A DNA stretch of 64,000 bases from Flaviflexus equikiangi (GTDB lineage: Bacteria; Actinomycetota; Actinomycetes; Actinomycetales; Actinomycetaceae), in contig NZ_CP059676.1 of NCBI RefSeq assembly GCF_014069875.1, positions 310,001-374,000 on the forward strand, given 5' to 3'. Below, one piece after another: positions 1 through 64,000 of this stretch; position 1 is the stretch's first letter; every line of letters starts with the position of its first letter. Below the pieces are notes generated by a model. The model had not been told where the DNA came from and made no database searches. It saw only the letters and a program-made list of their open reading frames with translations. The position numbers were made by a program, and so were the translations under genes.

Positions 1-1301
1 TTCATCGCACTGATGAAGCTCCGGAGGATATCCTCCGATTCCTGAGCCGGGAGAAGGATGCAGATGTGGTCGTGGTGTTCGACGGATAGAAATCTCCGGC
101 CGTCTATACCGTGACGCTCGGCGCTGAAGGAGAGAGAATCCCTCGTCTTTCGGTCTAGTTGCGTTCGAGAGTCTCCAACGGTTCTCAGGACGGCGACAGA
201 GAGCGGCCCCGTGTGAAGAAGAGCCTCGAGGCGCTGCGCGCCTGACGGCGTGAGCTTCCGACGCTGTAAGAGATCGTCGATGAGTGCCTGGTCGCGTTGC
301 CGCTCCTCGCCCCGCTGAGTTCTTTCGAACAGGAGAAGAATCCCGAGAAAAACCGCAGTTCTGGTGACGCGGGGTAGGAGTTGTTCAGGAACAGGATCGA
401 AGACGATGACGCTTCCCAAGTGTTCAGAGTTCGACGTAGCCGCAGTTGCGGTGATCCTGTCTCGGATGGCGGGCCGTCCCGAGATGAATGCCTGTCTGCC
501 GAGTTCGGAAGCGAAGGCTGGCAGTTCCGGTTCCCCGTGAATACTGCCTCGGGCGGCAAGCTCACCTTGAGCGTCAAGAATCGCGAGGTCGGAGCCGAGG
601 GCCTTCGCCGCCGTGTGGGCAAAGTGATCGAGCCCGCGTCGCTGAGCCAGGCTCTCGCTGAGCAGGGCGTCCAGGTCGACAACGGTTTGGAGGGCTTGAA
701 GCCTCTCGGCACTGTCATCGAAGCTTTCTCGCAGACCCGCAAGTGTTGCGCTGACTGCGCGAAAGCGACGGGATTGGTCAAGTGCAACGGCCGTGTGGTG
801 GGCGATTGTCGTGACGGTATCCACGATTGTGGGGGAGAAGACGCCCGGCGTCCGGTTCGCGAGGAGGAGCGCCCCGTGCAGTGCTCCGTGGACTCTGATC
901 GGCACGCCGAGAATCGCCCTGACGCCTTCGGTTCGCACGATTTCGTCAATGTTGTCGAGGTGAATGATGCTGGGATCGATGAGATAGTCGGCTGTTTGGA
1001 CCGTCCCGCGACCGATTGCCGCCTTGCCGAGCACCCCAGTTCCGAGCGGCATGCGGATGTGACGGTAGCCCTCTGTCTGGACGCCGGTTGAATACTGGAT
1101 GAACGTCTCTTTAGCGTCATTGAGGGAGATGTACGCCATATCTGAGTTCGTCAGATCTCGGGTGAGGGCCGTGATTCGATCGAGGACCATATCGATGTCG
1201 TGATTCGCTGCCATGAGGGACGCGATCGCTGTGACGGCCTCGAGTACGCGATTACGATGCTCGAGCCACTCGACGCGAGTGGAGTATTCTCCAGTGGCCA
1301 T
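1..1301 (-). CDS. GAF-domain transcriptional regulator, PucR/CdaR type (3' end beyond window)
   Basis: An open frame runs from an ATG at 1301 without a stop to base 3, giving 433 codons; the C-terminus lies outside the window. Residues 15-175 look like a GAF domain (helical N-terminus, GTGVLGKAAIGRG near residue 90, ILGVPIRVHGALHGALLLAN near 135-155). The rest resembles the central part of PucR/CdaR regulators, whose C-terminal helix-turn-helix would lie past the edge. Such proteins sense small molecules and activate neighbouring catabolic genes. It is divergent from the lactonase operon starting at 1402, so control of that operon is the likely role (inference). The nearest GGAGG lies about 17 nt upstream of the ATG, which is long, so the start is not certain. 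Confidence 0.75.
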   Translation of the reverse strand, partial: MATGEYSTRVEWLEHRNRVLEAVTAIASLMAANHDIDMVLDRITALTRDLTNSDMAYISLNDAKETFIQYSTGVQTEGYRHIRMPLGTGVLGKAAIGRGTVQTADYLIDPSIIHLDNIDEIVRTEGVRAILGVPIRVHGALHGALLLANRTPGVFSPTIVDTVTTIAHHTAVALDQSRRFRAVSATLAGLRESFDDSAERLQALQTVVDLDALLSESLAQRRGLDHFAHTAAKALGSDLAILDAQGELAARGSIHGEPELPAFASELGRQAFISGRPAIRDRITATAATSNSEHLGSVIVFDPVPEQLLPRVTRTAVFLGILLLFERTQRGEERQRDQALIDDLLQRRKLTPSGAQRLEALLHTGPLSVAVLRTVGDSRTQLDRKTRDSLSFSAERHGIDGRRFLSVEHHDHICILLPAQESEDILRSFISAM

Positions 1302-1341
1302 GAATAAAGAGTGTACGTTCCTCCATGGCGTGTGGGCAAGA

Positions 1342-1356
1342 TCACCTCTAGGGTGA
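1342..1356. promoter_or_regulatory. 15-bp palindrome between divergent regulator and lactonase genes
   Basis: TCACC-TCTAG-GGTGA is a near-perfect dyad in the 100-bp gap between the divergent starts at 1301 and 1402. Its place fits an operator for the adjacent regulator; binding is inferred only. Confidence 0.35.
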
Positions 1357-1401
1357 GGTTCACGGATCGTTTTCTGCGGTCCCGGATCAGGGAGGATCAC
1401 C

Positions 1402-2205
1402 ATGAAACTACATTTCCTATCGACCGGAATCATGGAGTGTGACCACACGTGGCTCTTGCTCCAGGCAGGCAACACCATTAAGGATCGCCATCACAAGCAT
1501 GAACCGGCGGCGTGGGGAGAATGTCCGACACATGCCATTCTTATCGAGACGGATGAGGGGCGCGTTCTCTGGGACACCGGTGTTCCACGAGACTGGGAGT
1601 CCCGCTGGGCCCCGACAGGCTTCCAAGACTTCTTTCCCGTCCAAGAGGACCCACAGGGGCCGGGTTTCCTCGACTCCGCGCTAGCAGATCTCGAGCTCAC
1701 CCCAGACGATATCGACATTCTCGTGCTCTCCCACCTCCATTTCGATCATGCGGCAAACGCAAAGATGTTCGACAACGGCAAGACGCGCATCCTTGTCCAA
1801 GCTGACGAAATCGAGGGAGTCAAAACGATTGATGGCCTGTTCAAGGGCGCACACCTCGTCTCCGACTTCGACGGGCTCTCCATGGAGGCGGTCCACGGAG
1901 ATCAAGAGATTGTGCCGGGAGTATCTGTCATTTCGACCCCGGGACACACGTGGGGGACGATGAGTCTCCGAGTCGATCTGCCGAACGATGGAACGAAGAT
2001 CTTCACGTCAGACGCTGTGTACATGGGAGCGTCCTGGGGTCCGCCCGCCATTGGTGCCGGCATCGTATGGGACTCCGTGGGTTGGCTCGAGTCGGTCGAG
2101 AAGTTGCGCCGCATCCAGGAGGAGACCGGTGCCGAAGTGATCTTTGGCCATGACGCCGAGCAGCGGAAGGCAATGAAGATCGCTCCCAATGGTCATTACA
2201 GCTGA
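1402..2205 (+). CDS. Metallo-beta-lactamase-fold lactonase (AttM/AiiA-like)
   Basis: 267 aa cytoplasmic hydrolase of the N-acyl-homoserine-lactonase family, which opens lactone rings with a two-metal centre. The metal motif SHLHFDH is at residues 110-116, followed by H182 in a TPGHTWG motif, D204 and H250, which is the full ligand set. Start ATG 1402 is preceded by GGGAGGATC. It heads a run of same-strand genes with an alcohol dehydrogenase and an aldehyde dehydrogenase. In Agrobacterium the attKLM (blcABC) operon pairs a lactonase with hydroxybutyrate and succinate-semialdehyde dehydrogenases, so gamma-butyrolactone or a related lactone is a likely substrate here. Quorum-signal quenching is possible but less supported by the neighbours. 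Confidence 0.8.
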
Positions 2206-2225
2206 GCAGGCCGAGACGATGAGGT

Positions 2226-2243
2226 GTGCCGCTGCGGCGGCAC
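2226..2243. other. Intercistronic hairpin
   Basis: GTGCCGC-TGCG-GCGGCAC forms a 7-bp perfect stem just downstream of the lactonase stop. It has no T-run, so it may stabilise or punctuate the message rather than end it. Confidence 0.4.
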
Positions 2244-2261
2244 GCCTGTGAGGAGTAAACG

Positions 2262-2672
2262 GTGATCAGATACGACGTGAAATGTTCAGGGGGCCACCGG
2301 TTCGAGGTAGCGCTCCCCTCGATGTTCTCCGAGAACCCCCTGTGCCAGTGCGGGGCGGAGACAGCGCGGATTCCCAGCAGAGTGAACACCGCGGGGGCAG
2401 CGTCTCCAGGGCCGTCGAGGGACGACATGCCCATGACGTGGCGGGGAACCAACAACGGAGACCGGGAGCTCATCCGGTCATGGCATAAGAAGATGGTCCA
2501 GCGCGAGAAGTTGGAAGAGAAGTATCCCGAGCTGGCAGGGGACCGGAGACCGGTTCTCGCGCACGAAGGAGCCTTCGCTTCCGCACCGGTCAGGGCGGGT
2601 GATGCCATCGCTGGCGATCTCGCGAAAGAGACGTTCGGCAAGCCGCCAGTAGACGAGGCCAAGAAGTCTTAG
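2262..2672 (+). CDS. FmdB-like zinc-ribbon protein
   Basis: 136 aa small soluble protein. The N-terminus (MIRYDVKCSGGHRFEV) looks like the FmdB/putative regulatory protein zinc ribbon, but the metal site is reduced: C8, then C28 and C30, with glycine where a second Cys of the first knuckle is expected. The C-terminal two thirds are polar and contain no recognised domain. Start GTG 2262 follows a good GAGGAG. FmdB-type proteins occur beside amide and alcohol utilisation genes, but their biochemical role is not established. It lies between the lactonase and alcohol dehydrogenase genes on the same strand and probably belongs to their operon. Confidence 0.6.
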   Translation: MIRYDVKCSGGHRFEVALPSMFSENPLCQCGAETARIPSRVNTAGAASPGPSRDDMPMTWRGTNNGDRELIRSWHKKMVQREKLEEKYPELAGDRRPVLAHEGAFASAPVRAGDAIAGDLAKETFGKPPVDEAKKS

Positions 2673-2690
2673 CGTCACCCAGCAACTATC

Positions 2691-2708
2691 GACCCCTCAA
2701 TTGGGGTC
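2691..2708. other. Intercistronic hairpin before alcohol dehydrogenase
   Basis: GACCCC-TCAATT-GGGGTC gives a 6-bp stem in the 77-bp gap between the zinc-ribbon gene and the dehydrogenase. It could be a weak terminator or processing site. Confidence 0.35.
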
Positions 2709-2749
2709 CCTTCAGCAATCCATAAAACAGCCTCGCGAAAGGCAATCAG

Positions 2750-3868
2750 ATGAAGATCCGTGGAGCAGTCCTTGAAGAAATGGGGCTTGCGCGTCCCTAT
2801 GCCCAATCACAGCCGCTCAAAATCGTTGAACTCGATCTCGCAGGCCCAGGCCCTACCGAACTCCTGGTGAGGATGGACGCGGCGGGCGTCTGTCACTCCG
2901 ACCTCTCCGTCGTGGAGGGAAACCGGCCACGGCCAGTCCCCATGCTTCTGGGCCACGAAGCATGCGGGACGGTCATGGAGGTGGGCTCCGATGTGAAGGG
3001 CTTCGACATCGGTGACCAGGTTGTCATGAGCTTCCTCCCCCGGTGCGGCGAATGCCAAGCATGTCAGACCGACGGGAAACTGCCCTGTTCGGTCGGATCG
3101 AAGGCGAACAATGACGGAGTGATGATGTCGGGCGAGATCTCACTCGACCGTGACGGAGAGAAGATCTACCATCACCTGGGCGTCAGCGCATTCGCCACCC
3201 ACGCCGTTGTCGACTACCGTAGCGCGGTCGTCGTCGACAGGAGGGTGCCACCGGAGATAGCGGCAGTGCTCGGATGTGCGGTGCTGACGGGCGGAGGCGC
3301 CGTCCTCAACGCGGCGAAACCGTCTCCGGAAGAAACCATCATGGTCGTCGGGCTCGGCGGCGTTGGCATGGCCGCACTGATCACTGCCCTGGCACAGGAC
3401 GTCAAAGAAGTCATCGCAGTCGACTCCCTTCCCTCGAAGCTGGAGCGTGCGAAAGAACTCGGAGCTCATCGTGTCTTCACTCCGCAAGAGGTCGCAGAAC
3501 AGGGTATTACGGCTGACAAAGTGATCGAGGCGGCCGGCCATGTCAGAGCCTTCGAGACCGCCTACAACGCCATCGGCTTCGGTGGCACCCTTGTCACTGT
3601 CGGGCTCCCGCCCGCACATGCGACATCCGAGATCGCGCCGCTCAATCTGACTGCGGCCGCGCGAACCGTCATCGGCAGCTATCTAGGCTCCGCTGTTCCC
3701 GCTCGCGATATCCCGGAGTACGCAGACCTCTATCTCGAAGGGAAGCTACCGGTCGGGGAGCTCATCTCATCAACCATCCGCTTCGAAGACATCAATGAGG
3801 CGATGGATGAGCTCGCCGACGGCAATGCCATCCGCCAAGTCATCGTCTTCGACCGTCAGGGAGAATAG
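2750..3868 (+). CDS. Zinc-dependent alcohol dehydrogenase (class III-like)
   Basis: 372 aa medium-chain NAD(P)-dependent alcohol dehydrogenase. Catalytic zinc ligands C48 (AAGVCHSDL) and H69 (LGHEACG) and the structural zinc cysteines near 99, 102, 105 and 113 are all present. The Rossmann motif GLGGVGMAAL lies near residue 200. Start ATG 2750 has GCGAAAGGC upstream. Only 3 bp separate its stop from the aldehyde dehydrogenase, so the two are translated from one message. Together with the lactonase it would oxidise a hydroxy-acid such as 4-hydroxybutyrate to the semialdehyde. The Agrobacterium counterpart AttL is, as I recall, an iron-type dehydrogenase, so this would be a non-homologous replacement. 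Exact substrate unproven. Confidence 0.8.
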   Translation: MKIRGAVLEEMGLARPYAQSQPLKIVELDLAGPGPTELLVRMDAAGVCHSDLSVVEGNRPRPVPMLLGHEACGTVMEVGSDVKGFDIGDQVVMSFLPRCGECQACQTDGKLPCSVGSKANNDGVMMSGEISLDRDGEKIYHHLGVSAFATHAVVDYRSAVVVDRRVPPEIAAVLGCAVLTGGGAVLNAAKPSPEETIMVVGLGGVGMAALITALAQDVKEVIAVDSLPSKLERAKELGAHRVFTPQEVAEQGITADKVIEAAGHVRAFETAYNAIGFGGTLVTVGLPPAHATSEIAPLNLTAAARTVIGSYLGSAVPARDIPEYADLYLEGKLPVGELISSTIRFEDINEAMDELADGNAIRQVIVFDRQGE

Positions 3869-3871
3869 CCC

Positions 3872-5350
3872 ATGCCACTCACACCTCCGATTGCACCCGA
3901 TACCATCTCTAGTCTTCTCGACCGGATGCCAACCAGCTCCTTCATCAACGGGGAGTTTATCGGCGGGGATCGAAACCTCGCCGTTGAGAACCCGGCAACA
4001 GGGGCCCAGATCATGACGATTGCTGGAGCCGACGCGGCCACAGCAGGAATGAAGGCTCTCGATGCTGCGTCTGCGGCCGCCGCCTCATGGGCGGCGACAA
4101 CGCCACGGCATCGGTCCGATATCCTCCGCCGCGCCTACGAACTCTGTCTCGAGCGAGCAGACGATCTTGCGGTGACGATGACGATGGAGATGGGAAAGCC
4201 GCTTGCCGAAGCATACGGAGAAGTCAACTACGGGGCAGAGTTCCTCCGGTGGTTCTCCGAGGAAGCGGTCCGCTCGAGCGGCAGATTCAGGCCAGCTCCC
4301 GCAGCCGCTGGCCAGAACATCCTCGTCTATTCCCAACCCGTTGGACCGACGCTGCTGATCACGCCCTGGAACTTCCCGTTCTCGATGGGGACCCGCAAGA
4401 TAGGGCCGGCGCTCGCGGCAGGGTGCACTGTTGTGCTCAAGCCTGCGAACCTCACTCCGCTCAGCTCCCTTCTCCTCATGGAGATCCTGCACGAGGCCGG
4501 TGTGCCTTCCGGAGTCGTCAACTGCGTCGTGACGGAAGACTCGGCGGCGCTCTCGAGCACGCTCATGGACGATCCCCGATTGCGCAAGATATCTTTCACG
4601 GGCTCCACGCCAGTCGGCAGGACCTTGCTCTCCCAAGCGAGCCGTAATGTTCTTCGAACATCGATGGAGCTCGGCGGCAACGCTCCATTCCTTGTCCTTG
4701 AATCCGCCGACGTCGACAAGACTGTTACCGCTGTCATGGCAGGTAAGTTCCGTAACAACGGGGAAGCCTGCACGGCGGCGAACAGGATATATGTTCACAG
4801 GAACATCGCGGAGGAGTTCACGGCAGCTTTTGTCGACAAAGTGAAAGCACTCGTCCTTGGAGATGGTCTCGACGGGGGAACAACTCTGGGTCCTCTCATC
4901 GATCAAGCGGCAGTCCAGAAGTGCCAAGATCTCGTGGATGATGCAGTGTCGAAGGGAGCTGAGGTCCTTCTCGGGGGACGGGCGCTAGAACGTGCCGGGC
5001 ACTTCTTCCCCGCAACCGTGTTGACGAACGTTCCACGAGTCGCCCGAGTCAACAAAGAAGAGATCTTCGGCCCCGTTGCTCCCATCATCGTCTGTGAGAC
5101 CGTCGACGACATGGTGGAAGCGGCCAACGATACCGAGTTCGGGCTCATGGCATACGTGTGCGGCCAGGATATCGACCAGGTGCGAGACGTTGTCGGCAGG
5201 ATCGAATCTGGCATGGTGGCCGTCAACGTCGGAGTTGCCTCCGACCCTGCTGCGCCGTTCGGCGGGGTGAAACAGTCTGGCATCGGACGCGAGGGCTCCC
5301 ACGAAGGGCTCGACGAGTATCTCGAGCTGAAGTATGTGCGGATCGGCTGA
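3872..5350 (+). CDS. NAD(P)-dependent aldehyde dehydrogenase, succinate-semialdehyde type
   Basis: 492 aa soluble ALDH-superfamily enzyme. Key segments are TPWNFPFSMGTRKIGPALAA, the general-base region SMELGGNAPF (Glu near 266), the nucleophile region NNGEACTAANR (Cys near 300) and EIFGPVAPI. Length and motifs match succinate-semialdehyde dehydrogenases (GabD group). It is the last gene of the lactonase/alcohol dehydrogenase run, 3 bp after the preceding stop, and is followed by a strong terminator at 5464. The likely product is succinate entering the TCA cycle. The exact aldehyde is inferred from the operon. Confidence 0.8.
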   Translation: MPLTPPIAPDTISSLLDRMPTSSFINGEFIGGDRNLAVENPATGAQIMTIAGADAATAGMKALDAASAAAASWAATTPRHRSDILRRAYELCLERADDLAVTMTMEMGKPLAEAYGEVNYGAEFLRWFSEEAVRSSGRFRPAPAAAGQNILVYSQPVGPTLLITPWNFPFSMGTRKIGPALAAGCTVVLKPANLTPLSSLLLMEILHEAGVPSGVVNCVVTEDSAALSSTLMDDPRLRKISFTGSTPVGRTLLSQASRNVLRTSMELGGNAPFLVLESADVDKTVTAVMAGKFRNNGEACTAANRIYVHRNIAEEFTAAFVDKVKALVLGDGLDGGTTLGPLIDQAAVQKCQDLVDDAVSKGAEVLLGGRALERAGHFFPATVLTNVPRVARVNKEEIFGPVAPIIVCETVDDMVEAANDTEFGLMAYVCGQDIDQVRDVVGRIESGMVAVNVGVASDPAAPFGGVKQSGIGREGSHEGLDEYLELKYVRIG

Positions 5351-5463
5351 CCAGAAACGACGCGGAAGGAGACTGGGCGTGACCGCGGTGAAATAAAATC
5401 GGCCAAATTCTGTCCGGACCGCCTGGCATTCTTATCTCAGGCACACATCGTGCCAAGAACTAC

Positions 5464-5502
5464 CCCCGTTCATTCGACTCTCAGTCGAGTGTGCGGGGGT
5501 CG
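5464..5502 (+). terminator. Terminator after aldehyde dehydrogenase
   Basis: A long hairpin with outer arms ACCCCCG/CGGGGGT and an inner TCGACT/AGTCGA stem lies 114 bp after the operon's last stop. A short TTT follows. Confidence 0.7.
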
Positions 5503-5584
5503 TGCTTTAGGTAAGGAACGGTCAACTGACTCGGCCGTGTTATCTCGAAAGGGGAGTGGGAATGAGGGGGCTGAGGGAATCGTC

Positions 5585-5698
5585 ATGGGTATCGCGCGAT
5601 GGGCATGCGGTTCTTCGACGCTGCGTGAGTCGGTCAGATATCTCTCCGACGCGGGCGCCAATGCAGTGTTGATCGACCGGCGTTGTCCTGACGGGTGA
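5585..5698 (+). CDS. Possible 37-aa small protein in a terminator-bounded unit
   Basis: The frame from ATG 5585 encodes MGIARWACGSSTLRESVRYL and ends IDRRCPDG. GAGGGAAT lies upstream at a usable distance. It sits alone between the hairpin at 5464-5502 and another at 5716-5744, so a transcript of about 200 nt must begin in between. The RNA itself could be the product (a small RNA) and the frame accidental. The rest of 5351-5885 holds no larger gene that I can support. Confidence 0.3.
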   Translation: MGIARWACGSSTLRESVRYLSDAGANAVLIDRRCPDG

Positions 5699-5715
5699 CA
5701 GTCATTGTCCTATCG

Positions 5716-5744
5716 GAGTGAGAAGAGGACGTCCTCTCTCACTC
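5716..5744 (+). terminator. Terminator of the small unit
   Basis: GAGTGAGAAGAGGAC pairs with GTCCTCTCTCACTC, with few mismatches, and is followed by CTCTTTTG. It is a convincing intrinsic terminator with no annotated large gene before it. Confidence 0.65.
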
Positions 5745-5885
5745 CTCTTTTGTATCCACATGCCCATCGCTCCCGATGGGTTTCGTGCTCAGGTGAGCAG
5801 ATTGTCGGTGGCACCATCCTCGGCTGCCGACACCGCCCAGCGGCGGTTGTGGCGAGGATTGTTGAACTAGCGAGAAGGAACAGTC

Positions 5886-6302
5886 ATGAGCGAACTGTCG
5901 GAACAGCCCAACTTTGATAACGAACAATCTGCCTTCGATGACGACAGGAGCATCGAGGACTGCGTGCTGACGGAGGATGGACACTCTCTCACTCCGGAGA
6001 GGTTTCATGTTGCCCACCTCGGAGCATGGCAGCCTGTCCTCCTCTGTCGAGCTATCGGCCATTACGTGGAGTTCCTGACTCAGGATGGCTACCGGCGCTA
6101 CTGGACGCATGACTCCCATGGGATGACTGCCTTCATGTCGACGTTCGAGGAGACAGAGGGCGCCCGGGCTGACTGGTCGGAATCATCCAAGATCCTCAAG
6201 GTGCAGTTCGGTCAGCATCTGATCGTCGCCGCTCTCCACGATGGTGAGATCACGCCCTGCAAATATGACTTCGCACTGTCGGAACCATCGGCCGGCGAGT
6301 AG
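5886..6302 (+). CDS. Unknown small protein, family with TPCK C-terminal motif (copy 1)
   Basis: 138 aa, acidic, no signal peptide or membrane segment. I do not recognise the family. It is clearly related to the protein at 24495-24905: both have a W-x-HD segment, a W-S-x-S-x-x-LK segment (WSESSKILKV here) and a near-terminal G-x-x-TPCK motif. Start ATG 5886 follows GAGAAGGAACAGTC. It stands alone, with a terminator hairpin at 6321-6359. The conserved Trp, His-Asp and Cys residues suggest a folded domain rather than a leader. Function unknown. Confidence 0.65.
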   Translation: MSELSEQPNFDNEQSAFDDDRSIEDCVLTEDGHSLTPERFHVAHLGAWQPVLLCRAIGHYVEFLTQDGYRRYWTHDSHGMTAFMSTFEETEGARADWSESSKILKVQFGQHLIVAALHDGEITPCKYDFALSEPSAGE

Positions 6303-6320
6303 TCCACAGCTGTGAGATGC

Positions 6321-6359
6321 GGGGTGGTCTGGGGACAGGTGATCAGACCACCTGCCCCC
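6321..6359 (+). terminator. Terminator after unknown small protein
   Basis: GGTGGTCTG (6323-6331) pairs perfectly with CAGACCACC (6344-6352), extended by GGGG/CCCC flanks. It lies 20 bp after the stop. Confidence 0.6.
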
Positions 6360-6413
6360 AGAACGTCCGTCGTGTAGGGTTTCTGACTTAGCCGATACGA
6401 AGGAAGTTCAGCC

Positions 6414-8051
6414 TTGCCGATGAAGCTCATGAGTGCCCTGCTGGTGGTGAGTCTTGTTTCCCTTGCGGCCTGTTCCGCTTCTACGGAGACAAGCTCGAGT
6501 GCTCCGGAGATAAGCTCCGATGTTCCTGAGTCCGAGGAGAGGGTAGCGGTTGCCGCTGTGCCCGATGCTGCCGTGATCTCGGGGAATGACGCGAGTGAGG
6601 TCTCTCTCGAAGCCAGTCAGCAGTTCTTCGAATCATCGCCCGGCGCAGTCGTGACGGATGAGGGGATGCAGGGCGAGGCCGCGTCCCTGGGACCCGTCTA
6701 CAGCGTCCCTGTTCTCGTCGACGGAGAGGGCGTGAATGCTGAGCTCGAGAGGCTGGGCGTGCAATGGGTGATCGCAGTCGGTTCGGATGTGACTCTCGAC
6801 GGCATCGACGTCGTTCCAACAGTCCCCCCTGCCGGAGGGGAACTGACAACAGGCAGTGAATCGAGCGCAGGCTCCTCGGCAGACGAACAGGCTCCTGCCT
6901 CGGAGTCGCCGCAGGATTCCGATCCTGCTGATCCACGGGTGACTGTCGTCGAGCCGCAGGGAGAGGGCCTGGATGCTCTCCTTGCACTCGATGACGGGCA
7001 GGCCTTCCTTGCTCCAGAAAGCCATGACTTCGACCATCGTCTTGACCAGGTCGATGGCGTTGTCGTTCTAACGGATGGAGCGAACCTGGCGGCTGTCGGC
7101 ACTGCCCGCGCCGCCGGAGCCGACATTGTCGAATCACCTGCCGATCCGCGTGGATCTCGTGAGGCGATAGCGGCGGCAGCTTCAGCCGACACGGTTGTCG
7201 GCGTATTCGCTGGAGAGCATCCCGATGTCGAATGGCAGCTGTCGGCGGCCGCAACCGGAGTCGAGCTGCCCGGCGGCCATCAGCTCATCTTCGAGGGAAA
7301 ACGTTACATTGCCATGTATGGCTCTCCCGTCACCCCGGCGCTCGGAATCCTTGGCGAACAGGACGTGGCGGGAACTATTGCGCGTGCGGAAGAGATCGCG
7401 GAACCCTATCGGGCGCTGACCGAGGACACGATTGTTCCTGCCCAGGAGATCATCGTGACCGTGGCGGCAGGGCAGGCGGGTGACGATGGGAACTACTCCA
7501 ACGAGGGTCCAATCGACTGGTTCATCCCCCTAATCGAGGCAGCCGGCGAGGCAGGACAGTACGTGATCCTCGACTTCCAGCCCGGACGATCGGACTTCCT
7601 CTCCCAGATCCAGCAGTACGAAGAACTGCTCGCCTACCCTCACGTGGGTATCGCTCTCGATCCCGAGTGGCGCCTCGGCCCGGACGAGATGCCGCTCACC
7701 CGCATCGGCCACGTCGAGATCGAGGAAGTGAACGAGGTGGCGCACTACCTGGCTGACTATGTGAGGGAGAACGATCTTCCGCAGAAGATGATCATCCTTC
7801 ATCAGTTCCAGCTCCAGATGATCCGCGACCGTGACCAGCTCGATCAGTCCCGTTCAGAAGTTGCCTTCCTCATCCACGCTGACGGGCAGGGAAGCCAGGG
7901 CGCGAAGAATGCGACGTGGCGTGCCCTTCACGAGAACGCGCCGGATGTGGCGTGGGGATGGAAGAACTTCCTGGACGAGGACCTCCCCATGTTGACGCCC
8001 GAGCAGACCTTCGCTGTGGAGCCCATGCCCGACTTCGTGTCCTACCAGTAG
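6414..8051 (+). CDS. Secreted lipoprotein of unknown function
   Basis: 545 aa. The N-terminus MPMKLMSALLVVSLVSLAAC carries a lipobox (LAAC), so the mature protein should be lipid-anchored outside the membrane at about Cys20. A low-complexity Ser/Glu/Ala stretch follows, then a domain around residues 60-260 with repeated alternation of strands and helices. The C-terminal 250 residues contain YVILDFQPGRSDFL, HVGIALDPEWRLG and KMIILHQFQLQMI, which read like successive strands of a TIM-barrel hydrolase fold; this is an inference. Start TTG 6414 sits 7 nt after AAGGAAG; the ATG at 6420 is the alternative. It is convergent with the HNH gene. I do not recognise a named family. Confidence 0.7.
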   Translation: MPMKLMSALLVVSLVSLAACSASTETSSSAPEISSDVPESEERVAVAAVPDAAVISGNDASEVSLEASQQFFESSPGAVVTDEGMQGEAASLGPVYSVPVLVDGEGVNAELERLGVQWVIAVGSDVTLDGIDVVPTVPPAGGELTTGSESSAGSSADEQAPASESPQDSDPADPRVTVVEPQGEGLDALLALDDGQAFLAPESHDFDHRLDQVDGVVVLTDGANLAAVGTARAAGADIVESPADPRGSREAIAAAASADTVVGVFAGEHPDVEWQLSAAATGVELPGGHQLIFEGKRYIAMYGSPVTPALGILGEQDVAGTIARAEEIAEPYRALTEDTIVPAQEIIVTVAAGQAGDDGNYSNEGPIDWFIPLIEAAGEAGQYVILDFQPGRSDFLSQIQQYEELLAYPHVGIALDPEWRLGPDEMPLTRIGHVEIEEVNEVAHYLADYVRENDLPQKMIILHQFQLQMIRDRDQLDQSRSEVAFLIHADGQGSQGAKNATWRALHENAPDVAWGWKNFLDEDLPMLTPEQTFAVEPMPDFVSYQ

Positions 8052-8078
8052 ATGTCGAGTCCGATCAGGAGATAGAGA

Positions 8079-8120
8079 CTCAGCGGGGGCCGGTCACCGG
8101 TGGGCCCTTCGCTCGCTGAG
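8079..8120. terminator. Bidirectional hairpin between lipoprotein and HNH genes
   Basis: Outer arms CTCAGCG/CGCTGAG and inner GGGCC/GGCCC pairing occur in the 87-bp gap between two convergent genes. Confidence 0.55.
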
Positions 8121-8138
8121 GCGTGCGGAGGCGGCGCT

Positions 8139-9182
8139 CTATTCGCAGGCTATTCCGTCTTTATCCCCGTCCATCCCCGTCCGGTAGCCGGGATCTCCCT
8201 CATAGAGGGGTGTCACGCCTGCGGCACGGGCTTCCGTACAGTTCGCGTAATACACATCGGTTGGGGCCACCGGTGCGGGGGCTGGAGTCGGCGCCGGCGC
8301 TGGAGTCGGCTCCGGTGTGGGAACGGGGGCAGGTGCCGTGTCCTCGTCGGCTATCGGGGCGACTGTGATCATGTCATCCCCGTCGGGTAGCGTCTGCCCG
8401 GGGCAGGTCTCGAGGATCCGGATGATGGCATCCTTCTCCGCCTGGGTCACCCAGAGCCCGTAGGTTGCTTTGACCGCGACCTGGCGTGATACGTACTCGC
8501 ACCGGAACGACTTGTTGCTGGGAAGCCACGTGGCAGCATCGCCCGCACCTTTTTGGGAGTTGCTTCTTCCATCCACTGCCAGGAGATTGAGCGGATCGTT
8601 CGCAAACGTCTCCCGCAGCTCGGGCGAGAACTGCTGGGCACCTTTCTGCCACGCATCAGACAGTGCCACGACATGATCGATCTGGACCTCTGACGAGGTT
8701 GCCTGGCCGCGTTCGAAGGAGATGAGATCTCCCGTGTATGGACTGACGAGAGTCCCGGTGAGAACGACGCAGTCGTGTGTGCCTGGCTTGAATGTCGTGT
8801 CCGTGAGATCCCGGTCGAGGATGTCGTTGCGAGTATCGCAGCCGTTCCTGTCGATATCAGCCCAGCGCTGCCCGAACTGGTCCCTGTCATAGCCCGTCGT
8901 GGGGGCGCGCCCCTTCACCTCGAGGCTCTGGGCAGCCTCGATCGCGAGACTGCCCTGCGTGGGTTCGATGGTGGTCGGTTCTTCTGTCGGTTCCGGGCTG
9001 GCGGCCTCCGCCTCTTCCGTCGCCTCATCGACGACGGTCTCCATTTCGGGTTCGACAGTGGGCGCCGACGTTGTTGCGGAAGGAAGCTCGACCCCCTCAT
9101 CGGCCGGGATCTCGTCCATGAAGAACGTCGGAACGACACCCACGGCAACGACTGCACCGATGACCCACCAACGTGTTTTCAC
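8139..9182 (-). CDS. Secreted or anchored HNH nuclease with excalibur domain
   Basis: 347 aa. An N-terminal hydrophobic segment (residues 5-22) acts as signal or anchor, followed by an acidic Thr/Glu/Pro-rich linker. The nuclease core has QIDHVVALSDAW and NDPLNLLAVDGRSNSQKG, the His-containing strand and Asn/Lys region of the HNH/DUF1524 (GmrSD-like) fold. After a Pro-Ala-Pro repeat linker, the last 35 residues contain YYANCTEARAAGVTPL and DGDKDGIACE, an excalibur calcium-binding motif with two Cys. Start GTG 9182 follows GGGGACACAGA. Extracellular nuclease activity is the family expectation. It is divergent from the helicase-nuclease gene. Confidence 0.8.
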   Translation of the reverse strand: MKTRWWVIGAVVAVGVVPTFFMDEIPADEGVELPSATTSAPTVEPEMETVVDEATEEAEAASPEPTEEPTTIEPTQGSLAIEAAQSLEVKGRAPTTGYDRDQFGQRWADIDRNGCDTRNDILDRDLTDTTFKPGTHDCVVLTGTLVSPYTGDLISFERGQATSSEVQIDHVVALSDAWQKGAQQFSPELRETFANDPLNLLAVDGRSNSQKGAGDAATWLPSNKSFRCEYVSRQVAVKATYGLWVTQAEKDAIIRILETCPGQTLPDGDDMITVAPIADEDTAPAPVPTPEPTPAPAPTPAPAPVAPTDVYYANCTEARAAGVTPLYEGDPGYRTGMDGDKDGIACE

Positions 9183-9412
9183 TCTGTGTCCCCATTTGTT
9201 TCAAGCAGAAGAATTTGACCAACTCCAACGTACCTGTGGATAGGGGCAGATTCGTGGGTTCGAAGGCCCGCACGTCTCTCTCAGCGTTTTTGGCACATGT
9301 GGCGTCATCGCGGATCCGGATGGCCGGCGACTGGTTGCCGATGGCTGGAATTTCGTGCCGTAGCCAACGAGTAGGATTGATCCCTGTTGACGTTGAAGTG
9401 CCGACTTTGTCG

Positions 9413-12400
9413 ATGCCGCTGTTCCCGCAGCATCACTGGCCGGACAGAGCTGTGTGGAAGGCAGGCCCAGAGCCTATGCGCGATCCGTTTGTCCCTTCGG
9501 GTGATACGACTGTTCTCGAGCAGAGCTATGGCTTGCTCCAATATCTGTCGGCGGTGGCGAGGGAAATCGGGCCCAAACCTGTCCGCGATGTCAATCAACA
9601 CGACTTCACGCTCTGGCCAGATGAGGTGGGGGACCACTCTGCCATTACGATCGGGCCTGCCGGTGGTGGCCAGTGCTGGCTCGAAGTGCGCCGAGTAGCG
9701 CAGCCAGCACCTGCCACCATCCCCGACTCCCTCCGCCCCTTCCTCCGTCACGAGGATTCGCTCTCGTCGCCGCTCGTCCCGCCGGTGATCGATGAAGAGG
9801 CGCTGCGTGAGTATGTTGCGGCAGAGCTCCGTGCCCAGTTCGGAGAAGGCGGCGATGAGGATCGCTCGTCTCGCGAGCAGGCGCTGACCGAGGAAGTCAC
9901 GGCCGATTTCGAAGAGTGGAGGGAGTCGTGGAACCGGTGGGCGGAAGACGTGCGCCCCGCCTATATGGCACGAGAGCTCTACTCCAGGCTCTACGATCTC
10001 CACATTCGTTCCGAGGCTGAATCGGCCACCCATGAGGTTGTCTGGGGGCACATCGTTCTCTCCTGCAGGGCGGGCGGAGAGAGGATCGTCGCACCCCTGT
10101 TCACAACCCCCGTCTCGGTCCAGATCCATCCGACAACTGGCGCCTTGCGGATCGAGCCGGAGCAGGCACTGTCAATGGAACTCGACGCTCTCGAGGGCGT
10201 CGGCTTCGTCGGACTCGACCGCCTGGTCGGGATCCAGGGCGAACTGCGGGACAATCCCCGGAACCTGTGGTCGGACACGGAACGATACGAGATCCGGCAA
10301 CAGCTTGTTGCGCCTCTCGGTGTCGATGCCACCCTCGTCGATTCACCGGCACGCATCGAACCTGAATCATTCCCGCGGATCAATGACGGATGGGTACTGT
10401 TCAAGCGCAAGCGTGCACTGCGGCAGGAACGGTTCTACGACGAGCTGGCCCAGAAGATCCAGAAGGAATCCTTCGTGCCCGAGGCACTGGCCTCAGTCGT
10501 GTCCGATGAGGAGAGCGTCGATCGGACGCTCGAGGCCCTCGGGTTCGATGTTCGGCGCGACGATGGGACGGCAGAGCGCCTTCTCATGCCGCTGCCGGCG
10601 AACCAGGAGCAGGAGCGCATCGCCCGCCAACTTGCACATTCTCGCGGAGTCACGGTCCAGGGACCCCCTGGCACCGGCAAATCCCATACGATCGTCAACC
10701 TCGTGTCCCATCTTGTCGCGCAGGGCAAGCGCGTTCTCGTCACGGCGGAGAATGAGCAGGCGCTGTCCGTGCTCCGCGACAAGATCCCCGAAGAGCTGAG
10801 GGACCTCTCCATCGCCGTTCTCGGCTCAACCCCGGCTGCGATGGAGGATCTTCGCAGTGCGGTCCAGTCGATGCAGGACTCCCTCTCGTCCCTTGACGAG
10901 AGGCGCGAGACTCGCCGTATCGATGAACTCGCCGGACACGTCGACGCCTTGCGTGAAACCCTCCAGAGAATCGATGCGGATCTCGTCGAGGCACTGCTCA
11001 GCGAACAGCGGGTATATTCGTTGCCGGGCGGCCCGAAGAGAGCACGCAAAGTCGCATCCTGGCTCTCGGCGAACCGCGACAAGACCGTGATCGCCGATCC
11101 TGTCCCGTCCGATGCTGGGCCGTTCCCGCTGTCGATGGACGAGTTCGCGGACTTCATTGCCGCGGTGGAGTCGATCTCGTCGGACGATACTGAGGCGTCC
11201 GTCAAGATCCTGCCCGAGGGTGAATGGCTTCCTTCGAGCGAGGAGCTGGCCCAAAGCTTGGCACGCCAGAGCGACCTCGCATCGAAAGTCACCGCCCTCG
11301 AGGAGAACGGTCTTCGGGTCGAGGCTCTCGACGATCTGAGCCTAGACGCCGTGCGGCAGCTTCTGTCGGAAGTGCGAACATACTCCGACATGCTTCGAGA
11401 CCTGTCGGGCGCGTGGGAAGAGCGCTTCGCGCAGGCGATACGGGAGTCTCATGCGGCGGTTTCCTGGGTTCTGGAGAACAACAGCGCCGTGCTGGAGAAG
11501 CTCGGGGCTGTCGATACGTGGGCGAAGTCGCTGGCAGGCCGCGAGGTGACTGTCCCGGCGGGAAATCCTGCCATGCACCTGCAGCTGCTGGGGCAGTGGC
11601 AGGAGCGTCTCGCCATCGGGAAGAAGATTCCTCTCTTCGGTGCGAAAGACTTGAAGGAGTTCGCCGCTCACGTCCATGTTGACGGATATCCCGTGACGAC
11701 GGTCGAACAGCTCGATCTCGTGCGGGCAAAGATCCATGTCGATTCCCTGCTTCGCGAGACGAGAGTCCTCATGGAACAGGCCTATTCACAGCTCGCCATT
11801 CCTGTCCCGGATCTTGATGCGAGCTTCCGCTTCCATGCCGAGAACGCGGCGCAGCGGATCATTCGCATCGCCGCGCTGTGGCGCGAGGACTACGTGGCGA
11901 TGACCGAGAAGCTGTCGCCGTTGGTGACACTCCACGATCCGGCGAAGGATTCGGAGACGCTCGGACGCGTCGCCGACCTGCTGACCGGTGCGGCCGCTCG
12001 CCTGGAAGAGCGGGAACTGGATGCGGAACTAGCCGCACTCAAGGCTCGAGTACGCGGAGCCGCCCTCGAGGCGGATGCGTCTCCTCTCTGGCACAAGCTC
12101 TCCGCAGCCCTCGACATGGGACGCGTCGATCAGTGGGCTGAAGCCCTCGAGGAGACTCAGCGTCTGCTCGGAATCCGCTCACGCGTGCTTTCCATCCAGG
12201 ACTGTCGGGAACGAATCTCGAAGGCCGGTGCACCCCTGTGGGCGGCCGCCATTGTCCAATCCGGTGCCAGCTCCCACATTGTCGGCGAACCGGCGGATGT
12301 CGGGCTGGCGTGGGAGCTTGCGAAGGCGCGCACGTGGTTGACAGAACTCCATGGCCTGTTCGATGTCGACTCGCTCATGAAGAAGTCCCACGAAGCCTCG

Positions 12401-14770
12401 CGCGATCTCCAATCGTCCATCGTCGAGCTCGCAAACAGGTCTGCCCGTGTCGCGCTCAAGAACAACATGAAGGATGTTCAGCGGCGTGCGTTGGAAACCT
12501 GGATGACGGCCGTGAAGAAGGTCGGGAAGGGCACGGGGAAGAACGCGGCACGATACCAAGCCGCGGCCCGTGAGGCGCTCCCGGAAGCCATGGGAGCGGT
12601 GCCGATCTGGATCATGCCGATCTATCGAGTGATGGAGAACTTCGACCCGCGAGTCTCGGAGCTCTTCGACGTTGTCGTCGTCGATGAATCATCCCAGGCT
12701 GATCTTCTGACACTCGGAGTCTTGGCACTCGGGAAGAAGGCTGTTGTCGTCGGCGACGATAAGCAGACCACCCCGGAAAGGGTGGGCACGAAGGTTGACC
12801 GGATCGCGTCCCTCCAAGACCTTCACCTCAAGGACCTGCGCTCCACCGAGGCGAAGCTGTTGACCCTCGACGAATCGCTCTACTCGATCTCCAGCAGAGC
12901 CTTTCCCTCCACGATCGCTTTGAAAGAGCACTTCCGCTGCGTGCCGGAGATCATCAACTTCTCCAACCGGTACTACAACCATGGTGTCCTGCCGCTGCGA
13001 GAAGTGGGTGTCCCCGAAATCGGAGAACCCCTCCGGGCCGTCAAGGTCGAGGGCGCGATCTCCGAACTGAATGGCAGTAGCCGCATCAATCGTGATGAGG
13101 CGAAAGCCGTCGCTCATCGCATCGCCGAATGCGTGAAGGATCCGGCCTACGACGGCCTCACCTTCGGTGTGGTGACGATGATGAGCGGGCGTCAATCGGA
13201 CGTTCTGCAGAGCTTGATCCGAGATGCTATCGGAGATGAAGAGTTCGAGAAGCGCCGCCTGAGGGTCGGCAATCCGCCCCTGTTCCAGGGCGATGAGCGC
13301 AACGTCATGTTTATCTCGATGGTCGCCCACGACAACTCGTTTGCGGCGACGACCCAGCGTTATTCGCAGTGGGTCAATGTTGCGGCCTCGCGTGCTCAGG
13401 ATCAGCTGTGGGTGTTCTACAGCATGGACCCGGCCACACTCAATCATCACGATGAGCGGAGGGCGCTGATCGAATACGTGCAGGGCCACTCGAAGAGGGA
13501 AGATCGCAAAGAACTTTTCGAGTTGACGGAATCGAAGTTCGAGGGCGACATCCTCGTCGATCTCTTGAGCCGCGGACTTACCGTCCAACCGCAGCACAAG
13601 GTCGGCAGCTACCGGATCGATTTCGTTGTCGAACTCAGCAGGGGCAACCGCCTGGCGATCGAGTGCGACGGGGACGCGTTCCACGGCCCAGACAGGTGGG
13701 ATGATGACGTACGCCGGCAGCGCGTACTCGAACGCCTGGGCTGGACCTTCTGGAGAATCCGTGCCTCGGAATACTATCTCGACCGGGAGAAGAGCCTCGT
13801 TCCCCTGTGGGAGCTCCTGGACGAGATGAAGGAGCGTGCAGAACAGGCCGAAGCGATCAATCGAGCCCGGCAGCAGGCACGGGAGCAGGCTCAGCTGGCC
13901 GCCCTGCGGGCCGAGTTGGCTGAGGGCGTCCGCGTGCCTGACGAGAGCGCAGAGTCCAGCGACGAGGACATTGTCGCAATGCCAGAGGATGAGAATGGGC
14001 TGATAAGCACGTCTCCTGAGGCGCCTCCAGTGTCGGACGATCATCGCCAACAGCATGGCGCTTGGGAGAGAGCTGGAGAGCTCTCAGACCAGGTGTTCGG
14101 CTCAATGCTTATTGCACCGAACAGTGTGCCGACACCGACACCGTCCGAGGCGGCAGGTAACGCGAAACCGCATGAGGCTCAGGATGCTATCAAAGCGACC
14201 GAGGAGATTCCGGCCTCGACCACACGGGACGATATCTCAGCCGAGCTTGATGAAGAGAGCCCCCGCTCGGTTGTGAGCAGCGATGATTCGACGACCACTT
14301 CTTCTCTAGAGAATCAGGCTTCGAAGTCGAAGGAGGACGAGGAGCCGAAAGAGACTCGATCATCTCGCAGAGCCTTGCGGGTGACGCGCCGACCAGGCAT
14401 CCCTCCCCAGACGATTCCCCGTGTCAGTGAAGCGTTCGATACGGAGCAGAGTGGCAACGCGGGTTCGCACAGCGCGGTCTTCACGACAGTCGAATCGCTG
14501 GACGCTAGAGAAATCGACAGGATTTGCCTGCGCGGCGAACCATACCATCTCGACCTGGGCGGCGAGATCATCGATGGTGCATCAGGGCGCACATTGTCTG
14601 AGGTGATCGGGGAGAGACGAGCGAGCGAAGTCAGCAAGGTGATGAGGGAGGTCCGACACTTCGGCGGACGTTTCAGAGTCGATGACAAGCTGCGCCTGGT
14701 GACAACACACAACAGGAGACCCGTCTATCTCGGAACCCTCCATCCAGATTATTGGTTCCCGAAAACCTGA
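9413..14770 (+). CDS. Giant SF1 helicase with C-terminal Vsr/MTES_1575-like nuclease domain
   Basis: About 1785 aa. Walker A GPPGTGKSHT is near residues 417-426, Walker B VVVDESSQAD near 1089, then FRCVPEIINFS, QGDERNVMF and WVNVAASRAQDQLW, a UPF1/DNA2-like SF1 helicase core. Residues 1395-1480 (YRIDFVVEL, LAIECDGDAFHG, RQRVLERLGWTFWRI) match the very-short-patch-repair-like nuclease domain found at the end of such helicases. A long acidic low-complexity region and a separate C-terminal 100-residue segment follow. The frame is open upstream to 9173, and GTG 9398 or ATG 9335 are alternative starts; none has a strong ribosome site. Solitary proteins of this design are often linked to genome defence, but no partner genes are visible. 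Exact role unknown. Confidence 0.75.
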   Translation: MPLFPQHHWPDRAVWKAGPEPMRDPFVPSGDTTVLEQSYGLLQYLSAVAREIGPKPVRDVNQHDFTLWPDEVGDHSAITIGPAGGGQCWLEVRRVAQPAPATIPDSLRPFLRHEDSLSSPLVPPVIDEEALREYVAAELRAQFGEGGDEDRSSREQALTEEVTADFEEWRESWNRWAEDVRPAYMARELYSRLYDLHIRSEAESATHEVVWGHIVLSCRAGGERIVAPLFTTPVSVQIHPTTGALRIEPEQALSMELDALEGVGFVGLDRLVGIQGELRDNPRNLWSDTERYEIRQQLVAPLGVDATLVDSPARIEPESFPRINDGWVLFKRKRALRQERFYDELAQKIQKESFVPEALASVVSDEESVDRTLEALGFDVRRDDGTAERLLMPLPANQEQERIARQLAHSRGVTVQGPPGTGKSHTIVNLVSHLVAQGKRVLVTAENEQALSVLRDKIPEELRDLSIAVLGSTPAAMEDLRSAVQSMQDSLSSLDERRETRRIDELAGHVDALRETLQRIDADLVEALLSEQRVYSLPGGPKRARKVASWLSANRDKTVIADPVPSDAGPFPLSMDEFADFIAAVESISSDDTEASVKILPEGEWLPSSEELAQSLARQSDLASKVTALEENGLRVEALDDLSLDAVRQLLSEVRTYSDMLRDLSGAWEERFAQAIRESHAAVSWVLENNSAVLEKLGAVDTWAKSLAGREVTVPAGNPAMHLQLLGQWQERLAIGKKIPLFGAKDLKEFAAHVHVDGYPVTTVEQLDLVRAKIHVDSLLRETRVLMEQAYSQLAIPVPDLDASFRFHAENAAQRIIRIAALWREDYVAMTEKLSPLVTLHDPAKDSETLGRVADLLTGAAARLEERELDAELAALKARVRGAALEADASPLWHKLSAALDMGRVDQWAEALEETQRLLGIRSRVLSIQDCRERISKAGAPLWAAAIVQSGASSHIVGEPADVGLAWELAKARTWLTELHGLFDVDSLMKKSHEASRDLQSSIVELANRSARVALKNNMKDVQRRALETWMTAVKKVGKGTGKNAARYQAAAREALPEAMGAVPIWIMPIYRVMENFDPRVSELFDVVVVDESSQADLLTLGVLALGKKAVVVGDDKQTTPERVGTKVDRIASLQDLHLKDLRSTEAKLLTLDESLYSISSRAFPSTIALKEHFRCVPEIINFSNRYYNHGVLPLREVGVPEIGEPLRAVKVEGAISELNGSSRINRDEAKAVAHRIAECVKDPAYDGLTFGVVTMMSGRQSDVLQSLIRDAIGDEEFEKRRLRVGNPPLFQGDERNVMFISMVAHDNSFAATTQRYSQWVNVAASRAQDQLWVFYSMDPATLNHHDERRALIEYVQGHSKREDRKELFELTESKFEGDILVDLLSRGLTVQPQHKVGSYRIDFVVELSRGNRLAIECDGDAFHGPDRWDDDVRRQRVLERLGWTFWRIRASEYYLDREKSLVPLWELLDEMKERAEQAEAINRARQQAREQAQLAALRAELAEGVRVPDESAESSDEDIVAMPEDENGLISTSPEAPPVSDDHRQQHGAWERAGELSDQVFGSMLIAPNSVPTPTPSEAAGNAKPHEAQDAIKATEEIPASTTRDDISAELDEESPRSVVSSDDSTTTSSLENQASKSKEDEEPKETRSSRRALRVTRRPGIPPQTIPRVSEAFDTEQSGNAGSHSAVFTTVESLDAREIDRICLRGEPYHLDLGGEIIDGASGRTLSEVIGERRASEVSKVMREVRHFGGRFRVDDKLRLVTTHNRRPVYLGTLHPDYWFPKT

Positions 14771-14779
14771 TCTTCAGTG

Positions 14780-14816
14780 AGTGGGGGCGCTGACCATGCC
14801 AGTCAGCGCCCCCACT
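14780..14816. terminator. Bidirectional terminator
   Basis: A perfect 15-bp stem (AGTGGGGGCGCTGAC and its complement) with a 7-nt loop lies between the convergent helicase and peptidase genes. Confidence 0.8.
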
Positions 14817-14834
14817 CTATTCCGCTCTTCCGTA

Positions 14835-16862
14835 TTAGAGCCCGCGTCGTTCGAGGAGAGCCTCAGCGCGAGGCTCCCGACCGCGCACAGCAACAAAAGA
14901 TTCCATCGGGTTGCGGGAGGAACCGCGTGACAGAAGCTCGTGGCGCAGCGTGTTGCCCGCTTCGCGGTTCAGGCCACCATCACCATCTTTCGAGCCGTCG
15001 GAAGCGAACCACTGCTCGATATCGGCCACGAGAACTTCGGCCCACATGTAGGCGTAATAGCCAGCATCGTAGCCGCCCCCGAAGGTGTGCTTGAAGTAGG
15101 CGGTGCGGTAACGGGGCGGAACCAGCTCGTGAAACACGCCCAAGTCAGTGAGTGCCTTCTTCTCGAACTCCTCAATGTCATGTGATGAGGGGACATCGAC
15201 CGCGCTGATCCGGTGCCATGCCTGGTCGAGGAGGGCAGAGGCAACGAACTCTGTCGTCGCGAAACCCTGCCCGAAGGTCTTCGAGGCCGAGAGCTTGGCT
15301 GCAAGATCGGCAGGCAGCGGATCTCCGGTCTCGACGTGCACGGCATAGTTCGCAAGAACAGCCGGATGGTAGGCCCACATTTCGTTGAGCTGGCTCGGAA
15401 GCTCCACGAAGTCCCGGGGAACCGACGTGCCGGAGGTGGACACGTAGTACGTATCGGAAAGCAGGCCATGAAGGGCGTGCCCGAACTCGTGGAACACGGT
15501 CTCGACCTGATCCCACGTGAGGAGCAGCTCCTGGCCGGCAAGGGGCTCAGGGAAGTTCGAGTTGTTCATGATGACAGGCTTCGTGCCAGCTCGGCGAGAC
15601 TGGTTCACGATGGGATTCATCCAGGCACCGCCGGACTTGCCGGGCCTGGCATAGAAGTCAGACTGGAACAGGCCGATCGGCTCCCCAGATTCGTCGAAGA
15701 CCTCCCAGGTCTGAACCGACTCGATGTAGCCGGGGATATCGGTGCGGGGGACAAAGCTGATCCCGAAGAGCTTCTCTGCCGCGAAGAAAATACCCTTCTC
15801 GACAACATTGGACAGTGCCAGATATGGCTTGAGAGCAGCATCGTCGACAGCGACCTGCCCGCGAATCTGCTCCTGGTAATACGTCCAGTCCCCGGCCTGC
15901 AAACCAGCCCCCGCTTCGTCACCCTCGGCGAGAGCGAGAAGGCCCGTGCGCTCGCGGTCAACGGCCTGGATGGCCTGCGTGGCGACAGAGGTGAGGAGAT
16001 CAATAATGTTCTGCGAGTCAGATGCCATCCCGCGCTGGGCAACGACATGTGCGTGGTGGGGCTGACCGAGGAGCGCTGCGCGCTCCGCCCGAAGACGGGC
16101 GATATCGACAACGAGCTGGCGAGTATCCGACGATTCGTGTGCACCAAGACCACGACTTGTCGATGCGTCGAGGAGTGCGCGCCGCGTCTGCGGATTCGTC
16201 AGTTCGACCTGGAGGGGCTGATTCGTGAAGTTGAGCAGTGGCAGAAGATAGGAGCCATCCTCCTGGCGGAAGCTGTCGATCTGCTCATCGCTGAGACCGG
16301 CAAGATCTTCTCGCTTCTCAACCCTCAGGGAGTTGTCGCTCATGGCCTTCGTGGCGCGCTGGCTGAACAGAATCTCCAGCTTCGACAGCTGGGAGTCGAT
16401 CTCCTTGATCTTCTCCTGCTCACTCTCAGGCAGGTCAATGCCCTCGAGGCGGAACTTCTTGAGCGTATCGGTCACGAAGTAGATCGTTTCTTCGTCAGCA
16501 TCTGTGAGATCGACAGCGTTGAAGCGCTCGAACATGCGGCGATCCAACCAGAAAGCAGAGGTGTGCGCCGCAAGCTCCGGGCCAAGCTCCGCCTGGATCG
16601 CTTCCAGCTCGGGACCTCCGATGGAGGAGAACAGGGTGAATGCGGGGATCAGAGCGCGGTTCACACCATCGTTCGACTCGTCGTAGGCAACAACAGTGTT
16701 CTCGACAGTCGCAGGCTCAGGATTCGTTGCGATGCGCTCCCAGGCGCGGCGCTGTTCTGCCATCGCCTCACGCGCGGCTGGCAGGATGTGATCCGGAGCA
16801 ATCGCGCCCCAATCGGGCACACCATAGGGAAGGGTGGACGGGGTGATCAAAGGATTCGTCAT
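14835..16862 (-). CDS. dcp: M3-family peptidyl-dipeptidase
   Basis: 675 aa zinc metallopeptidase, full length for the Dcp/oligopeptidase A family. The zinc motif HEFGHALHGL starts at H458, and the downstream region FVELPSQLNEMW supplies the third ligand Glu. No signal peptide is seen, so it should act in the cytoplasm, trimming short peptides by removing C-terminal dipeptides. The C-terminal GGGYDAGYYAYMWAEV is typical of the family. It stands alone, with a terminator shared with the helicase gene. Dcp versus oligopeptidase A cannot be settled from sequence alone. Confidence 0.88.
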   Translation of the reverse strand: MTNPLITPSTLPYGVPDWGAIAPDHILPAAREAMAEQRRAWERIATNPEPATVENTVVAYDESNDGVNRALIPAFTLFSSIGGPELEAIQAELGPELAAHTSAFWLDRRMFERFNAVDLTDADEETIYFVTDTLKKFRLEGIDLPESEQEKIKEIDSQLSKLEILFSQRATKAMSDNSLRVEKREDLAGLSDEQIDSFRQEDGSYLLPLLNFTNQPLQVELTNPQTRRALLDASTSRGLGAHESSDTRQLVVDIARLRAERAALLGQPHHAHVVAQRGMASDSQNIIDLLTSVATQAIQAVDRERTGLLALAEGDEAGAGLQAGDWTYYQEQIRGQVAVDDAALKPYLALSNVVEKGIFFAAEKLFGISFVPRTDIPGYIESVQTWEVFDESGEPIGLFQSDFYARPGKSGGAWMNPIVNQSRRAGTKPVIMNNSNFPEPLAGQELLLTWDQVETVFHEFGHALHGLLSDTYYVSTSGTSVPRDFVELPSQLNEMWAYHPAVLANYAVHVETGDPLPADLAAKLSASKTFGQGFATTEFVASALLDQAWHRISAVDVPSSHDIEEFEKKALTDLGVFHELVPPRYRTAYFKHTFGGGYDAGYYAYMWAEVLVADIEQWFASDGSKDGDGGLNREAGNTLRHELLSRGSSRNPMESFVAVRGREPRAEALLERRGL

Positions 16863-17247
16863 ACCCTCGATGCTAAGCGAGGAAGGGGAGTGAGGAGGAA
16901 TGGTGGCAGCAGTTTCCTTGATTCACGGCAGTCCTTGTGGCTAAACGTTTGACTCCCCATGGATGCAAGCAACTGGTGGGTTTAAGGAAGTGATCTCGTT
17001 GGCCAAGTTCCACGTTGAAATGTCCGTAAAGATCTATCGATCGATGCGAGGTATAACCTGCGACATTTTTTAGTCCGCATGGGTGGGATACTTGTTGTGG
17101 AGTCATTGAAGATTCTCTGTGGTTTTCCTTTTTTTGGGGATCGCTGGTGTGTCTTTGCTGATGTCGTAGTGTCATGTTGAGATGTGCCTGCTCGGTTTGA
17201 GTGGGTTGTGGAGCGCGCTGTCGGCGCGGGAGATGAGATGTATTTTG
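16863..17247. other. Intergenic region at the left edge of the accessory island
   Basis: 385 bp, more AT-rich than its flanks, with T-runs near 17067 and 17130. It should hold the dcp promoter and the promoter of the truncated methylase. I see no gene, tRNA or clear repeat in it. Confidence 0.5.
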
Positions 17248-17988
17248 GTGCCTACAACGCGTGAGGCTCAGCGTGCTGAGTTACACAAGTCAATTTGGCG
17301 AATTGCGGACGAGCTGCGTGGTTCGGTTGATGGCTGGGACTTTAAGTCCTATGTGCTCGGGACACTGTTTTATCGTTTCGTGTCCGAGAATCTGACGTCT
17401 TATGTCAACGATTGGGAGCATCGTTCGGGGAACACCGATTTCGATTACGCCCATCTCAGTGATGAGGATGCTGAAGCGGTTCGTGATGATCTGGTGGCAG
17501 AGAAGGGCTTCTTCCTTGCCCCGTCGCAACTCTTTGACAACGTCCGAGCAGGTGCCGACAAGGATGAGAACCTGAACGAGACACTCCAACGAGTCTTCCG
17601 CAGTATCGAGGGATCTGCTGTCGGCACCCAGAGCGAGAACGACCTGAAAGGTTTGTTCGACGATTACGACGTCAACAGTTCAAAGCTTGGCCCCACGGTT
17701 GCCACACGTAATCAGAACCTGGTCAAGTTGTTGAAAGCGATTGGTGAACTCCCTCTTGGTGACTTCCAAGACAACGCGATCGACTTGTTCGGTGATGCAT
17801 ACGAGTACCTCATGACCATGTATGCCTCCACGGCAGGTAAGTCGGGCGGTGAGTTCTTCACCCCTCAAGAAGTGTCGGAGCTTTTGGCCCGAATCACCGT
17901 GATTGGGAAGACCTCGGTCAACAAGGTTTATGAAACTTCCCGAGCAGAATGGATACAAATTCGCGGCGGCTACGCGCTCGCCGCTTGA
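17248..17988 (+). pseudogene. Truncated type I restriction methylase (HsdM N-terminus)
   Basis: The first 225 residues match the N-terminal helical domain of HsdM (AELHKSIWRIADELRGSVDG, DLFGDAYEYLM, GKSGGEFFTPQEVSELLA). The frame then reaches TSVNKVY, where the AdoMet-binding motif (normally DPACGSGSLL) should follow. Instead it switches at about 17932 to an unrelated tail ending RGGYALAA. The catalytic NPPF motif is missing, so it cannot methylate DNA. Start GTG 17248 matches the usual family start; the frame stays open back to 17182. No hsdR or hsdS gene is nearby. The junction probably marks a deletion or recombination. Confidence 0.8.
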
Positions 17989-18020
17989 GTGGTGCAAACT
18001 TGAAGTGGTTGGTGCACAGA
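17968..18020 (+). repeat. Degenerate 53-bp direct repeat, copy 1
   Basis: Aligns without gaps to 19315-19367 with 41 of 53 identical bases. The first part encodes GYALAA plus stop in frame with the methylase remnant; conservation continues past the stop (GTGCAAAC, TTGGTGCA). Confidence 0.6.
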
Positions 18021-18074
18021 CTATTCCCGGAGCATTGAGCAAAGTGCACGGACGTTCAGGAGGGAGGACTCGCA

Positions 18075-19271
18075 ATGAGTGATGAAGTCGAAATTGTCAG
18101 CGATGGCGAAGGAGCGCTCGTGGTCGGCTCAAACAAAGCCGTGCGGCGTTTCCTGAAGCAGCATGGTCTTGCGAAGGTCGCCGACAGCTTCGATCTTGAG
18201 CGGCTACGCAAAACGCTTGGCGTCAGTTCAGATTTGCTCGATAGCGTTTCAACTATTGCGGAACAGTCCGCAATGTACCTGAAGCTTACGCCTGAGTCGG
18301 CACAACGCTTGAAAGACGCAGGCGGTCTGATGTCAACGAAGACCAAGGGAATCAGTCATGCGATGCTCGGTAAGACGGGCGACAGTTCGATGAAGTGGCT
18401 GCAAGTTGACACGAAAGCTTCGTCGCTAGTCACCAACCCTGCGGTACTAGCCGGTGTCGGTGGCCTCATGAGCCAGGCTGCGCAGCAAGCTGAAGCGCAG
18501 GAGTTTCGAGAGTTTCTCGTCAGGATCGAGGGCAAGCTCGACGACGTTCGTATAGGTCAGAGGAACGCAATTTTTGCTCGGATGCATACAGCAGCGGGTC
18601 AGATCGAAGACGCACAGACGTTGCGTGAAAATGGTGGAGATCCTCGGACTCTTTGGGACAAAGTTCAAGGAGCACACGCGGCCATCATTAACGTGCAGGA
18701 AGAAACGTTGCTCGCTTTAGGGTTACTCGCTGACAAAGCTCAGTCGGACGATAAACCAGGCGCGATCAAGAGAGCGACTGGCGAGATCGAGCAAGAAGTT
18801 GTGATGCACCTAGCTGTTCTTGCTAGGTGCTTTGAACTTGAAGATCAGTTTCGAATCATCGAACTGGATCATGTCATGGCAACTGCCCCTGACTACTTGG
18901 AAGGTCACCGGCAAGGTGTGACCGAGAACCGAGATAAGAGACGTGGCGCTGTTCTAGGGAAAACTCAGGCGCTGATGCAGCGGTTGGATCGCTATGGAGC
19001 CATTGCGAATGAGAACATCCTTCTCCATTCCAGGGCAGCACGAGCCATAGTGAAATCGTTGAACGCCACTGCAGAGAGCATTGAGAGCTTTCACCAGCCG
19101 CTCGGAGTAGCCATTGCCAGAGAAGACATCAGTGCGCTCCCTTGGCGGGAAGCATGGCGAGATCCCGAGCAGCGGAAGACTGCTGGGAAAGAAGCAGGGC
19201 AAAAGGCTTTGGGATACGGAACCGCAGCTGCCGGATTGGGGCTAGTGATAGTCAAGCGCCTACGTAAATGA
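18075..19271 (+). CDS. Unknown island protein with glycine-rich hydrophobic C-terminus
   Basis: 398 aa. I do not recognise a named family. Residues 1-110 are a charged N-terminal region with helices; residues 115-140 (NPAVLAGVGGLMSQAAQQ) are weakly hydrophobic, followed by long helical, probably coiled-coil, segments (FREFLVRIEGKLDDVRIGQR). The last 25 residues (ALGYGTAAAGLGLVIVKRLR) form a hydrophobic patch ending in basic residues, like a tail anchor. Start ATG 18075 follows AGGAGGGAGGACTCGCA. It lies between two copies of a degenerate 53-bp repeat and before a four-helix membrane protein. The island context makes a defence or mobile-element role possible, without direct evidence. Confidence 0.65.
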   Translation: MSDEVEIVSDGEGALVVGSNKAVRRFLKQHGLAKVADSFDLERLRKTLGVSSDLLDSVSTIAEQSAMYLKLTPESAQRLKDAGGLMSTKTKGISHAMLGKTGDSSMKWLQVDTKASSLVTNPAVLAGVGGLMSQAAQQAEAQEFREFLVRIEGKLDDVRIGQRNAIFARMHTAAGQIEDAQTLRENGGDPRTLWDKVQGAHAAIINVQEETLLALGLLADKAQSDDKPGAIKRATGEIEQEVVMHLAVLARCFELEDQFRIIELDHVMATAPDYLEGHRQGVTENRDKRRGAVLGKTQALMQRLDRYGAIANENILLHSRAARAIVKSLNATAESIESFHQPLGVAIAREDISALPWREAWRDPEQRKTAGKEAGQKALGYGTAAAGLGLVIVKRLRK

Positions 19272-19314
19272 AACCAAGTGACGTGCTCAAGCTCTTGCGC
19301 TTCCGTTACCGGAT

Positions 19315-19367
19315 GGCTACGCGCTTGCAGCGTGAGTCGTGCAAACGAGGGATGATTGGTGCAGGGA
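19315..19367 (+). repeat. Degenerate 53-bp direct repeat, copy 2
   Basis: Second copy of the element at 17968. Here too the frame reads GYALAA plus stop, but the coding sequence before it is gone. Confidence 0.6.
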
Positions 19368-19376
19368 GGTTCGGTA

Positions 19377-19994
19377 GTGGTCGACTGGGGTTCATTGGTC
19401 GCCGGATTCGGGTTTAGGTTTCGAAGCCTGGTCAACCTGTTGATCTCTGGCTACCTGCTCGCGGTTGTTCTGTCCTTATTTGGGATAGGGAGCCATGGCT
19501 TCACGAACTTGGGCGAAGCCGCAGGTTTCGTCGGGCTGACGGAACTCAGAACTTGGGTGGTCGATGCTTACGCCGCTCTCGGTGGTGGAGACGCGCCTGC
19601 TCCCTTGATTATCGTTCTGAGCGTTTGGCTGCTGCTTACGTGCCTCGTTCTGGGCGGCGGATACAAAGATGGTTCGCCCTCAAACCTCATGCCGAACAGC
19701 GCGCTGGCCTCCGCCACGACCTGGGCCCTCTGGGTTGATTTTGTTACTCCTGGATCAGTTCTCAACTGGGCATTCTGGGCGATTTTGGCCACCCTCGTAT
19801 GGATTTCGTGGTCGAACACACACTTCACGACAACGGACGGGCTAGACGTCCCTCTGCTTGCCCTGTGCGGGATCCTAACCTCATTCGTGTACGCAGTGAT
19901 CGCTCCACCACTCTGGCTTGCAGGTGCCGACAACGAGCGCTCATCTGACACTCAGTTTGAGAGGGGCTTCAACGCTGGTCAACGTAGCAGTTGA
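19377..19994 (+). CDS. Unknown membrane protein with about four transmembrane helices
   Basis: 205 aa from GTG 19377, which lies 7 nt after GGGAGG; an upstream in-frame TTG at 19356 is less likely. Hydrophobic segments are seen near LVNLLISGYLLAVVLSLFGI, PLIIVLSVWLLLTCLVLG, NWAFWAILATLVWISW and ALCGILTSFVYAVIAPPLWL. No catalytic motif was recognised. It follows the unknown gene at 18075 after one repeat copy, so the two may work together. The 3' end overlaps the recombinase remnant on the other strand. Confidence 0.6.
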   Translation: MVDWGSLVAGFGFRFRSLVNLLISGYLLAVVLSLFGIGSHGFTNLGEAAGFVGLTELRTWVVDAYAALGGGDAPAPLIIVLSVWLLLTCLVLGGGYKDGSPSNLMPNSALASATTWALWVDFVTPGSVLNWAFWAILATLVWISWSNTHFTTTDGLDVPLLALCGILTSFVYAVIAPPLWLAGADNERSSDTQFERGFNAGQRSS

Positions 19995-20165
19995 TCGGTT
20001 GGTCGTTCCATCCCTGAACGTGAATGTGATGGTGCCGTCGGTGTCCACTTCGGCGTGGTCGGTGAGTGTGTGCCAGAGGTAGGGCGTGAACTCGATTGCG
20101 TGTGCGTCTAGCTCGGAGACGTTGAGTTTGTAGTGCTCGTAGGCGTTGAGTCTGTTCTGCTGAAC
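19941..20165 (-). pseudogene. C-terminal remnant, probably of a site-specific (serine) recombinase
   Basis: Reading leftward from the IS edge, an open frame encodes RLNAYEHYKLNVSEL, then IEFTPYLWHTLTDH and GTITFTFRDGT before a stop at 19941. The closing pattern resembles the end of large serine recombinases (strand-rich segment ending FxFxDGT). The 5' part is absent, cut off by the IS at 20166. Assignment rests on a short stretch and is tentative. Confidence 0.4.
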
Positions 20166-20201
20166 TGATTCGGCCTGGGTTTAGTTCCGGCCGTTTTTCT
20201 G

Positions 20202-21113
20202 TCACCGGACTGGTGTCAGGCGGGATTCTTGTTCAGTGTAGTAGGCGGTCTCGACCTCGAGCGGGCTGCGGTAGCCAAGTTCACCGTGGAGGCGTTTGTT
20301 GTTCCACCACCACACGTATTCCAGGGTTGCCAGCTCAACTTCTTCCACGGTCTTCCACGGCCCGCGCTGACGAATCAGTTCGGCCTTGTAGAGAGCATTA
20401 ACCGATTCAGCCATCGCGTTGTCAAAACTATCGCCGACGGTCCCGGTAGAGGGCTTGGCGCCGAGTTCATTGACCCTGCTGGTGTAGACCAGGGACATGT
20501 AGTTCGAGCCGTGATCGCTATGATGGATCACTCCATCAAGGTCACCGTCGTTTTGCCAGGCAGCCATCTCCAAAGCTTGCAGTGGCAGCACGTCAGCTTT
20601 CAATGTCGAGGCAACATTCCAGCCGGCGATACGACGAGCGAAGACGTCGATGATGAAAGAGACGTAGGCGAACCCGGACCAGGTGGCGACATAGGTGATG
20701 TCGCAGACCCACAATTGGTTAGGTCGGTCAGCAACAAACCGGCGCTCCACCAGGTCCCCGGGCAGCGCTAAGCCGGAATCAGGGATCGTGGTGAAAGCCT
20801 TCTTCGACCTGCGAACACCTTCAACGTCGGCGAGTTTCATGAGCCTGTGAGTCTGATCGCGGCCGATGTCCCAGCCCTGTCGTTTCAGGAGCGCATGCAT
20901 CTTGCGGCGTCCGTAGACGCTGTAATGCTCTTCGTGCAGGCGCTGGATCTCTGGAATCAGCAGCTCGTCTTTCAGCTGACGGGCTGACGGGGGCCGGCTC
21001 TTCGCGGCACGGTATCCACGGGAGGTGATAAATCCACGGACTGCCCCACGAAGCGTGGCGCAGAGGAACTCAACTCCGAAACGATCACGATAAGTATCGA
21101 TGAAAGCGATCAT
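20202..21113 (-). CDS. IS3-family transposase OrfB (DDE integrase core)
   Basis: 303 aa. N-terminal HTH_21-like region (YGRRKMHALLKRQGW) and an rve integrase core with the catalytic acids in CDITYVAT, IHHSDHGSNY and NAMAESVNALYKAE. The gene overlaps the OrfA stop by 4 bp, as expected for a fused OrfAB made by -1 frameshifting. The reading frame is intact, so the element may still be mobile. Confidence 0.9.
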   Translation of the reverse strand: MIAFIDTYRDRFGVEFLCATLRGAVRGFITSRGYRAAKSRPPSARQLKDELLIPEIQRLHEEHYSVYGRRKMHALLKRQGWDIGRDQTHRLMKLADVEGVRRSKKAFTTIPDSGLALPGDLVERRFVADRPNQLWVCDITYVATWSGFAYVSFIIDVFARRIAGWNVASTLKADVLPLQALEMAAWQNDGDLDGVIHHSDHGSNYMSLVYTSRVNELGAKPSTGTVGDSFDNAMAESVNALYKAELIRQRGPWKTVEEVELATLEYVWWWNNKRLHGELGYRSPLEVETAYYTEQESRLTPVR

Positions 21114-21424
21114 TTCGTCCGTGGCCGGTCGAGTTCCTTCGCGAAAAATATACTCGCAGCTTTAAGCACCTCGTTAGCCTTGCGCAGCTCAGCGTTCTCA
21201 CGCTCCAGTCGTTTATTCTCTGCGGCTAAGTCGGTCGTCACGCCGGGCCTTTTACCTTGGTCGACTTCGGCCTGCCGGTGCCAGGTTCGCAGGGCCTCTG
21301 CGCCTACCCCGAGCAGGTCCGCGACATGACGGACCGCGGCTGTGCGAGTGGGGTGATCGGGAAGAGCCTCGGAAACCATCCGCACCGCACGCTGCTTCAG
21401 TTCGGGGTCATACTTTCTGGGCAT
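21110..21424 (-). CDS. IS3-family transposase OrfA
   Basis: 104 aa DNA-binding partner of OrfB: helix-turn-helix (VADLLGVGAEALRTWHRQAE) followed by a leucine-rich coiled coil (RLERENAELRKANEVLKAA). It binds the element ends and controls transposition. Confidence 0.88.
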   Translation of the reverse strand: MPRKYDPELKQRAVRMVSEALPDHPTRTAAVRHVADLLGVGAEALRTWHRQAEVDQGKRPGVTTDLAAENKRLERENAELRKANEVLKAASIFFAKELDRPRTK

Positions 21425-21473
21425 AGTGTTCCTATTCTGCTATAAAACTCGGAACTAAACCCAGGCCGAATCA

Positions 21474-21639
21474 GCTTGGTGCCGCTCCCGATTGCGCCCG
21501 CAAGGTTCGCGCGCATGCGAGGTTCGACGATGGCTGCACCTGCGGTGAGAGCATCTTTGGCGAACTGCCCAAGCTGGGTGTCGGCTGCGTTCAAGGCGTC
21601 AAGGAAAGTTGTCGGCAGGTTGATTGTTGCCTTGGCCAT
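21474..21639 (-). pseudogene. Phage HK97 gp10-like protein, cut by IS3
   Basis: The native 55 residues (MAKATINLPTTFLDALNAAD onward, with ALTAGAAIVEPRMRANL) fit the start of an HK97 gp10-like tail-completion protein. The frame then runs into the IS end and stops at 21397. It lies directly after the head-tail adaptor, the expected order in HK97-type phages. Confidence 0.6.
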
Positions 21640-21970
21640 GTGTTTCTCCTTCCGGGGCGTGGTGGTGAGCGAGTATCTCGATGTAGCGGTCGTGGAGCAC
21701 TTCGAGGGAGTCGATGACGAACCTGCCCAGATGGCAGTTGATCTCCATCGCAGTGGTTATTTCGGTGCCGGGGATAATGCGGATTCGAAAAAGTGCGGTG
21801 GCTTTCGTATAGGCTGCGCGGTTCACCCACGCGGCAGTTGCGTGCCGCAGCTCGATAGAGGCACGAGGTGCGGCGATGACGCGGTCGGTGCCCTGCTCGA
21901 ACCCGGCATCATCCGTCGTCATCTCGGGCAGCACAATCTGCACCCTGTGGCGGAGGTTCCCAAACGACAT
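21599..21970 (-). CDS. Phage head-tail adaptor protein (remnant prophage)
   Basis: 123 aa. MSFGNLRHRVQIVLP and the spacing of short strands fit head closure/adaptor proteins of the SPP1 gp16/HK97 gp7 type, which cap the portal before tail joining. It overlaps the gp10-like gene by 41 bp and follows the connector by 18 bp. It is a stranded fragment of a prophage head module, so probably not functional alone. Confidence 0.65.
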   Translation of the reverse strand: MSFGNLRHRVQIVLPEMTTDDAGFEQGTDRVIAAPRASIELRHATAAWVNRAAYTKATALFRIRIIPGTEITTAMEINCHLGRFVIDSLEVLHDRYIEILAHHHAPEGETHGQGNNQPADNFP

Positions 21971-21988
21971 TTAGCACCTCCCAGAGGG

Positions 21989-22348
21989 TCAGATTTTCCA
22001 GTTGCGATCCAGGATCAGCAGCCGATGGATGGATTCCCACACGGCACGCGCGGCGTCGGGTTTGTCGTTCCACACCCCACCGGTTGACCCGTCACGTGAC
22101 TCATACAGGTGTGAGGCCAGCATCACCACGCCCTGCCTGTTCGAAGCTGACATCGGCGCGATGTCGTAGTGCCCGTCGGGCAGGTGTTGATAGGAACACG
22201 CGTAGGAGGTGGCAGCGCGGATCAACTCGGCGAGGAGGGCGTCGTCTTCGTGGTGCTCGAGAATCAGATTCACTCTGAGCTGTTCGACCAAATCCACGTC
22301 GCTGCTACCCGCACTCTCGTTTAGTTCGTCACCGGCCATCGCTGCCAC
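21989..22348 (-). CDS. Phage head-tail connector protein (gp6-like)
   Basis: 119 aa, largely helical, with VEQLRVNLILEHHEDDALLA, an ATSYACSYQ helix and MLASHLYESRDGS, the pattern of HK97 gp6-like connector proteins that form the ring below the portal. It sits between the capsid remnant and the adaptor, the canonical order. Part of the decayed prophage. Confidence 0.7.
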   Translation of the reverse strand: MAAMAGDELNESAGSSDVDLVEQLRVNLILEHHEDDALLAELIRAATSYACSYQHLPDGHYDIAPMSASNRQGVVMLASHLYESRDGSTGGVWNDKPDAARAVWESIHRLLILDRNWKI

Positions 22349-22376
22349 CTCCTTCGATGTGCACGTGGGGACTGGG

Positions 22377-22556
22377 TTATGAACCGGACTTCTGAGTGAG
22401 CACCTTGACCGCTTCTGGCAAGATCAACTTGCCGTCAACGCGTTGGGAGGCAAGGAATCCGACCTGCCCGGTGGTGGCGAACAGTTCATTGAGGCGCTTG
22501 AATGAACGTCCCTGCCGGTCAGCAACCCAGTAGTACGACAGGTCACCGAACGCTAC
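22377..22556 (-). pseudogene. Phage major capsid protein, C-terminal remnant
   Basis: The open frame from the second IS edge to the stop at 22377 encodes VAFGDLSYYWVADRQGRSF, LNELFATTGQVGFLASQRVD and GKLILPEAVKVL, the conserved end of HK97-fold capsid proteins. The rest was replaced by the IS at 22557. Confidence 0.8.
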
Positions 22557-22626
22557 GGGTCTGCTGAAGGTTTAGTTGAGTCCAAGACTGCTTTGCTCGA
22601 GAGAGCGATGCTGGAAGGATGAGATC

Positions 22627-22917
22627 ATGCCGATCAAGTACAGCGAGGAGTTCAAGCGTGACGCTGTCGCGCTGGTGGAGTCCGGTATCGCGCAGAAAAC
22701 CGTGTGTAGGGACCTCGGGATATCGAGGACCGCGCTGCCGTCCTGGGTGCGGGACGCGAGGTTCAAGGCTCACGGAATGGCGCCCTCGAAGGACCCTGAC
22801 GAGCAGCGTGAGATGCGGGCTGCCTTGAAGCGGATCCGTGAGCTCGAGATGGAGAACGAGGTCCTCAGGCGCGCGGCAGCGTACCTGTCTCAGGTGCACA
22901 TCACGCCCCCAAAATAG
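22627..22917 (+). CDS. IS3-family transposase OrfA (second element)
   Basis: 96 aa. Helix-turn-helix (MPIKYSEEFKRDAVALVESG, CRDLGISRTALPSWV) and a leucine-zipper-like tail (RIRELEMENEVLRRAAAYL). ATG 22627 follows GGAAGGATGAGATC. It overlaps OrfB by one base. Confidence 0.88.
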   Translation: MPIKYSEEFKRDAVALVESGIAQKTVCRDLGISRTALPSWVRDARFKAHGMAPSKDPDEQREMRAALKRIRELEMENEVLRRAAAYLSQVHITPPK

Positions 22918-23798
22918 TGTTCCCGCTCGTCCGTGAGATGGCTGCGGCAGGTGCCCGTGTTCGGGTGCCTGCCGCGGTGGTGTGCCGGGTATTGGGGTTC
23001 AGTGAGCAGGCCTATTACCAGTGGTTGAAACAGCCTGTCTCTGCTCGTGAGGTCGAAGAACAGCACTTGATCGGGGTGCTGGGAGAACTGCATATTGATG
23101 ACCACGAAGGTGGGTATCGGGTTCTCGCTGATGACCTCCACGACCTCGGCTACGAGGTCTCGGAGCGGCGAGTATGGCGGCTGTGCAACATTGCGGGCAT
23201 CCAGTCGGTCATTGCGACGCGCAAGCGCCGCTACAGGCAGGCTGGTGCGCCAGTAGGGGATGATCTCGTGGAGCGTGATTTCACCGCGAATGGGATTGAC
23301 GAGAAGTGGTTGACAGACATTACCGAGCATTGGACCGGTGAGGGCAAGCTCTACCTCTGTGCGTTGAAGGACGTGTGTTCGAACCGGATCGTGGGGTATG
23401 CGATTGACAAGCGGATGAAGGCGTCATTGGCGGTTCGGGCGCTTGAGAACGCACTCATGCAGCGCGGCTTCCCGCAGGGCGTGATCGTGCATAGCGATAG
23501 AGGGAGCCAGTTCCGAAGCCGGAAATTCCAGAAGGCCCTGAATCGGCACGGGCTGCGGGGCTCGATGGGGCGTGTGGGTGCGTGCGGAGATAACGCGGCC
23601 ATGGAATCATTCTTCTCGCTGCTACAGAAGAATGTCCTCGACCGACGCCCGTGGCGGACCCGGCAGGAGCTGCGCCTCGCGATCGTGGCGTGGATCGAGG
23701 GAAAGTATCACCGCAAGCGCAGGCAGCGAAGGCTTGGGAAGCTGACACCGGTCGAATTCGAGGCCATAATGATGGATGTCGTCGGTCTGGCGGCATAA
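22917..23798 (+). CDS. IS3-family transposase OrfB (second element)
   Basis: 293 aa DDE transposase. HTH_21 region GYRVLADDLHDLGYEVS, and rve core acids in KWLTDITEHW, VIVHSDRGSQFRS and NAAMESFFSLLQKN. The frame is complete. It probably forms an OrfAB fusion by frameshifting near the OrfA stop. Confidence 0.9.
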   Translation: MFPLVREMAAAGARVRVPAAVVCRVLGFSEQAYYQWLKQPVSAREVEEQHLIGVLGELHIDDHEGGYRVLADDLHDLGYEVSERRVWRLCNIAGIQSVIATRKRRYRQAGAPVGDDLVERDFTANGIDEKWLTDITEHWTGEGKLYLCALKDVCSNRIVGYAIDKRMKASLAVRALENALMQRGFPQGVIVHSDRGSQFRSRKFQKALNRHGLRGSMGRVGACGDNAAMESFFSLLQKNVLDRRPWRTRQELRLAIVAWIEGKYHRKRRQRRLGKLTPVEFEAIMMDVVGLAA

Positions 23799-23831
23799 AC
23801 CCCGGACTCAACCAAACCTTCAGCAGACCCT

Positions 23832-24143
23832 AACAAAGGCGAACTCCCTAAAGAGCTGCGCCGTATTCGCCGTTTTAAGCTCATCATCATCGACGAGCTC
23901 GGCTACCTTCCCATTGAGCCCGAAGCAGCGAATCTGTTCTTCCAGCTCATCTCAGACCGATACGAGCAGTCATCAATCCTGATCACCTCGAACCTCGCTT
24001 TCGGTAGCTGGTCAACGATTTTCCACGACGAGACCATCGCCACAGCCATCATCGACCGGCTTGTCCACCATGCTCAAGTACTGACCACGAAAGGAACCTC
24101 GTACCGAATCAGACACCGACAAGAACAACAAAATGTAGACTGA
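23832..24143 (+). pseudogene. IS21-family helper ATPase IstB, C-terminal remnant
   Basis: The frame directly after the IS end encodes LIIIDELGYLPIEPEAANLF (Walker B), LITSNLAFGSWSTIF (sensor region) and IIDRLVHHAQVLTTKGTSYR, the end of IstB-type ATPases. The N-terminal Walker A half is missing. The sequence after its stop (TTCGATTGCCG and TTCAATTGCCG, 24157-24190) probably is the old IS21 right end. Confidence 0.85.
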
Positions 24144-24494
24144 AACTGCTCAGTTTTCGATTGCCGGAAGTGCACCAAATTCAATTGCCGCCGACACCAA
24201 TGCCGTAGGCCGTAGGCCGAGGGGATTTTCTTCTGTATCTACAGACGGAGTCTTCGTATCCCTTCGGTTCTTACAGTGCTTCGTGGTCAGTGAGATCTTC
24301 CGCGCCTCTCTCGCGGAACCTTGACCTTTTCTGTCCGCAGTCCCCGCTAGACTCAAACCACAATCAAGAAGTTCGACGTGAAGCCTCTCAGCTTGTCGAC
24401 TGGCAACCGCTTATCGCTAGCGGTGCCCCTGGGAGAAGATTGGCCCTCGATCAAAAGATCCGAGTGGAAGACAGCGACATTCAAGGGAAATCTC
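24144..24494. other. Intergenic region at the right edge of the island
   Basis: Contains the likely IS21 terminus, a short CCGTAGG tandem repeat near 24203 and a TCTGTA-TC-TACAGA dyad at 24232-24245. The open frame continues upstream of 24495 to 24378 but lacks a good ribosome site there. I see no other gene. Confidence 0.4.
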
Positions 24495-24905
24495 ATGACG
24501 AACCCGGACTTTTCTTCGGACAACGACGCCCCTCACATCCCCAGCGAGCTCCTCCTGCGCAGCGAATATATCGGCACGTGTGACGACTATTCGCCAGGGC
24601 ACAAGATGCACTACATTCGCGGCATCAGATCGGCGGGGAGCGATGACTGGGAAGATGCGGAGATCATCGCCACGACTGGGCACCACATCTGTTTCGCCAC
24701 GGACAGCGGCATCCACTGGAAGTGGAACCACGATCCGCTCTTCCTGTGGAGCCGGGTCAACCTGGCGCTCCACTCATCAGATGTGAAGGTCAGGTGGTCG
24801 GACAGCTTCAACATGCTCAAAATCAGTACCGGAGGCAAAGAGGGAGGCCACTGCATCGGTCTCCAAGGCGGCCCGGTCACGCCCTGTAAGTTCCCGAACG
24901 GTTGA
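24495..24905 (+). CDS. Unknown small protein, family with TPCK C-terminal motif (copy 2)
   Basis: 136 aa from ATG 24495, 5 nt after AAGGGAAA; the analogous position of the start in copy 1 (5886) supports it. Shared features with copy 1 are W-x-HD (KWNHDPLFLW), WSDSFNMLKI and GGPVTPCKF near the end. No signal peptide, membrane segment or known domain. It is followed by a terminator-like hairpin, as is copy 1. Function unknown. Confidence 0.65.
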   Translation: MTNPDFSSDNDAPHIPSELLLRSEYIGTCDDYSPGHKMHYIRGIRSAGSDDWEDAEIIATTGHHICFATDSGIHWKWNHDPLFLWSRVNLALHSSDVKVRWSDSFNMLKISTGGKEGGHCIGLQGGPVTPCKFPNG

Positions 24906-24943
24906 TGACTCGAAGAAACTGTGCCATATGGCTATGATGTAGG

Positions 24944-24971
24944 CCACCCGCCGACTTATGTTGGTGGGTGG
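24944..24971 (+). terminator. Terminator-like hairpin
   Basis: CCACCCGCCGAC and GTTGGTGGGTGG pair (two G-T pairs) around a TTAT loop, followed by a T-rich stretch. Confidence 0.55.
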
Positions 24972-25002
24972 TTCTCGTTCTAGTCAGCATGATGGGGGAT
25001 GG

Positions 25003-25539
25003 GTGAAGACTTTAGGAGATCGGCCGCCGGAATCCCTCCTCGAGGACGTCGTCCACGACAGTGATAAGGCGTGGCGGCGGTGGGCACGATCGGGCGTGCT
25101 GGCATTCTTCGCGCTTGTCCTCCTTGCCGCTGCCCTCGGGGCTTTTGATCTCGGAACGCAGCGCACCGCGGCTCTCGGAACGGCCGAAGTTGGGGTGGAC
25201 TATCCAGTGACAACGCGAGCCGGCCTGGACCTCAAGGTGATCGTCAAGGTCTCCGACCGGGATGGATTGCCCGAAACCCTCCGTATCGAGATCGATCAGG
25301 AATATCTCGACATGTTCGAAGATCTCCTGCTCGTGCCAGAGCCCAGTGATCAGACGGCACTGCGGGGTGGGATCGTGCGGTTCGAGTATGAGCTTCCCGC
25401 GGGCTCCACTCACGCTCGTCTCTCGATCGAGGGACGAGCCTCGGACCGGTGGGAACCCAGCACGAGTGGAACGATCCGGCTCGTCGGCTCTGACGGCTTC
25501 GATGTGGGGGTTCCTGTGACGACATGGAGGTTGCCCTGA
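25003..25539 (+). CDS. Membrane-anchored protein of unknown function
   Basis: 178 aa from GTG 25003 after GGGGGATG; an in-frame ATG at 24958 lies inside the preceding hairpin region and is less likely. One transmembrane segment (SGVLAFFALVLLAAALGAF) near residue 35 is followed by an extracytoplasmic domain of about 115 residues rich in beta strands. Its stop overlaps the ATG of the DUF421 gene (TGATG), so the two are translationally coupled and may form a complex. No family recognised. Confidence 0.6.
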   Translation: MKTLGDRPPESLLEDVVHDSDKAWRRWARSGVLAFFALVLLAAALGAFDLGTQRTAALGTAEVGVDYPVTTRAGLDLKVIVKVSDRDGLPETLRIEIDQEYLDMFEDLLLVPEPSDQTALRGGIVRFEYELPAGSTHARLSIEGRASDRWEPSTSGTIRLVGSDGFDVGVPVTTWRLP

Positions 25540-26009
25540 TGGATATCGTTCTCCGCGCTGCCATTGCCTTTGTTGTGCTTTGGCTCCTGACGAAAGCAGC
25601 GGGCAGGGCCACGCTTGGGGAGCTCAGCTCCTTCGACCTTCTCCTCTTCATCACCATGGGGGACTTGATCCAGCAGGGGATCACGGGAGAGGACCGCACG
25701 CTGACGGGCGGGCTCGTAGCGGTGGCGACATTCGCTCTCCTTGCCGTGACATTCAACCTCGTCGTGTCCAGGTGGTCAAAAGCGAGCAGGCTCCTCGAGG
25801 GTCCTCCCATCATCCTCGTCGCCGATGGTCGGGCACGGACGGGGGCGATGCGGCGCCAGCGAGTCTCTGTCGCCGAGATTCTCAGTGCAGGGCGTCAATC
25901 CGGGTACGAGAACATGTCGGACATTCGCCTCGCCGTCCTCGAGCAGGATGGGAAGATCTCCTTCTTCCCCTACACGGCCGAGCACGCGCAATCAGCCGAT
26001 CAGGAATAG
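25539..26009 (+). CDS. DUF421/YetF-family membrane protein
   Basis: 156 aa. The N-terminus carries hydrophobic segments (IVLRAAIAFVVLWLLTKAAG, LVAVATFALLAVTFNLVVS) with the typical GRATLGELSSFDLLLFITMG, followed by the small cytoplasmic DUF421 domain. ATG 25539 has GGAGG 7 nt upstream and overlaps the preceding stop. The family is membrane-bound and linked to sporulation and stress in Bacillus, with no enzyme activity known. Confidence 0.75.
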   Translation: MDIVLRAAIAFVVLWLLTKAAGRATLGELSSFDLLLFITMGDLIQQGITGEDRTLTGGLVAVATFALLAVTFNLVVSRWSKASRLLEGPPIILVADGRARTGAMRRQRVSVAEILSAGRQSGYENMSDIRLAVLEQDGKISFFPYTAEHAQSADQE

Positions 26010-26061
26010 CGTCCTTCCATCGCGCGCAGGTTTTGGCTCGCGATAGTCGGCGGATGGTGGG

Positions 26062-26096
26062 CCCGGTTGATCTTTCCCCTTCCGTTGCCAACCGGG
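26062..26096. terminator. Hairpin between convergent genes
   Basis: CCCGGTTG pairs with CAACCGGG across a 19-nt loop between the DUF421 gene and the convergent dehydrogenase. Confidence 0.4.
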
Positions 26097-26132
26097 AGCA
26101 CCCAGGGGAGGGGCGGTTGTCCGCCCATAGCC

Positions 26133-27305
26133 TCATGATCTGGGGTCGAGAACGACTTTGATGCAGCCGTCTTCCTTCTTCTGGAACGTCTCGTACATGG
26201 CAGGAGCCTGCTCGAGAGGCGCCCTGTGGGTGACGAAGTCCTCGAGGCCGAGCGGATCGGACTCATCCTCGACCAGGGGAAGAAGATGATCGACGTGGGC
26301 ATGGACGTTGGCCTGTCCCATTCTCACCTGGACCTGCTTGTCGAAGAGAGACAGCATGGGGATGGGGTCGGCCTGCCCGCCGTACACGCCGCTCAGCGAG
26401 ATCGTGCCGCCGCGCCTGACAAGATCGATGGCGCCGTAGAGAGCTCCCAGCCTGTCGAGACCTGCTGTCTCGAAGACCTTCCGTCCCACCGCGTCGGGCA
26501 GGAGGCCGACGATGCTGTGGGCGGCTGTGGTGACGGGGGAACCGTGCGCCTCCATGCCCACCGCGTCGATCACGGCGTCAGGGCCCCGGCCTTCCGTGAG
26601 ATCTCTGATCTGCTCGACAGCGTCCGAGTCGAACGTGGTGATGCCGTGACGCTCTGCCATGGCACGCCGCTCCGGAACGGGATCGATCGCGTACACGGTC
26701 GCCCCGAGATGGGCTGCTATCCGCGCCGCGAACTGTCCGATCGGTCCAAGCCCAAACACAGCAAGGGAATCGCCCCGCTGGACGCCCGCGTAGGCCACGC
26801 CCTGCCACGCTGTCGGCAGCACATCGCTGAGGAAGAGATAGCGATGGTCTGGGAGATCGGTGCCGACAGTGATAGCCCCGAAGTTCGCGTGGGGAACACG
26901 CAAGTATTCGGCCTGACCGCCGGGAACGGAGCCGTAGAGACGTGAATATCCGAAGAGAGCGGCGCCTGACCCGTGTTCGCGCACCTGGGTTGTCTCGCAT
27001 TGGGTGACGAGTCCGCGCGAACACATCCAGCAGTGCCCGCAGGCGATCGGGAACGGGATGACGACACGGTCGCCTGCCGACAGTTCCGACTCGGAGCCCG
27101 CCTCGACGATCATTCCCATCGTCTCGTGGCCCACGATGTCTCCCTTGTCCATGAAGGGCCCCAGCACCTCGTAGAGGTGCAGGTCCGACCCGCAAATCGC
27201 CGTTGAGGTGACCTCGATGATGACATCGGTCGGTTCGTCAAGGGTGGGATCGGGAACGGTCTCGACACTCACGTGCCGCTTGCCCTGCCATGTCACAGCT
27301 CTCAT
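26133..27305 (-). CDS. Zinc-dependent alcohol dehydrogenase (formaldehyde dehydrogenase-like)
   Basis: 390 aa from ATG 27305 (GGAG at good spacing), although the frame stays open upstream to 27842. Catalytic zinc region STAICGSDLHLYE and GHETMG; structural zinc loop CGHCWMCSRG with a further Cys in TQCET. NAD-binding GLGPIGQFAARI. The extra loop lengths and GAALFGYSRLYGSVPGGQAE place it among glutathione-independent formaldehyde dehydrogenase-like enzymes. Substrate unknown. It is convergent with the DUF421 pair and divergent from the HAD gene. Confidence 0.8.
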   Translation of the reverse strand: MRAVTWQGKRHVSVETVPDPTLDEPTDVIIEVTSTAICGSDLHLYEVLGPFMDKGDIVGHETMGMIVEAGSESELSAGDRVVIPFPIACGHCWMCSRGLVTQCETTQVREHGSGAALFGYSRLYGSVPGGQAEYLRVPHANFGAITVGTDLPDHRYLFLSDVLPTAWQGVAYAGVQRGDSLAVFGLGPIGQFAARIAAHLGATVYAIDPVPERRAMAERHGITTFDSDAVEQIRDLTEGRGPDAVIDAVGMEAHGSPVTTAAHSIVGLLPDAVGRKVFETAGLDRLGALYGAIDLVRRGGTISLSGVYGGQADPIPMLSLFDKQVQVRMGQANVHAHVDHLLPLVEDESDPLGLEDFVTHRAPLEQAPAMYETFQKKEDGCIKVVLDPRS

Positions 27306-27572
27306 CTCGTCTCCTTCGGTAGGTGCCCCATCCTTCCAAGGGTCTGTGTGACGCACAAGACATATCGGACATTCGCTGCTATCTTCCGGGCCGTCTCCGC
27401 CTTCGATTTCTATTCTGACGATCCGGGTGAAACCCGTGGCCACAGGGGTTGTGGGCGATCCGTGGGCGGTGCTGGCACCCTCGATTCCTCCCCGAAGATT
27501 CCCAGCTTGGGAAGGGGCGAGTCCGGGGGTGGGGCCTGGGATGGTGTCGCACGATCGGGGATACTGGTGGGG

Positions 27573-28418
27573 ATGATGGAGAGTGGATTGAAACCAGAGC
27601 TGTGGACGACGATTGAACCTGGACAGGACGTGGCGCTCGTTGTGTGCGACATGGACGGGACGCTGCTGGACGGGGAGGGCCGCGTGCCGGACGCCTTCTG
27701 GTCTCTCGTCGACACGATGAGCGAGCGGGGGATCATGTTCGCTCCCGCAAGCGGACGCCAATATGCCACCCTGGCCAAGATGTTCGCCGGCCGTGCCTCC
27801 ATCCGGACATTTATCTCCGAGAACGGCGCCCATGTCGTCCAAGACGGCGAGTCCGTATCGGTCACCCCGGTCGAGAAAGACACCGCCGAGCGTGTCATCC
27901 GCCTAGTCCGCGATGTCGACCATCGCGACATCGGCCTTGTCGCGGGAGGCGCGAAGAGCGCATACGTCGAGCGGCGCGATGATCGCTTCACCGAGCAGGT
28001 CGAAACCTATAATGCGGCCCTCACGATCGTTGACGATCTGACCGAGGTCGAGGACGATTTCGTCAAACTCGCCACGTTCGACTTCAACGGAGTGGACGAC
28101 ATTGTCGAGGATGTCTTCCCGGGCTCATGGGATGGTCATCAGGTCGTCGTCTCGGGAACCCACTGGGTCGATATCATCTCCGACCAGGCGAACAAGGGCA
28201 ATGCCCTGCGGGACCTGCAGAAGCATCTCGGCATTTCGCCCTCCCAGACCGTCGTCTTCGGCGACTACCTCAACGACCTGGAGATGCTCGACCAGGCAGA
28301 CCTGTCGTTCGCGATGGCGAACGCCCACCCCGATGTTCGCGCGGCTGCACGATACGAGGCGCCCGCCAACACCGAGCACGGCGTGGTCAGTGTCCTGGAG
28401 CGGCTCCTCAACCTGTAG
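27573..28418 (+). CDS. Cof-type HAD hydrolase
   Basis: 281 aa phosphatase of the HAD IIB (Cof) group. Motif I CDMDGTLLDGEG, motif II FAPASGRQYA, the IIB cap in the middle, and motif IV VFGDYLNDLEML are all present. Enzymes of this group act on sugar phosphates, nucleotides or cofactor phosphates; the substrate cannot be told. Start ATG 27573 follows GGTGGGG; the open frame further upstream lacks a ribosome site. Confidence 0.85.
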   Translation: MMESGLKPELWTTIEPGQDVALVVCDMDGTLLDGEGRVPDAFWSLVDTMSERGIMFAPASGRQYATLAKMFAGRASIRTFISENGAHVVQDGESVSVTPVEKDTAERVIRLVRDVDHRDIGLVAGGAKSAYVERRDDRFTEQVETYNAALTIVDDLTEVEDDFVKLATFDFNGVDDIVEDVFPGSWDGHQVVVSGTHWVDIISDQANKGNALRDLQKHLGISPSQTVVFGDYLNDLEMLDQADLSFAMANAHPDVRAAARYEAPANTEHGVVSVLERLLNL

Positions 28419-28473
28419 CGGCCACGCCGCGAAAGGTGGTCCTCCCGCCCCCTCATCATGGGATCATGGTGGA

Positions 28474-29523
28474 ATGAGTCACATTCCCTACGTTCCAGCA
28501 TCAACCCGTTACGACGAGATCCCCTACCGGCACTGCGGCACATCCGGCCTCCAGCTTCCCGTGATCGCCCTCGGCCTGTGGCACAACTTCGGTGACGACC
28601 GGCCCTTCCAGACACAGCGCGATATCGTGCGCCGCGCCTTCGATCGCGGGATCTTCCACTTCGACCTGGCCAACAACTATGGCCCGCCCGCCGGAAGCGC
28701 GGAAGAGAACTTTGGGCGGATACTCGCGAAAGACCTGGCCCCCTTCCGGCACGAGATCATCATCTCGACGAAGGCGGGCTGGAACATGTGGGACGGTCCG
28801 CACGGCTTCGGCGGATCCCGGAAATACCTCCTCACCTCCCTCGATGAGTCCCTCCAGCGCCTGGGAACCGACCATGTCGACATCTTCTACCACCACCGCC
28901 CCGACCCCGACACCCCGGTGGAAGAATCCATGCTCGCCCTCCATCACGCCGTCACATCGGGCAAGGCCCTCTATGCCGGGATCTCCTCCTACTCGGCGGA
29001 AGCGACGAAGGAAGCCGCCGCGATCATGCGCGACCTCGGCACACCCCTCGCTATCCACCAGCCCTCCTATTCGATGCTCAACAGATGGATCGAGGAAGGG
29101 ACGCCGTCCCTGCTCGAGGCCGCCCAGGAAGAGGGCATGGGTGTGATCGGCTTCTCCGCCATGGCGCAGGGAATGCTGACCGACAAATACCTCGGCGGAA
29201 TCCCGGACGATTCTCGTCTCGCAAGCGGAAAGGTGAACAAGGACTTCTTTACGGACGAAGCACTCGGACACGTGCGTGCCCTCAACGACATCGCGGCAGA
29301 GCGCGGCCAGAGCCTGGCACAGATGGCAGTCGCGTGGGTCCTGCGAGACCAGGGTGCCTCCCTCACGACCGCTCTCATCGGAGCCTCGTCCACGAGTCAG
29401 ATCGACGAAGCCGTCGGTGCGGCACAGAACCTCACGTTCACGCCCGCCGAACTGGCGGCAATCGATGAGCACGCCGTCGATTCCGGCATCAACCAATGGT
29501 GGGGCGCGACAGCGTCGCGCTAG
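28474..29523 (+). CDS. Aldo-keto reductase, YghZ/glyceraldehyde-3-phosphate reductase type
   Basis: 349 aa NADPH-dependent (beta/alpha)8 reductase. Tetrad residues appear in FDLANNYGPPAGSAEENFG (Asp, Tyr), IISTKAGWNMWDGPHG (Lys) and DIFYHHRPDP (His). The GFGGSRKYL and GITGVL-like spacing resembles Escherichia coli YghZ, which reduces L-glyceraldehyde 3-phosphate and methylglyoxal. Start ATG 28474; the following gene begins 2 nt after its stop. Confidence 0.85.
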   Translation: MSHIPYVPASTRYDEIPYRHCGTSGLQLPVIALGLWHNFGDDRPFQTQRDIVRRAFDRGIFHFDLANNYGPPAGSAEENFGRILAKDLAPFRHEIIISTKAGWNMWDGPHGFGGSRKYLLTSLDESLQRLGTDHVDIFYHHRPDPDTPVEESMLALHHAVTSGKALYAGISSYSAEATKEAAAIMRDLGTPLAIHQPSYSMLNRWIEEGTPSLLEAAQEEGMGVIGFSAMAQGMLTDKYLGGIPDDSRLASGKVNKDFFTDEALGHVRALNDIAAERGQSLAQMAVAWVLRDQGASLTTALIGASSTSQIDEAVGAAQNLTFTPAELAAIDEHAVDSGINQWWGATASR

Positions 29524-29524
29524 C

Positions 29525-30667
29525 ATGACACACCTATCGGAAGGCCCCAGGGGCCGCAGGTTCCTCTACGAGCTCCTCGTCGCAGGAGGCGCCGAGGAAC
29601 TGTCCCGTGCCGTCTGGGACTTCGAGTGGAGGATCGCGAAAGACGACGGCAGCAGAGCCTATCTCGTCATGGTCGAGGAAACAGAGGCTCCCGCCCCTCG
29701 AAGGTTCAAGCTGCCTGCCCTTCCGTGGTTCACACGCGTGAGGATCAAGCATCGTTCGATGCTCTCCCGGAGAAGCACACCCCGGGCCGTCCCGACGTGG
29801 AAGGAGAACGTCCCGCCCGGGGACAGCCTCATCACCTCGGCAGGCGTGGCCGACCTTATCCGCGCCGCAACTCCCGACCCGTCCCATGCCAGCCATGCCC
29901 TGACGGAGGCGGTCGCCGCCGCCAGATACTGGCAGGAGCCAGACGCGACCGATCTCATCCTCAGCGACCCGGTGATCGTGGCAGCGCTCGCGGAGATCGA
30001 CGACCGGCCCCTCCTGGAGGCTCTGGAGAAGGATCGCACGGAACCCTTCGCGGTGCTGGGGGGTGACTGGCGGGGGGATGCTGGGACGGTCCTCGAGACG
30101 TGGCTGGCGGAGATTACCGCCGCGGTCGAGCGTGCACAGCGGGAACGTCCCGCCGATGTTCGAGCGAACTGGTCCGGCATGTGGCACTCCACTCCGCCCT
30201 ATCGGCTGCTGAAGAGCCAGGATCGGATGGTTGACGGTGTTCCCACCGGTTTGACGGATGTCGAGGACGGTCCGCCGAGAGACAGGGCCACGGTCCTCTC
30301 CGTGCGGGTCAAGGACGACAAGGTGTATGTGGTCGACAGTGCGCAGGCGTGGGTCGCGCTCTGCACTGTCTATCCTCTCGACGTGACGGCGGAAGTACGC
30401 CACGACTGGTATCGCGTCACCGGACGAGACGGGACCTGGATCATTCCGAACTGGCGCGATGTGGCACGAGACTGGGATGGTGTCCTCGTCACGCCCCGCG
30501 GCTACCTCACGGCGGCCGGCAGGGCCCTCCCCGCAGGCGAACACGCCAGTGTCCTGGCGGGCTGGAACCCGGGCGAGACTTTCTGGCTCCGGGACTGCGA
30601 TACTGCCGGGCCCGAGGAGTGGCGTCTCCTGGATGATCGATGGGAGCCGGTCAGAGCGCAGCCCTGA
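29525..30667 (+). CDS. Unknown protein
   Basis: 380 aa, starting one base after the aldo-keto reductase stop, so probably co-transcribed with it. No signal peptide or membrane span. The first 100 residues are basic in part (WFTRVRIKHRSMLSRRST); the C-terminal half is Trp-rich with strands (VKDDKVYVVDSAQAWVALC, VTGRDGTWIIPNW). I recognise no domain. Its 3' end overlaps the convergent YcaQ gene by 17 bp. Confidence 0.6.
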   Translation: MTHLSEGPRGRRFLYELLVAGGAEELSRAVWDFEWRIAKDDGSRAYLVMVEETEAPAPRRFKLPALPWFTRVRIKHRSMLSRRSTPRAVPTWKENVPPGDSLITSAGVADLIRAATPDPSHASHALTEAVAAARYWQEPDATDLILSDPVIVAALAEIDDRPLLEALEKDRTEPFAVLGGDWRGDAGTVLETWLAEITAAVERAQRERPADVRANWSGMWHSTPPYRLLKSQDRMVDGVPTGLTDVEDGPPRDRATVLSVRVKDDKVYVVDSAQAWVALCTVYPLDVTAEVRHDWYRVTGRDGTWIIPNWRDVARDWDGVLVTPRGYLTAAGRALPAGEHASVLAGWNPGETFWLRDCDTAGPEEWRLLDDRWEPVRAQP

Positions 30668-31871
30668 GCGCGGGGACAGCATCCCCGGGAGCATCGTCCA
30701 CAATCGTGATCGTGGACGCCCCCTGCCATCGGGCCAGCCTCTCCAGCTCGGCCGCAAGGACGGCGCCAGCCTCGCGGGCTCCCGGCTCGAACCATGCCCC
30801 CATGACCTTGAGCGTCTGGCTCGGCCGATCGAGGGCGAGATCGACCCGTGCAGGGATCGTGCCGTCGTGCAGGAGCGGGAGCGAATAGTAGCCCCTGGTC
30901 CTCTTCGCGGCCGGGGTATAGATCCCGATCCGGTAGTCGAGACCAAACAAGGCCAGGGCTCTCTTGCGTTCGAAGATCAGCGGGTCGAAGGGAGACAGCA
31001 GAGTCGTCCCCGTGACACTGCGAGGAACGGGGATCGCGGCCCACATGATCGCCCCCGGCAATCCCTCCACGTCCACGCGGCACGCCTTCCCGCAGGCCAC
31101 GAGATCATCGAGCACAGGGCGAACGTCCGCGAGTTTGAGGCGGAAGAAGTCGGCAATCGTCGCGGGCGTGCCGATGCCCACCTTCTCGAGAGAGATCTCG
31201 GTAAGGGCACGTATCGCCTCCTCGCGCGGGGGAGTGGGAGGGAGCCCTGCGGGGAGCACGCGCTCCCGTGCGCCGTAGATGCGGTGGAAGTGCTGGGTGC
31301 GCCCGGCACCCGCCACCATGTCAGCATCGAACAGGTTCTCGAGGATCACCTTGACAGCCGTGCGAGACCACTCGAACTCCGTTGACTGGCCGATGAGCTC
31401 TGCCTCGGCAGGTGTGAGGTGGCGGGTGTCGAGCCAGGCGCTCACCTCGCGTGCGGTAGCCGTCGTACCCTCGAGAAATCCCATGATCCGTTCCGCCAGG
31501 GCCTCCGCACCGGGATGCTCCTCGATGGTGCGCCCTGATGACCAGCGGCGCCGGAACCCCGCGAGGAGACGATGCGTCGTCGGGGGAACATAACAGGCTT
31601 CGTGCCCCCACTGTTCGACGATGAGGCGGGGCGGCTGAGAAGCCGCCGCGTCGAGCAGACCGGTGTCGTACGGGCCCAGCCTGGAATAGAGGGGGAGATA
31701 GTGGGCTCTGGCCAGGATGTTGACAGAGTCGATCTGCAGCACCCCCATGCCACGCACGGCACTGCCAATGTCAGCTCGTGTCCGGGCCGGCGAGACGCGG
31801 TCGAGGCGTTGGGCGCGAATGGCTACCGCGGCCGCCTGGGAGCGGCTGAGACGGCGCGGCCCTGTCATCAC
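30651..31871 (-). CDS. Winged-helix DNA glycosylase, YcaQ-like
   Basis: 406 aa of the YcaQ/AlkX (HTH_42) family, which unhooks interstrand crosslinks and removes bulky alkyl lesions. The conserved QxD catalytic motif is visible in MGVLQIDSVNILARAHYLPL near residue 45. LIVEQWGHEACYVPP and the later LLSPFDPLIFERKRALALFG are also typical. ATG 31871 overlaps the TRIC gene stop by 4 bp, so it is the second gene of a two-gene operon. Confidence 0.8.
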   Translation of the reverse strand: MMTGPRRLSRSQAAAVAIRAQRLDRVSPARTRADIGSAVRGMGVLQIDSVNILARAHYLPLYSRLGPYDTGLLDAAASQPPRLIVEQWGHEACYVPPTTHRLLAGFRRRWSSGRTIEEHPGAEALAERIMGFLEGTTATAREVSAWLDTRHLTPAEAELIGQSTEFEWSRTAVKVILENLFDADMVAGAGRTQHFHRIYGARERVLPAGLPPTPPREEAIRALTEISLEKVGIGTPATIADFFRLKLADVRPVLDDLVACGKACRVDVEGLPGAIMWAAIPVPRSVTGTTLLSPFDPLIFERKRALALFGLDYRIGIYTPAAKRTRGYYSLPLLHDGTIPARVDLALDRPSQTLKVMGAWFEPGAREAGAVLAAELERLARWQGASTITIVDDAPGDAVPALRAAL

Positions 31872-32689
31872 GAACGCTCGATGTGGGCAGGTGCGTGAGG
31901 ATCGTCTGGCGACTGCGGATCATCCGGAGTCTGCGGAGAGGCCGCGGAGACGATGTCGTCACCCGACGGTGCTGAGCGTGAGAGCCGGCCGTACTTCTTC
32001 CAGTGGAAGCCGTAGGAGTGGCGGGTCGAGGTGCGCCGAGGGAAGTGCCACAGCTTGTTCCTCTCGAGGCGCGGGGCCTGCTTCTCCTGATAGTCGAAGA
32101 CGGGAAGGCTGAGCTTGAAATAGATGGCGATGATGCGGAGGGTGAAGACGATGAGGAGGGAGGAGAGGACGGTGATGTCCTCGGAGACTCCGAGCTCGGT
32201 GAGGCCGTAGTAGACGATCACGCCGACGGGGACGATAGAGGCGTAGAGCTCCTTGTGGAAGACGAGCGGTATGCGGTTGCAGAGGATATCGCGGAGGATC
32301 CCGCCCATGACGCCCGTGATGAGGCCGGACACGAGGGCGATGATGAAGCCGTAGTCCATCTCCAGCGCAATCCGCACGCCGAAGATCGTGAACACGGCCA
32401 GGCCGACAGAATCCAGCACGAGAAAGAGGATGCGGAAGTACGTCATGAGGGATGACGTGAGGACAGTGATGATCGCGGCAACGGCGACGATGACCAGATA
32501 GTAGGGATGCTCAACCCAGGAGAGCGGGTAATGGCCCAGGAGCATGTCGCGGACAGAGCCGCCGCCGAGGGCGGTCACGCACGCCACCATCGTCACCCCG
32601 AACAGGTCCATCTTTTGCCGGCCCGCCGCCAGAGCGCCAGTCATGGCCTCAGCGGTGATACCGATGAGGAAAAGAACGGTGAGGAGCAT
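31868..32689 (-). CDS. TRIC/UPF0126 family cation channel protein
   Basis: 273 aa with about seven membrane helices made of two repeats of three plus one. The repeat signature GGGSVRDMLLG in the first and GGILRDILCNRIPLVF in the second is that of bacterial TRIC channels (YadS type), potassium-permeable homotrimers. The C-terminal 70 residues are a polar cytoplasmic tail with no known domain. ATG 32689; overlaps the YcaQ gene at its stop. Confidence 0.85.
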   Translation of the reverse strand: MLLTVLFLIGITAEAMTGALAAGRQKMDLFGVTMVACVTALGGGSVRDMLLGHYPLSWVEHPYYLVIVAVAAIITVLTSSLMTYFRILFLVLDSVGLAVFTIFGVRIALEMDYGFIIALVSGLITGVMGGILRDILCNRIPLVFHKELYASIVPVGVIVYYGLTELGVSEDITVLSSLLIVFTLRIIAIYFKLSLPVFDYQEKQAPRLERNKLWHFPRRTSTRHSYGFHWKKYGRLSRSAPSGDDIVSAASPQTPDDPQSPDDPHAPAHIERS

Positions 32690-32885
32690 GCACGATCCTT
32701 GCTAGCGCGGAAGAGACCGCTGCCGGTCCCTCTCGATTGTAGGAACGAAACCGCGGCCTTGCCAGAGACGCTAAGCACCCTCCGTCCGATATGAGACGTC
32801 CACCTTTGCTCTTGCGCGGTGACGGAAGTTGTTGATAGTTTCACGACATCGCATTTTCGCGATACATCGAACATGAGGACTGATC

Positions 32886-32969
32886 ATGGTGTCTCACCTC
32901 CACACGCGCGCAGCTGCTGACGTTACGTCCGCGCGCATGTGTTGTTCGATGATGTGCCGAATGATCTGA
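32886..32969 (+). CDS. Cysteine-rich leader peptide upstream of tsuAB
   Basis: 27 aa: begins MVSHLHTRAAADVTSARM and continues CCSMMCRMI. ATG 32886 follows ATGAGGACTGATC. Three Cys codons lie at 32940, 32943 and 32955, near the end, which is the design of actinobacterial cysteine attenuators. It lies 127 bp upstream of a thiosulfate uptake operon. Ribosome stalling at the Cys codons under sulfur limitation would change folding of the RNA behind it. 32690-32885 contains no gene that I can support. Confidence 0.65.
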   Translation: MVSHLHTRAAADVTSARMCCSMMCRMI

Positions 32970-33046
32970 TCGACCGTTCGCGCTCCCACGGAGCGCTGTC
33001 CAGATCATCGGCCCACGCCCCGTGGGCTTACCGTACCCTCGTGGGC
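32961..33046 (+). promoter_or_regulatory. Putative attenuator RNA with competing hairpins
   Basis: ATGATCT (32961-32967, the end of the leader peptide frame) can pair with AGATCAT (33002-33008). GCCCACG (33011-33017) can pair with either of two identical CGTGGGC copies (33021-33027 and 33040-33046), so two stems exclude each other. Switching by leader translation is inferred. Confidence 0.45.
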
Positions 33047-33096
33047 TAGCCGCGTCCTGGCAGCGCTCTCCTCTACCCACAACCAGAGAGAGAACT

Positions 33097-34161
33097 ATGC
33101 TAATTTCCGGCCTTATCCTCGGCGTCGTCCTAGGATTCATCTTCCAACGGGGACGCTTCTGCGTCACCGGCGCGTTCCGCGACGTGTGGCTGAGCGGATC
33201 CACCCGCTGGCTCACGGCCTTCTTCATCGCCATCGCCATCCAGGCCGTTCTCGTGAACGCCATGATCGCGGGCGGACTCATCAACCCCGGTATCCCCACT
33301 CTCGCCCTCGGCGCTGTCGTCGGCGGATCCTTCCTCTTCGGCATCGGCATCGTCCTTGCCGGAGGCTGCGCCACCGGAACCTACTACCGGTCCGGGGAGG
33401 GCCTCATCGGATCGTGGGTCGCTCTCGCCTTCTACGCCTTCACCGCATCCGCCATGAAGTACGGCATCGGGGCTGATGTCACTGCCAGCCAGCGCAACGA
33501 GACGCAGGACGCGACGACGATCCAGGACACTCTCGGCATCTCCGTGTGGGTGCTTGTCGTCGGCTTCGCCCTCATTGTCGCCTCCCTGCTCGTCCGCCAG
33601 GCGCGCCGTATCAGCGCACCGCTTGCGACTCTCCCCGCCCAGAAGATCGGGATCGCCCATCTCCTGTTCGAGAAGAAGTGGACCCCGAATGTGACAGCGA
33701 TCCTCCTCGGCCTGCTCGCGGCCCTGGCCTATCCACTGTCGCAGGCAACGGGACGCAATGCTGGCCTCGGAATCACGACGCCCTCAGCCAACATCGTCCA
33801 GTTCTTCACCACCGGCGACACGTCCTACATCGACTGGGGAGTCCTGTTCGTCCTCGGCCTGATTCCCGGTTCCTACATTGCCGCGAAGGCTTCGGGGGAG
33901 TTCCGGCTGCGGGCTCCCGATGCTGAGACGACGACGCGTGCGATCGCGGGCGGCACGCTCATGGGTGTCGGCGCTTCTATCGCAGGAGGCTGCACCATCG
34001 GCAACGCACTCGTCCAGACGGCGCTCTTCTCCTGGCAGGGCTGGATCGCCCTGCTCTTCACCTTCCTCGGTGTGGGGGCAGGCGTGCGACTGTTCGTCAC
34101 CTCCCGCCGCCGTCCCGGAGCGGCACCCGTCGAGATCCCGTCCCTCACCGTCGGCTCCTAG
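33097..34161 (+). CDS. tsuA: Thiosulfate transporter TsuA (YeeE/YedE family)
   Basis: 354 aa integral membrane protein of two homologous halves. Each half has the signature with a conserved Cys: GGCATGTYYRSGEG near residue 90 and GGCTIGNALVQTALF near 300, plus FQRGRFCVTGAFRD at the N-terminus. In TsuA these cysteines line a path for thiosulfate. ATG 33097 follows GAGAGAGAA. A TusA-like gene follows at 34194, the usual partner. It sits behind a Cys-codon leader peptide, which suggests induction when cysteine is short. Confidence 0.85.
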   Translation: MLISGLILGVVLGFIFQRGRFCVTGAFRDVWLSGSTRWLTAFFIAIAIQAVLVNAMIAGGLINPGIPTLALGAVVGGSFLFGIGIVLAGGCATGTYYRSGEGLIGSWVALAFYAFTASAMKYGIGADVTASQRNETQDATTIQDTLGISVWVLVVGFALIVASLLVRQARRISAPLATLPAQKIGIAHLLFEKKWTPNVTAILLGLLAALAYPLSQATGRNAGLGITTPSANIVQFFTTGDTSYIDWGVLFVLGLIPGSYIAAKASGEFRLRAPDAETTTRAIAGGTLMGVGASIAGGCTIGNALVQTALFSWQGWIALLFTFLGVGAGVRLFVTSRRRPGAAPVEIPSLTVGS

Positions 34162-34193
34162 CCGTTCGTCTACCGAAAGAAAAGAGAAGAACC

Positions 34194-34493
34194 ATGGGTT
34201 TCCTCAACCTCATCACACCCCAGAAGAAGAACGTCGAACCGATTTCCGCACAGCAGCCGGGCCCGTCGAAGAAGTATCTCCTCGACACCCTCGGAGAAGT
34301 GTGCCCCTTCCCGCTCATCGAGGCGAAAAGAGCGATCGCACCGCTCAACAGCGGTGACGAGCTGCAGATCGACTTCGACTGCACGCAGGCCACGGACTCG
34401 ATCCCGGCATGGGCGGCGCAGAACGGACATACCGTGACAGACTTCCGCCAGGTCGATGCCGCGTCATGGACCGTGACAGTGAAGAAGGCGTAG
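34194..34493 (+). CDS. tsuB: TusA-like sulfur-carrier protein (TsuB/YeeD)
   Basis: 99 aa. The TusA core has the sulfur-carrying Cys in GEVCPFPLIEAK at residue 37 and the strand-helix pattern of the SirA fold. An extra 25-residue N-terminal segment precedes it. TsuB works with TsuA to bring thiosulfate in and hand sulfur on. ATG 34194 follows AAGAGAAGAACC. A strong terminator follows at 34536. Confidence 0.82.
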   Translation: MGFLNLITPQKKNVEPISAQQPGPSKKYLLDTLGEVCPFPLIEAKRAIAPLNSGDELQIDFDCTQATDSIPAWAAQNGHTVTDFRQVDAASWTVTVKKA

Positions 34494-34535
34494 TCATGGC
34501 CCAGTCCATCGGGATGCGATAGTGGCGGCCTGTAC

Positions 34536-34562
34536 GAAGCGGGGAGTTCAACTCCCCGCTTC
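34536..34562 (+). terminator. Terminator after tsuAB
   Basis: Perfect 13-bp arms (GAAGCGGGGAGTT and complement) around a single C, 42 bp after the stop. The rest of 34494-34758 should hold the mevalonate operon promoter; no clear boxes were identified. Confidence 0.75.
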
Positions 34563-34758
34563 TCGCTGTCACTTCTCCAGGGCGACGGAACGCTGTGAGG
34601 TCTCTCTCCTGCGTAGCGCATTACACCCGAGGATGGTGATGCTTCTGGTTGGACTAGGCTAAAGCGTGTAACTTTGAGTAGTTCCACGAAGCTTTAGTTC
34701 CGCGATAAAGAAGAGTGAGTCGGTGGGCCCAGGGCCGGCCGGATCACGTGAAGTGAGC

Positions 34759-35838
34759 ATGCACCTATCTGATTCGAACGACACCAACGTCCAGACCCCA
34801 CCGGAGGCGGAGCCCGCTGCCGGTATTCAGCCGACTCTCGGTCAGCCGCTTCGCGTGCACGGCGGCCTCGGCAGCGCCCACGGCAAGGCAATCCTCATGG
34901 GGGAGCATTCTGTCGTCTACGGTGCGCCCGCTGTTGCGCTGCCGCTCCTCGACCTTCAGACGGCAGCCTCTGTCCGGAAGGCCGACCACGGTTCGATCAG
35001 CTCCGACCTGTACACGGGCCCCCTTCATGCTGCCCCGCGCGAACTCAAGCCCGTGGTCACAGCGCTGCGGGCCACGGCGGAGCGGGTGGGACTGAACTCG
35101 GACAGCTTCGAGATCGTCATCTCCTCGACCGTGCCCCTCGAGCGGGGCTTGGGATCCTCCGCGGCCGTCGCCGCGGCCATGGTTCGCGCCGTCAGCAATG
35201 CCGTCGGAGTGGCGCTGACGCCCGAGGAAACGTTCGAGCTCGTCCAGATCGCCGAGAACGTCGCACACGGCACGTCCTCCGGACTCGATGCTCATGCCGT
35301 CCGTTCCCTGTCTCCGGTCCGCTTCCAATCCGGCCAACCCACACCCGTCACCGTCGCACGCTCCCTGACATTCGTCATCGCCGACACTGGCACGTCCGGC
35401 TCCACGTCCGCCGCCGTCAACGGCGTCCGCATGCTCCGCAAGGTCAACCCCTCCTTCGTCAACGGCATCATCGACACGCTGGCCGGACTGGCGGAGGACA
35501 CGATCACGGCCCTCGGGGCGGGGGATGCCGCCGCTCTCGGGCAGCACATGAGTGCAGGCCACGAACAGCTCGCGAGGCTGGGTGTGTCCGCTCCGTCCCT
35601 CGATGCTCTCGTCACGGCCGCCCGCATGAGCGGAGCGCACGGAGCGAAGCTCACGGGTTCCGGGCTCGGCGGATGCGTTCTCGCGCTCGTCGATGGCGCG
35701 GACTCCGCTGATGGCGTTATCGACGCCATGAAGGCCGCGGGGGCAACCCAGGCATGGAAGACTTCTCTTGTCTCATCCCAGATCGCCGATGGTGTCGGCG
35801 CGAACGAGCGCGATGCGCTCCCGAAGGAGAATGCGTGA
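34759..35838 (+). CDS. mvk: Mevalonate kinase
   Basis: 359 aa GHMP kinase that phosphorylates mevalonate at C5. Motifs are GKAILMGEHSVVYGAPAVAL, the ATP loop PLERGLGSSAAVAAAMV and KLTGSGLGGCVLAL. ATG 34759 is chosen for the conserved core, but the frame is open from GTG 34723 and neither has a strong ribosome site, so a leaderless message is possible. It is the first of six mevalonate genes; its stop overlaps the next GTG. Confidence 0.88.
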   Translation: MHLSDSNDTNVQTPPEAEPAAGIQPTLGQPLRVHGGLGSAHGKAILMGEHSVVYGAPAVALPLLDLQTAASVRKADHGSISSDLYTGPLHAAPRELKPVVTALRATAERVGLNSDSFEIVISSTVPLERGLGSSAAVAAAMVRAVSNAVGVALTPEETFELVQIAENVAHGTSSGLDAHAVRSLSPVRFQSGQPTPVTVARSLTFVIADTGTSGSTSAAVNGVRMLRKVNPSFVNGIIDTLAGLAEDTITALGAGDAAALGQHMSAGHEQLARLGVSAPSLDALVTAARMSGAHGAKLTGSGLGGCVLALVDGADSADGVIDAMKAAGATQAWKTSLVSSQIADGVGANERDALPKENA

Positions 35839-36821
35839 CATCGGCAACCGCTCGTGCCTACCCCAACATTGCTCTCGTCAAGTATTGGGGGAAGGCGGAT
35901 GAGAAGCTGATCGTGCCCGTCGCGGGCTCACTGTCGATGACTCTCGACGACTTCCCGACGACGACAACAGTCACACTCACCGACGGTGGGGACACGTTCA
36001 GGCTCAACGAAGTCGACCACGACGGTACGTCAGCGGACCGGGTCACGGTCTTCCTCGACCTCGTCCGGTCCCTGGCGGTCGATGCTGGGCTCGATACCGC
36101 CCACCTGTCGGCCCGGGTGGTATCGACCAACGAGGGCCCCACCGCGGCCGGCATGGCCTCATCCGCGTCCGGTTTCGCAGCCCTTGCCGTTGCGGCAGCC
36201 TCAGCCTACGGGCTGGATCTCGACACGAGGGAGCTCAGCAGGCTCGCTCGGCGCGGTTCGGGCTCCGCCAGCCGCTCCCTTATCGACCGCTTCGCCGTCT
36301 GGCACGCCGGTGATGACGAGAGCTCCTATGCGGAAGCGGTCTCCGCGCCTGACATGGCGATGGTGGCTGTGCCGGTTGCGACCGGCGAGAAGGCCGTATC
36401 CTCCCGGCAGGGCATGATCGCCACCGCCGAGACGTCACCCTTCTATCCGGCCTGGATCACGTCCACGCAGGAGACGCTGACCGAGATGATCGCGGCCTGT
36501 GAGCGCGGCGATGTCACGACCATCGGTGAGCTGACAGAGAACCATGCGATCCGCATGCATGCCCTCATCGCCTCCTGCCGCCCCTCGATCCGCTACCTCA
36601 ACCCCACGTCGATCGCCGTGTTCGACGAGATCGCGGCCATGAGGCAGGAGGGTGTCGAGGCCTATGCGACGGCGGATGCTGGCCCGAACGTGTTCGCCCT
36701 GACCCGCCCCGAACTCGCACATATCGTGGCGGACCGTCTCGTGGGATTCACGAAGGACAACGAGGCGAAGATCCTCATGCCGGGCCAGGGGGCGCACCTG
36801 ATCGACGGAGCATCAGCGTGA
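35835..36821 (+). CDS. mvaD: Diphosphomevalonate decarboxylase
   Basis: 328 aa GHMP-family enzyme that turns diphosphomevalonate into IPP with ATP. Signature NIALVKYWGKADEKL near the N-terminus and the phosphate loop GMASSASGFAALAVAAAS. GTG 35835 overlaps the kinase stop, with GAAGGAGAA upstream. Substrate-binding Ser and Asp regions (GSGSASRSLIDRF, TADAGPNVFAL) are present. Confidence 0.9.
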   Translation: MTSATARAYPNIALVKYWGKADEKLIVPVAGSLSMTLDDFPTTTTVTLTDGGDTFRLNEVDHDGTSADRVTVFLDLVRSLAVDAGLDTAHLSARVVSTNEGPTAAGMASSASGFAALAVAAASAYGLDLDTRELSRLARRGSGSASRSLIDRFAVWHAGDDESSYAEAVSAPDMAMVAVPVATGEKAVSSRQGMIATAETSPFYPAWITSTQETLTEMIAACERGDVTTIGELTENHAIRMHALIASCRPSIRYLNPTSIAVFDEIAAMRQEGVEAYATADAGPNVFALTRPELAHIVADRLVGFTKDNEAKILMPGQGAHLIDGASA

Positions 36822-37900
36822 CGATCACGACCCGTGCCCCGGGGAAGCTGTTCATCGCCGGCGAGTACGCGGTCGTTGACCCCGATCATCCGGCCCTCCT
36901 CGTCGCGGTCGACAAGTTCATGACAGTCTCCGTGACCGAGTCGGTCGATGTGGGACGAGTGCATTCCTCCGAGTACGGCAATCTCCCCATCGAGTGGCGC
37001 CGGGATCCTGAGACGGGGGACGTCGTCGTCGACCATCACCCCTACGACTATGTCACGCGCGCGATCGATGTCATGGAACGCCTGCGGGACGAGCGGGGGA
37101 TAGCTCCGCGATACTTCAACCTCCACATCGAGTCGGAGCTTGATGATTCCCACGGCCAGAAGTTCGGGCTCGGATCCTCCGCCGCCGTTGTCGTGGCGAC
37201 CATTGCCGCCATCGACACGTTCTATGATCTCGGGCTGTCTGCCATGGAGCGGTTCAAGATCGCACTGCTGGCCACGATCTCCGTGTCGCCTCGAGCCTCA
37301 GGCGGTGATATTGCGGCCTCGACGTTCGGCGGCTGGCTGTCCTACAGCGCCCCGGATCGGGCCGCCCTCCTCACGGCTCTCAGCACGGACACGATCGGTG
37401 ATGTGATGGTGGGCAGCGGATGGGAGACGCTCCGGATTCGCTCCCTGCCGGCACCGGCGCTGTCCCTGTTGGTGGGATGGACGGGGTCACCGTCCTCGAC
37501 GGAGGCCCTCGTCGGCTCCGTGACGAAGGCCAGCCCGAGCGACAGCCCCGACTACACGGCTTTCGTCGCCGCCTCGGATCGGATCGTCACGGCGTTGATA
37601 GAGGCTCTCGAAGCAGGGGATCCGGCCCTCGTCCAGGACCTGGTGCGGCAAGCCCGCCACAACCTGCTTCTCCTCCAGGCCAGCTCCGGGATCACCATCG
37701 AAACCGAGAAGCTCACGTTCCTGTGCGACAGTGCGGAACATTACGGGGGTGCCGCGAAACCGTCAGGTGCGGGCGGAGGCGACTGCGGGATCGTTCTCGC
37801 CGACCCGGAGATGGATACGGCGGCGCTGCTCGAGCAGTGGCGTGCCGCAGGGATACGCCCACTCGATCTTCACGTGTACGGGAAAGAGGTGGCCGCATGA
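36818..37900 (+). CDS. mvaK2: Phosphomevalonate kinase
   Basis: 360 aa GHMP kinase. GKLFIAGEYAVVDPDHPALL is characteristic of bacterial phosphomevalonate kinase (Glu-Tyr after the first Gly motif), followed by KFGLGSSAAVVVATIAAI and KPSGAGGGDCGIVLA. It adds the second phosphate. GTG 36818 overlaps the mvaD stop by 4 bp, and its own stop overlaps the fni ATG. Confidence 0.9.
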   Translation: MTITTRAPGKLFIAGEYAVVDPDHPALLVAVDKFMTVSVTESVDVGRVHSSEYGNLPIEWRRDPETGDVVVDHHPYDYVTRAIDVMERLRDERGIAPRYFNLHIESELDDSHGQKFGLGSSAAVVVATIAAIDTFYDLGLSAMERFKIALLATISVSPRASGGDIAASTFGGWLSYSAPDRAALLTALSTDTIGDVMVGSGWETLRIRSLPAPALSLLVGWTGSPSSTEALVGSVTKASPSDSPDYTAFVAASDRIVTALIEALEAGDPALVQDLVRQARHNLLLLQASSGITIETEKLTFLCDSAEHYGGAAKPSGAGGGDCGIVLADPEMDTAALLEQWRAAGIRPLDLHVYGKEVAA

Positions 37901-38994
37901 TTGTCAGCAGCCGTAAAGAAGACCACATTCGTCTCGCAGCCGAGCAGCAGGATCAGCCCGCCTCCTATCGAGGCTTCGACGATATCGAGATCCTGCACCA
38001 TGCTCTTGCGGGAATAGACCGCGCCCAGGTGGACACGTCCGTGACCGTGGGGCCGTGGACGTGGCGGGCGCCCTTCTACGTGACGGGCATGACCGGCGGC
38101 ACGGAGACGGCGATGACGATCAACCGGGCGCTGGCGAGAGCCACGGCAGCGACGGGGATACCCATGGCTTCTGGCTCCATCGGAATCGCTCTCGACTACC
38201 CGGAGACGAGCCCCAGCTTCACCGTGATCCGGGAGGAGAACCCGGACGGGATCGTGCTGGCCAATATCGGTGCCGGGCGCAGCCTGGACGACGCGAAGCG
38301 CGCCGTCGACCTGCTGTCGGCCGATGGTCTCCAGCTTCACCTCAACTCCGTCCAGGAGACGGTCATGCCGGAAGGCTCGCGTGACTTCTCCGCATGGCTT
38401 GGCCTCGTCGAACAGATCGCGAGCGGTCTCGACGTTCCCATCATCGTCAAGGAGGTCGGCTTCGGGCTGTCCGCGAAGACGTTGACCGAGCTCAAGAACG
38501 CCGGCGTCACGATTGCCGACGTGGCAGGTTCCGGAGGGACGGACTTCGCGAAGATCGAGAACGATCGCCGCTCTGGCGGACACGACGACTACTCCTATCT
38601 CAACGGTTTCGGCAGCTCTGCCGTGCAGTGTCTGCTCGATGCTCGACTCGGCCACCATGTCGGCCCGAATGCCGACCCGAACTTCACCGTTCTCGCCTCC
38701 GGGGGTGTTCGCCATCCCCTCGACGTGGTCAAGAGCGTGGCGATGGGGGCGCGCGCCGTCGGCGTGGCAGGCACCTTCCTCAAGGTGGCGTTGAGCGAGG
38801 GCGCTGATGCGATGACGGAGGTTTTGGAGATCTGGATGGAGAGGGTGGGCCAGCTGCAGGCGATGATGGGTGCCGCCACCCCGGGCGCTTTGGAATACAC
38901 TGACATTCTTGTTCGAGGCCGTTCCCGGGAGTTCGCCGATCTGCGCGGACTCGACGTGAGGGCCCTTGCGAGGCGGAGCCAGGAGGCATCATGA
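37897..38994 (+). CDS. fni: Type 2 isopentenyl-diphosphate isomerase (FMN-dependent)
   Basis: 365 aa TIM-barrel flavoenzyme that interconverts IPP and DMAPP using FMN and NADPH. Motifs: RKEDHIRLA at the start, FYVTGMTGGTETAMTIN, LQLHLNSVQETVMPEG, IIVKEVGFGLS and VAGSGGTDFAKIEN. ATG 37897 overlaps the preceding stop. It couples the linear pathway to prenyl chain synthesis, although no prenyltransferase is in the window. Confidence 0.92.
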   Translation: MIVSSRKEDHIRLAAEQQDQPASYRGFDDIEILHHALAGIDRAQVDTSVTVGPWTWRAPFYVTGMTGGTETAMTINRALARATAATGIPMASGSIGIALDYPETSPSFTVIREENPDGIVLANIGAGRSLDDAKRAVDLLSADGLQLHLNSVQETVMPEGSRDFSAWLGLVEQIASGLDVPIIVKEVGFGLSAKTLTELKNAGVTIADVAGSGGTDFAKIENDRRSGGHDDYSYLNGFGSSAVQCLLDARLGHHVGPNADPNFTVLASGGVRHPLDVVKSVAMGARAVGVAGTFLKVALSEGADAMTEVLEIWMERVGQLQAMMGAATPGALEYTDILVRGRSREFADLRGLDVRALARRSQEAS

Positions 38995-40046
38995 GCAAGT
39001 CGACCTATTCGGAGACGACCTATACGGCGATCCCGACCCGCTGGGTCGGGCCGATCCGGTTCTCCGGCAATGCCGTCACCGGGGAGATCGATGTCCCTCT
39101 CGCAACCTACGAGACACCCCTGTGGCCCTCGGTCGGCCGCGGGGCCAAAGTGTCTCGCCTGGTCGAGGGCGGGATCGTGGCCACGGTTGTGGGCGAACGG
39201 ATGACGCGGTCCGTGCTGTTCACGGCCACCGGTGCCTCCGCCGCTCATCGTGCCAGCACGATCATCTCCTCCCGGTTCGATGACCTCCAGGCCGTCGTAT
39301 CCCGCGGCTCCCGGTTCGCCACGCTCGTCGAGATCCATCCCGAGATCGTCGGATCGCTCCTGTTCGTCCGCTTCGCGTTCACCACGGGGGACGCGTCCGG
39401 ACACAACATGGTGACAGCGGCGTCGGATGCTCTCATGGCAGAGATCCTCTCCTGGGATCTGGGGCTCGGCTACGGCTCGATCTCCGGAAACTTCTGCACC
39501 GACAAGAAAGCCACCGGCATCAACGGCGCCCTCGGCCGGGGAAAGAACGTCCAGGCGGACATTCTCATCCCCCACGACATCGTCCACGGCACGCTCAAGA
39601 CGTCAGCTGAGAAGGTGGCCGAGCTTGTTGTCCGCAAGAACTATGTGGGGTCGACGATCGCGGGCGCCCTCCGGTCGGCGAATGCTCACTTCGCGAACAT
39701 GCTCCTCGCGTTCTACCTGGCCACGGGCCAGGACGCCGCGAATATCGTCGAAGGTTCCCAGGGCTTCACCTACGCAGAGAACCGTCCCGAGGGACTGTAC
39801 TTCGCCTGCTCCCTGCCCCACCTGATCGTGGGGACTGTCGGCAACGGCAAACACCTCGATCACGTCGAGGAGGCCATGGTGCGCCTCGGCCTGCGTGAGG
39901 ACCGTGCGCCGGGTGAGAACAGCCGCCGCCTCGCGGCACTGATCGCAGGCACGGTGCTCTGCGGCGAACTGTCCCTGCTGGCAGCACAGACAAACCCTGG
40001 CGAGCTCATGGCCGCCCACGTGTCCCTTGAGCGGGGCACCGACTAA
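38991..40046 (+). CDS. mvaA: HMG-CoA reductase
   Basis: 351 aa, catalytic-domain-only enzyme without membrane helices, making mevalonate from HMG-CoA. Motifs: ATTGDASGHNMV-like segment (TGDASGHNMVTAASD), the lysine motif CTDKKATGINGALGRGK and the C-terminal His region ANAHFANML. This fits the class I-like form seen in Streptomyces. ATG 38991 overlaps the fni stop. Confidence 0.9.
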   Translation: MSKSTYSETTYTAIPTRWVGPIRFSGNAVTGEIDVPLATYETPLWPSVGRGAKVSRLVEGGIVATVVGERMTRSVLFTATGASAAHRASTIISSRFDDLQAVVSRGSRFATLVEIHPEIVGSLLFVRFAFTTGDASGHNMVTAASDALMAEILSWDLGLGYGSISGNFCTDKKATGINGALGRGKNVQADILIPHDIVHGTLKTSAEKVAELVVRKNYVGSTIAGALRSANAHFANMLLAFYLATGQDAANIVEGSQGFTYAENRPEGLYFACSLPHLIVGTVGNGKHLDHVEEAMVRLGLREDRAPGENSRRLAALIAGTVLCGELSLLAAQTNPGELMAAHVSLERGTD

Positions 40047-40082
40047 ACCAGCTCCACGAGGAGCCCGATCGAAGGAGACGTC

Positions 40083-41231
40083 GTGAACATTGGAATCCAC
40101 GACCTGGATGTAGCCACCACGCATTTCGTGCTCGACCTGGACGAGATGGCGGAAGCTCTCGGCATCGACCCCGCGAAGTACGAGAAGGGCCTGGGCCAGG
40201 ACGAGTTCTCGGTCCCTGCCCCCGACGAGGACATCGTGACCATGGCCGCGACAGCCGCGTCGCGCCTGCTCTCCCGGCACGACGCGTCGAAGATCCGCAT
40301 GGTCCTGTTCGCGACCGAGTCGAGCATCGACCAGTCGAAGGCCGCGGGCGTGTTCGTGCACGGACTCCTCGGCCTGCCCCAGGCTGTGCGCACGGTCGAG
40401 TTCAAGCAGGCCTGCTACTCGGGCACGGCCGCCCTCCAGACCGCTGTCAACCACGTGGCCCGCTACCCGGAGGACCAGGTCCTCGTCATCGCGTCCGACG
40501 TGGCGCGATATGCGGTCGATTCCGGGGGTGAACCGACCCAGGGCGCCGGTGCGGTCGCGATGCTCATCTCCGCCGACCCCAACCTTGTCGTCATCGAGCC
40601 GGGCTCGGGCGTGTTCACGGCGGACGTCAACGACTTCTGGCGCCCCAACGATTCCTCGACCCCGTACGTGGAAGGAAAGCTGTCCCTCGACGCGTACATG
40701 AATGCGGCAACAGGCTCGTGGGATGATCTCGTGGCCCGCCGCGGCCTCGACATCACCGACATCGATCGATTCCTCCACCATCAGCCCTTCACGAAGATGG
40801 CACGGAAGGCGCATGCTCGTCTCGGCGAACACGTCGGTGCCGATCTCGGCCCCGAGCTGATCGAGGAATCGATGACGTACAACCGCCGCATCGGCAACTC
40901 GTACACGGCGTCCCTGTTCTTCGGTCTCGCCGCCCAGCTTCACGGCAACCCGGATCTTGCGGGCAAGCGCCTCGGACTGTTCTCGTACGGCTCAGGCTCT
41001 GTCGCCGAGTTCTTCACCGGCATCGTCCAAGACGGCTACACGGACCACATCCATCCGGAGACCGTGCGGGAGGCTCTCGACAGCAGGGTTCCCCTCACCT
41101 TCGCCCAGTACCGGGAGCTGCACGCCTCCTACATCGGTGCCTCCGACAATGTCGAGGTGCCGGCCGTGACGGCAGCACCGTTCCGCTTCACCGGCATCAC
41201 CGACCACGTCCGCCACTACGAGGCGCGCTGA
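40083..41231 (+). CDS. mvaS: HMG-CoA synthase
   Basis: 382 aa thiolase-fold enzyme condensing acetyl-CoA with acetoacetyl-CoA. The nucleophile Cys lies in FKQACYSGTAALQTAV, with the catalytic His region HHQPFTKMARKAH and GSGSVAEFFTG near the C-terminus. GTG 40083 follows GAAGGAGACGTC. It is the last gene of the cluster; no acetoacetyl-CoA thiolase is present nearby, so that activity must come from elsewhere. Confidence 0.92.
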   Translation: MNIGIHDLDVATTHFVLDLDEMAEALGIDPAKYEKGLGQDEFSVPAPDEDIVTMAATAASRLLSRHDASKIRMVLFATESSIDQSKAAGVFVHGLLGLPQAVRTVEFKQACYSGTAALQTAVNHVARYPEDQVLVIASDVARYAVDSGGEPTQGAGAVAMLISADPNLVVIEPGSGVFTADVNDFWRPNDSSTPYVEGKLSLDAYMNAATGSWDDLVARRGLDITDIDRFLHHQPFTKMARKAHARLGEHVGADLGPELIEESMTYNRRIGNSYTASLFFGLAAQLHGNPDLAGKRLGLFSYGSGSVAEFFTGIVQDGYTDHIHPETVREALDSRVPLTFAQYRELHASYIGASDNVEVPAVTAAPFRFTGITDHVRHYEAR

Positions 41232-41294
41232 CCGGTTCGAGGTGAGGATCGTGGCCGAGACTGAGTGTCGCGGCGGTCGAGGCTGTGGAGAAGG

Positions 41295-42257
41295 TCAGGG
41301 CTGAGAACCCGGAGTGATATGGCCCAGCTCGGCCAGGACGGCGAGTTCCTCAGCCCGGGTCAGTCCGCCCGCGGGCCCGCCCGCATGATGCCAGGGGAGA
41401 GTATCGCGTGCGGTCACGGCCAGCGGGCGGGTGCGCAATCCTGCACTCTCGGACGGTCGATGATCGCGCGCCATAAGCCCCGCCATCTCCGCCACCGGTA
41501 TCCACAGCGGGATGGCGCGGTCTCCGGCCCAGAACGAGACCTCGTGGCGGGAGAGCTCTGCCGCGCTGAGCCAGACGGGGGTGGGATGAGCGATGGTCGA
41601 GAGCTCGATGAGGAACTCGTCACGCGTCACGGCGGGACCGACCGCATCGAATGTCCCGGTGATCGTGCTCCCCGCGAGAACAACACACCAGTCGGCCAGA
41701 TCCCGAACATCGATCCACTGCACCCATTCATCCGGTTCCCCCGGCGCGATATAGGGCATACCATCGGCTGATGCCTGGTCGATCCGGGCGGGCCAATACG
41801 TGAAACGGCCGGTCGGATCACCCGGGCCGATGATGAGTCCGGGACGCACGATGACGTGGTTCGATGCCCTGACGAGGTTCTCGCAGGCAACCTTGAGCCT
41901 GCCGTAGTCACCGCTCGTCGCGGGCTCGCAGACTGGAGTCGTCTCGGGAGTGCCCGCGGGTTCCGTCACGACGGGGTATACGCTGATCGTCGAGATGTAG
42001 ATCCACCGTGCGTCAGGGAACTGGCCGAGGGCACGGGCGACATGGTCAGGATTCGTCGCCACGTCGATCACCACATCGGGTGTGGGAATCTCGAGCGTGG
42101 TTCCCTCGTCTCGATCCCAGCGCACGAAGACCGCGCCCTCCGGCGGGGTACCGCTGACGCCGCGCGCAGCGCACGTGACATCGTGTCCTGTCCGCAGGAA
42201 GGATCGTGCCGTCTCGCGGGAGAGGAAGCCCGTCCCGCCAAGGATGAGTACCTTCAT
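41295..42257 (-). CDS. NAD-dependent epimerase/reductase-like protein (extended SDR)
   Basis: 320 aa. N-terminal Rossmann motif MKVLILGGTGFLSRETA, a TISVYPV segment and a GDYGRLKVACE motif in which Tyr-x-x-x-Lys (YGRLK) is kept. VIVRPGLIIGPGDPTGRF is typical of extended SDRs. Substrate unknown; such proteins in actinobacteria are often annotated as epimerases without evidence. It is followed on the same strand side by a convergent mevalonate operon. Confidence 0.75.
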   Translation of the reverse strand: MKVLILGGTGFLSRETARSFLRTGHDVTCAARGVSGTPPEGAVFVRWDRDEGTTLEIPTPDVVIDVATNPDHVARALGQFPDARWIYISTISVYPVVTEPAGTPETTPVCEPATSGDYGRLKVACENLVRASNHVIVRPGLIIGPGDPTGRFTYWPARIDQASADGMPYIAPGEPDEWVQWIDVRDLADWCVVLAGSTITGTFDAVGPAVTRDEFLIELSTIAHPTPVWLSAAELSRHEVSFWAGDRAIPLWIPVAEMAGLMARDHRPSESAGLRTRPLAVTARDTLPWHHAGGPAGGLTRAEELAVLAELGHITPGSQP

Positions 42258-42269
42258 GTCGATATGGGT

Positions 42270-42297
42270 GTGTCCCGGACGTATGTGCCCGGGACAC
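42270..42297 (-). terminator. Hairpin downstream of small acidic gene
   Basis: GTGTCCCGG pairs with CCGGGACAC, 12 bp past the stop of the minus-strand gene at 42309 and just before the epimerase start. Confidence 0.5.
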
Positions 42298-42308
42298 CCA
42301 TTAGTTCT

Positions 42309-42422
42309 TTAGTCCTCGCGGTCTGCTTCAGCCTCGGAGGTGGTCTCGCCCTCTTCGGGCTCCTCCTGGGACGCTACCTTCTCGAGGTCGACGTCCTCTT
42401 GCTTGGCGTGCTTTCCACCCAT
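42309..42422 (-). CDS. 37-aa acidic small protein
   Basis: Begins MGGKHAKQEDVDLEKVASQE and ends in a Glu/Asp-rich tail (ADRED). ATG 42422 is preceded by GAAGGAGGACAC, an excellent ribosome site, and the stop is followed by a hairpin. The composition suggests an intrinsically disordered protein. It is divergent from the stress-type dehydrogenase at 42622, so a stress role is possible. No family recognised. Confidence 0.55.
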   Translation of the reverse strand: MGGKHAKQEDVDLEKVASQEEPEEGETTSEAEADRED

Positions 42423-42621
42423 GTGTCCTCCTTCTTCGACGGCGGTGCCGTCATGCTGTATCGGACAACGGTAAGCCCATCGCGGCCCGGTCACAAGTGC
42501 AGGCGGGCTGCGTCGCGTTCTTTCACGGACAGCGTAGTCGCGCGGAAAATGGACATGACAGGTTTCGTGCCAGACGTGACCTCTATAGGGTGGGTCACAC
42601 AACCGACGAAAGAAGGTAGCC

Positions 42622-43503
42622 ATGGCATTGAACGATCCGAGAACATATTTTCCAAAAGTTGATCCGCCGAAACAGATCCAGGAACACCCCGGCCTCGATC
42701 GGGACCTCGAACCGCAGGCCGATATCGGTCTCGAGACCTATGTGGGCCACGGCCGTCTCGAAGGCCGCAAGGCCCTCATCACCGGCGGTGATTCCGGCAT
42801 CGGGGCAGCCGTCGCGATCGCCTACGCACGTGAGGGCGCTGACGTGGCGATCTCCTATCTCCCCGAGGAACAGGTTGACGCCGATCGTGTGATCGCCGCG
42901 ATTGAAGCGGCCGGCAGGAAGGCGCTTGCACTGCCCGGCGACCTCATGGAACTCGAGCAGTGCCAGCATATCGTCGACGAGACGGTCGCGGCGTTCGGCG
43001 GGCTCGATATCCTTGTCAACAATGCGAGCCGGCAGATCTGGCACGACGGCATCGAAGAGATCTCCGACGAAGATTTCGACCTGACGATGAAGTCGAATAT
43101 CTACAGCTCGTACCGCGTGACGAAGGCGGCCCTCAAGCACATGGTGGCCGGCTCCTCGATCATCTTCACCTCCTCCATCCAGGCCTATCAGCCCTCCGAC
43201 GTCCTCCTCGACTACGCGATGACGAAGGCGGCGATGAACAACCTGTCGAAGGGTCTCGCGGAGCAGCTCGCCCCGAAGGGCATCCGGGTCAACTCCGTGA
43301 TCCCGGGGCCGATATGGACGCCGCTGCAGCCGAGCCACGGGCAGCCGCAGGAGAAGGTCACAACCTTCGGACAGGACACGCCGCTCGGACGCGCGGGCCA
43401 TCCTGTCGAACTCGCAGGGGCCTACGTCTTCCTCGCCTCCGACGAGGCCTCCTACATCGCTGGGGAATCTCTCGGCGTGACAGGCGGGCGAATCACGCCC
43501 TAG
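42622..43503 (+). CDS. Short-chain dehydrogenase, general-stress type (YghA/YdaD-like)
   Basis: 293 aa classical SDR with the 40-residue N-terminal extension of the stress-linked group (YFPKVDPPKQIQEHPGLD). Cofactor motif TGGDSGIGAA, NNAS motif, and catalytic Ser with DYAMTKAA (Tyr-x-x-x-Lys). C-terminal GESLGVTGGRITP. Members are induced by salt, heat and ethanol stress in Bacillus; the true substrate is unknown. ATG 42622 follows AAGAAGGTAGCC. The stop lies inside a 26-bp tandem duplication. Confidence 0.82.
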   Translation: MALNDPRTYFPKVDPPKQIQEHPGLDRDLEPQADIGLETYVGHGRLEGRKALITGGDSGIGAAVAIAYAREGADVAISYLPEEQVDADRVIAAIEAAGRKALALPGDLMELEQCQHIVDETVAAFGGLDILVNNASRQIWHDGIEEISDEDFDLTMKSNIYSSYRVTKAALKHMVAGSSIIFTSSIQAYQPSDVLLDYAMTKAAMNNLSKGLAEQLAPKGIRVNSVIPGPIWTPLQPSHGQPQEKVTTFGQDTPLGRAGHPVELAGAYVFLASDEASYIAGESLGVTGGRITP

Positions 43504-43536
43504 ACGGGAACGGGCGAATCACGCCCTAGACGGGAA
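43485..43536 (+). repeat. 26-bp perfect tandem duplication across the SDR stop
   Basis: 43485-43510 and 43511-43536 are identical. The first copy contains the last five codons and stop of the SDR; the second is untranslated. It looks like a recent slippage duplication. Confidence 0.85.
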
Positions 43537-43550
43537 ACAATCCAGCATCG

Positions 43551-43574
43551 AGTGGCGGCAATGCGCCGCCACTC
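43551..43574. terminator. Bidirectional terminator
   Basis: AGTGGCGGC pairs with GCCGCCACT between the SDR and the convergent permease gene, whose stop is at 43586. Confidence 0.7.
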
Positions 43575-43585
43575 GCATGTTCCTC

Positions 43586-44785
43586 TCACGACTCGAGGAG
43601 TTCCTCCCTGTCCACCGCTGGCAGCTCTGTGCGCGGCGGATCCTGGCGGCGCAGCACCTTGTAGACGGCCCAGATGACGGAGAGGATGGGGATGGAGATG
43701 ATTGCCCCGAGAAGGCCGGCGAGATAGGTTCCGGCCGCGACCCCGAGAGCAATGACAAGGGGATGGAGGGACACCTGCTTGCCCATGATCAGCGGCTGGA
43801 AGAGGTCTCCTTCGAGCTGGCCGATGAGGGCGATGCCGAGGAGGACGACGAGGGCGATGATGGGGCCGTTCGCCGCGAAGGCGACGATCGTTGCGACAAT
43901 CATGGCGGCTGGGGCTCCGAAGAGCGGGATAAACGTGCCGATGACGACGAGGACGGCCAGGGGAGCGGCGAGCGGGACGCCGAGGACGAGCAGGAGCAGG
44001 AATGCGAGGACTCCGTTGATGAGGGCGATGATGATCGTTCCCCTCGCATACCCCGAGAACGCGATCCAGCCCGCCATGGCGGCGCGATGAGTGATGTCGC
44101 GGCGGCGTTCGGGAAGTTCGTTGAGGAACCACAGCCACATCTGGGCCCCGGACATGAGGAAGAAGATCGTGGCGAGAAAAGCGATCGACAGGATCATGAT
44201 GAGGACGCCGATCGTGCCGGCACTCGACATGATGGTGGACGAGATCTGGCCCGTGTTCTCCTGCAGCCATTCGATCCCGCTGTCGACAGTGTCCGATACC
44301 CACTGGTTGGCCTCCTCCGCAGTGACGCTCCACGGCAGGGAGTTGTTCTCGAGCAGGTCAAGGATCGAATCGAGACCTGTTGAGAACTCGGATGCGAGAT
44401 TGTCCCATTCGCCGCGAACCGAGACGACGACGAAGGTGAGAAGGCCCCCGACGATGCCGAAGAGAAGAAGGAGAGAGGCGATCATCGCGACCACGCGCGG
44501 CACCCACCGGTCGAGGAAGTCCGTCATGGGGCGCAGGACGGAGGTCGCGACGAGGGCGAGGAAGATCGTGACAAAGATGAAGGAAACTGTCGCGGTCGCG
44601 AAGACGATCACCCAGACGATGATGAGGATCCCGATGAGATACCAGGAACCCATCCCCATCTTGGCGAGGAGGGGCGGGACCCCGCTATCCGCACCGGGAA
44701 GAGTGCTCCTGGGGGGCGGCTGGCTGGGCTCGGCAGGGCTGGCGGGGTTCGGTCGGTTCTCGGGTCGTCTCGAGAAGAGTGGCAT
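43586..44785 (-). CDS. AI-2E family transporter-like membrane protein
   Basis: 399 aa from ATG 44785, which has GAAGGAGG at ideal spacing. About eight transmembrane helices in the AI-2E (PerM/YdiK/TqsA) layout: two at the N-terminus, a soluble central region, then a cluster including IIIALINGVLAFLLLLVLGV and the motif GTFIPLFGAPAAMIVA. A Pro-rich cytoplasmic N-terminus precedes them. Family members export autoinducer-2 or act as sodium/proton antiporters; the substrate here is unknown. Confidence 0.82.
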   Translation of the reverse strand: MPLFSRRPENRPNPASPAEPSQPPPRSTLPGADSGVPPLLAKMGMGSWYLIGILIIVWVIVFATATVSFIFVTIFLALVATSVLRPMTDFLDRWVPRVVAMIASLLLLFGIVGGLLTFVVVSVRGEWDNLASEFSTGLDSILDLLENNSLPWSVTAEEANQWVSDTVDSGIEWLQENTGQISSTIMSSAGTIGVLIMILSIAFLATIFFLMSGAQMWLWFLNELPERRRDITHRAAMAGWIAFSGYARGTIIIALINGVLAFLLLLVLGVPLAAPLAVLVVIGTFIPLFGAPAAMIVATIVAFAANGPIIALVVLLGIALIGQLEGDLFQPLIMGKQVSLHPLVIALGVAAGTYLAGLLGAIISIPILSVIWAVYKVLRRQDPPRTELPAVDREELLES

Positions 44786-44850
44786 GAATGGCCTCCTTCC
44801 CGCCATCATAACCAGTTGGCAGGCCACCCGCCTCGGGGAATGTCCCGAGG

Positions 44851-44880
44851 GCGGTGGGCCAGCCCGGACTGGCCCACCGC
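44851..44880 (-). terminator. Terminator after katA
   Basis: GCGGTGGGCCAG pairs with CTGGCCCACCGC around a 6-nt loop, 25 bp after the catalase stop. Confidence 0.8.
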
Positions 44881-44904
44881 GCCTAGCGGTGCGTCTCGGT
44901 GGGT

Positions 44905-46386
44905 TTAGCCGCCGATCGGATCCCCGCCGGGTACCTGATCGCCGATGCTCCGGCGGTAGGCTTCCTCGATACGGTCACCGACTTCCTGGTCGATGTTCCT
45001 CCAGTACTGGAAGACGCGCGAGAGCACGGGCTCTCGAACATCGGGGAGGAGCGAACCGGTGACGGTCTCGATGAGTCGCTCACGCTCCTCTTCCGAATAG
45101 ACGTCGCGAACGAGCGTATGCGCCTGGCTGAAGTCATCATCCTCGGCATGGAGGGAATAGGCCGCCCGGACGAGCGTCCCATCCGCCTCCCAGCCGTTCT
45201 CGACAGGACCCTGGGCGTCCTGGTAGCCGCGACCGTACGAGTTCGGCGCATACACCGGGGCGCTACCCGTGTGGTGGTACTGCATGTGCCCCTCCTTGGC
45301 GTAGGAGTTCACGGGCGTGACGGGGGCGTTGACCGGCAGCTGGTTGTAGTTGGTGCCGATACGGGCACGCTGCGCGTCAGGATAGGAGAAGACGCGGCCG
45401 AGCAGCATCTTGTCCGGTGACAGGCCGGTACCGGGAACGGTGTTGGCCGGGGAGAACGCCGCCTGCTCGATCTGCGCGAAATGGTTCGTCGGGTTCTCAT
45501 TCAGCGTGAAGCGGCCGACCCGGTGCAACGGGTAGTCCTTCTTCGAGATCGTCTTCGTCAGATCGAACGGATTGAAGCGGTACGTTTTCGCATCCTCGTA
45601 GGGCATGATCTGAACCGACAGCGTCCACGACGGGAAGTCGCCGCGTTCGATGGCATCGAACAGGTCGCGGCGATGAACGTCGGCATCCGTGCCCGCCAGC
45701 TTCCCAGCCTCCTCATTCGACATGTTCTCCACACCCTGGTCGGAATGGAAATGGTAGACGACCCAGAACTTCTCACCGGCCTCGTTGACCCACATGTAGG
45801 TGTGAGAGGAGTAGCCGTTCATGTGACGCCACGTGCGGGGCAGGCCGCGGTCCCCCATAAGATAGGCAACCTGGTGGGCGGACTCGGGTGACTTCGTCCA
45901 GAAATCCCACTGCATGTTGCCCGAGCGTAAGCCCGAGTCGGGCAGTCGCTTCTGGGAATGGATGAAGTCGGGGAACTTCATCGGATCACGCACGAAGAAC
46001 ACCGGGGTATTGTTGCCCACCATGTCGAAGTTGCCCTCCTCGGTGTAGAACTTCAGCGAGAAGCCGCGAACATCGCGCCACGAATCCGGCGAACCAAGCT
46101 CGCCGGCAACCGTCGAGAAACGGGCAAGCACTCGGGTTGTCGTGCCCTTCTGGAGGAAATGAGCCTTCGTGTAGGCCGAGACATCCTCGAGCACCTCGAA
46201 GACGCCGAAAGCGCCGGAGCCTTTCGCGTGCGGATTGCGCTCGGGGACGCGCTCGCGGTTGAAGTGGGCAAGCTTCTCCACGAGGGCAACATCGTGCAGG
46301 AGGAGCGGCCCGTCTGCTCCAACGCTGAGCGAATGGGAATCAGATTCCCGGGGCGCGCCAGATTCTGTGGTGGATGGGTGGTTCAC
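44905..46386 (-). CDS. katA: Monofunctional haem catalase
   Basis: 493 aa, small-subunit clade 3 length. Distal His and Asn regions [16 protein letters not shown] and [20 protein letters not shown], and the proximal Tyr motif [15 protein letters not shown] are present. It degrades hydrogen peroxide in the cytoplasm. It is 26 bp downstream of a Fur-family regulator on the same strand, so the two form one operon that should respond to peroxide. Confidence 0.95.
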
Positions 46387-46412
46387 GTTCAGTCATCTCT
46401 TTCGGGTATGCG

Positions 46413-46841
46413 TTAGCTATCACTGGCATCCCGACAGGCCGGGCAGAGACCCATGAACAGAACCTCTGCAACCCCGATATCGAAACCGAGATGCTCCTCG
46501 GGTTCGAGGCACGGGGCCTCTCCCTTCACGCACGGCACGTTCTCGATCCGACCGCAGTTCGTGCACACCATGTGATGATGGTTGTCGTGCGTGTGGATCT
46601 CGAAACGAGCCTTGCGGCTGTCGATGGCGATTCTGCGGACGAGCCCCTTCTCGGTCAGCGCATGCAGCACGTCGTAGACGGCCTGCGTTGACACCGATCC
46701 GAGACGGCCTCGTACTTCCTGGGCGATGAATTCAGCATCGGAATGCTGGTGATCATCGACCACGGCGAGCGTTGCTAGCCGAGGAGCCGTGACGCGCAGG
46801 CCCGCCGAACGGAGGGCGCTGACGTATCTGTCGGAAGCCAT
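46413..46841 (-). CDS. furA: Fur-family peroxide/iron regulator of katA
   Basis: 142 aa. Winged-helix N-terminus (GLRVTAPRLATLAVVDDHQH, VSTQAVYDVLHALTEKGLV) and a C-terminal metal domain with HNHHHMVCTNCGRIENVPC and CPAC, giving two CxxC pairs for structural zinc. This fits the FurA/CatR type that represses its own operon with catalase and lets go upon oxidation. It probably controls katA directly. Confidence 0.85.
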   Translation of the reverse strand: MASDRYVSALRSAGLRVTAPRLATLAVVDDHQHSDAEFIAQEVRGRLGSVSTQAVYDVLHALTEKGLVRRIAIDSRKARFEIHTHDNHHHMVCTNCGRIENVPCVKGEAPCLEPEEHLGFDIGVAEVLFMGLCPACRDASDS

Positions 46842-46855
46842 AGCTTCACACTACC

Positions 46856-46877
46856 TTCTAAACTGGAATAGTTCTAA
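46856..46877. promoter_or_regulatory. Candidate FurA operator
   Basis: Two TTCTAA hexamers 16 bp apart enclose an AACT-N5-AGTT dyad, 15-36 bp upstream of the furA start. AT-rich in a GC-rich genome; suits autoregulation. Inferred only. Confidence 0.35.
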
Positions 46878-47072
46878 TAAACGACAAACTGTAGATACTT
46901 GAGTGTTGAACGTGTCTCGAGTTCAGTGTAATGACGGGCGGGGTTCCGTGGGGAGGCGGTCCGGAACTCTCCATGGTCGGCACCACTCCCGCAGTGGTTG
47001 CGCTTTCAACTACTAGCCCATAGAATCTAGTTGAAACCGAAATCAACTATTGTGTGTTCCTGGGGGACGATC

Positions 47073-47993
47073 ATGGCAGCGAATGAAACGATCGACGAGC
47101 GCGTCATCAGCGCGAAAGCGGGCATGGATGCCGTCACCCTCCGGGTCGGCGACCTCGAGCTCATGTCGTCCTACTACGAGAATGCACTTGCGCTGACGCC
47201 GATCGAGGAGAAGGCGCGCGGCACGGAAGTTCATCGCGTGCTCGGCCGCGCGAGCGTCCCCCTCGTCAAACTCGTATCGACTCCCGGCCTGCCCGGCGTT
47301 GACCCTCGCCAGGCCGGCCTGTTCCACACCGCCTTCCTCTTCGATACGCGAAGCGCACTTGCCGCGACTGTTTATCGGGCTGCTCAGGATGGTCGGGGCC
47401 AGTATGTCGGCTCCGGCGATCACCTCGTGTCTGAGGCCTTCTACTTCACCGATCCCGAAGGCAATGGAATCGAGCTCTACGTCGACCGGCCCCGCAGCGA
47501 GTGGACGTGGAGGAGCGGCCAGGTCGAGATGGCGACCCTGTACCTCGACCCGAATCGGTTCCTCCAGACCCACCTCGATCAGGATGCCCTCGACTCCGCG
47601 CCGACCACCTCCGGCATCGTCGGACACGTCCACCTCCAGGTCGGCGACATCGCCACGGCCCGCGACTTCTACGTCGATGCGATCGGCTTCGAGGCCACGT
47701 CCGCCCTCGGAGGGCAGGCGCTCTTCGCCTCTGCCGGGGGATATCACCATCACGTCGCGATGAATACGTGGAACAGTCTCGGCGCCGGGCCGCGGGCTGC
47801 GAGCCTTGGCCTCGGCAACGTGGCGATCACCGTGCCGGGCCGAGACGATCTCGATGCTCTCGTTGCTCGTCTCAAGCGCAAGAGCCTCTCGTTCTCGGAC
47901 GGTGGAACCTCTGTCGTGACGCGCGACCCCTGGAATACTCAGGTGAGCGTCTCCCTCCCCGGTGTCACCGCCGACGAACTTCTTCTCGGATAG
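47073..47993 (+). CDS. Two-domain glyoxalase/VOC-fold dioxygenase-like protein (CatE-like)
   Basis: 306 aa with two vicinal-oxygen-chelate domains (residues 15-140 and 165-300). Metal ligand candidates are the His in GLFHTAFL, the Glu in NGIELYVDRP and the His in IVGHVHLQVGD. The layout matches Bacillus CatE/YfiE-type catechol-2,3-dioxygenase-like proteins; the ring-cleaving activity is not certain. ATG 47073 follows GGGGGACGATC. Divergent from furA-katA, with a terminator at 48010. Confidence 0.72.
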   Translation: MAANETIDERVISAKAGMDAVTLRVGDLELMSSYYENALALTPIEEKARGTEVHRVLGRASVPLVKLVSTPGLPGVDPRQAGLFHTAFLFDTRSALAATVYRAAQDGRGQYVGSGDHLVSEAFYFTDPEGNGIELYVDRPRSEWTWRSGQVEMATLYLDPNRFLQTHLDQDALDSAPTTSGIVGHVHLQVGDIATARDFYVDAIGFEATSALGGQALFASAGGYHHHVAMNTWNSLGAGPRAASLGLGNVAITVPGRDDLDALVARLKRKSLSFSDGGTSVVTRDPWNTQVSVSLPGVTADELLLG

Positions 47994-48009
47994 GCCGGCA
48001 CCTTGACAC

Positions 48010-48036
48010 GCCCCGCTGTATTTAATCTGGCGGGGC
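48010..48036 (+). terminator. Terminator after VOC gene
   Basis: GCCCCGC pairs with GCGGGGC around a 13-nt loop, 17 bp after the stop. Confidence 0.65.
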
Positions 48037-48216
48037 TCTGCTGTCCCGTCTCCTCGGTGGATAGAGCGTCTGCGTCTTCTGAGAAAAGGTGCGGGGATGC
48101 TTGGGTGATGGTGCGATCGCGTGTAGGTCGAGCTGGTGACTGCCGTGAAACCGTGATGTGACGGGCTTCTCTCTGGAGGATCTCCCGGGGCGTGAATGAT
48201 GACAGCGCTCACATCT

Positions 48217-48252
48217 AGTACGCTGGTACTAAGGTCCCAGGTACGCGCGTAC
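48217..48252. promoter_or_regulatory. Paired palindromes upstream of the arc operon
   Basis: AGTAC-GCTG-GTACT (48217-48230) and the perfect GTACGCGCGTAC (48241-48252) share GTACGCnnGTAC and are 23 bp apart, about two helical turns. They lie 57 bp upstream of arcA and fit a dimer-of-dimers operator. The remainder of 47994-48308 has no gene. Confidence 0.5.
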
Positions 48253-48308
48253 TACTTCTGTCAGACTCTTCTCATCGCAACTGAATCTCAACGATGAGAG
48301 GATCCCTG

Positions 48309-49532
48309 ATGGCATTCCGTGTCGCATCAGAAGTAGGGAAATTGCGGCAGGTCATTGTTCACCGCCCCGGTCGGGAGATGGACCGCCTGACGCCCAGTAA
48401 TAAAGACGAGCTGTTGTTCGACGACGTGCTCTGGACGCAGCAGGCTCAGGTCGAGCATGACGCATTCTCGTCGTCGATGCGCAACGAAGGCGTCGACGTC
48501 CTGTACGTGCAAGATCTGCTCGCCGAAACGCTAGAAATCTCGGAAGCCCGCCACTACGTCAGTGACGAAACATTCGAAGAGCGCTGGTATGGCGTCACCG
48601 GCACGCAGATCATGCGGGAATACGCCAACAGCCTGACCCCCGCCGAGCTGGCCGAACTGCTCATCGCCGGCATCTCCAAGACCGAGCTCGTCGCACTGAC
48701 CGGCAAGGAGGACTCTGCCTACCTCGCGCGGGCAGAGAACGACTTCATGGTGCTCCGGTGCCTGCCCAACCATCTGTTCACCCGCGACACCTCATGCTGG
48801 GTGTTCGACGGCGTCTCGATCAACTCGATGCAGAAGGTCGCCCGCCAGCGGGAGACCATCAACTTCGAGGCGATCTACCGCTGGCATCCCCGCTTCCGCA
48901 ACGAAGAGTTCAAGAAGTGGTCCGGCGGCATGTCCGACCGGGCGGCCACGATCGAGGGCGGTGACGTGGAGGTGATCGGCAACGGTGCCGTTCTCGTCGG
49001 CATCTCCGAACGCACCACCTCCGCCGGCTTCGAGCGCCTCGCCCGCAGCCTCCTGTGGAACGGAGAGGCAACCCGAGTGATCGGCCTGCTCATGAAGCAG
49101 GAGCGGGCCCAGATGCACCTGGATACGGTCATGACGATGGTCAACGAATCGACCTTCCTCAAGTACAAGCACCTCGGCATGCTGCCCTCGGTCACCGTCA
49201 CCCGCGGAGACCGTCCCGGTGACATCGTCGTCGAAACAGCGCCGGGGGAGAAGATGCGCGACGTGCTCGCACATGCCCTCGGAATCCCCGAGGTCCGCAT
49301 CCTCACCACGCCCGAGGACGACTTCGCCGCAGAGCGCGGCCAGTGGAACGATGCATGCAACGTTCTCGCCCTCGAACCCAACGTTGTCGTCGCCTACGAC
49401 CGCAACGTCGAAGCCAACGAATATCTCGAGTCAGAGGGAGTGCGCGTCATCGCCGTTCCCGGTGCGGAGCTCGGTCGGGGTCGAGGTGGCCCCCGATGCA
49501 TGAGCTGCCCCACCGTTCGCGACGAAATCTGA
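48309..49532 (+). CDS. arcA: Arginine deiminase
   Basis: 407 aa cytoplasmic hydrolase turning arginine into citrulline and ammonia. N-terminal [20 protein letters not shown], substrate motif [33 protein letters not shown] and the nucleophile Cys in [11 protein letters not shown] near the C-terminus. ATG 48309 has GAGAGGATC upstream. It heads arcA-arcB-arcC, all on one strand with short gaps. The pair of palindromes upstream suggests control by a dimeric regulator not present in the window. Confidence 0.95.
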
Positions 49533-49564
49533 CACATCAACCATCCATGAAAGGAACCCCCGTC

Positions 49565-50566
49565 ATGACCGTCAACCTTCACGGCAGATCATTCCTCAAA
49601 GAAATCGACTTCACTCCAGAAGAGTGGCTCTATCTGCTCGATCTCGCGGCCGAACTCAAGGCGGCGAAGAAGAATGGCACGGAGAAGCAGTACCTCAAGG
49701 GCAAGAACATCGCCCTGATCTTCGAAAAGACCTCGACCCGGACACGGTGCTCGTTCGAGGTCGGAGCCTACGACCAGGGCGCCAACATCACCTACCTCGA
49801 TCCGAGCGGTTCGCAGATGGGACACAAGGAGTCCGTCGAGGACACGGCCCGCGTTCTCGGCCGCATGTTCGACGGCATCGAATTCCGCGGACACAAGCAG
49901 GAGCACGTCGAGACACTGGCGAAACTGGCCGGCGTCCCGGTGTGGAACGGCCTGACCGACGACTGGCATCCCACCCAGGTTCTCGCCGACCAGCTGACCA
50001 TGCATGAGGCATCGGGCAAGCCCTACAACGAGATCACCTTCGCGTTCGTCGGAGATACTCGCAACAACGTCGCCAACTCCCTCCTCGTCGGCGCCGCCCT
50101 CATCGGCATGAACGTCAAGATGGTGGGCCCGAAGGAACTCGAGACGATCCCCGAGGTGAAGGAGATGGCGGCGAAGCTTGCCGAGAAGTCCGGATCCACC
50201 ATCACCTACTCGAACGATCCCAAGGAAGGTGTCAAGGACTGCGACTTCATCTACACCGATATCTGGGTCTCCATGGGTGAACCCGATGAGGTGTGGGATG
50301 CTCGCATCAAGCAGCTCAAGCCCTACCAGGTCAACGCCGAACTCATGGCCGCAACGGGCAAGGACGCGAAGTTCCTGCACTGCCTGCCTGCCTTCCATGA
50401 CCGCAAGACGAAGGTCGGCGAAGACATCTTCCACAAGTCCGGCCTCGACGGCCTCGAAGTCACCAACGACGTGTTCGAATCGGATGCATCTCTCGTCTTC
50501 GACGAGGCGGAAAACCGCATGCACACGATCAAGGCCGTCATGGTGGCAACGCTCGGCGAGGAGTGA
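49565..50566 (+). CDS. arcB: Ornithine carbamoyltransferase, catabolic
   Basis: 333 aa. Carbamoyl-phosphate motif [15 protein letters not shown], ornithine-binding [10 protein letters not shown] and the catalytic Cys in HCLPAFHD. In this operon it should run backwards, splitting citrulline into ornithine and carbamoyl phosphate. ATG 49565 follows GAAAGGAACC. It lies 32 bp after arcA and overlaps the upstream end of the arcC region. Confidence 0.93.
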
Positions 50567-50568
50567 CG

Positions 50569-51537
50569 ATGAGAATCGTCGCGGCTCTCGGCGGCAACGC
50601 CCTTCTCGAACGCGGTCAGAAGCCAGACGCTGCCCCGCAGATCGAGAACGTCAAGAATGCGGTGGACTCCCTCGGCCTGCTGGCGGAGGACCACGACCTC
50701 GTGCTCACGCACGGCAACGGCCCCCAGGTGGGCGTTCTCGCCCTCCAATCCGCTAACGATCCGACCCTGTCCGAGCCCTACCCGTTCGACACGCTGGGTG
50801 CGATGACGCAGGGAATGATCGGGTATTGGATGCTGCAGGCACTCCAGAACAGGCTGCCCGATCGTCCCGTCGCCGCCATCGTCAACCAGACCCTCGTCCT
50901 TGCAGGCGATCCCGCCTTCAAGAACCCCACGAAGTTCGTGGGTGCCGTCTACACGGAGGACGAGGCGAAGAGGTTCGAGGTCGAACGGGGATGGGTCATG
51001 AAGGAGGACGGCAAGTACTGGCGTCGCGTCGTCCCCTCGCCCCAGCCCCAGCGCATCGTCGAGACCCGCGTCATTCGCACCCTCGTCGATTCGGGAGCTG
51101 TTGTCGTCTGCTCGGGCGGAGGCGGCATCCCCGTCGTCCGCGACGAGTTCGGCAACCGTACAGGTATCGAAGCCGTGATCGACAAGGACCTCACAGGTGC
51201 TGTCCTTGCCGAGGCGCTCGATGCAGACATGTTCATGATTCTTACGGATGTGCCGGCAGTCCTCGACGGCTACGGCACGCCGGATGAGGCAGAGATTCGC
51301 TTCGCGACTCCAGCGATGATGCGGGAGAAGGGATTCGCTGCCGGATCGATGGGCCCCAAGGTTGAGGCCGCATGCCGGTTCGTTGAACTGACCGGCAACG
51401 TGGCGGCAATCGGACGGCTCGAAGATTCAACAAAGATTATCGAAGGCAAAGCCGGGACCATCATCACGCCCGGCGGCTACTACGGCGGGATCGTGAACGG
51501 CCGACCCAACACGTTCGATTCCGCGCAGACTATTTAG
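50569..51537 (+). CDS. arcC: Carbamate kinase
   Basis: 322 aa. MRIVAALGGNALLERGQ, LTHGNGPQVGVLALQ and VVCSGGGGIPVV are typical. It makes ATP from carbamoyl phosphate and ADP, completing the arginine deiminase route. ATG 50569 has GAGGAG upstream; a GTG at 50563 overlapping the arcB stop is the alternative. Confidence 0.94.
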   Translation: MRIVAALGGNALLERGQKPDAAPQIENVKNAVDSLGLLAEDHDLVLTHGNGPQVGVLALQSANDPTLSEPYPFDTLGAMTQGMIGYWMLQALQNRLPDRPVAAIVNQTLVLAGDPAFKNPTKFVGAVYTEDEAKRFEVERGWVMKEDGKYWRRVVPSPQPQRIVETRVIRTLVDSGAVVVCSGGGGIPVVRDEFGNRTGIEAVIDKDLTGAVLAEALDADMFMILTDVPAVLDGYGTPDEAEIRFATPAMMREKGFAAGSMGPKVEAACRFVELTGNVAAIGRLEDSTKIIEGKAGTIITPGGYYGGIVNGRPNTFDSAQTI

Positions 51538-51633
51538 TTGGCGTCAACTGGCCCGGGGGAACGTCTTCTAGGCCAGGCGGGGGCTCGTCCCTCGCAACCA
51601 CTATCACCAATGGTGTTGAAGGAGAGAGAAACC

Positions 51634-52761
51634 ATGACGAAGATCGTCAACTCTTGGAACGACTTTGATCCGCTCAAGCGGGTTATCGTCGGAAAGGCCG
51701 ACTTCTCGGTCATCCCCGATGAGGAGCCGGCAACCTCGGAAAAGGTGCCCGTCGACTCAGAGATGCGCGGCATGTGGGGCCCGCGCCCCACCGAAACGGT
51801 TGAGAAGGCCAACGCCGCCCTCGACCGCCTCGCGAAAGAACTCGAGAGCCGCGGGGTCATCGTCGACCGCCCGACTCCGATCCAGTGGAACCAGGCCATG
51901 GGCACGCCCGACTTCCGGGTACCCTCGGGCATGACGCAGATGCCGCCGCGCGACATCCTCCTCACGATGGGCAACGAGATCATGGCATCCGCCAACTCGT
52001 TCCGCTGCCGCTACTTCGAATACCTCGCATACTGGCCCCTCATGAACCAGTACTTCGAGGAGGATCCCGAGTTCAAGTGGACGCAGGCTCCCCGCCCCCG
52101 TCTCACCGACAAGTCGTACAAGCACAACTACTACGATGAGCAGATCTCCCTCGAGGAGCGCCTCGAGCGCACCGCGAACCTCGACTTCGTGACGACGGAA
52201 GCGGAGCCCATGTGGGATGCTGCGGACGTCCTCCGTCTCGGCAAGGACCTCTTCATCCAGCATGGCCTCACGACCAACCGCAAGGCCATGGAATGGTTCA
52301 AGCGCTACTACCCCGAGCATCGCATCCACGCCGTCAACTTCCCCGGCGACCCCTACCCGATCCACATCGACGCGACCTTCGTGCCGCTGCGGCCGGGCCT
52401 CATCATCAACAACCCGGAGCGTCGTCTGCCCGAAGAGCAGCGCAAGATCTTCGAAGCGAACGATTGGCAGATCGTTGACGCGGCCCAGCCGTCGCACAGC
52501 GAGCCGCCGCCGCTCTGCTACTCCTCGGTCTGGCTCTCGATGAACTGCCTCGTCCTCGACCACAAGAACGTGATCATCGAGGCCTCGGAAGTTCACCAGG
52601 CCGAACAGATGGAGAAGCTCGGTATGAACCCGATTCCGGTTGACTTCCGCGACGCCTACGCATTCGGCGGTGGACTGCACTGCGCCACGGCAGACGTCTA
52701 CCGCGAGGGCGACTGTGAAGACTACTTCCCGAACCAGGTTGAGGATCCGACTCTCATCTGA
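51634..52761 (+). CDS. Arginine:glycine-type amidinotransferase
   Basis: 375 aa, same fold family as arginine deiminase but clearly of the AGAT/StrB branch. The catalytic triad is complete: Asp in WDAADVLRLGKD (195 or 198), His244 in PIHIDATF and Cys350 in FGGGLHCATADVYREG, aligned with human AGAT Asp254, His303 and Cys407. It should move the amidino group of arginine to an amine, releasing ornithine; with glycine the product would be guanidinoacetate. Acceptor unknown (glycine, lysine, 4-aminobutyrate or an inosamine). ATG 51634 follows GGAGAGAGAAACC. It lies 96 bp after arcC. Such a gene inside an arc operon is unusual. Confidence 0.85.
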   Translation: MTKIVNSWNDFDPLKRVIVGKADFSVIPDEEPATSEKVPVDSEMRGMWGPRPTETVEKANAALDRLAKELESRGVIVDRPTPIQWNQAMGTPDFRVPSGMTQMPPRDILLTMGNEIMASANSFRCRYFEYLAYWPLMNQYFEEDPEFKWTQAPRPRLTDKSYKHNYYDEQISLEERLERTANLDFVTTEAEPMWDAADVLRLGKDLFIQHGLTTNRKAMEWFKRYYPEHRIHAVNFPGDPYPIHIDATFVPLRPGLIINNPERRLPEEQRKIFEANDWQIVDAAQPSHSEPPPLCYSSVWLSMNCLVLDHKNVIIEASEVHQAEQMEKLGMNPIPVDFRDAYAFGGGLHCATADVYREGDCEDYFPNQVEDPTLI

Positions 52762-52797
52762 CCGGTGTCTCGGTTGTCCGTGACATCCTGACGGTAC

Positions 52798-52838
52798 GCC
52801 GGGACCGCATGCCTCTGATCGTGGGGCACGGTCCCGGC
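52798..52838 (+). terminator. Hairpin between amidinotransferase and transporter genes
   Basis: GCCGGGACCG pairs perfectly with CGGTCCCGGC across a 21-nt loop. It may end the arc-amidinotransferase message or lower transcription of the transporters. Confidence 0.55.
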
Positions 52839-52898
52839 TCCCGTTCTCACCTCTACTAGCCGCCCGCAACGAAGCCGCGGCGTCCAAGGAAGTTGACT

Positions 52899-53945
52899 AT
52901 GGAAACCCAAATACCAACGAAACAGACGGCTGCCGCGCCGAACAAGAAAGTCGGCTTTACCGCGATCCTTATCTCTGCGTCCGGCATGGGCCTGGTCGGC
53001 ACGTTCAGCCGCCTTGCCACCCCCACAGATCCTGACACCGGCGCCAGCTATATCACGGGTGACTTCCTCGCCCTGGGCCGCATGGTCATCGGCGCACTCG
53101 GAATGCTCGCCATCATCGCCCTCGTCAAGAAGATGCCGGAGCTGCGCACCGCGAAACTGTCCTTCACGGTTGTCGCCGGCGGGCTCTGCATCGGGGCAAG
53201 CCTCGCGTTCTACGTGTCCGCCACCCTCATGACCACCATCTCGAACGCGGTGTTCCTCATCTACACGGGGCCGCTGTTCTCTGCCATCCTTGCCGCGATC
53301 TTCCTCAAAGAGAAGATCAACCTCAGCCACGCACTCTTCTTGACCCTGGTCTTCCTCGGCATGCTCATGACGGTCGGCCTCGTCCAATACACTCCTGACG
53401 CGGGACTCTCCTTCGGCATCGACCTGTCCGTCAACCCCGATCTGCCCAACAAGACGATGGGTGATCTCTTCGGCCTCGCATCCGGACTGTTCTATGGCCT
53501 CGCGCTCTTCTTCTACCGCTACCGACCCGACATCTCCTCCGAAGTCCGTTCCTTCTGGAACTTCACGTTCGGAATCATCGGCGCCGCCGCGGTCATGATC
53601 TACCGGATGGCAGCGATTGATCCGACCAACCCGATTGAGGTGATGGACGGTCGGAACTGGGCGTGGGCCTTCGTCCTGTTCTTCGTCTCCGGGCTTCTCG
53701 CGATCGGGCTTCTGCCCGCGGCGGGCAAGAACCTCCTCGCGGTCGAGCTCTCGACGGTAGCCTATTGGGAGTGCGTTGTTGCGCTCGTTCTCGGAGTCGT
53801 CGTCTGGAACGAGACGATGTCGCTCGTCGGCGGCCTCGGCGGCCTCCTCATCATCATCGGCGGTATCGGCCCGATCATTATCGAGCTCATGCGGAAGAAG
53901 GGAAAGGTTCCCGAAGAAGACTCGAGTTTGGCTATCGAACGGTAA
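52899..53945 (+). CDS. EamA/DMT-family transporter
   Basis: 348 aa with ten predicted membrane helices in two EamA halves (first half GFTAILISASGMGLVGTFSR to LVFLGMLMTVGLVQY, second from GDLFGLASGLFYGLALFFYR onward). Family members mostly export amino acids and related metabolites. ATG 52899 follows AAGGAAGTTGACT. Its place behind the amidinotransferase makes a guanidino compound, ornithine or arginine possible substrates. A classical ArcD antiporter is not present. Confidence 0.8.
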   Translation: METQIPTKQTAAAPNKKVGFTAILISASGMGLVGTFSRLATPTDPDTGASYITGDFLALGRMVIGALGMLAIIALVKKMPELRTAKLSFTVVAGGLCIGASLAFYVSATLMTTISNAVFLIYTGPLFSAILAAIFLKEKINLSHALFLTLVFLGMLMTVGLVQYTPDAGLSFGIDLSVNPDLPNKTMGDLFGLASGLFYGLALFFYRYRPDISSEVRSFWNFTFGIIGAAAVMIYRMAAIDPTNPIEVMDGRNWAWAFVLFFVSGLLAIGLLPAAGKNLLAVELSTVAYWECVVALVLGVVVWNETMSLVGGLGGLLIIIGGIGPIIIELMRKKGKVPEEDSSLAIER

Positions 53946-53978
53946 ATATCGGCGCAGCGTTGCGCCTGAGGAGAGACA

Positions 53979-55298
53979 ATGTCACACGGCACTCGAGGTT
54001 CACAAGACCACCCCATCGAGAACGCACATCTTGCAGTCCGCAAGGCTGCCAAGGCGAGCTTTGTTGGCAACTTCGTCGAATGGTTCGACTACGCAACCTA
54101 CGGTTATCTCGCCGCTGTCATCGCCAAAGTATTCTTCCCACCGGGAGATGACGTCGCGGCACTGCTGTACACGTTCGGAGTCTTCGCACTCTCCTTCCTC
54201 GTCCGTCCCATCGGCGGCCTCTTCTGGGGCAACTGGGGTGACAAGTATGGTCGCCGATGGGCACTGTCCTGGTCGATACTCATCATGTCCGGATCGACCT
54301 TCCTCATCGCCTTCCTGCCAGGCTACGGCGCGATCGGGCTGTGGGCCCCCGGCCTGCTCCTCGTCCTGCGCCTCATCCAAGGCTTCTCCGCCTCGGGGGA
54401 ATATGCCGGCGCGTCCGCCTTCATGACCGAATACGCCCCGAAAGGGAAGCGGGGCCTGTATACGTCCGTCGTGCCCGCCAGCACCGCCACCGGTCTGCTG
54501 GCGGGCGCCGTCTTCATCTTCTTCCTCAACGCCATCCTCTCCGATGCTCAACTCGAATCGTGGGGCTGGCGCATCCCCTTCCTGCTCGCAGGCCCGCTCG
54601 GATGGATCGGCCGCTACATCCGCCTCCACCTCGAGGACTCTCCCGTCTACCGTGAACTCGCCGAAGGCGCCGACCACGAGCCCGTCGAGGCCCCGGTCCG
54701 CTACATCCTCCACCATCACAAGAAACAGATCATGGTGGGCCTCGGCGTCACCTGCCTCAATGCAGTCGCCTTCTATCTCCTCCTGTCCTACATGCCGACC
54801 TACCTGTCCCAGGAGATCGGCCTGGAGGCGGACATGGCGCTCCTGAGCTCGAGCATCGCACTCGCGGCCTATATCCTCATGATCTTCATGATGGGTCACA
54901 TCTCCGACACGTTCGGGCGCAAGCGGATGCTCATCACCGCCTGCCTCCTCTTCATCGTCTTCGCCGTGCCCTCCTACTGGCTGTTGAGCACCGGAACCTT
55001 CTGGACGGCTCTCTTCGTTCAGCTCTTCCTCTGCGCCCTGCTCACCATGAACGACGGTACGCTGCCCACCTTCCTCTCCGAACTGTTCCCCACCCGAGTC
55101 CGCTACACCGGGTTCGCGTTGAGCTTCAACACGGCCAACGCTCTTTTCGGCGGCACCGCACCCTTTGTCGCGACCTGGCTCATCTCAACCTCCGGATCCC
55201 CGATCGCCCCCGGCTGGTATCTAGCATTCGTCGCGGTCCTCGCACTCGGTGCGATGCTGACGATCCACGAGACAGCCTTCGAACCCCTCGAGGACTGA
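53979..55298 (+). CDS. MFS transporter, metabolite:proton symporter (MHS/ProP-like) group
   Basis: 439 aa with twelve membrane helices. GNFVEWFDYATYGYLAA at the N-terminus and GNWGDKYGRRWAL plus the central SAFMTEYAPKGKRGLYTS are signatures of the MHS group (proline/betaine ProP, shikimate, citrate importers). ATG 53979 follows GAGGAGAGACA. It is 33 bp after the EamA gene, so co-transcribed. Substrate is unknown; arginine or a zwitterionic compound would fit the operon. Confidence 0.82.
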   Translation: MSHGTRGSQDHPIENAHLAVRKAAKASFVGNFVEWFDYATYGYLAAVIAKVFFPPGDDVAALLYTFGVFALSFLVRPIGGLFWGNWGDKYGRRWALSWSILIMSGSTFLIAFLPGYGAIGLWAPGLLLVLRLIQGFSASGEYAGASAFMTEYAPKGKRGLYTSVVPASTATGLLAGAVFIFFLNAILSDAQLESWGWRIPFLLAGPLGWIGRYIRLHLEDSPVYRELAEGADHEPVEAPVRYILHHHKKQIMVGLGVTCLNAVAFYLLLSYMPTYLSQEIGLEADMALLSSSIALAAYILMIFMMGHISDTFGRKRMLITACLLFIVFAVPSYWLLSTGTFWTALFVQLFLCALLTMNDGTLPTFLSELFPTRVRYTGFALSFNTANALFGGTAPFVATWLISTSGSPIAPGWYLAFVAVLALGAMLTIHETAFEPLED

Positions 55299-55323
55299 GA
55301 CCGCCACTCGGACCCTCAATCCC

Positions 55324-55372
55324 CCTCGAGGATCGCAGGGCAGTCAAACCTCCTCGAGGATCGCAGGGCAGT
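55324..55372. repeat. 21-bp direct repeat pair in a convergent gap
   Basis: CCTCGAGGATCGCAGGGCAG plus T occurs at 55324-55344 and again at 55352-55372. Each contains the CCTCGAGG palindrome; a related CCCTCGAGGAC is in the end of the MFS gene. 55299-55488 has no gene. Confidence 0.7.
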
Positions 55373-55488
55373 TCGCGATGATCGGCACCATCGTGCATGC
55401 GACGACGGAAAGGGGAAACGGCGATTCGATGATGAACCCTCGGGTCACGTGGCAGGGGCCGGGCGTGTGTCGATGGCGTCGCCGTTCG

Positions 55489-56889
55489 TCACGGCCGATT
55501 GGCAGGAGGCCCCTCGCCGGCGTGATGAAGGGGGCCGATGCCTGCCCGCAGGCGGGCCAGGCGAGACATGGGAGGGGCGGGCGTCGTGGCCATGACATCG
55601 ATCAGGTCGGCAACGCGCGAATCGCTGCATTGCGAGGCATTGAGAAGGTCGATCTGCGGATGGGGTGGGCTGTCGAGCCGAATATGGGTCCACGATACCG
55701 AATAGGCACGTTCGAGCCGTGTTGCCTCCGCGATGAACCTGCCGCGAAGAGCGGCCCGAGTATCTGACGGCGGCGTCGACACCGCTCGCTCGACATCCTC
55801 GAGCGGGAGCGCTGACATCGCCCCGCTGGCGCGGAGCCGATCGGCCAAGCCCCGGCGGGGATCAAGGTCATGAAAGGCCAGATTGAGACGGGGTATGCGG
55901 GGATCGGACGAACCATACCGGTCGGCCGCTTCTGCGAGCAGCAGCTTCTTGCAGATCCAGTCGACGGACGGCGACAGCGTATCCTGTTCCCCGCCCTGAA
56001 TCCGGTCGATCATGTCTCGAATGTCGAGGAGACTGTCGATGCCTGCCGCTTCGCACCGGCCGACGACAGTGTCGAGCAGGTCAATCGCACTGACGGCCCC
56101 GCCGGAACGCAGGGCAAGGATCGCAGCCGGACCGTGCCGGGAGCAGTCATGAAGCGACGCGATCGGGTCGGCGAGTGCGAGGTCGCAGAGCGAAACTCCG
56201 CCCTCGATCAAGTCGAGCACGGTGGAGGTGAGACGGAGCCTGATCTCCGTCGCCCTATCAGACATCGTGGAATCTCCGAACGTGACCTGCAGGCGGGCGA
56301 AGGCAGCCGGATCGGCGTGTGGTTCATCCCGGGTGCTGATCATGGGGCGAAGGCGGGTCGGATCCGCTGACTGGACGCGGTGAATGTGGAAGGCTCTCGG
56401 GGAGAGCACGTAGGCCCCGGACTTATCGAGCCCGCCACCAGCAGACAGAACCGTGCGGGCCACGAGAAACGCAACGAAACCCGGGTCGAGCGGGTCCAGC
56501 GTCTCCCGCTTCACCTGATAGTTCTCGTGGCATCCGAACGTCGCGTCCCCAGAATCCGTGTTGGTCTTCAGCAGGTGCAGGCGGTGGGAGTCGAGGCGCT
56601 CATTCGCAGCCTCCAGCATCTTCTGGAGCATGAGCTCCCCGGCCCTATCCTGCAGGGCAGCATCTCGAGCATTCGAGCATTCCGCCGTCGCATACTCCGG
56701 GTGCGAGCCGATATCGACATAGAGCCTGCCGCCATTGGGCAGGAACCTATTGTGGGACCTGTGCTGTGTCGCGGTGCCGCGGAAAAGCTCGGTGATGGCC
56801 TCGGCGGGTGCCATGGCGGGCGCGGCGGGGCCGTGGGGGAGCGCCATCAGCGCATACTCCGTTTCGAGGCCCACGATGCGAGGGGTCAC
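55489..56889 (-). CDS. pafA: Pup ligase PafA
   Basis: 466 aa glutamine-synthetase-like enzyme that joins the C-terminal Glu of Pup to lysines of target proteins. RIVGLETEYALM, the catalytic Asp/Glu region GGRLYVDIGSHPEYATAEC, TNTDSGDATFGCHENY and STRDEPHADP match PafA rather than Dop. GTG 56889 overlaps the Pup stop by 4 bp. It is the last gene of mpa-dop-pup-pafA. Confidence 0.9.
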   Translation of the reverse strand: MTPRIVGLETEYALMALPHGPAAPAMAPAEAITELFRGTATQHRSHNRFLPNGGRLYVDIGSHPEYATAECSNARDAALQDRAGELMLQKMLEAANERLDSHRLHLLKTNTDSGDATFGCHENYQVKRETLDPLDPGFVAFLVARTVLSAGGGLDKSGAYVLSPRAFHIHRVQSADPTRLRPMISTRDEPHADPAAFARLQVTFGDSTMSDRATEIRLRLTSTVLDLIEGGVSLCDLALADPIASLHDCSRHGPAAILALRSGGAVSAIDLLDTVVGRCEAAGIDSLLDIRDMIDRIQGGEQDTLSPSVDWICKKLLLAEAADRYGSSDPRIPRLNLAFHDLDPRRGLADRLRASGAMSALPLEDVERAVSTPPSDTRAALRGRFIAEATRLERAYSVSWTHIRLDSPPHPQIDLLNASQCSDSRVADLIDVMATTPAPPMSRLARLRAGIGPLHHAGEGPPANRP

Positions 56890-57068
56890 TGACCGCCCTC
56901 TTGAATGAATCCCTGCACGAACGTGAGTGCGTTCTCTTCCAGAATGTCATCGATATCGTCGAGGATTGCCGTGAAATCCTGTGCCGCGGCGGAGGACACA
57001 ATGGGCGGAGGATCGGGTTCGGGGCGGTCCGGGTCCCGTTTGCTGTAGGAGCTTTGACTGGTCATCAT
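56886..57068 (-). CDS. pup: Prokaryotic ubiquitin-like protein Pup
   Basis: 60 aa, largely disordered. The C-terminal half ILDDIDDILEENALTFVQGF carries the helix that binds Mpa, and the protein ends in GGQ, so Dop must deamidate the Gln before ligation. ATG 57068 overlaps the dop stop (TGATGATG), with GAAAGG upstream. Confidence 0.93.
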   Translation of the reverse strand: MMTSQSSYSKRDPDRPEPDPPPIVSSAAAQDFTAILDDIDDILEENALTFVQGFIQEGGQ

Positions 57069-58627
57069 CAACCTTTCGCGAACATGTCAGATTCTGTCAG
57101 AGCGCTCTCGCCCAGCATCGCGATTACGTCGGCGATCGTCTCGCACCGGTCGAGCCCCTCCCTCATTCGGACCTCCGAACCGTCCTCAGGGCTCGTCATG
57201 GGAACCCGGACGAAACCGTCGGCGTCCTCGAGAACAACCGAATGCCAGGAGGCGGAATAGACCGATTCGGGGAAGCGGCGGATGAGTTCCCCGCGCAGCC
57301 ACGCCCTCGTGCTTGCCGGGGGAACGAACTCGGCACGGTCGAGCCATTCATCGGGGGCGAGCGTTTCGAGGATGCCGCGCTGCATGAGCTGATGGGGGAG
57401 GGACTTGGTGGTGCGAATATCTGCCCACTGCACGTCCATCGCCGCGATCTCCGGAGCGTCCCAGCCGAGACCGTCGCGTGTCATGCGCGCCTCGAGGAGG
57501 GCTCGCTTCGTCGCCCACTCGACATCCCCGATGGTCAGCCGCCAGTCTGTCGTGAGCAGTCCGATCGTGTCCCGCCAACGGTCGAGGATATCCACCGTCT
57601 CCACGTCGGCCCTGCTCCCGATCATGGCGTAATGATGGTGGATGGTTCTGCTCGCGGTCGCCTGATAGGCCTGCTGGATCTCCAGGGCCGTCATCGTCCT
57701 CCCGTCAGCCAGCTCGAGGGTCGTGGAGAGGGTGAGATCGCGGGAAACCTCCCGGACGGCGTGGATCGGATCAGCCAAGGCAAGGTTCTCCCACTCGCTC
57801 GGCACACCGTCGCGCTCCAGGACCCACAGGACAAGGGCTGTCATCCCAAGCTTGAGCAGCGTATTCGACGGCACGCAGTTCGCATCGCCGTTGATGACGT
57901 GGAGGCGTCGGAACCGGTTCGGGTCTGCATGGGGCTCGTCCCGCGTGTTGACGATCGGCCGATCGTAGGTCGTATTGGGCCCCACGAGTTCATGGATGTA
58001 GTCCGCCCGCTGTGACAGCTGGAACCCCGGTGTGTCCGAGGCGGGGCCGAGGCCGACCCTCCCTGCCCCCACGAGAACCGGCCGGGTCACGAGGAAGGGG
58101 ATGAGAGCAGTGACAAGATCATCGAACGGGACCTGCCGTTCAACGAGATAGTTCTCGTGGCATCCGTAGGCGGCACCCTTACCGTCGACATTGTTCTTGT
58201 ACAGTGCGGGGCTCGATCCAGTCTCGGTCTCGAGCTGCGCCATGGCGCGTCGCAGGATGATCTCCCCGGCACGATCGTAGTGAACGGCTTGGCGGGGGCC
58301 GAGACACTCCGGCGTCGCATACTCCGGGTGGGCGTGATCGACATAGAATCGGGCCCCGTTGCGGAGCATCTTCGTCGTGCCGCGCTGCCATGCTCGCTCC
58401 TGAGCCGTCAACGAGGCGGGGCGATGGAGGAGGTGCGCCACGTCGGAGCCGAAGGTGAGCGGCACTTCCCCCGCCATGTCCCACGCCACGTCGTCGCAAT
58501 AGCCCATGTTTTCAAGGGCTCGGCCGTAGGCGGCGATCATGGCCCGAGATTGTTCCTCTGACGTGAGCGTCGAGGCGTGGCAGATGCCATACTCGGTTTC
58601 GATCCCCATCACCCGGCGGACTGTCAC
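57068..58627 (-). CDS. dop: Pup deamidase/depupylase Dop
   Basis: 519 aa. VMGIETEYGI, GARFYVDHAHPEYATPEC, LYKNNVDGKGAAYGCHENY and FQLSQRADYIHE distinguish Dop from PafA. It converts Pup-Gln to Pup-Glu and removes Pup from proteins. GTG 58627 overlaps the mpa stop by 4 bp, as expected for coupled translation. Confidence 0.92.
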   Translation of the reverse strand: MTVRRVMGIETEYGICHASTLTSEEQSRAMIAAYGRALENMGYCDDVAWDMAGEVPLTFGSDVAHLLHRPASLTAQERAWQRGTTKMLRNGARFYVDHAHPEYATPECLGPRQAVHYDRAGEIILRRAMAQLETETGSSPALYKNNVDGKGAAYGCHENYLVERQVPFDDLVTALIPFLVTRPVLVGAGRVGLGPASDTPGFQLSQRADYIHELVGPNTTYDRPIVNTRDEPHADPNRFRRLHVINGDANCVPSNTLLKLGMTALVLWVLERDGVPSEWENLALADPIHAVREVSRDLTLSTTLELADGRTMTALEIQQAYQATASRTIHHHYAMIGSRADVETVDILDRWRDTIGLLTTDWRLTIGDVEWATKRALLEARMTRDGLGWDAPEIAAMDVQWADIRTTKSLPHQLMQRGILETLAPDEWLDRAEFVPPASTRAWLRGELIRRFPESVYSASWHSVVLEDADGFVRVPMTSPEDGSEVRMREGLDRCETIADVIAMLGESALTESDMFAKG

Positions 58628-60216
58628 GATGCTCCCAACCGTCGCACGCGGGTGATGCGCTGGCCGCGGCGACCATAGAGACGATCCCACTCCTCGAGCG
58701 AACCCGAATGGAGCCCGGCGTTCTCTCGGATCTCGGCGGATACCGCACTGGTGACGTGCAGACGGGACAGGCCCCCCGGCATTCCCGCCAGCTGGTCTTT
58801 GATGGAGAGCTTCTTCGCGCGGTCCACAATGTTGGCCAGCATCGCTCCGGACGCGAAGTCGTGAGCATGCAGCACCTCGATCTCGCCCGATTCGTGCGTC
58901 ACCTCCACCTGTGCCGTGCTGTCGTCCCCCGCATAGAGCCTGTCGACGATCGTGTCGATGAGATCGGCTGCGGCAGCCTCGCGCGAGCCTGCCCTCTCCA
59001 CCGCCATCGAGTCCAGCGGCAGATCGGGCGTCAGATATTTCGCGAGGATCTCGATCGCACTCTCCCTCGAAGGGCGGGACACTTTGATCTTCACATCGAG
59101 CCGGCCTGGCCGCACGAGAGCTGAATCGATCATGTCTTCACGGTTGGTGGCACCGATGATGATGACGTTGTCGAGAGACTCGACCCCATCGATCTCGGCC
59201 AGCAGCTGGGGAACGATTGTCGTCTCGACATCGGAGGATCGTCCCGTGCCCCGGGTGCGGAACAGGGAGTCCATTTCGTCGAAGAAGATGATGACCGGCA
59301 TGCCGCCCTTGGCGCGCTGGCGTGCACGAGAGAAGATCTTGCGAATCTGGCGTTCTGTCTCGCCCACGAACTTCGTCAACAGTTCCGGGCCCTTGACGGA
59401 GATGAAGAAGGCTCGTGCCTCGACATCCCCACTCTTCTCGGCCGCGGACCGCGCGAGTGATGTGGCGACAGCCTTCGCGATCAGGGTCTTCCCACATCCC
59501 GGCGGGCCGTAGAGAAGGATGCCCTGGGGTGCGCGGAGCCGATGTGCGCGATAGTGATGGGGGAAGAGGAACGGCGTCTCGACAGCGTCCCTCATCGCCG
59601 CGATCTCCCGATCGAGGCCGCCGATATCTCCATAGTCGACGTCGGGGACTTCCTCCAGCATGAGCTCTTCCGTGTCATCCCGGTCGATCCGCTCGTAGGC
59701 GAAGCCCGTGCGCATGTCGGCGCGGACGATGTCGCCGGGACGCACCTTCGGCTTGCCGCTCGCACTGATGAGGATCTCCGCCAATCGGAGCACACGCTCC
59801 TCGTCGTCGCGTACGCGGACGGAGATGCGGTTGCTGGGGAGGAAGTCGGTCACCATGACGATATCGCCGACGTCATCGAATGATTCGCTCGACACGATGC
59901 AGAGCTGGTCGTTGACGAGGACGTCCCGCCCGGGATTGAGGCATGCGAGGGGCACCGTCTTCGCAACCGCGCACCGATGCTTTCGACCTCCGATGAGGAC
60001 GTCGGCGACGCGCTTGTCGCGGTGCACCTCGGTGATGACACCGAAGGTCTGAGGAGAAGACGTGAGTTGGCGGATCTGCTCGTGTGACGCGGCGAGTTCC
60101 TGCTGTGCCGCGCGCAGAGCCGAGGCCAGCCGCTCGTTGTTCCGCACGAGCGTCTCGTAGTCGCTCGCGACGCGGGTGCCCGTTCCAACGTCGCCTTGTG
60201 AGGTCGTCGAATCCAT
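58624..60216 (-). CDS. mpa: AAA ATPase ARC/Mpa of the pupylation system
   Basis: 530 aa. N-terminal coiled coil (residues 18-50), tandem OB domains (55-165), AAA module with Walker A GPPGCGKT at 237-244, Walker B IIFFDEMDS at 309-317 and arginine-finger region RPGRLDVKI. It unfolds pupylated proteins. The C-terminus ends RVRRLGAS and lacks the GQYL tail that docks Mpa into the 20S proteasome, consistent with the missing prcBA genes. ATG 60216. Confidence 0.92.
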   Translation of the reverse strand: MDSTTSQGDVGTGTRVASDYETLVRNNERLASALRAAQQELAASHEQIRQLTSSPQTFGVITEVHRDKRVADVLIGGRKHRCAVAKTVPLACLNPGRDVLVNDQLCIVSSESFDDVGDIVMVTDFLPSNRISVRVRDDEERVLRLAEILISASGKPKVRPGDIVRADMRTGFAYERIDRDDTEELMLEEVPDVDYGDIGGLDREIAAMRDAVETPFLFPHHYRAHRLRAPQGILLYGPPGCGKTLIAKAVATSLARSAAEKSGDVEARAFFISVKGPELLTKFVGETERQIRKIFSRARQRAKGGMPVIIFFDEMDSLFRTRGTGRSSDVETTIVPQLLAEIDGVESLDNVIIIGATNREDMIDSALVRPGRLDVKIKVSRPSRESAIEILAKYLTPDLPLDSMAVERAGSREAAAADLIDTIVDRLYAGDDSTAQVEVTHESGEIEVLHAHDFASGAMLANIVDRAKKLSIKDQLAGMPGGLSRLHVTSAVSAEIRENAGLHSGSLEEWDRLYGRRGQRITRVRRLGAS

Positions 60217-60400
60217 ATCAGATATCCCTTGACTCCATCGTCATGTCTAGCACTAGCGTACTATTAATTGTGTCGGTGGTTTAGGACTTTGGATATATGG
60301 GGCGATCTACGTGGTCAAAATCCCGGTATCCCAACGTCATTGCCCCGTGCGCTGTACTATCGGGCCGGGCGGAGCAGCCTGCATATCGTGAGGGGGAGAG

Positions 60401-60988
60401 ATGGAAGACGTGACGGTCAAGCTGTCGAAAGGGGAGCAGCGCCGCCAGGCGATCGTCCAGGCCGCTGCAGAGATCCTTCGCGAGGAAGGCCCATCGGGCG
60501 TGACCCACCGCAAGGCCGCCACGCGCGCTTCCGCCTCACTATCGGCAACAACCTATTACTTCACGGGCCTCGATGATCTCCTCGGCCAGGCCGCCGCCCT
60601 CAACTTCGAGCTGTGGGTAGGGCGCGCCAGGGGCGTCGCGGCAGACATCGACCATACCCGGCAGCCGGAATCCCTCGATGATGCGATCAACGTGATCCTG
60701 CGCGCCTGCCTGCCTGACGATGCGAACCTGGAGAACCACTATGTCCAGCTCGTCGCCGCCACATCTTTCCCCACCGTGAACAGCGAATATCGCGACAGTC
60801 GGGGCCTGCTCAACGATGCGATCGGTGAGGTGCTTGCGTGGGCGCGCTGTCCCGTCTCGGCAGAGCTTGTCATGTCCGTCGTCGATGGTGGGGCGGTCCA
60901 GGCGATCTCCGAAGGTCGAGACGTGCGGGAGACTGCGCGCTCACGCGTGCGAGAACTCTTCCTCAGCCTAGGAGTCACGTTCGACTGA
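60401..60988 (+). CDS. TetR-family transcriptional regulator
   Basis: 195 aa. The N-terminal helix-turn-helix (IVQAAAEILREEGPSGVTHR, ASLSATTYYFTGLDDL) is standard TetR; the C-terminal ligand domain is unlike any I can name. ATG 60401 follows GAGGGGGAGAG. Divergent from the mpa operon, which it could control along with itself. A TTGCCC/TACTAT pair upstream may be its promoter. Confidence 0.82.
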   Translation: MEDVTVKLSKGEQRRQAIVQAAAEILREEGPSGVTHRKAATRASASLSATTYYFTGLDDLLGQAAALNFELWVGRARGVAADIDHTRQPESLDDAINVILRACLPDDANLENHYVQLVAATSFPTVNSEYRDSRGLLNDAIGEVLAWARCPVSAELVMSVVDGGAVQAISEGRDVRETARSRVRELFLSLGVTFD

Positions 60989-61073
60989 CAGCGGCGGTCG
61001 AAGAGCAATTGAAGGTGATCGACATTCCCGCCGGGCATGGTGAGGGACTGATGGTGGGGCGGTACCCGCGAGC

Positions 61074-61105
61074 GGACCCGCTCCCCGCCATTGCGAAACG
61101 GGTCC
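61074..61105. terminator. Hairpin between tetR and convergent gene
   Basis: GGACCCG pairs with CGGGTCC. It lies between the tetR stop and the convergent NAD(P)-binding gene; 60989-61177 otherwise shows only an unsupported short frame. Confidence 0.4.
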
Positions 61106-61177
61106 TGCCTCTATGGTGCACAACACACTGAAGGATGTCCACTTGGTCCGCGAGAGCGCGGCGATTCTTCCCCTGTC

Positions 61178-61825
61178 TCAGATGATGGCGTCGATCGGAG
61201 TCTCGCCATCGGAGAAGCCGATGGTGGAGCCGCTCGTCGACGGCTGCCCGAGGACTGCCCGAATGACGAGCGCGACGTTTCCGCGCGATGTCTCTGCCGG
61301 CCCTGGAGTCTTCTCCTCGTGCACGGCGATCTTTCCCGATGCCTCATCGTTTGTCAGGCTTCCCGGCCCGAGGATCGTGTACTCAAGGCCGGAGGAGCGG
61401 AGATGGTCGTCTGCCATGGCCTTCGCCTGCGCGTAGGCGAAGAACGGTTCTGTCTCCGGAATGCCGTGATCGAGGCTGGCGTGCAGATAGGACACCATGA
61501 CGTAGCGAGACACCCCTGCCAGGGTTGCCGCGTCCATGGAGCGTACCGCGGCAGAGTAATCGACTGCCATAGTCCGTGCCGGATTGCCCCCGCCCGCACC
61601 GGCGGACCAGACGATCGCGTCGTGGCCGCGGACAGCATGCGTGAGATCGTCGATCGTTGCGTCTTCAACGTCGAGGACGAGGGCTGTTGCGCCAGTATCC
61701 TCGACATCCCGCACATGATCGGGATTGCGGATGATGGAGGTGACGGAGTGTCCGTCTGTGACGAGCAGCCGTGACGCGAGCAGCGCGATCTTTCCGTGGC
61801 CGCCGATGATGAGATAGTTCGACAT
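61178..61825 (-). CDS. NAD(P)H-binding SDR-like protein (YhfK/NmrA type)
   Basis: 215 aa atypical SDR. MSNYLIIGGHGKIALLASRL is the glycine-rich cofactor loop, with VSRYVMVSYLHAS and EYTILGPGSLTNDEASGKI as in YhfK/YwnB-type proteins. The family often acts as redox sensors or flavin reductase-like proteins; no substrate is known. ATG 61825 follows AAAGGGGAAAC. Confidence 0.8.
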   Translation of the reverse strand: MSNYLIIGGHGKIALLASRLLVTDGHSVTSIIRNPDHVRDVEDTGATALVLDVEDATIDDLTHAVRGHDAIVWSAGAGGGNPARTMAVDYSAAVRSMDAATLAGVSRYVMVSYLHASLDHGIPETEPFFAYAQAKAMADDHLRSSGLEYTILGPGSLTNDEASGKIAVHEEKTPGPAETSRGNVALVIRAVLGQPSTSGSTIGFSDGETPIDAII

Positions 61826-61979
61826 TGTTTCCCCTTTCGTGTGTGCTTCACCCTAGGGAAGAATGGTGCGTTTGCCGAGATATTCGCCGGGTAGTGAACG
61901 TGTCCGCTCCGCACCGGTCGGCGTGGAGCGCTGACGTTATAGTGGTGATGGTCGACGGCTCGCCGTTAGGCTGGTCTGC

Positions 61980-63215
61980 GTGAGCGAGCAAGGGGTCGGG
62001 ATGCTGGATGAGACGAATGTTGTGGATACGGTCGATTCGCGTGCGCTCAGCATCGCACTCACCGTCCTCCACACGTCTCCTGTGCTCCAGCCCGGGATGG
62101 GAGAGGCCGGCGGCCTCAACGTCTACCTCCTGAACTCTGCCCATCGTCTCGCGGAATCCGGGCATGACATCACCCTCATCACCCGCCGGGATCGGCCCGG
62201 CCTGCCGGACGTCGATGAGCTCGGCCCCCGCCTCCGCATCGTCTATCTCGATGCCGGCCCCGATCATCCGATCGCGAAAGCGGATTCGGAGCAGCTGATC
62301 GCCCCGTTCCGGGATGCTCTTGATGACTGGTGGCCGGGCGGCATCGACCTCGTCCATTCCCACCACTGGTTCGCCGGTGTCGCCTCGATCCCCGTCGCGG
62401 CCAGGCATGGGGTGCCGCACCTGCAGAGCTATCATTCGGTGGCGGCCCCGGTCGGCTCCGACTGGGGTGCCGGCGAACAGCCGGAATCGCCGGGACGTCC
62501 CGCCGGGGAGCGTTTCATCGCTCACGAGTCCGACAGGATCGTCGCCGTCTCGGGGTTCGAACGGGACACGATCATCGCCCGCTATGGTGCAGACCCTGAC
62601 CGTTTCTCCATCGTTCATCCCGGAGTCGATACGGAGACCTTCCGCCCGGGTGAACAGGGCACGGACCCGTATGTTGTGTTCGCGGCGCGGCTCCAGCCCC
62701 TCAAGGGCGTGGATCTGGCAATCAGGGCCCTGGCCGCCATCCCGCCAGCGCGCCGGCCCAAGCTTGTCATCGCGGGGGAGCCCGCCTCGGACTTCGCCGA
62801 ATACACGGCTGAGGTGCATCGGCTCGTCGCCGATCTCGGTTTGGATGACTGCGTCGACTATCGCGGGTCCATGTCCCGCACCGACCTTGCTGAACTGCTG
62901 GCGGGAGCCCAGATGCTCCTCAATCCGAGTCATTCGGAAACGTTCGGGATCATCAACCTCGAGGCCGCTGCGTGTGCGATTCCCGTCATTGCCTCTCGGG
63001 TGGGCGGTATGGTTGATTCCGTGCACGATGGTGAGACTGGTTTCCTTCTGCCGTCGCGTGATCCACTCGTGTGGGCGGAAACGATCGAACGTGTTCTCGC
63101 CGATCCAGGCCTGCGCGAGCGGCTCGGCCGTTCGGCTCGCACGTTCGCCCTCGGGCGGGGATGGCGGGAAGTGGCCCGGGAACTGACAGACGTCTATCAA
63201 GGAGAAGTTGGATGA
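61980..63215 (+). CDS. mshA: GT4 glycosyltransferase, probably MshA (mycothiol)
   Basis: 411 aa GT-B enzyme. HTSPVLQPGMGEAGGLNVYL near residue 35, VHPGVDTETFRPGEQ, QPLKGVDLAIRALA and SHSETFGIINLEAAACAIPV are shared with MshA, which joins N-acetylglucosamine to inositol-3-phosphate in the first mycothiol step. The start may be GTG 61980 or the ATG at 62001. The following MshB-like gene overlaps its stop, which supports the assignment. Another GT4 role cannot be excluded. Confidence 0.72.
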   Translation: MSEQGVGMLDETNVVDTVDSRALSIALTVLHTSPVLQPGMGEAGGLNVYLLNSAHRLAESGHDITLITRRDRPGLPDVDELGPRLRIVYLDAGPDHPIAKADSEQLIAPFRDALDDWWPGGIDLVHSHHWFAGVASIPVAARHGVPHLQSYHSVAAPVGSDWGAGEQPESPGRPAGERFIAHESDRIVAVSGFERDTIIARYGADPDRFSIVHPGVDTETFRPGEQGTDPYVVFAARLQPLKGVDLAIRALAAIPPARRPKLVIAGEPASDFAEYTAEVHRLVADLGLDDCVDYRGSMSRTDLAELLAGAQMLLNPSHSETFGIINLEAAACAIPVIASRVGGMVDSVHDGETGFLLPSRDPLVWAETIERVLADPGLRERLGRSARTFALGRGWREVARELTDVYQGEVG

Positions 63216-63961
63216 ACCTGAGGGAGCTCCTGGGGGAACGAGTCCTGTTCGCCCACGCACATCCGGACGACGAAACCCTCCAGACCGGTGCCCTCATCGC
63301 GGCGTGCGTCAACCACGGCATCGAGACCCATGTCGTCACGTGCACGCGCGGCGAGCAGGGGGAGAGCGTCGCGGGAGTCGTCCCCTCGGGTTTCACAGCC
63401 GACGAGCTGTCGGCATTCCGCGAGCAGGAGCTGGCGCGAGCTGTCGAAGTGCTCGGAGTGACGGGACACTACTGGCTCGGTCAGGGCCCAGCACGGGCGG
63501 GCAATCGTCCCGAACGCCGCTACACGGACTCGGGCATGGTGTGGATCGAGGAGGGCGTGGCGGGGCCGGCCGAGACGTCCGATGAGTCGACGTTGACGTC
63601 GGCGAGTATCGATGAGGCGTCGGCCGATCTCGTCGAGCTGATACGAGCCATCAGGCCGTCCGCGCTGATCTCCTATGACGGGGCCGGCACCTACGGACAT
63701 CCGGACCATGTGCGCACGCACGAGATCTCGAAACCTGCCGCCCGCGCAACCGATATTCCGTTCTTCGAGGTTGCCTCCGATCTCGACGATCCTGCCTTCG
63801 ACCTGCTCGATCTTGGAGAATATCTTGACGTCGTCGTCGATGCTCTGAGCAAATACCGGAGCCAGCTCACCGTCTACCCCGATCACCTCGAGCACGTGGG
63901 CGGCCAGCGAGCAGAGTTCCAGACCGCCGTTCGGCTGAGGCGCTCACCCCTCGCAGGCTAG
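63212..63961 (+). CDS. mshB: PIG-L zinc deacetylase, probably MshB
   Basis: 249 aa. Zinc motif AHAHPDDETLQTGALIA near residue 17 (His, Asp-Asp) and the third ligand in GTYGHPDHVRTHE. MshB deacetylates GlcNAc-inositol in mycothiol synthesis; the homologue Mca cleaves mycothiol conjugates. The overlap with the mshA-like gene (ATGA) and length favour MshB. ATG 63212 follows AAGGAGAAG. Confidence 0.75.
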   Translation: MNLRELLGERVLFAHAHPDDETLQTGALIAACVNHGIETHVVTCTRGEQGESVAGVVPSGFTADELSAFREQELARAVEVLGVTGHYWLGQGPARAGNRPERRYTDSGMVWIEEGVAGPAETSDESTLTSASIDEASADLVELIRAIRPSALISYDGAGTYGHPDHVRTHEISKPAARATDIPFFEVASDLDDPAFDLLDLGEYLDVVVDALSKYRSQLTVYPDHLEHVGGQRAEFQTAVRLRRSPLAG

Positions 63962-64000
63962 CGCGAGAACGCTCACGCTTCCAGCTTGAACGAGCCCTGT

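Follow-up and report, generated by a model that had tools for sequence, protein, structure and literature searches.

The leader of the tsuAB genes in Flaviflexus equikiangi is probably a cysteine-responsive, ribosome-mediated attenuator, a reading to which we give a probability of roughly 0.7 from sequence comparison and RNA folding models, and by which the cell would probably turn on sulfur import at cysteine shortage. In the window, that is, the whole stretch of 64,000 nucleotides analysed, our computations identified a short upstream open reading frame (uORF) with Cys codons near its end, its conservation and position before tsuA, a stem formed by its end, and a switch between two folds. 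We infer the translation of the uORF, the stalling, the sign of the response and the way in which a hairpin reduces expression, as follows: a ribosome would translate the uORF upstream of tsuAB and, when charged tRNA-Cys is scarce, would stall at the tandem UGU codons 19-20; the stall would leave 32956-32968 free to pair with 33001-33012, which would prevent hairpin 33011-33027 and allow tsuAB to be expressed. With plentiful cysteine, the ribosome would proceed to the stop codon and cover the first arm, the hairpin would form, and expression would be cut. An earlier note on this DNA had proposed translation-sensing attenuation; the conservation of the peptide and of its position, the stem at the uORF end and the fold switch all speak for that proposal, but the choice between two CGTGGGC copies that formed part of it is not supported.

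The leader uORF and its target genes

The elements of the leader and the genes that follow it are these:

32848-32863, no strand assigned: palindrome ATCGC-N6-GCGAT, candidate operator, just 5' of the leader uORF
32875-32879, + strand: Shine-Dalgarno (SD) sequence GAGGA of the leader uORF; GAGGAC is kept in the window, L002 and L003
32886-32969, + strand: leader uORF MVSHLHTRAAADVTSARMCCSMMCRMI, 27 aa, with relatives 5' of tsuA in several genera
32940-32945, + strand: tandem Cys codons 19-20 (TGT TGT), proposed sensing codons; the ATGTGTTGTTCGAT block is identical across three species
32955-32957, + strand: Cys codon 24 (TGC), at whose second base stem 1:2 begins
33097-34161, + strand: tsuA (YeeE), thiosulfate importer, by TsuA/YeeE family matches
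34194-34493, + strand: tsuB (YeeD), TusA-like sulfurtransferase, by TsuB/YeeD family matches

The SD lies six bases 5' of the ATG, the Cys codons 19, 20 and 24 start at 32940, 32943 and 32955, and the stop codon is 127 nt 5' of tsuA, in agreement with the earlier note, which had described a 27-aa frame upstream of tsuAB with a good ribosome site and three Cys codons near its end. Thiosulfate feeds cysteine synthesis, and this frame, whose translation is predicted, has the clustered codons for the end-product amino acid that are expected of an attenuator. The tsuA product matches NF041049 over its full length (E 1.6e-115, 385.9 bits, the strict cut-off of 645 not being reached) and PF04143 with 336.7 bits against a cut-off of 27, which places it in the TsuA/YeeE family; that of tsuB matches NF041048 (1.4e-34, under the strict NCBI cut-off) and also PF01206.

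Few frames combine an SD with three or more Cys among their last 12 residues: the + strand of the window has two, the uORF included, and Markov-1 random sequence matched in dinucleotide composition has 0-1 per 64 kb strand. No match to the uORF peptide was found in the Pfam and NCBIfam searches, nor to NF042936 (the Ms4527A family of Cys-rich leaders) at E values up to 10; a genome search with NF042934 (cis_reg_atten leader peptides) gave no match at the uORF, and the Rfam search returned no family at the leader. The conserved SD argues against a leaderless polycysteine uORF of the mycobacterial type. Elsewhere on the + strand of the window, a SAM-IV riboswitch at 24362-24478 scores above the Rfam gathering threshold.

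The palindrome that precedes the uORF is also perfect in the nearest relative (L002) and has one half-site altered in L003. Its pattern has 9 copies in the genome versus 0 for the reversed pattern, and among the 8 copies retrieved, the 7 other than that of tsuAB sit inside open frames of >150 aa. The palindrome may be an operator, in which case tsuAB may be under two layers of control.

Conservation of the leader peptide

A profile built from 11 leader peptides (A1) was run against 213 genomes from the family and gave 23 matches at E<1e-3, of which 22 have tsuA 0.2-0.5 kb downstream on the same strand (in L062 as a remnant only), the remaining one (L064) being near a contig end. Because of these matches before tsuA, we do not regard the uORF as a chance frame. 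In the window's own genome the leader is the sole convincing match, and the three genus genomes without tsuA have none. Two other species of the genus carry MVSFLRIHAAAAAEQAACMCCSICCRMI and MLSFLHTRTAPTAGTATVACMCCSMRCRMI upstream of tsuA, and leaders from the family's other genera terminate in MCMRCLVRAF, MCMRCLVQAI, MSCGSMHGRMC, MCCSMRSRMC, CMCTCECRR or LCTGECR. The cross-genome alignment that the earlier note had suggested therefore favours it as far as the peptide is concerned, since both peptide and position before tsuA are kept in several genera. A scan of extra genome contigs yielded no further leader-bearing species: L031 has the sequence of L004, and L032 showed no leader in our scan.

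Two tsuA loci from a different family of the order (L078 and L079) have the leaders MFRLHLFSRRVIDLMYVCTCGCCS and MFRLHLFSRRVIDLMYVCTSSCRA, whose MFRLHLFSRRVIDLMYVC... sequences weakly resemble NF042936 (Ms4527A), below the cut-off; our scan detected no leader of this sort at most of the remaining tsuA loci from outside the family. Since these two leaders belong to a different family and are weakly Ms4527A-like, tsuA may have acquired Cys leaders on more than one occasion.

Pairing at the uORF end and the competing hairpin

The RNA elements between the end of the uORF and tsuA are the following:

32956-32968, + strand: arm 1 (GCCGAATGATCTG), overlapping the stop codon, 12 bp with 33001-33012
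32980-32996, + strand: inner hairpin GCGCTCC-CAC-GGAGCGC within stem 1:2, predicted probability 0.94-1.0 in all states
33001-33012, + strand: arm 2 (CAGATCATCGGC), pairing with arm 1 over 12 bp and a single bulge
33011-33027, + strand: hairpin 3:4, GCCCACG-CCC-CGTGGGC, competitor of stem 1:2, with no T run behind it
33040-33046, + strand: second CGTGGGC copy, with no support for a role, predicted to pair with 33011-33017 at <=0.08
33066-33092, + strand: hairpin hiding the SD of tsuA (CTCTCCTCT with AGAGAGAG), the SD being mostly paired in every predicted state

The earlier note had rightly paired the uORF end with 33002-33008, a segment within arm 2. The stem was seen in the window, in L002, in a second genus and in an Actinomyces-like group, with sequences that differ and pairing that stays compatible; across groups it has 11-13 bp, its second arm lying 29-79 nt past the stop. 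In L002 the uORF end is the same and the partner, CGGATCTTCGGC, differs at two bases, still giving 12 bp with the bulge shifted, and the counterpart of the inner hairpin is GCGCTC-CTGA-GAGCGC; the stem of L065, from another genus, is perfect over 11 pairs. Stems of the form GCCUGG...:...CCAGGC, 11-13 pairs long, occur in the Actinomyces-like group, and their outer parts co-change between subgroups (UUCGGGCG:CGUCCAGC, CUCGGGCG:CGCCCGGC, UCC:GGA). The second base of the last-Cys codon position is the first paired base of the stem in the window, in L002 and in the Actinomyces-like group, and the last of these retains the GC of that codon even where it now encodes Arg or Ser. This retention is among the reasons why we consider it very improbable that the peptide works as a small protein in its own right or by nascent-chain arrest, and not as a codon sensor: the N-terminal part (S-F/H-L-H-T-R) is partly retained in the genus, but the sequence outside the Cys cluster varies freely among genera, and the stretches of highest nucleotide identity within the genus are the Cys block and the stem arm.

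Compared with dinucleotide shuffles, the duplex between the uORF end and the downstream segment has p=0.017 both in the window and in L002, and p<=0.03 in 18 of 31 loci, many of which are close relatives. Against an attenuator counts L003, where the peptide is the same and the stem is not significant (p=0.33), and so do L005, L009, L010, L078 and L079, whose duplexes do not differ significantly from shuffles. In alignment A3, 97.4% of cells are paired in stem 1:2 versus 24-52% for slid registers; formal covariation within A3 does not go beyond that of shuffled columns, a test that gives no support because the stem is nearly invariant there, and the support for the stem comes from the comparison between groups.

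The repeats reported earlier, GCCCACG at 33011-33017 and CGTGGGC at 33021-33027 and 33040-33046, are correctly placed. The idea that the one GCCCACG chooses between both CGTGGGC copies is nonetheless unsupported: the second copy, with a predicted use of <=0.08 and no counterpart in L002, is probably incidental. What the folding models support instead is that the uORF-end stem competes with the first GCCCACG:CGTGGGC hairpin. With the ribosome at Cys19/Cys20, the predicted probability of stem 1:2 in the window is 0.82-0.93, that of hairpin 33011-33027 being <=0.06 when the RNA extends to +85 or +130 past the stop, whereas with the ribosome at the stop the stem falls to 0 and the hairpin rises to 0.84-0.86, at the most 0.98. 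In a shorter RNA (+66), the hairpin partly coexists with the stem (0.36-0.71). For L002 with RNA to +140, the values at the Cys codons versus the stop are 0.92-0.93 versus 0 for the stem and 0.01-0.03 versus 0.75 for the hairpin; with RNA to +105 and the ribosome at the stop, the hairpin is not populated. The loss of downstream pairs on stalling exceeds that in shuffles with p=0.005 (window, +130), 0.08 (window, +85) and 0.055 (L002). In the models of the window and L002, the two folds are therefore mutually exclusive and set by ribosome position.

Two further results count against the attenuator: stalling at the last Cys codon would already keep stem 1:2 from forming, and the alternative hairpin that we guessed for the Actinomyces-like group is not populated in folding. 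We also rejected a 2:3 helix in that group (GCCACGTC:GACGTGGC), which is 93.8% paired, with two both-side changes (one row each), and is unpopulated in the ensembles.

How the switch could reach tsuAB expression

Hairpin 33011-33027 switches with ribosome position, yet it has no T run: a T-run rule found no terminator-like site there, which counts against the attenuator. The hairpin would most likely lower expression by premature termination, as a U-less hairpin or through Rho, and less likely by way of translation. The window also has, at 34536-34562 and 3' of tsuB, a long perfect hairpin (GAAGCGGGGAGTT-C-AACTCCCCGCTTC) whose T run is weak and not clean, and which is probably the end of the tsuAB operon transcript; U-less termination is not far-fetched here, because this hairpin too is without a clean T run.

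The translational route has been considered as an explanation of its own, in which ribosome position would open or close the hairpin at the SD of tsuA, or ribosomes would reinitiate from the uORF. It fits the pairing of this SD with CTCTCCTCT in the window and with TTCTCTCT in L002, the ability of GGAGCGCTG (32990-32998) to pair with CAGCGCTCTCC (33061-33071), and the translation attenuation described for the cysteine biosynthetic genes of Mycobacterium smegmatis (PMC13236596). We nevertheless judge it unlikely, given that the SD of tsuA is predicted to be free at about 0.10-0.19 in the window regardless of ribosome position and at 0.00 in L002, with little change in other loci, and that a rescue by pairing of GGAGCGCTG with CAGCGCTCTCC would have the wrong sign. 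Switching of the SD was accordingly rejected; its being hidden in all states counts against the attenuator as well.

A second Cys leader and the amino acid sensed

A second uORF of this kind, MGTLIPTSSCVCCRCLICL, lies 0.18 kb 5' of cysK (L099:1325-1384; G000:C1, about 1660976) and has the SD AGGAGG. All six genus genomes have a Cys-rich frame before cysK, and in five of the six a stem, GAGUGCCGGGC:GCCCGGCACUC, immediately follows the stop codon, with both-side changes at two pairs (GC to AU). By its sequence features, the cysK leader is independent support for leader-based cysteine sensing in the genus.

It also bears on whether methionine, alone or together with cysteine, could be the amino acid sensed, given the Met codons among the Cys codons. 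The window peptide has 4 Met codons in its last ten, Met18 is invariant in alignment A1, and a Streptomyces lividans leader before metNIQ, ending in CMCRRMCAF, has been interpreted as a Met leader (PMC8079986). This sensing of methionine is improbable in our judgement: the leaders of L010, L030, L078 and L079 keep Cys with no Met beside the cluster, Met is missing from the Cys clusters of the cysK leaders, and it is clustered Cys codons, not Met, that recur in both the tsuA and the cysK leader sets. Cysteine synthesis is, moreover, generally known as the destination of thiosulfate.

Comparison with known systems

For Actinomycetaceae as a whole, we see an even chance that there is an undescribed set of SD-led cysteine attenuators whose peptides at tsuAB and at cysK are unrelated, whose stem is nucleated either by the last Cys codon or immediately past the stop, and which work with no U-run terminator; such a set would tie thiosulfate import and cysteine synthesis directly to the charging of tRNA-Cys. 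If this is true, thiosulfate uptake is coupled to tRNA-Cys charging across a large actinobacterial family, and control by Cys leaders gains a new target; the recurrent stem at the last Cys codon, with the absence of a U-run terminator, would offer a handle on attenuator output in high-GC Gram-positives.

The earlier note had called this use of a leader undescribed. Our literature search, mostly of open-access papers, found no description of a Cys leader for tsuA, but Actinobacteria are known to have Cys-rich leaders in front of sulfur genes, and the tsuAB leader therefore belongs to a known kind. Leader peptides of cys operons were predicted in 2005 for Mycobacterium, P. acnes and B. longum (Seliverstov et al., PMC1262725); like the tsuAB leader, they have runs of Cys codons near the stop and no obvious intrinsic terminator, and Rho was suggested, whereas they lack conserved hairpins and the tsuAB leader has a conserved stem at the uORF end. 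The Cys-rich uORFs of mycobacteria are reported to be cysteine-responsive in later accounts of Canestrari et al. 2020 (PMC9094748, PMC9031893, PMC13236596). As these accounts present them, they (among them NF042936, Ms4527A) are also short, have clustered Cys codons and precede sulfur or cysteine genes, and they share the cysteine-responsive attenuation that is only proposed for the tsuAB leader; the Ms4527A-type uORFs are, by the same accounts, leaderless, in contrast to the tsuAB leader, which has an SD, does not match NF042936 and has tsuAB as its target.

Two further systems are close in logic. In Rhodobacterales, cysS is preceded by a Cys uORF attenuator (the uORFC-8-2 motif, PMC8632094), which has in common with ours a uORF with Cys codons, two stems and the logic of ribosome-mediated attenuation, and differs in its intrinsic terminator with a U run, its phylum and its target. 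The S. lividans metL leader (PMC8079986) is alike in its CMCRRMCAF end, a Cys/Met cluster, in the sulfur-compound importer downstream and in having no typical terminator; it differs in being leaderless, in preceding a methionine importer and in having been read by its authors as a Met leader. Set beside these systems, the tsuAB leader is a known type of switch with a new target and an RNA layout of its own.
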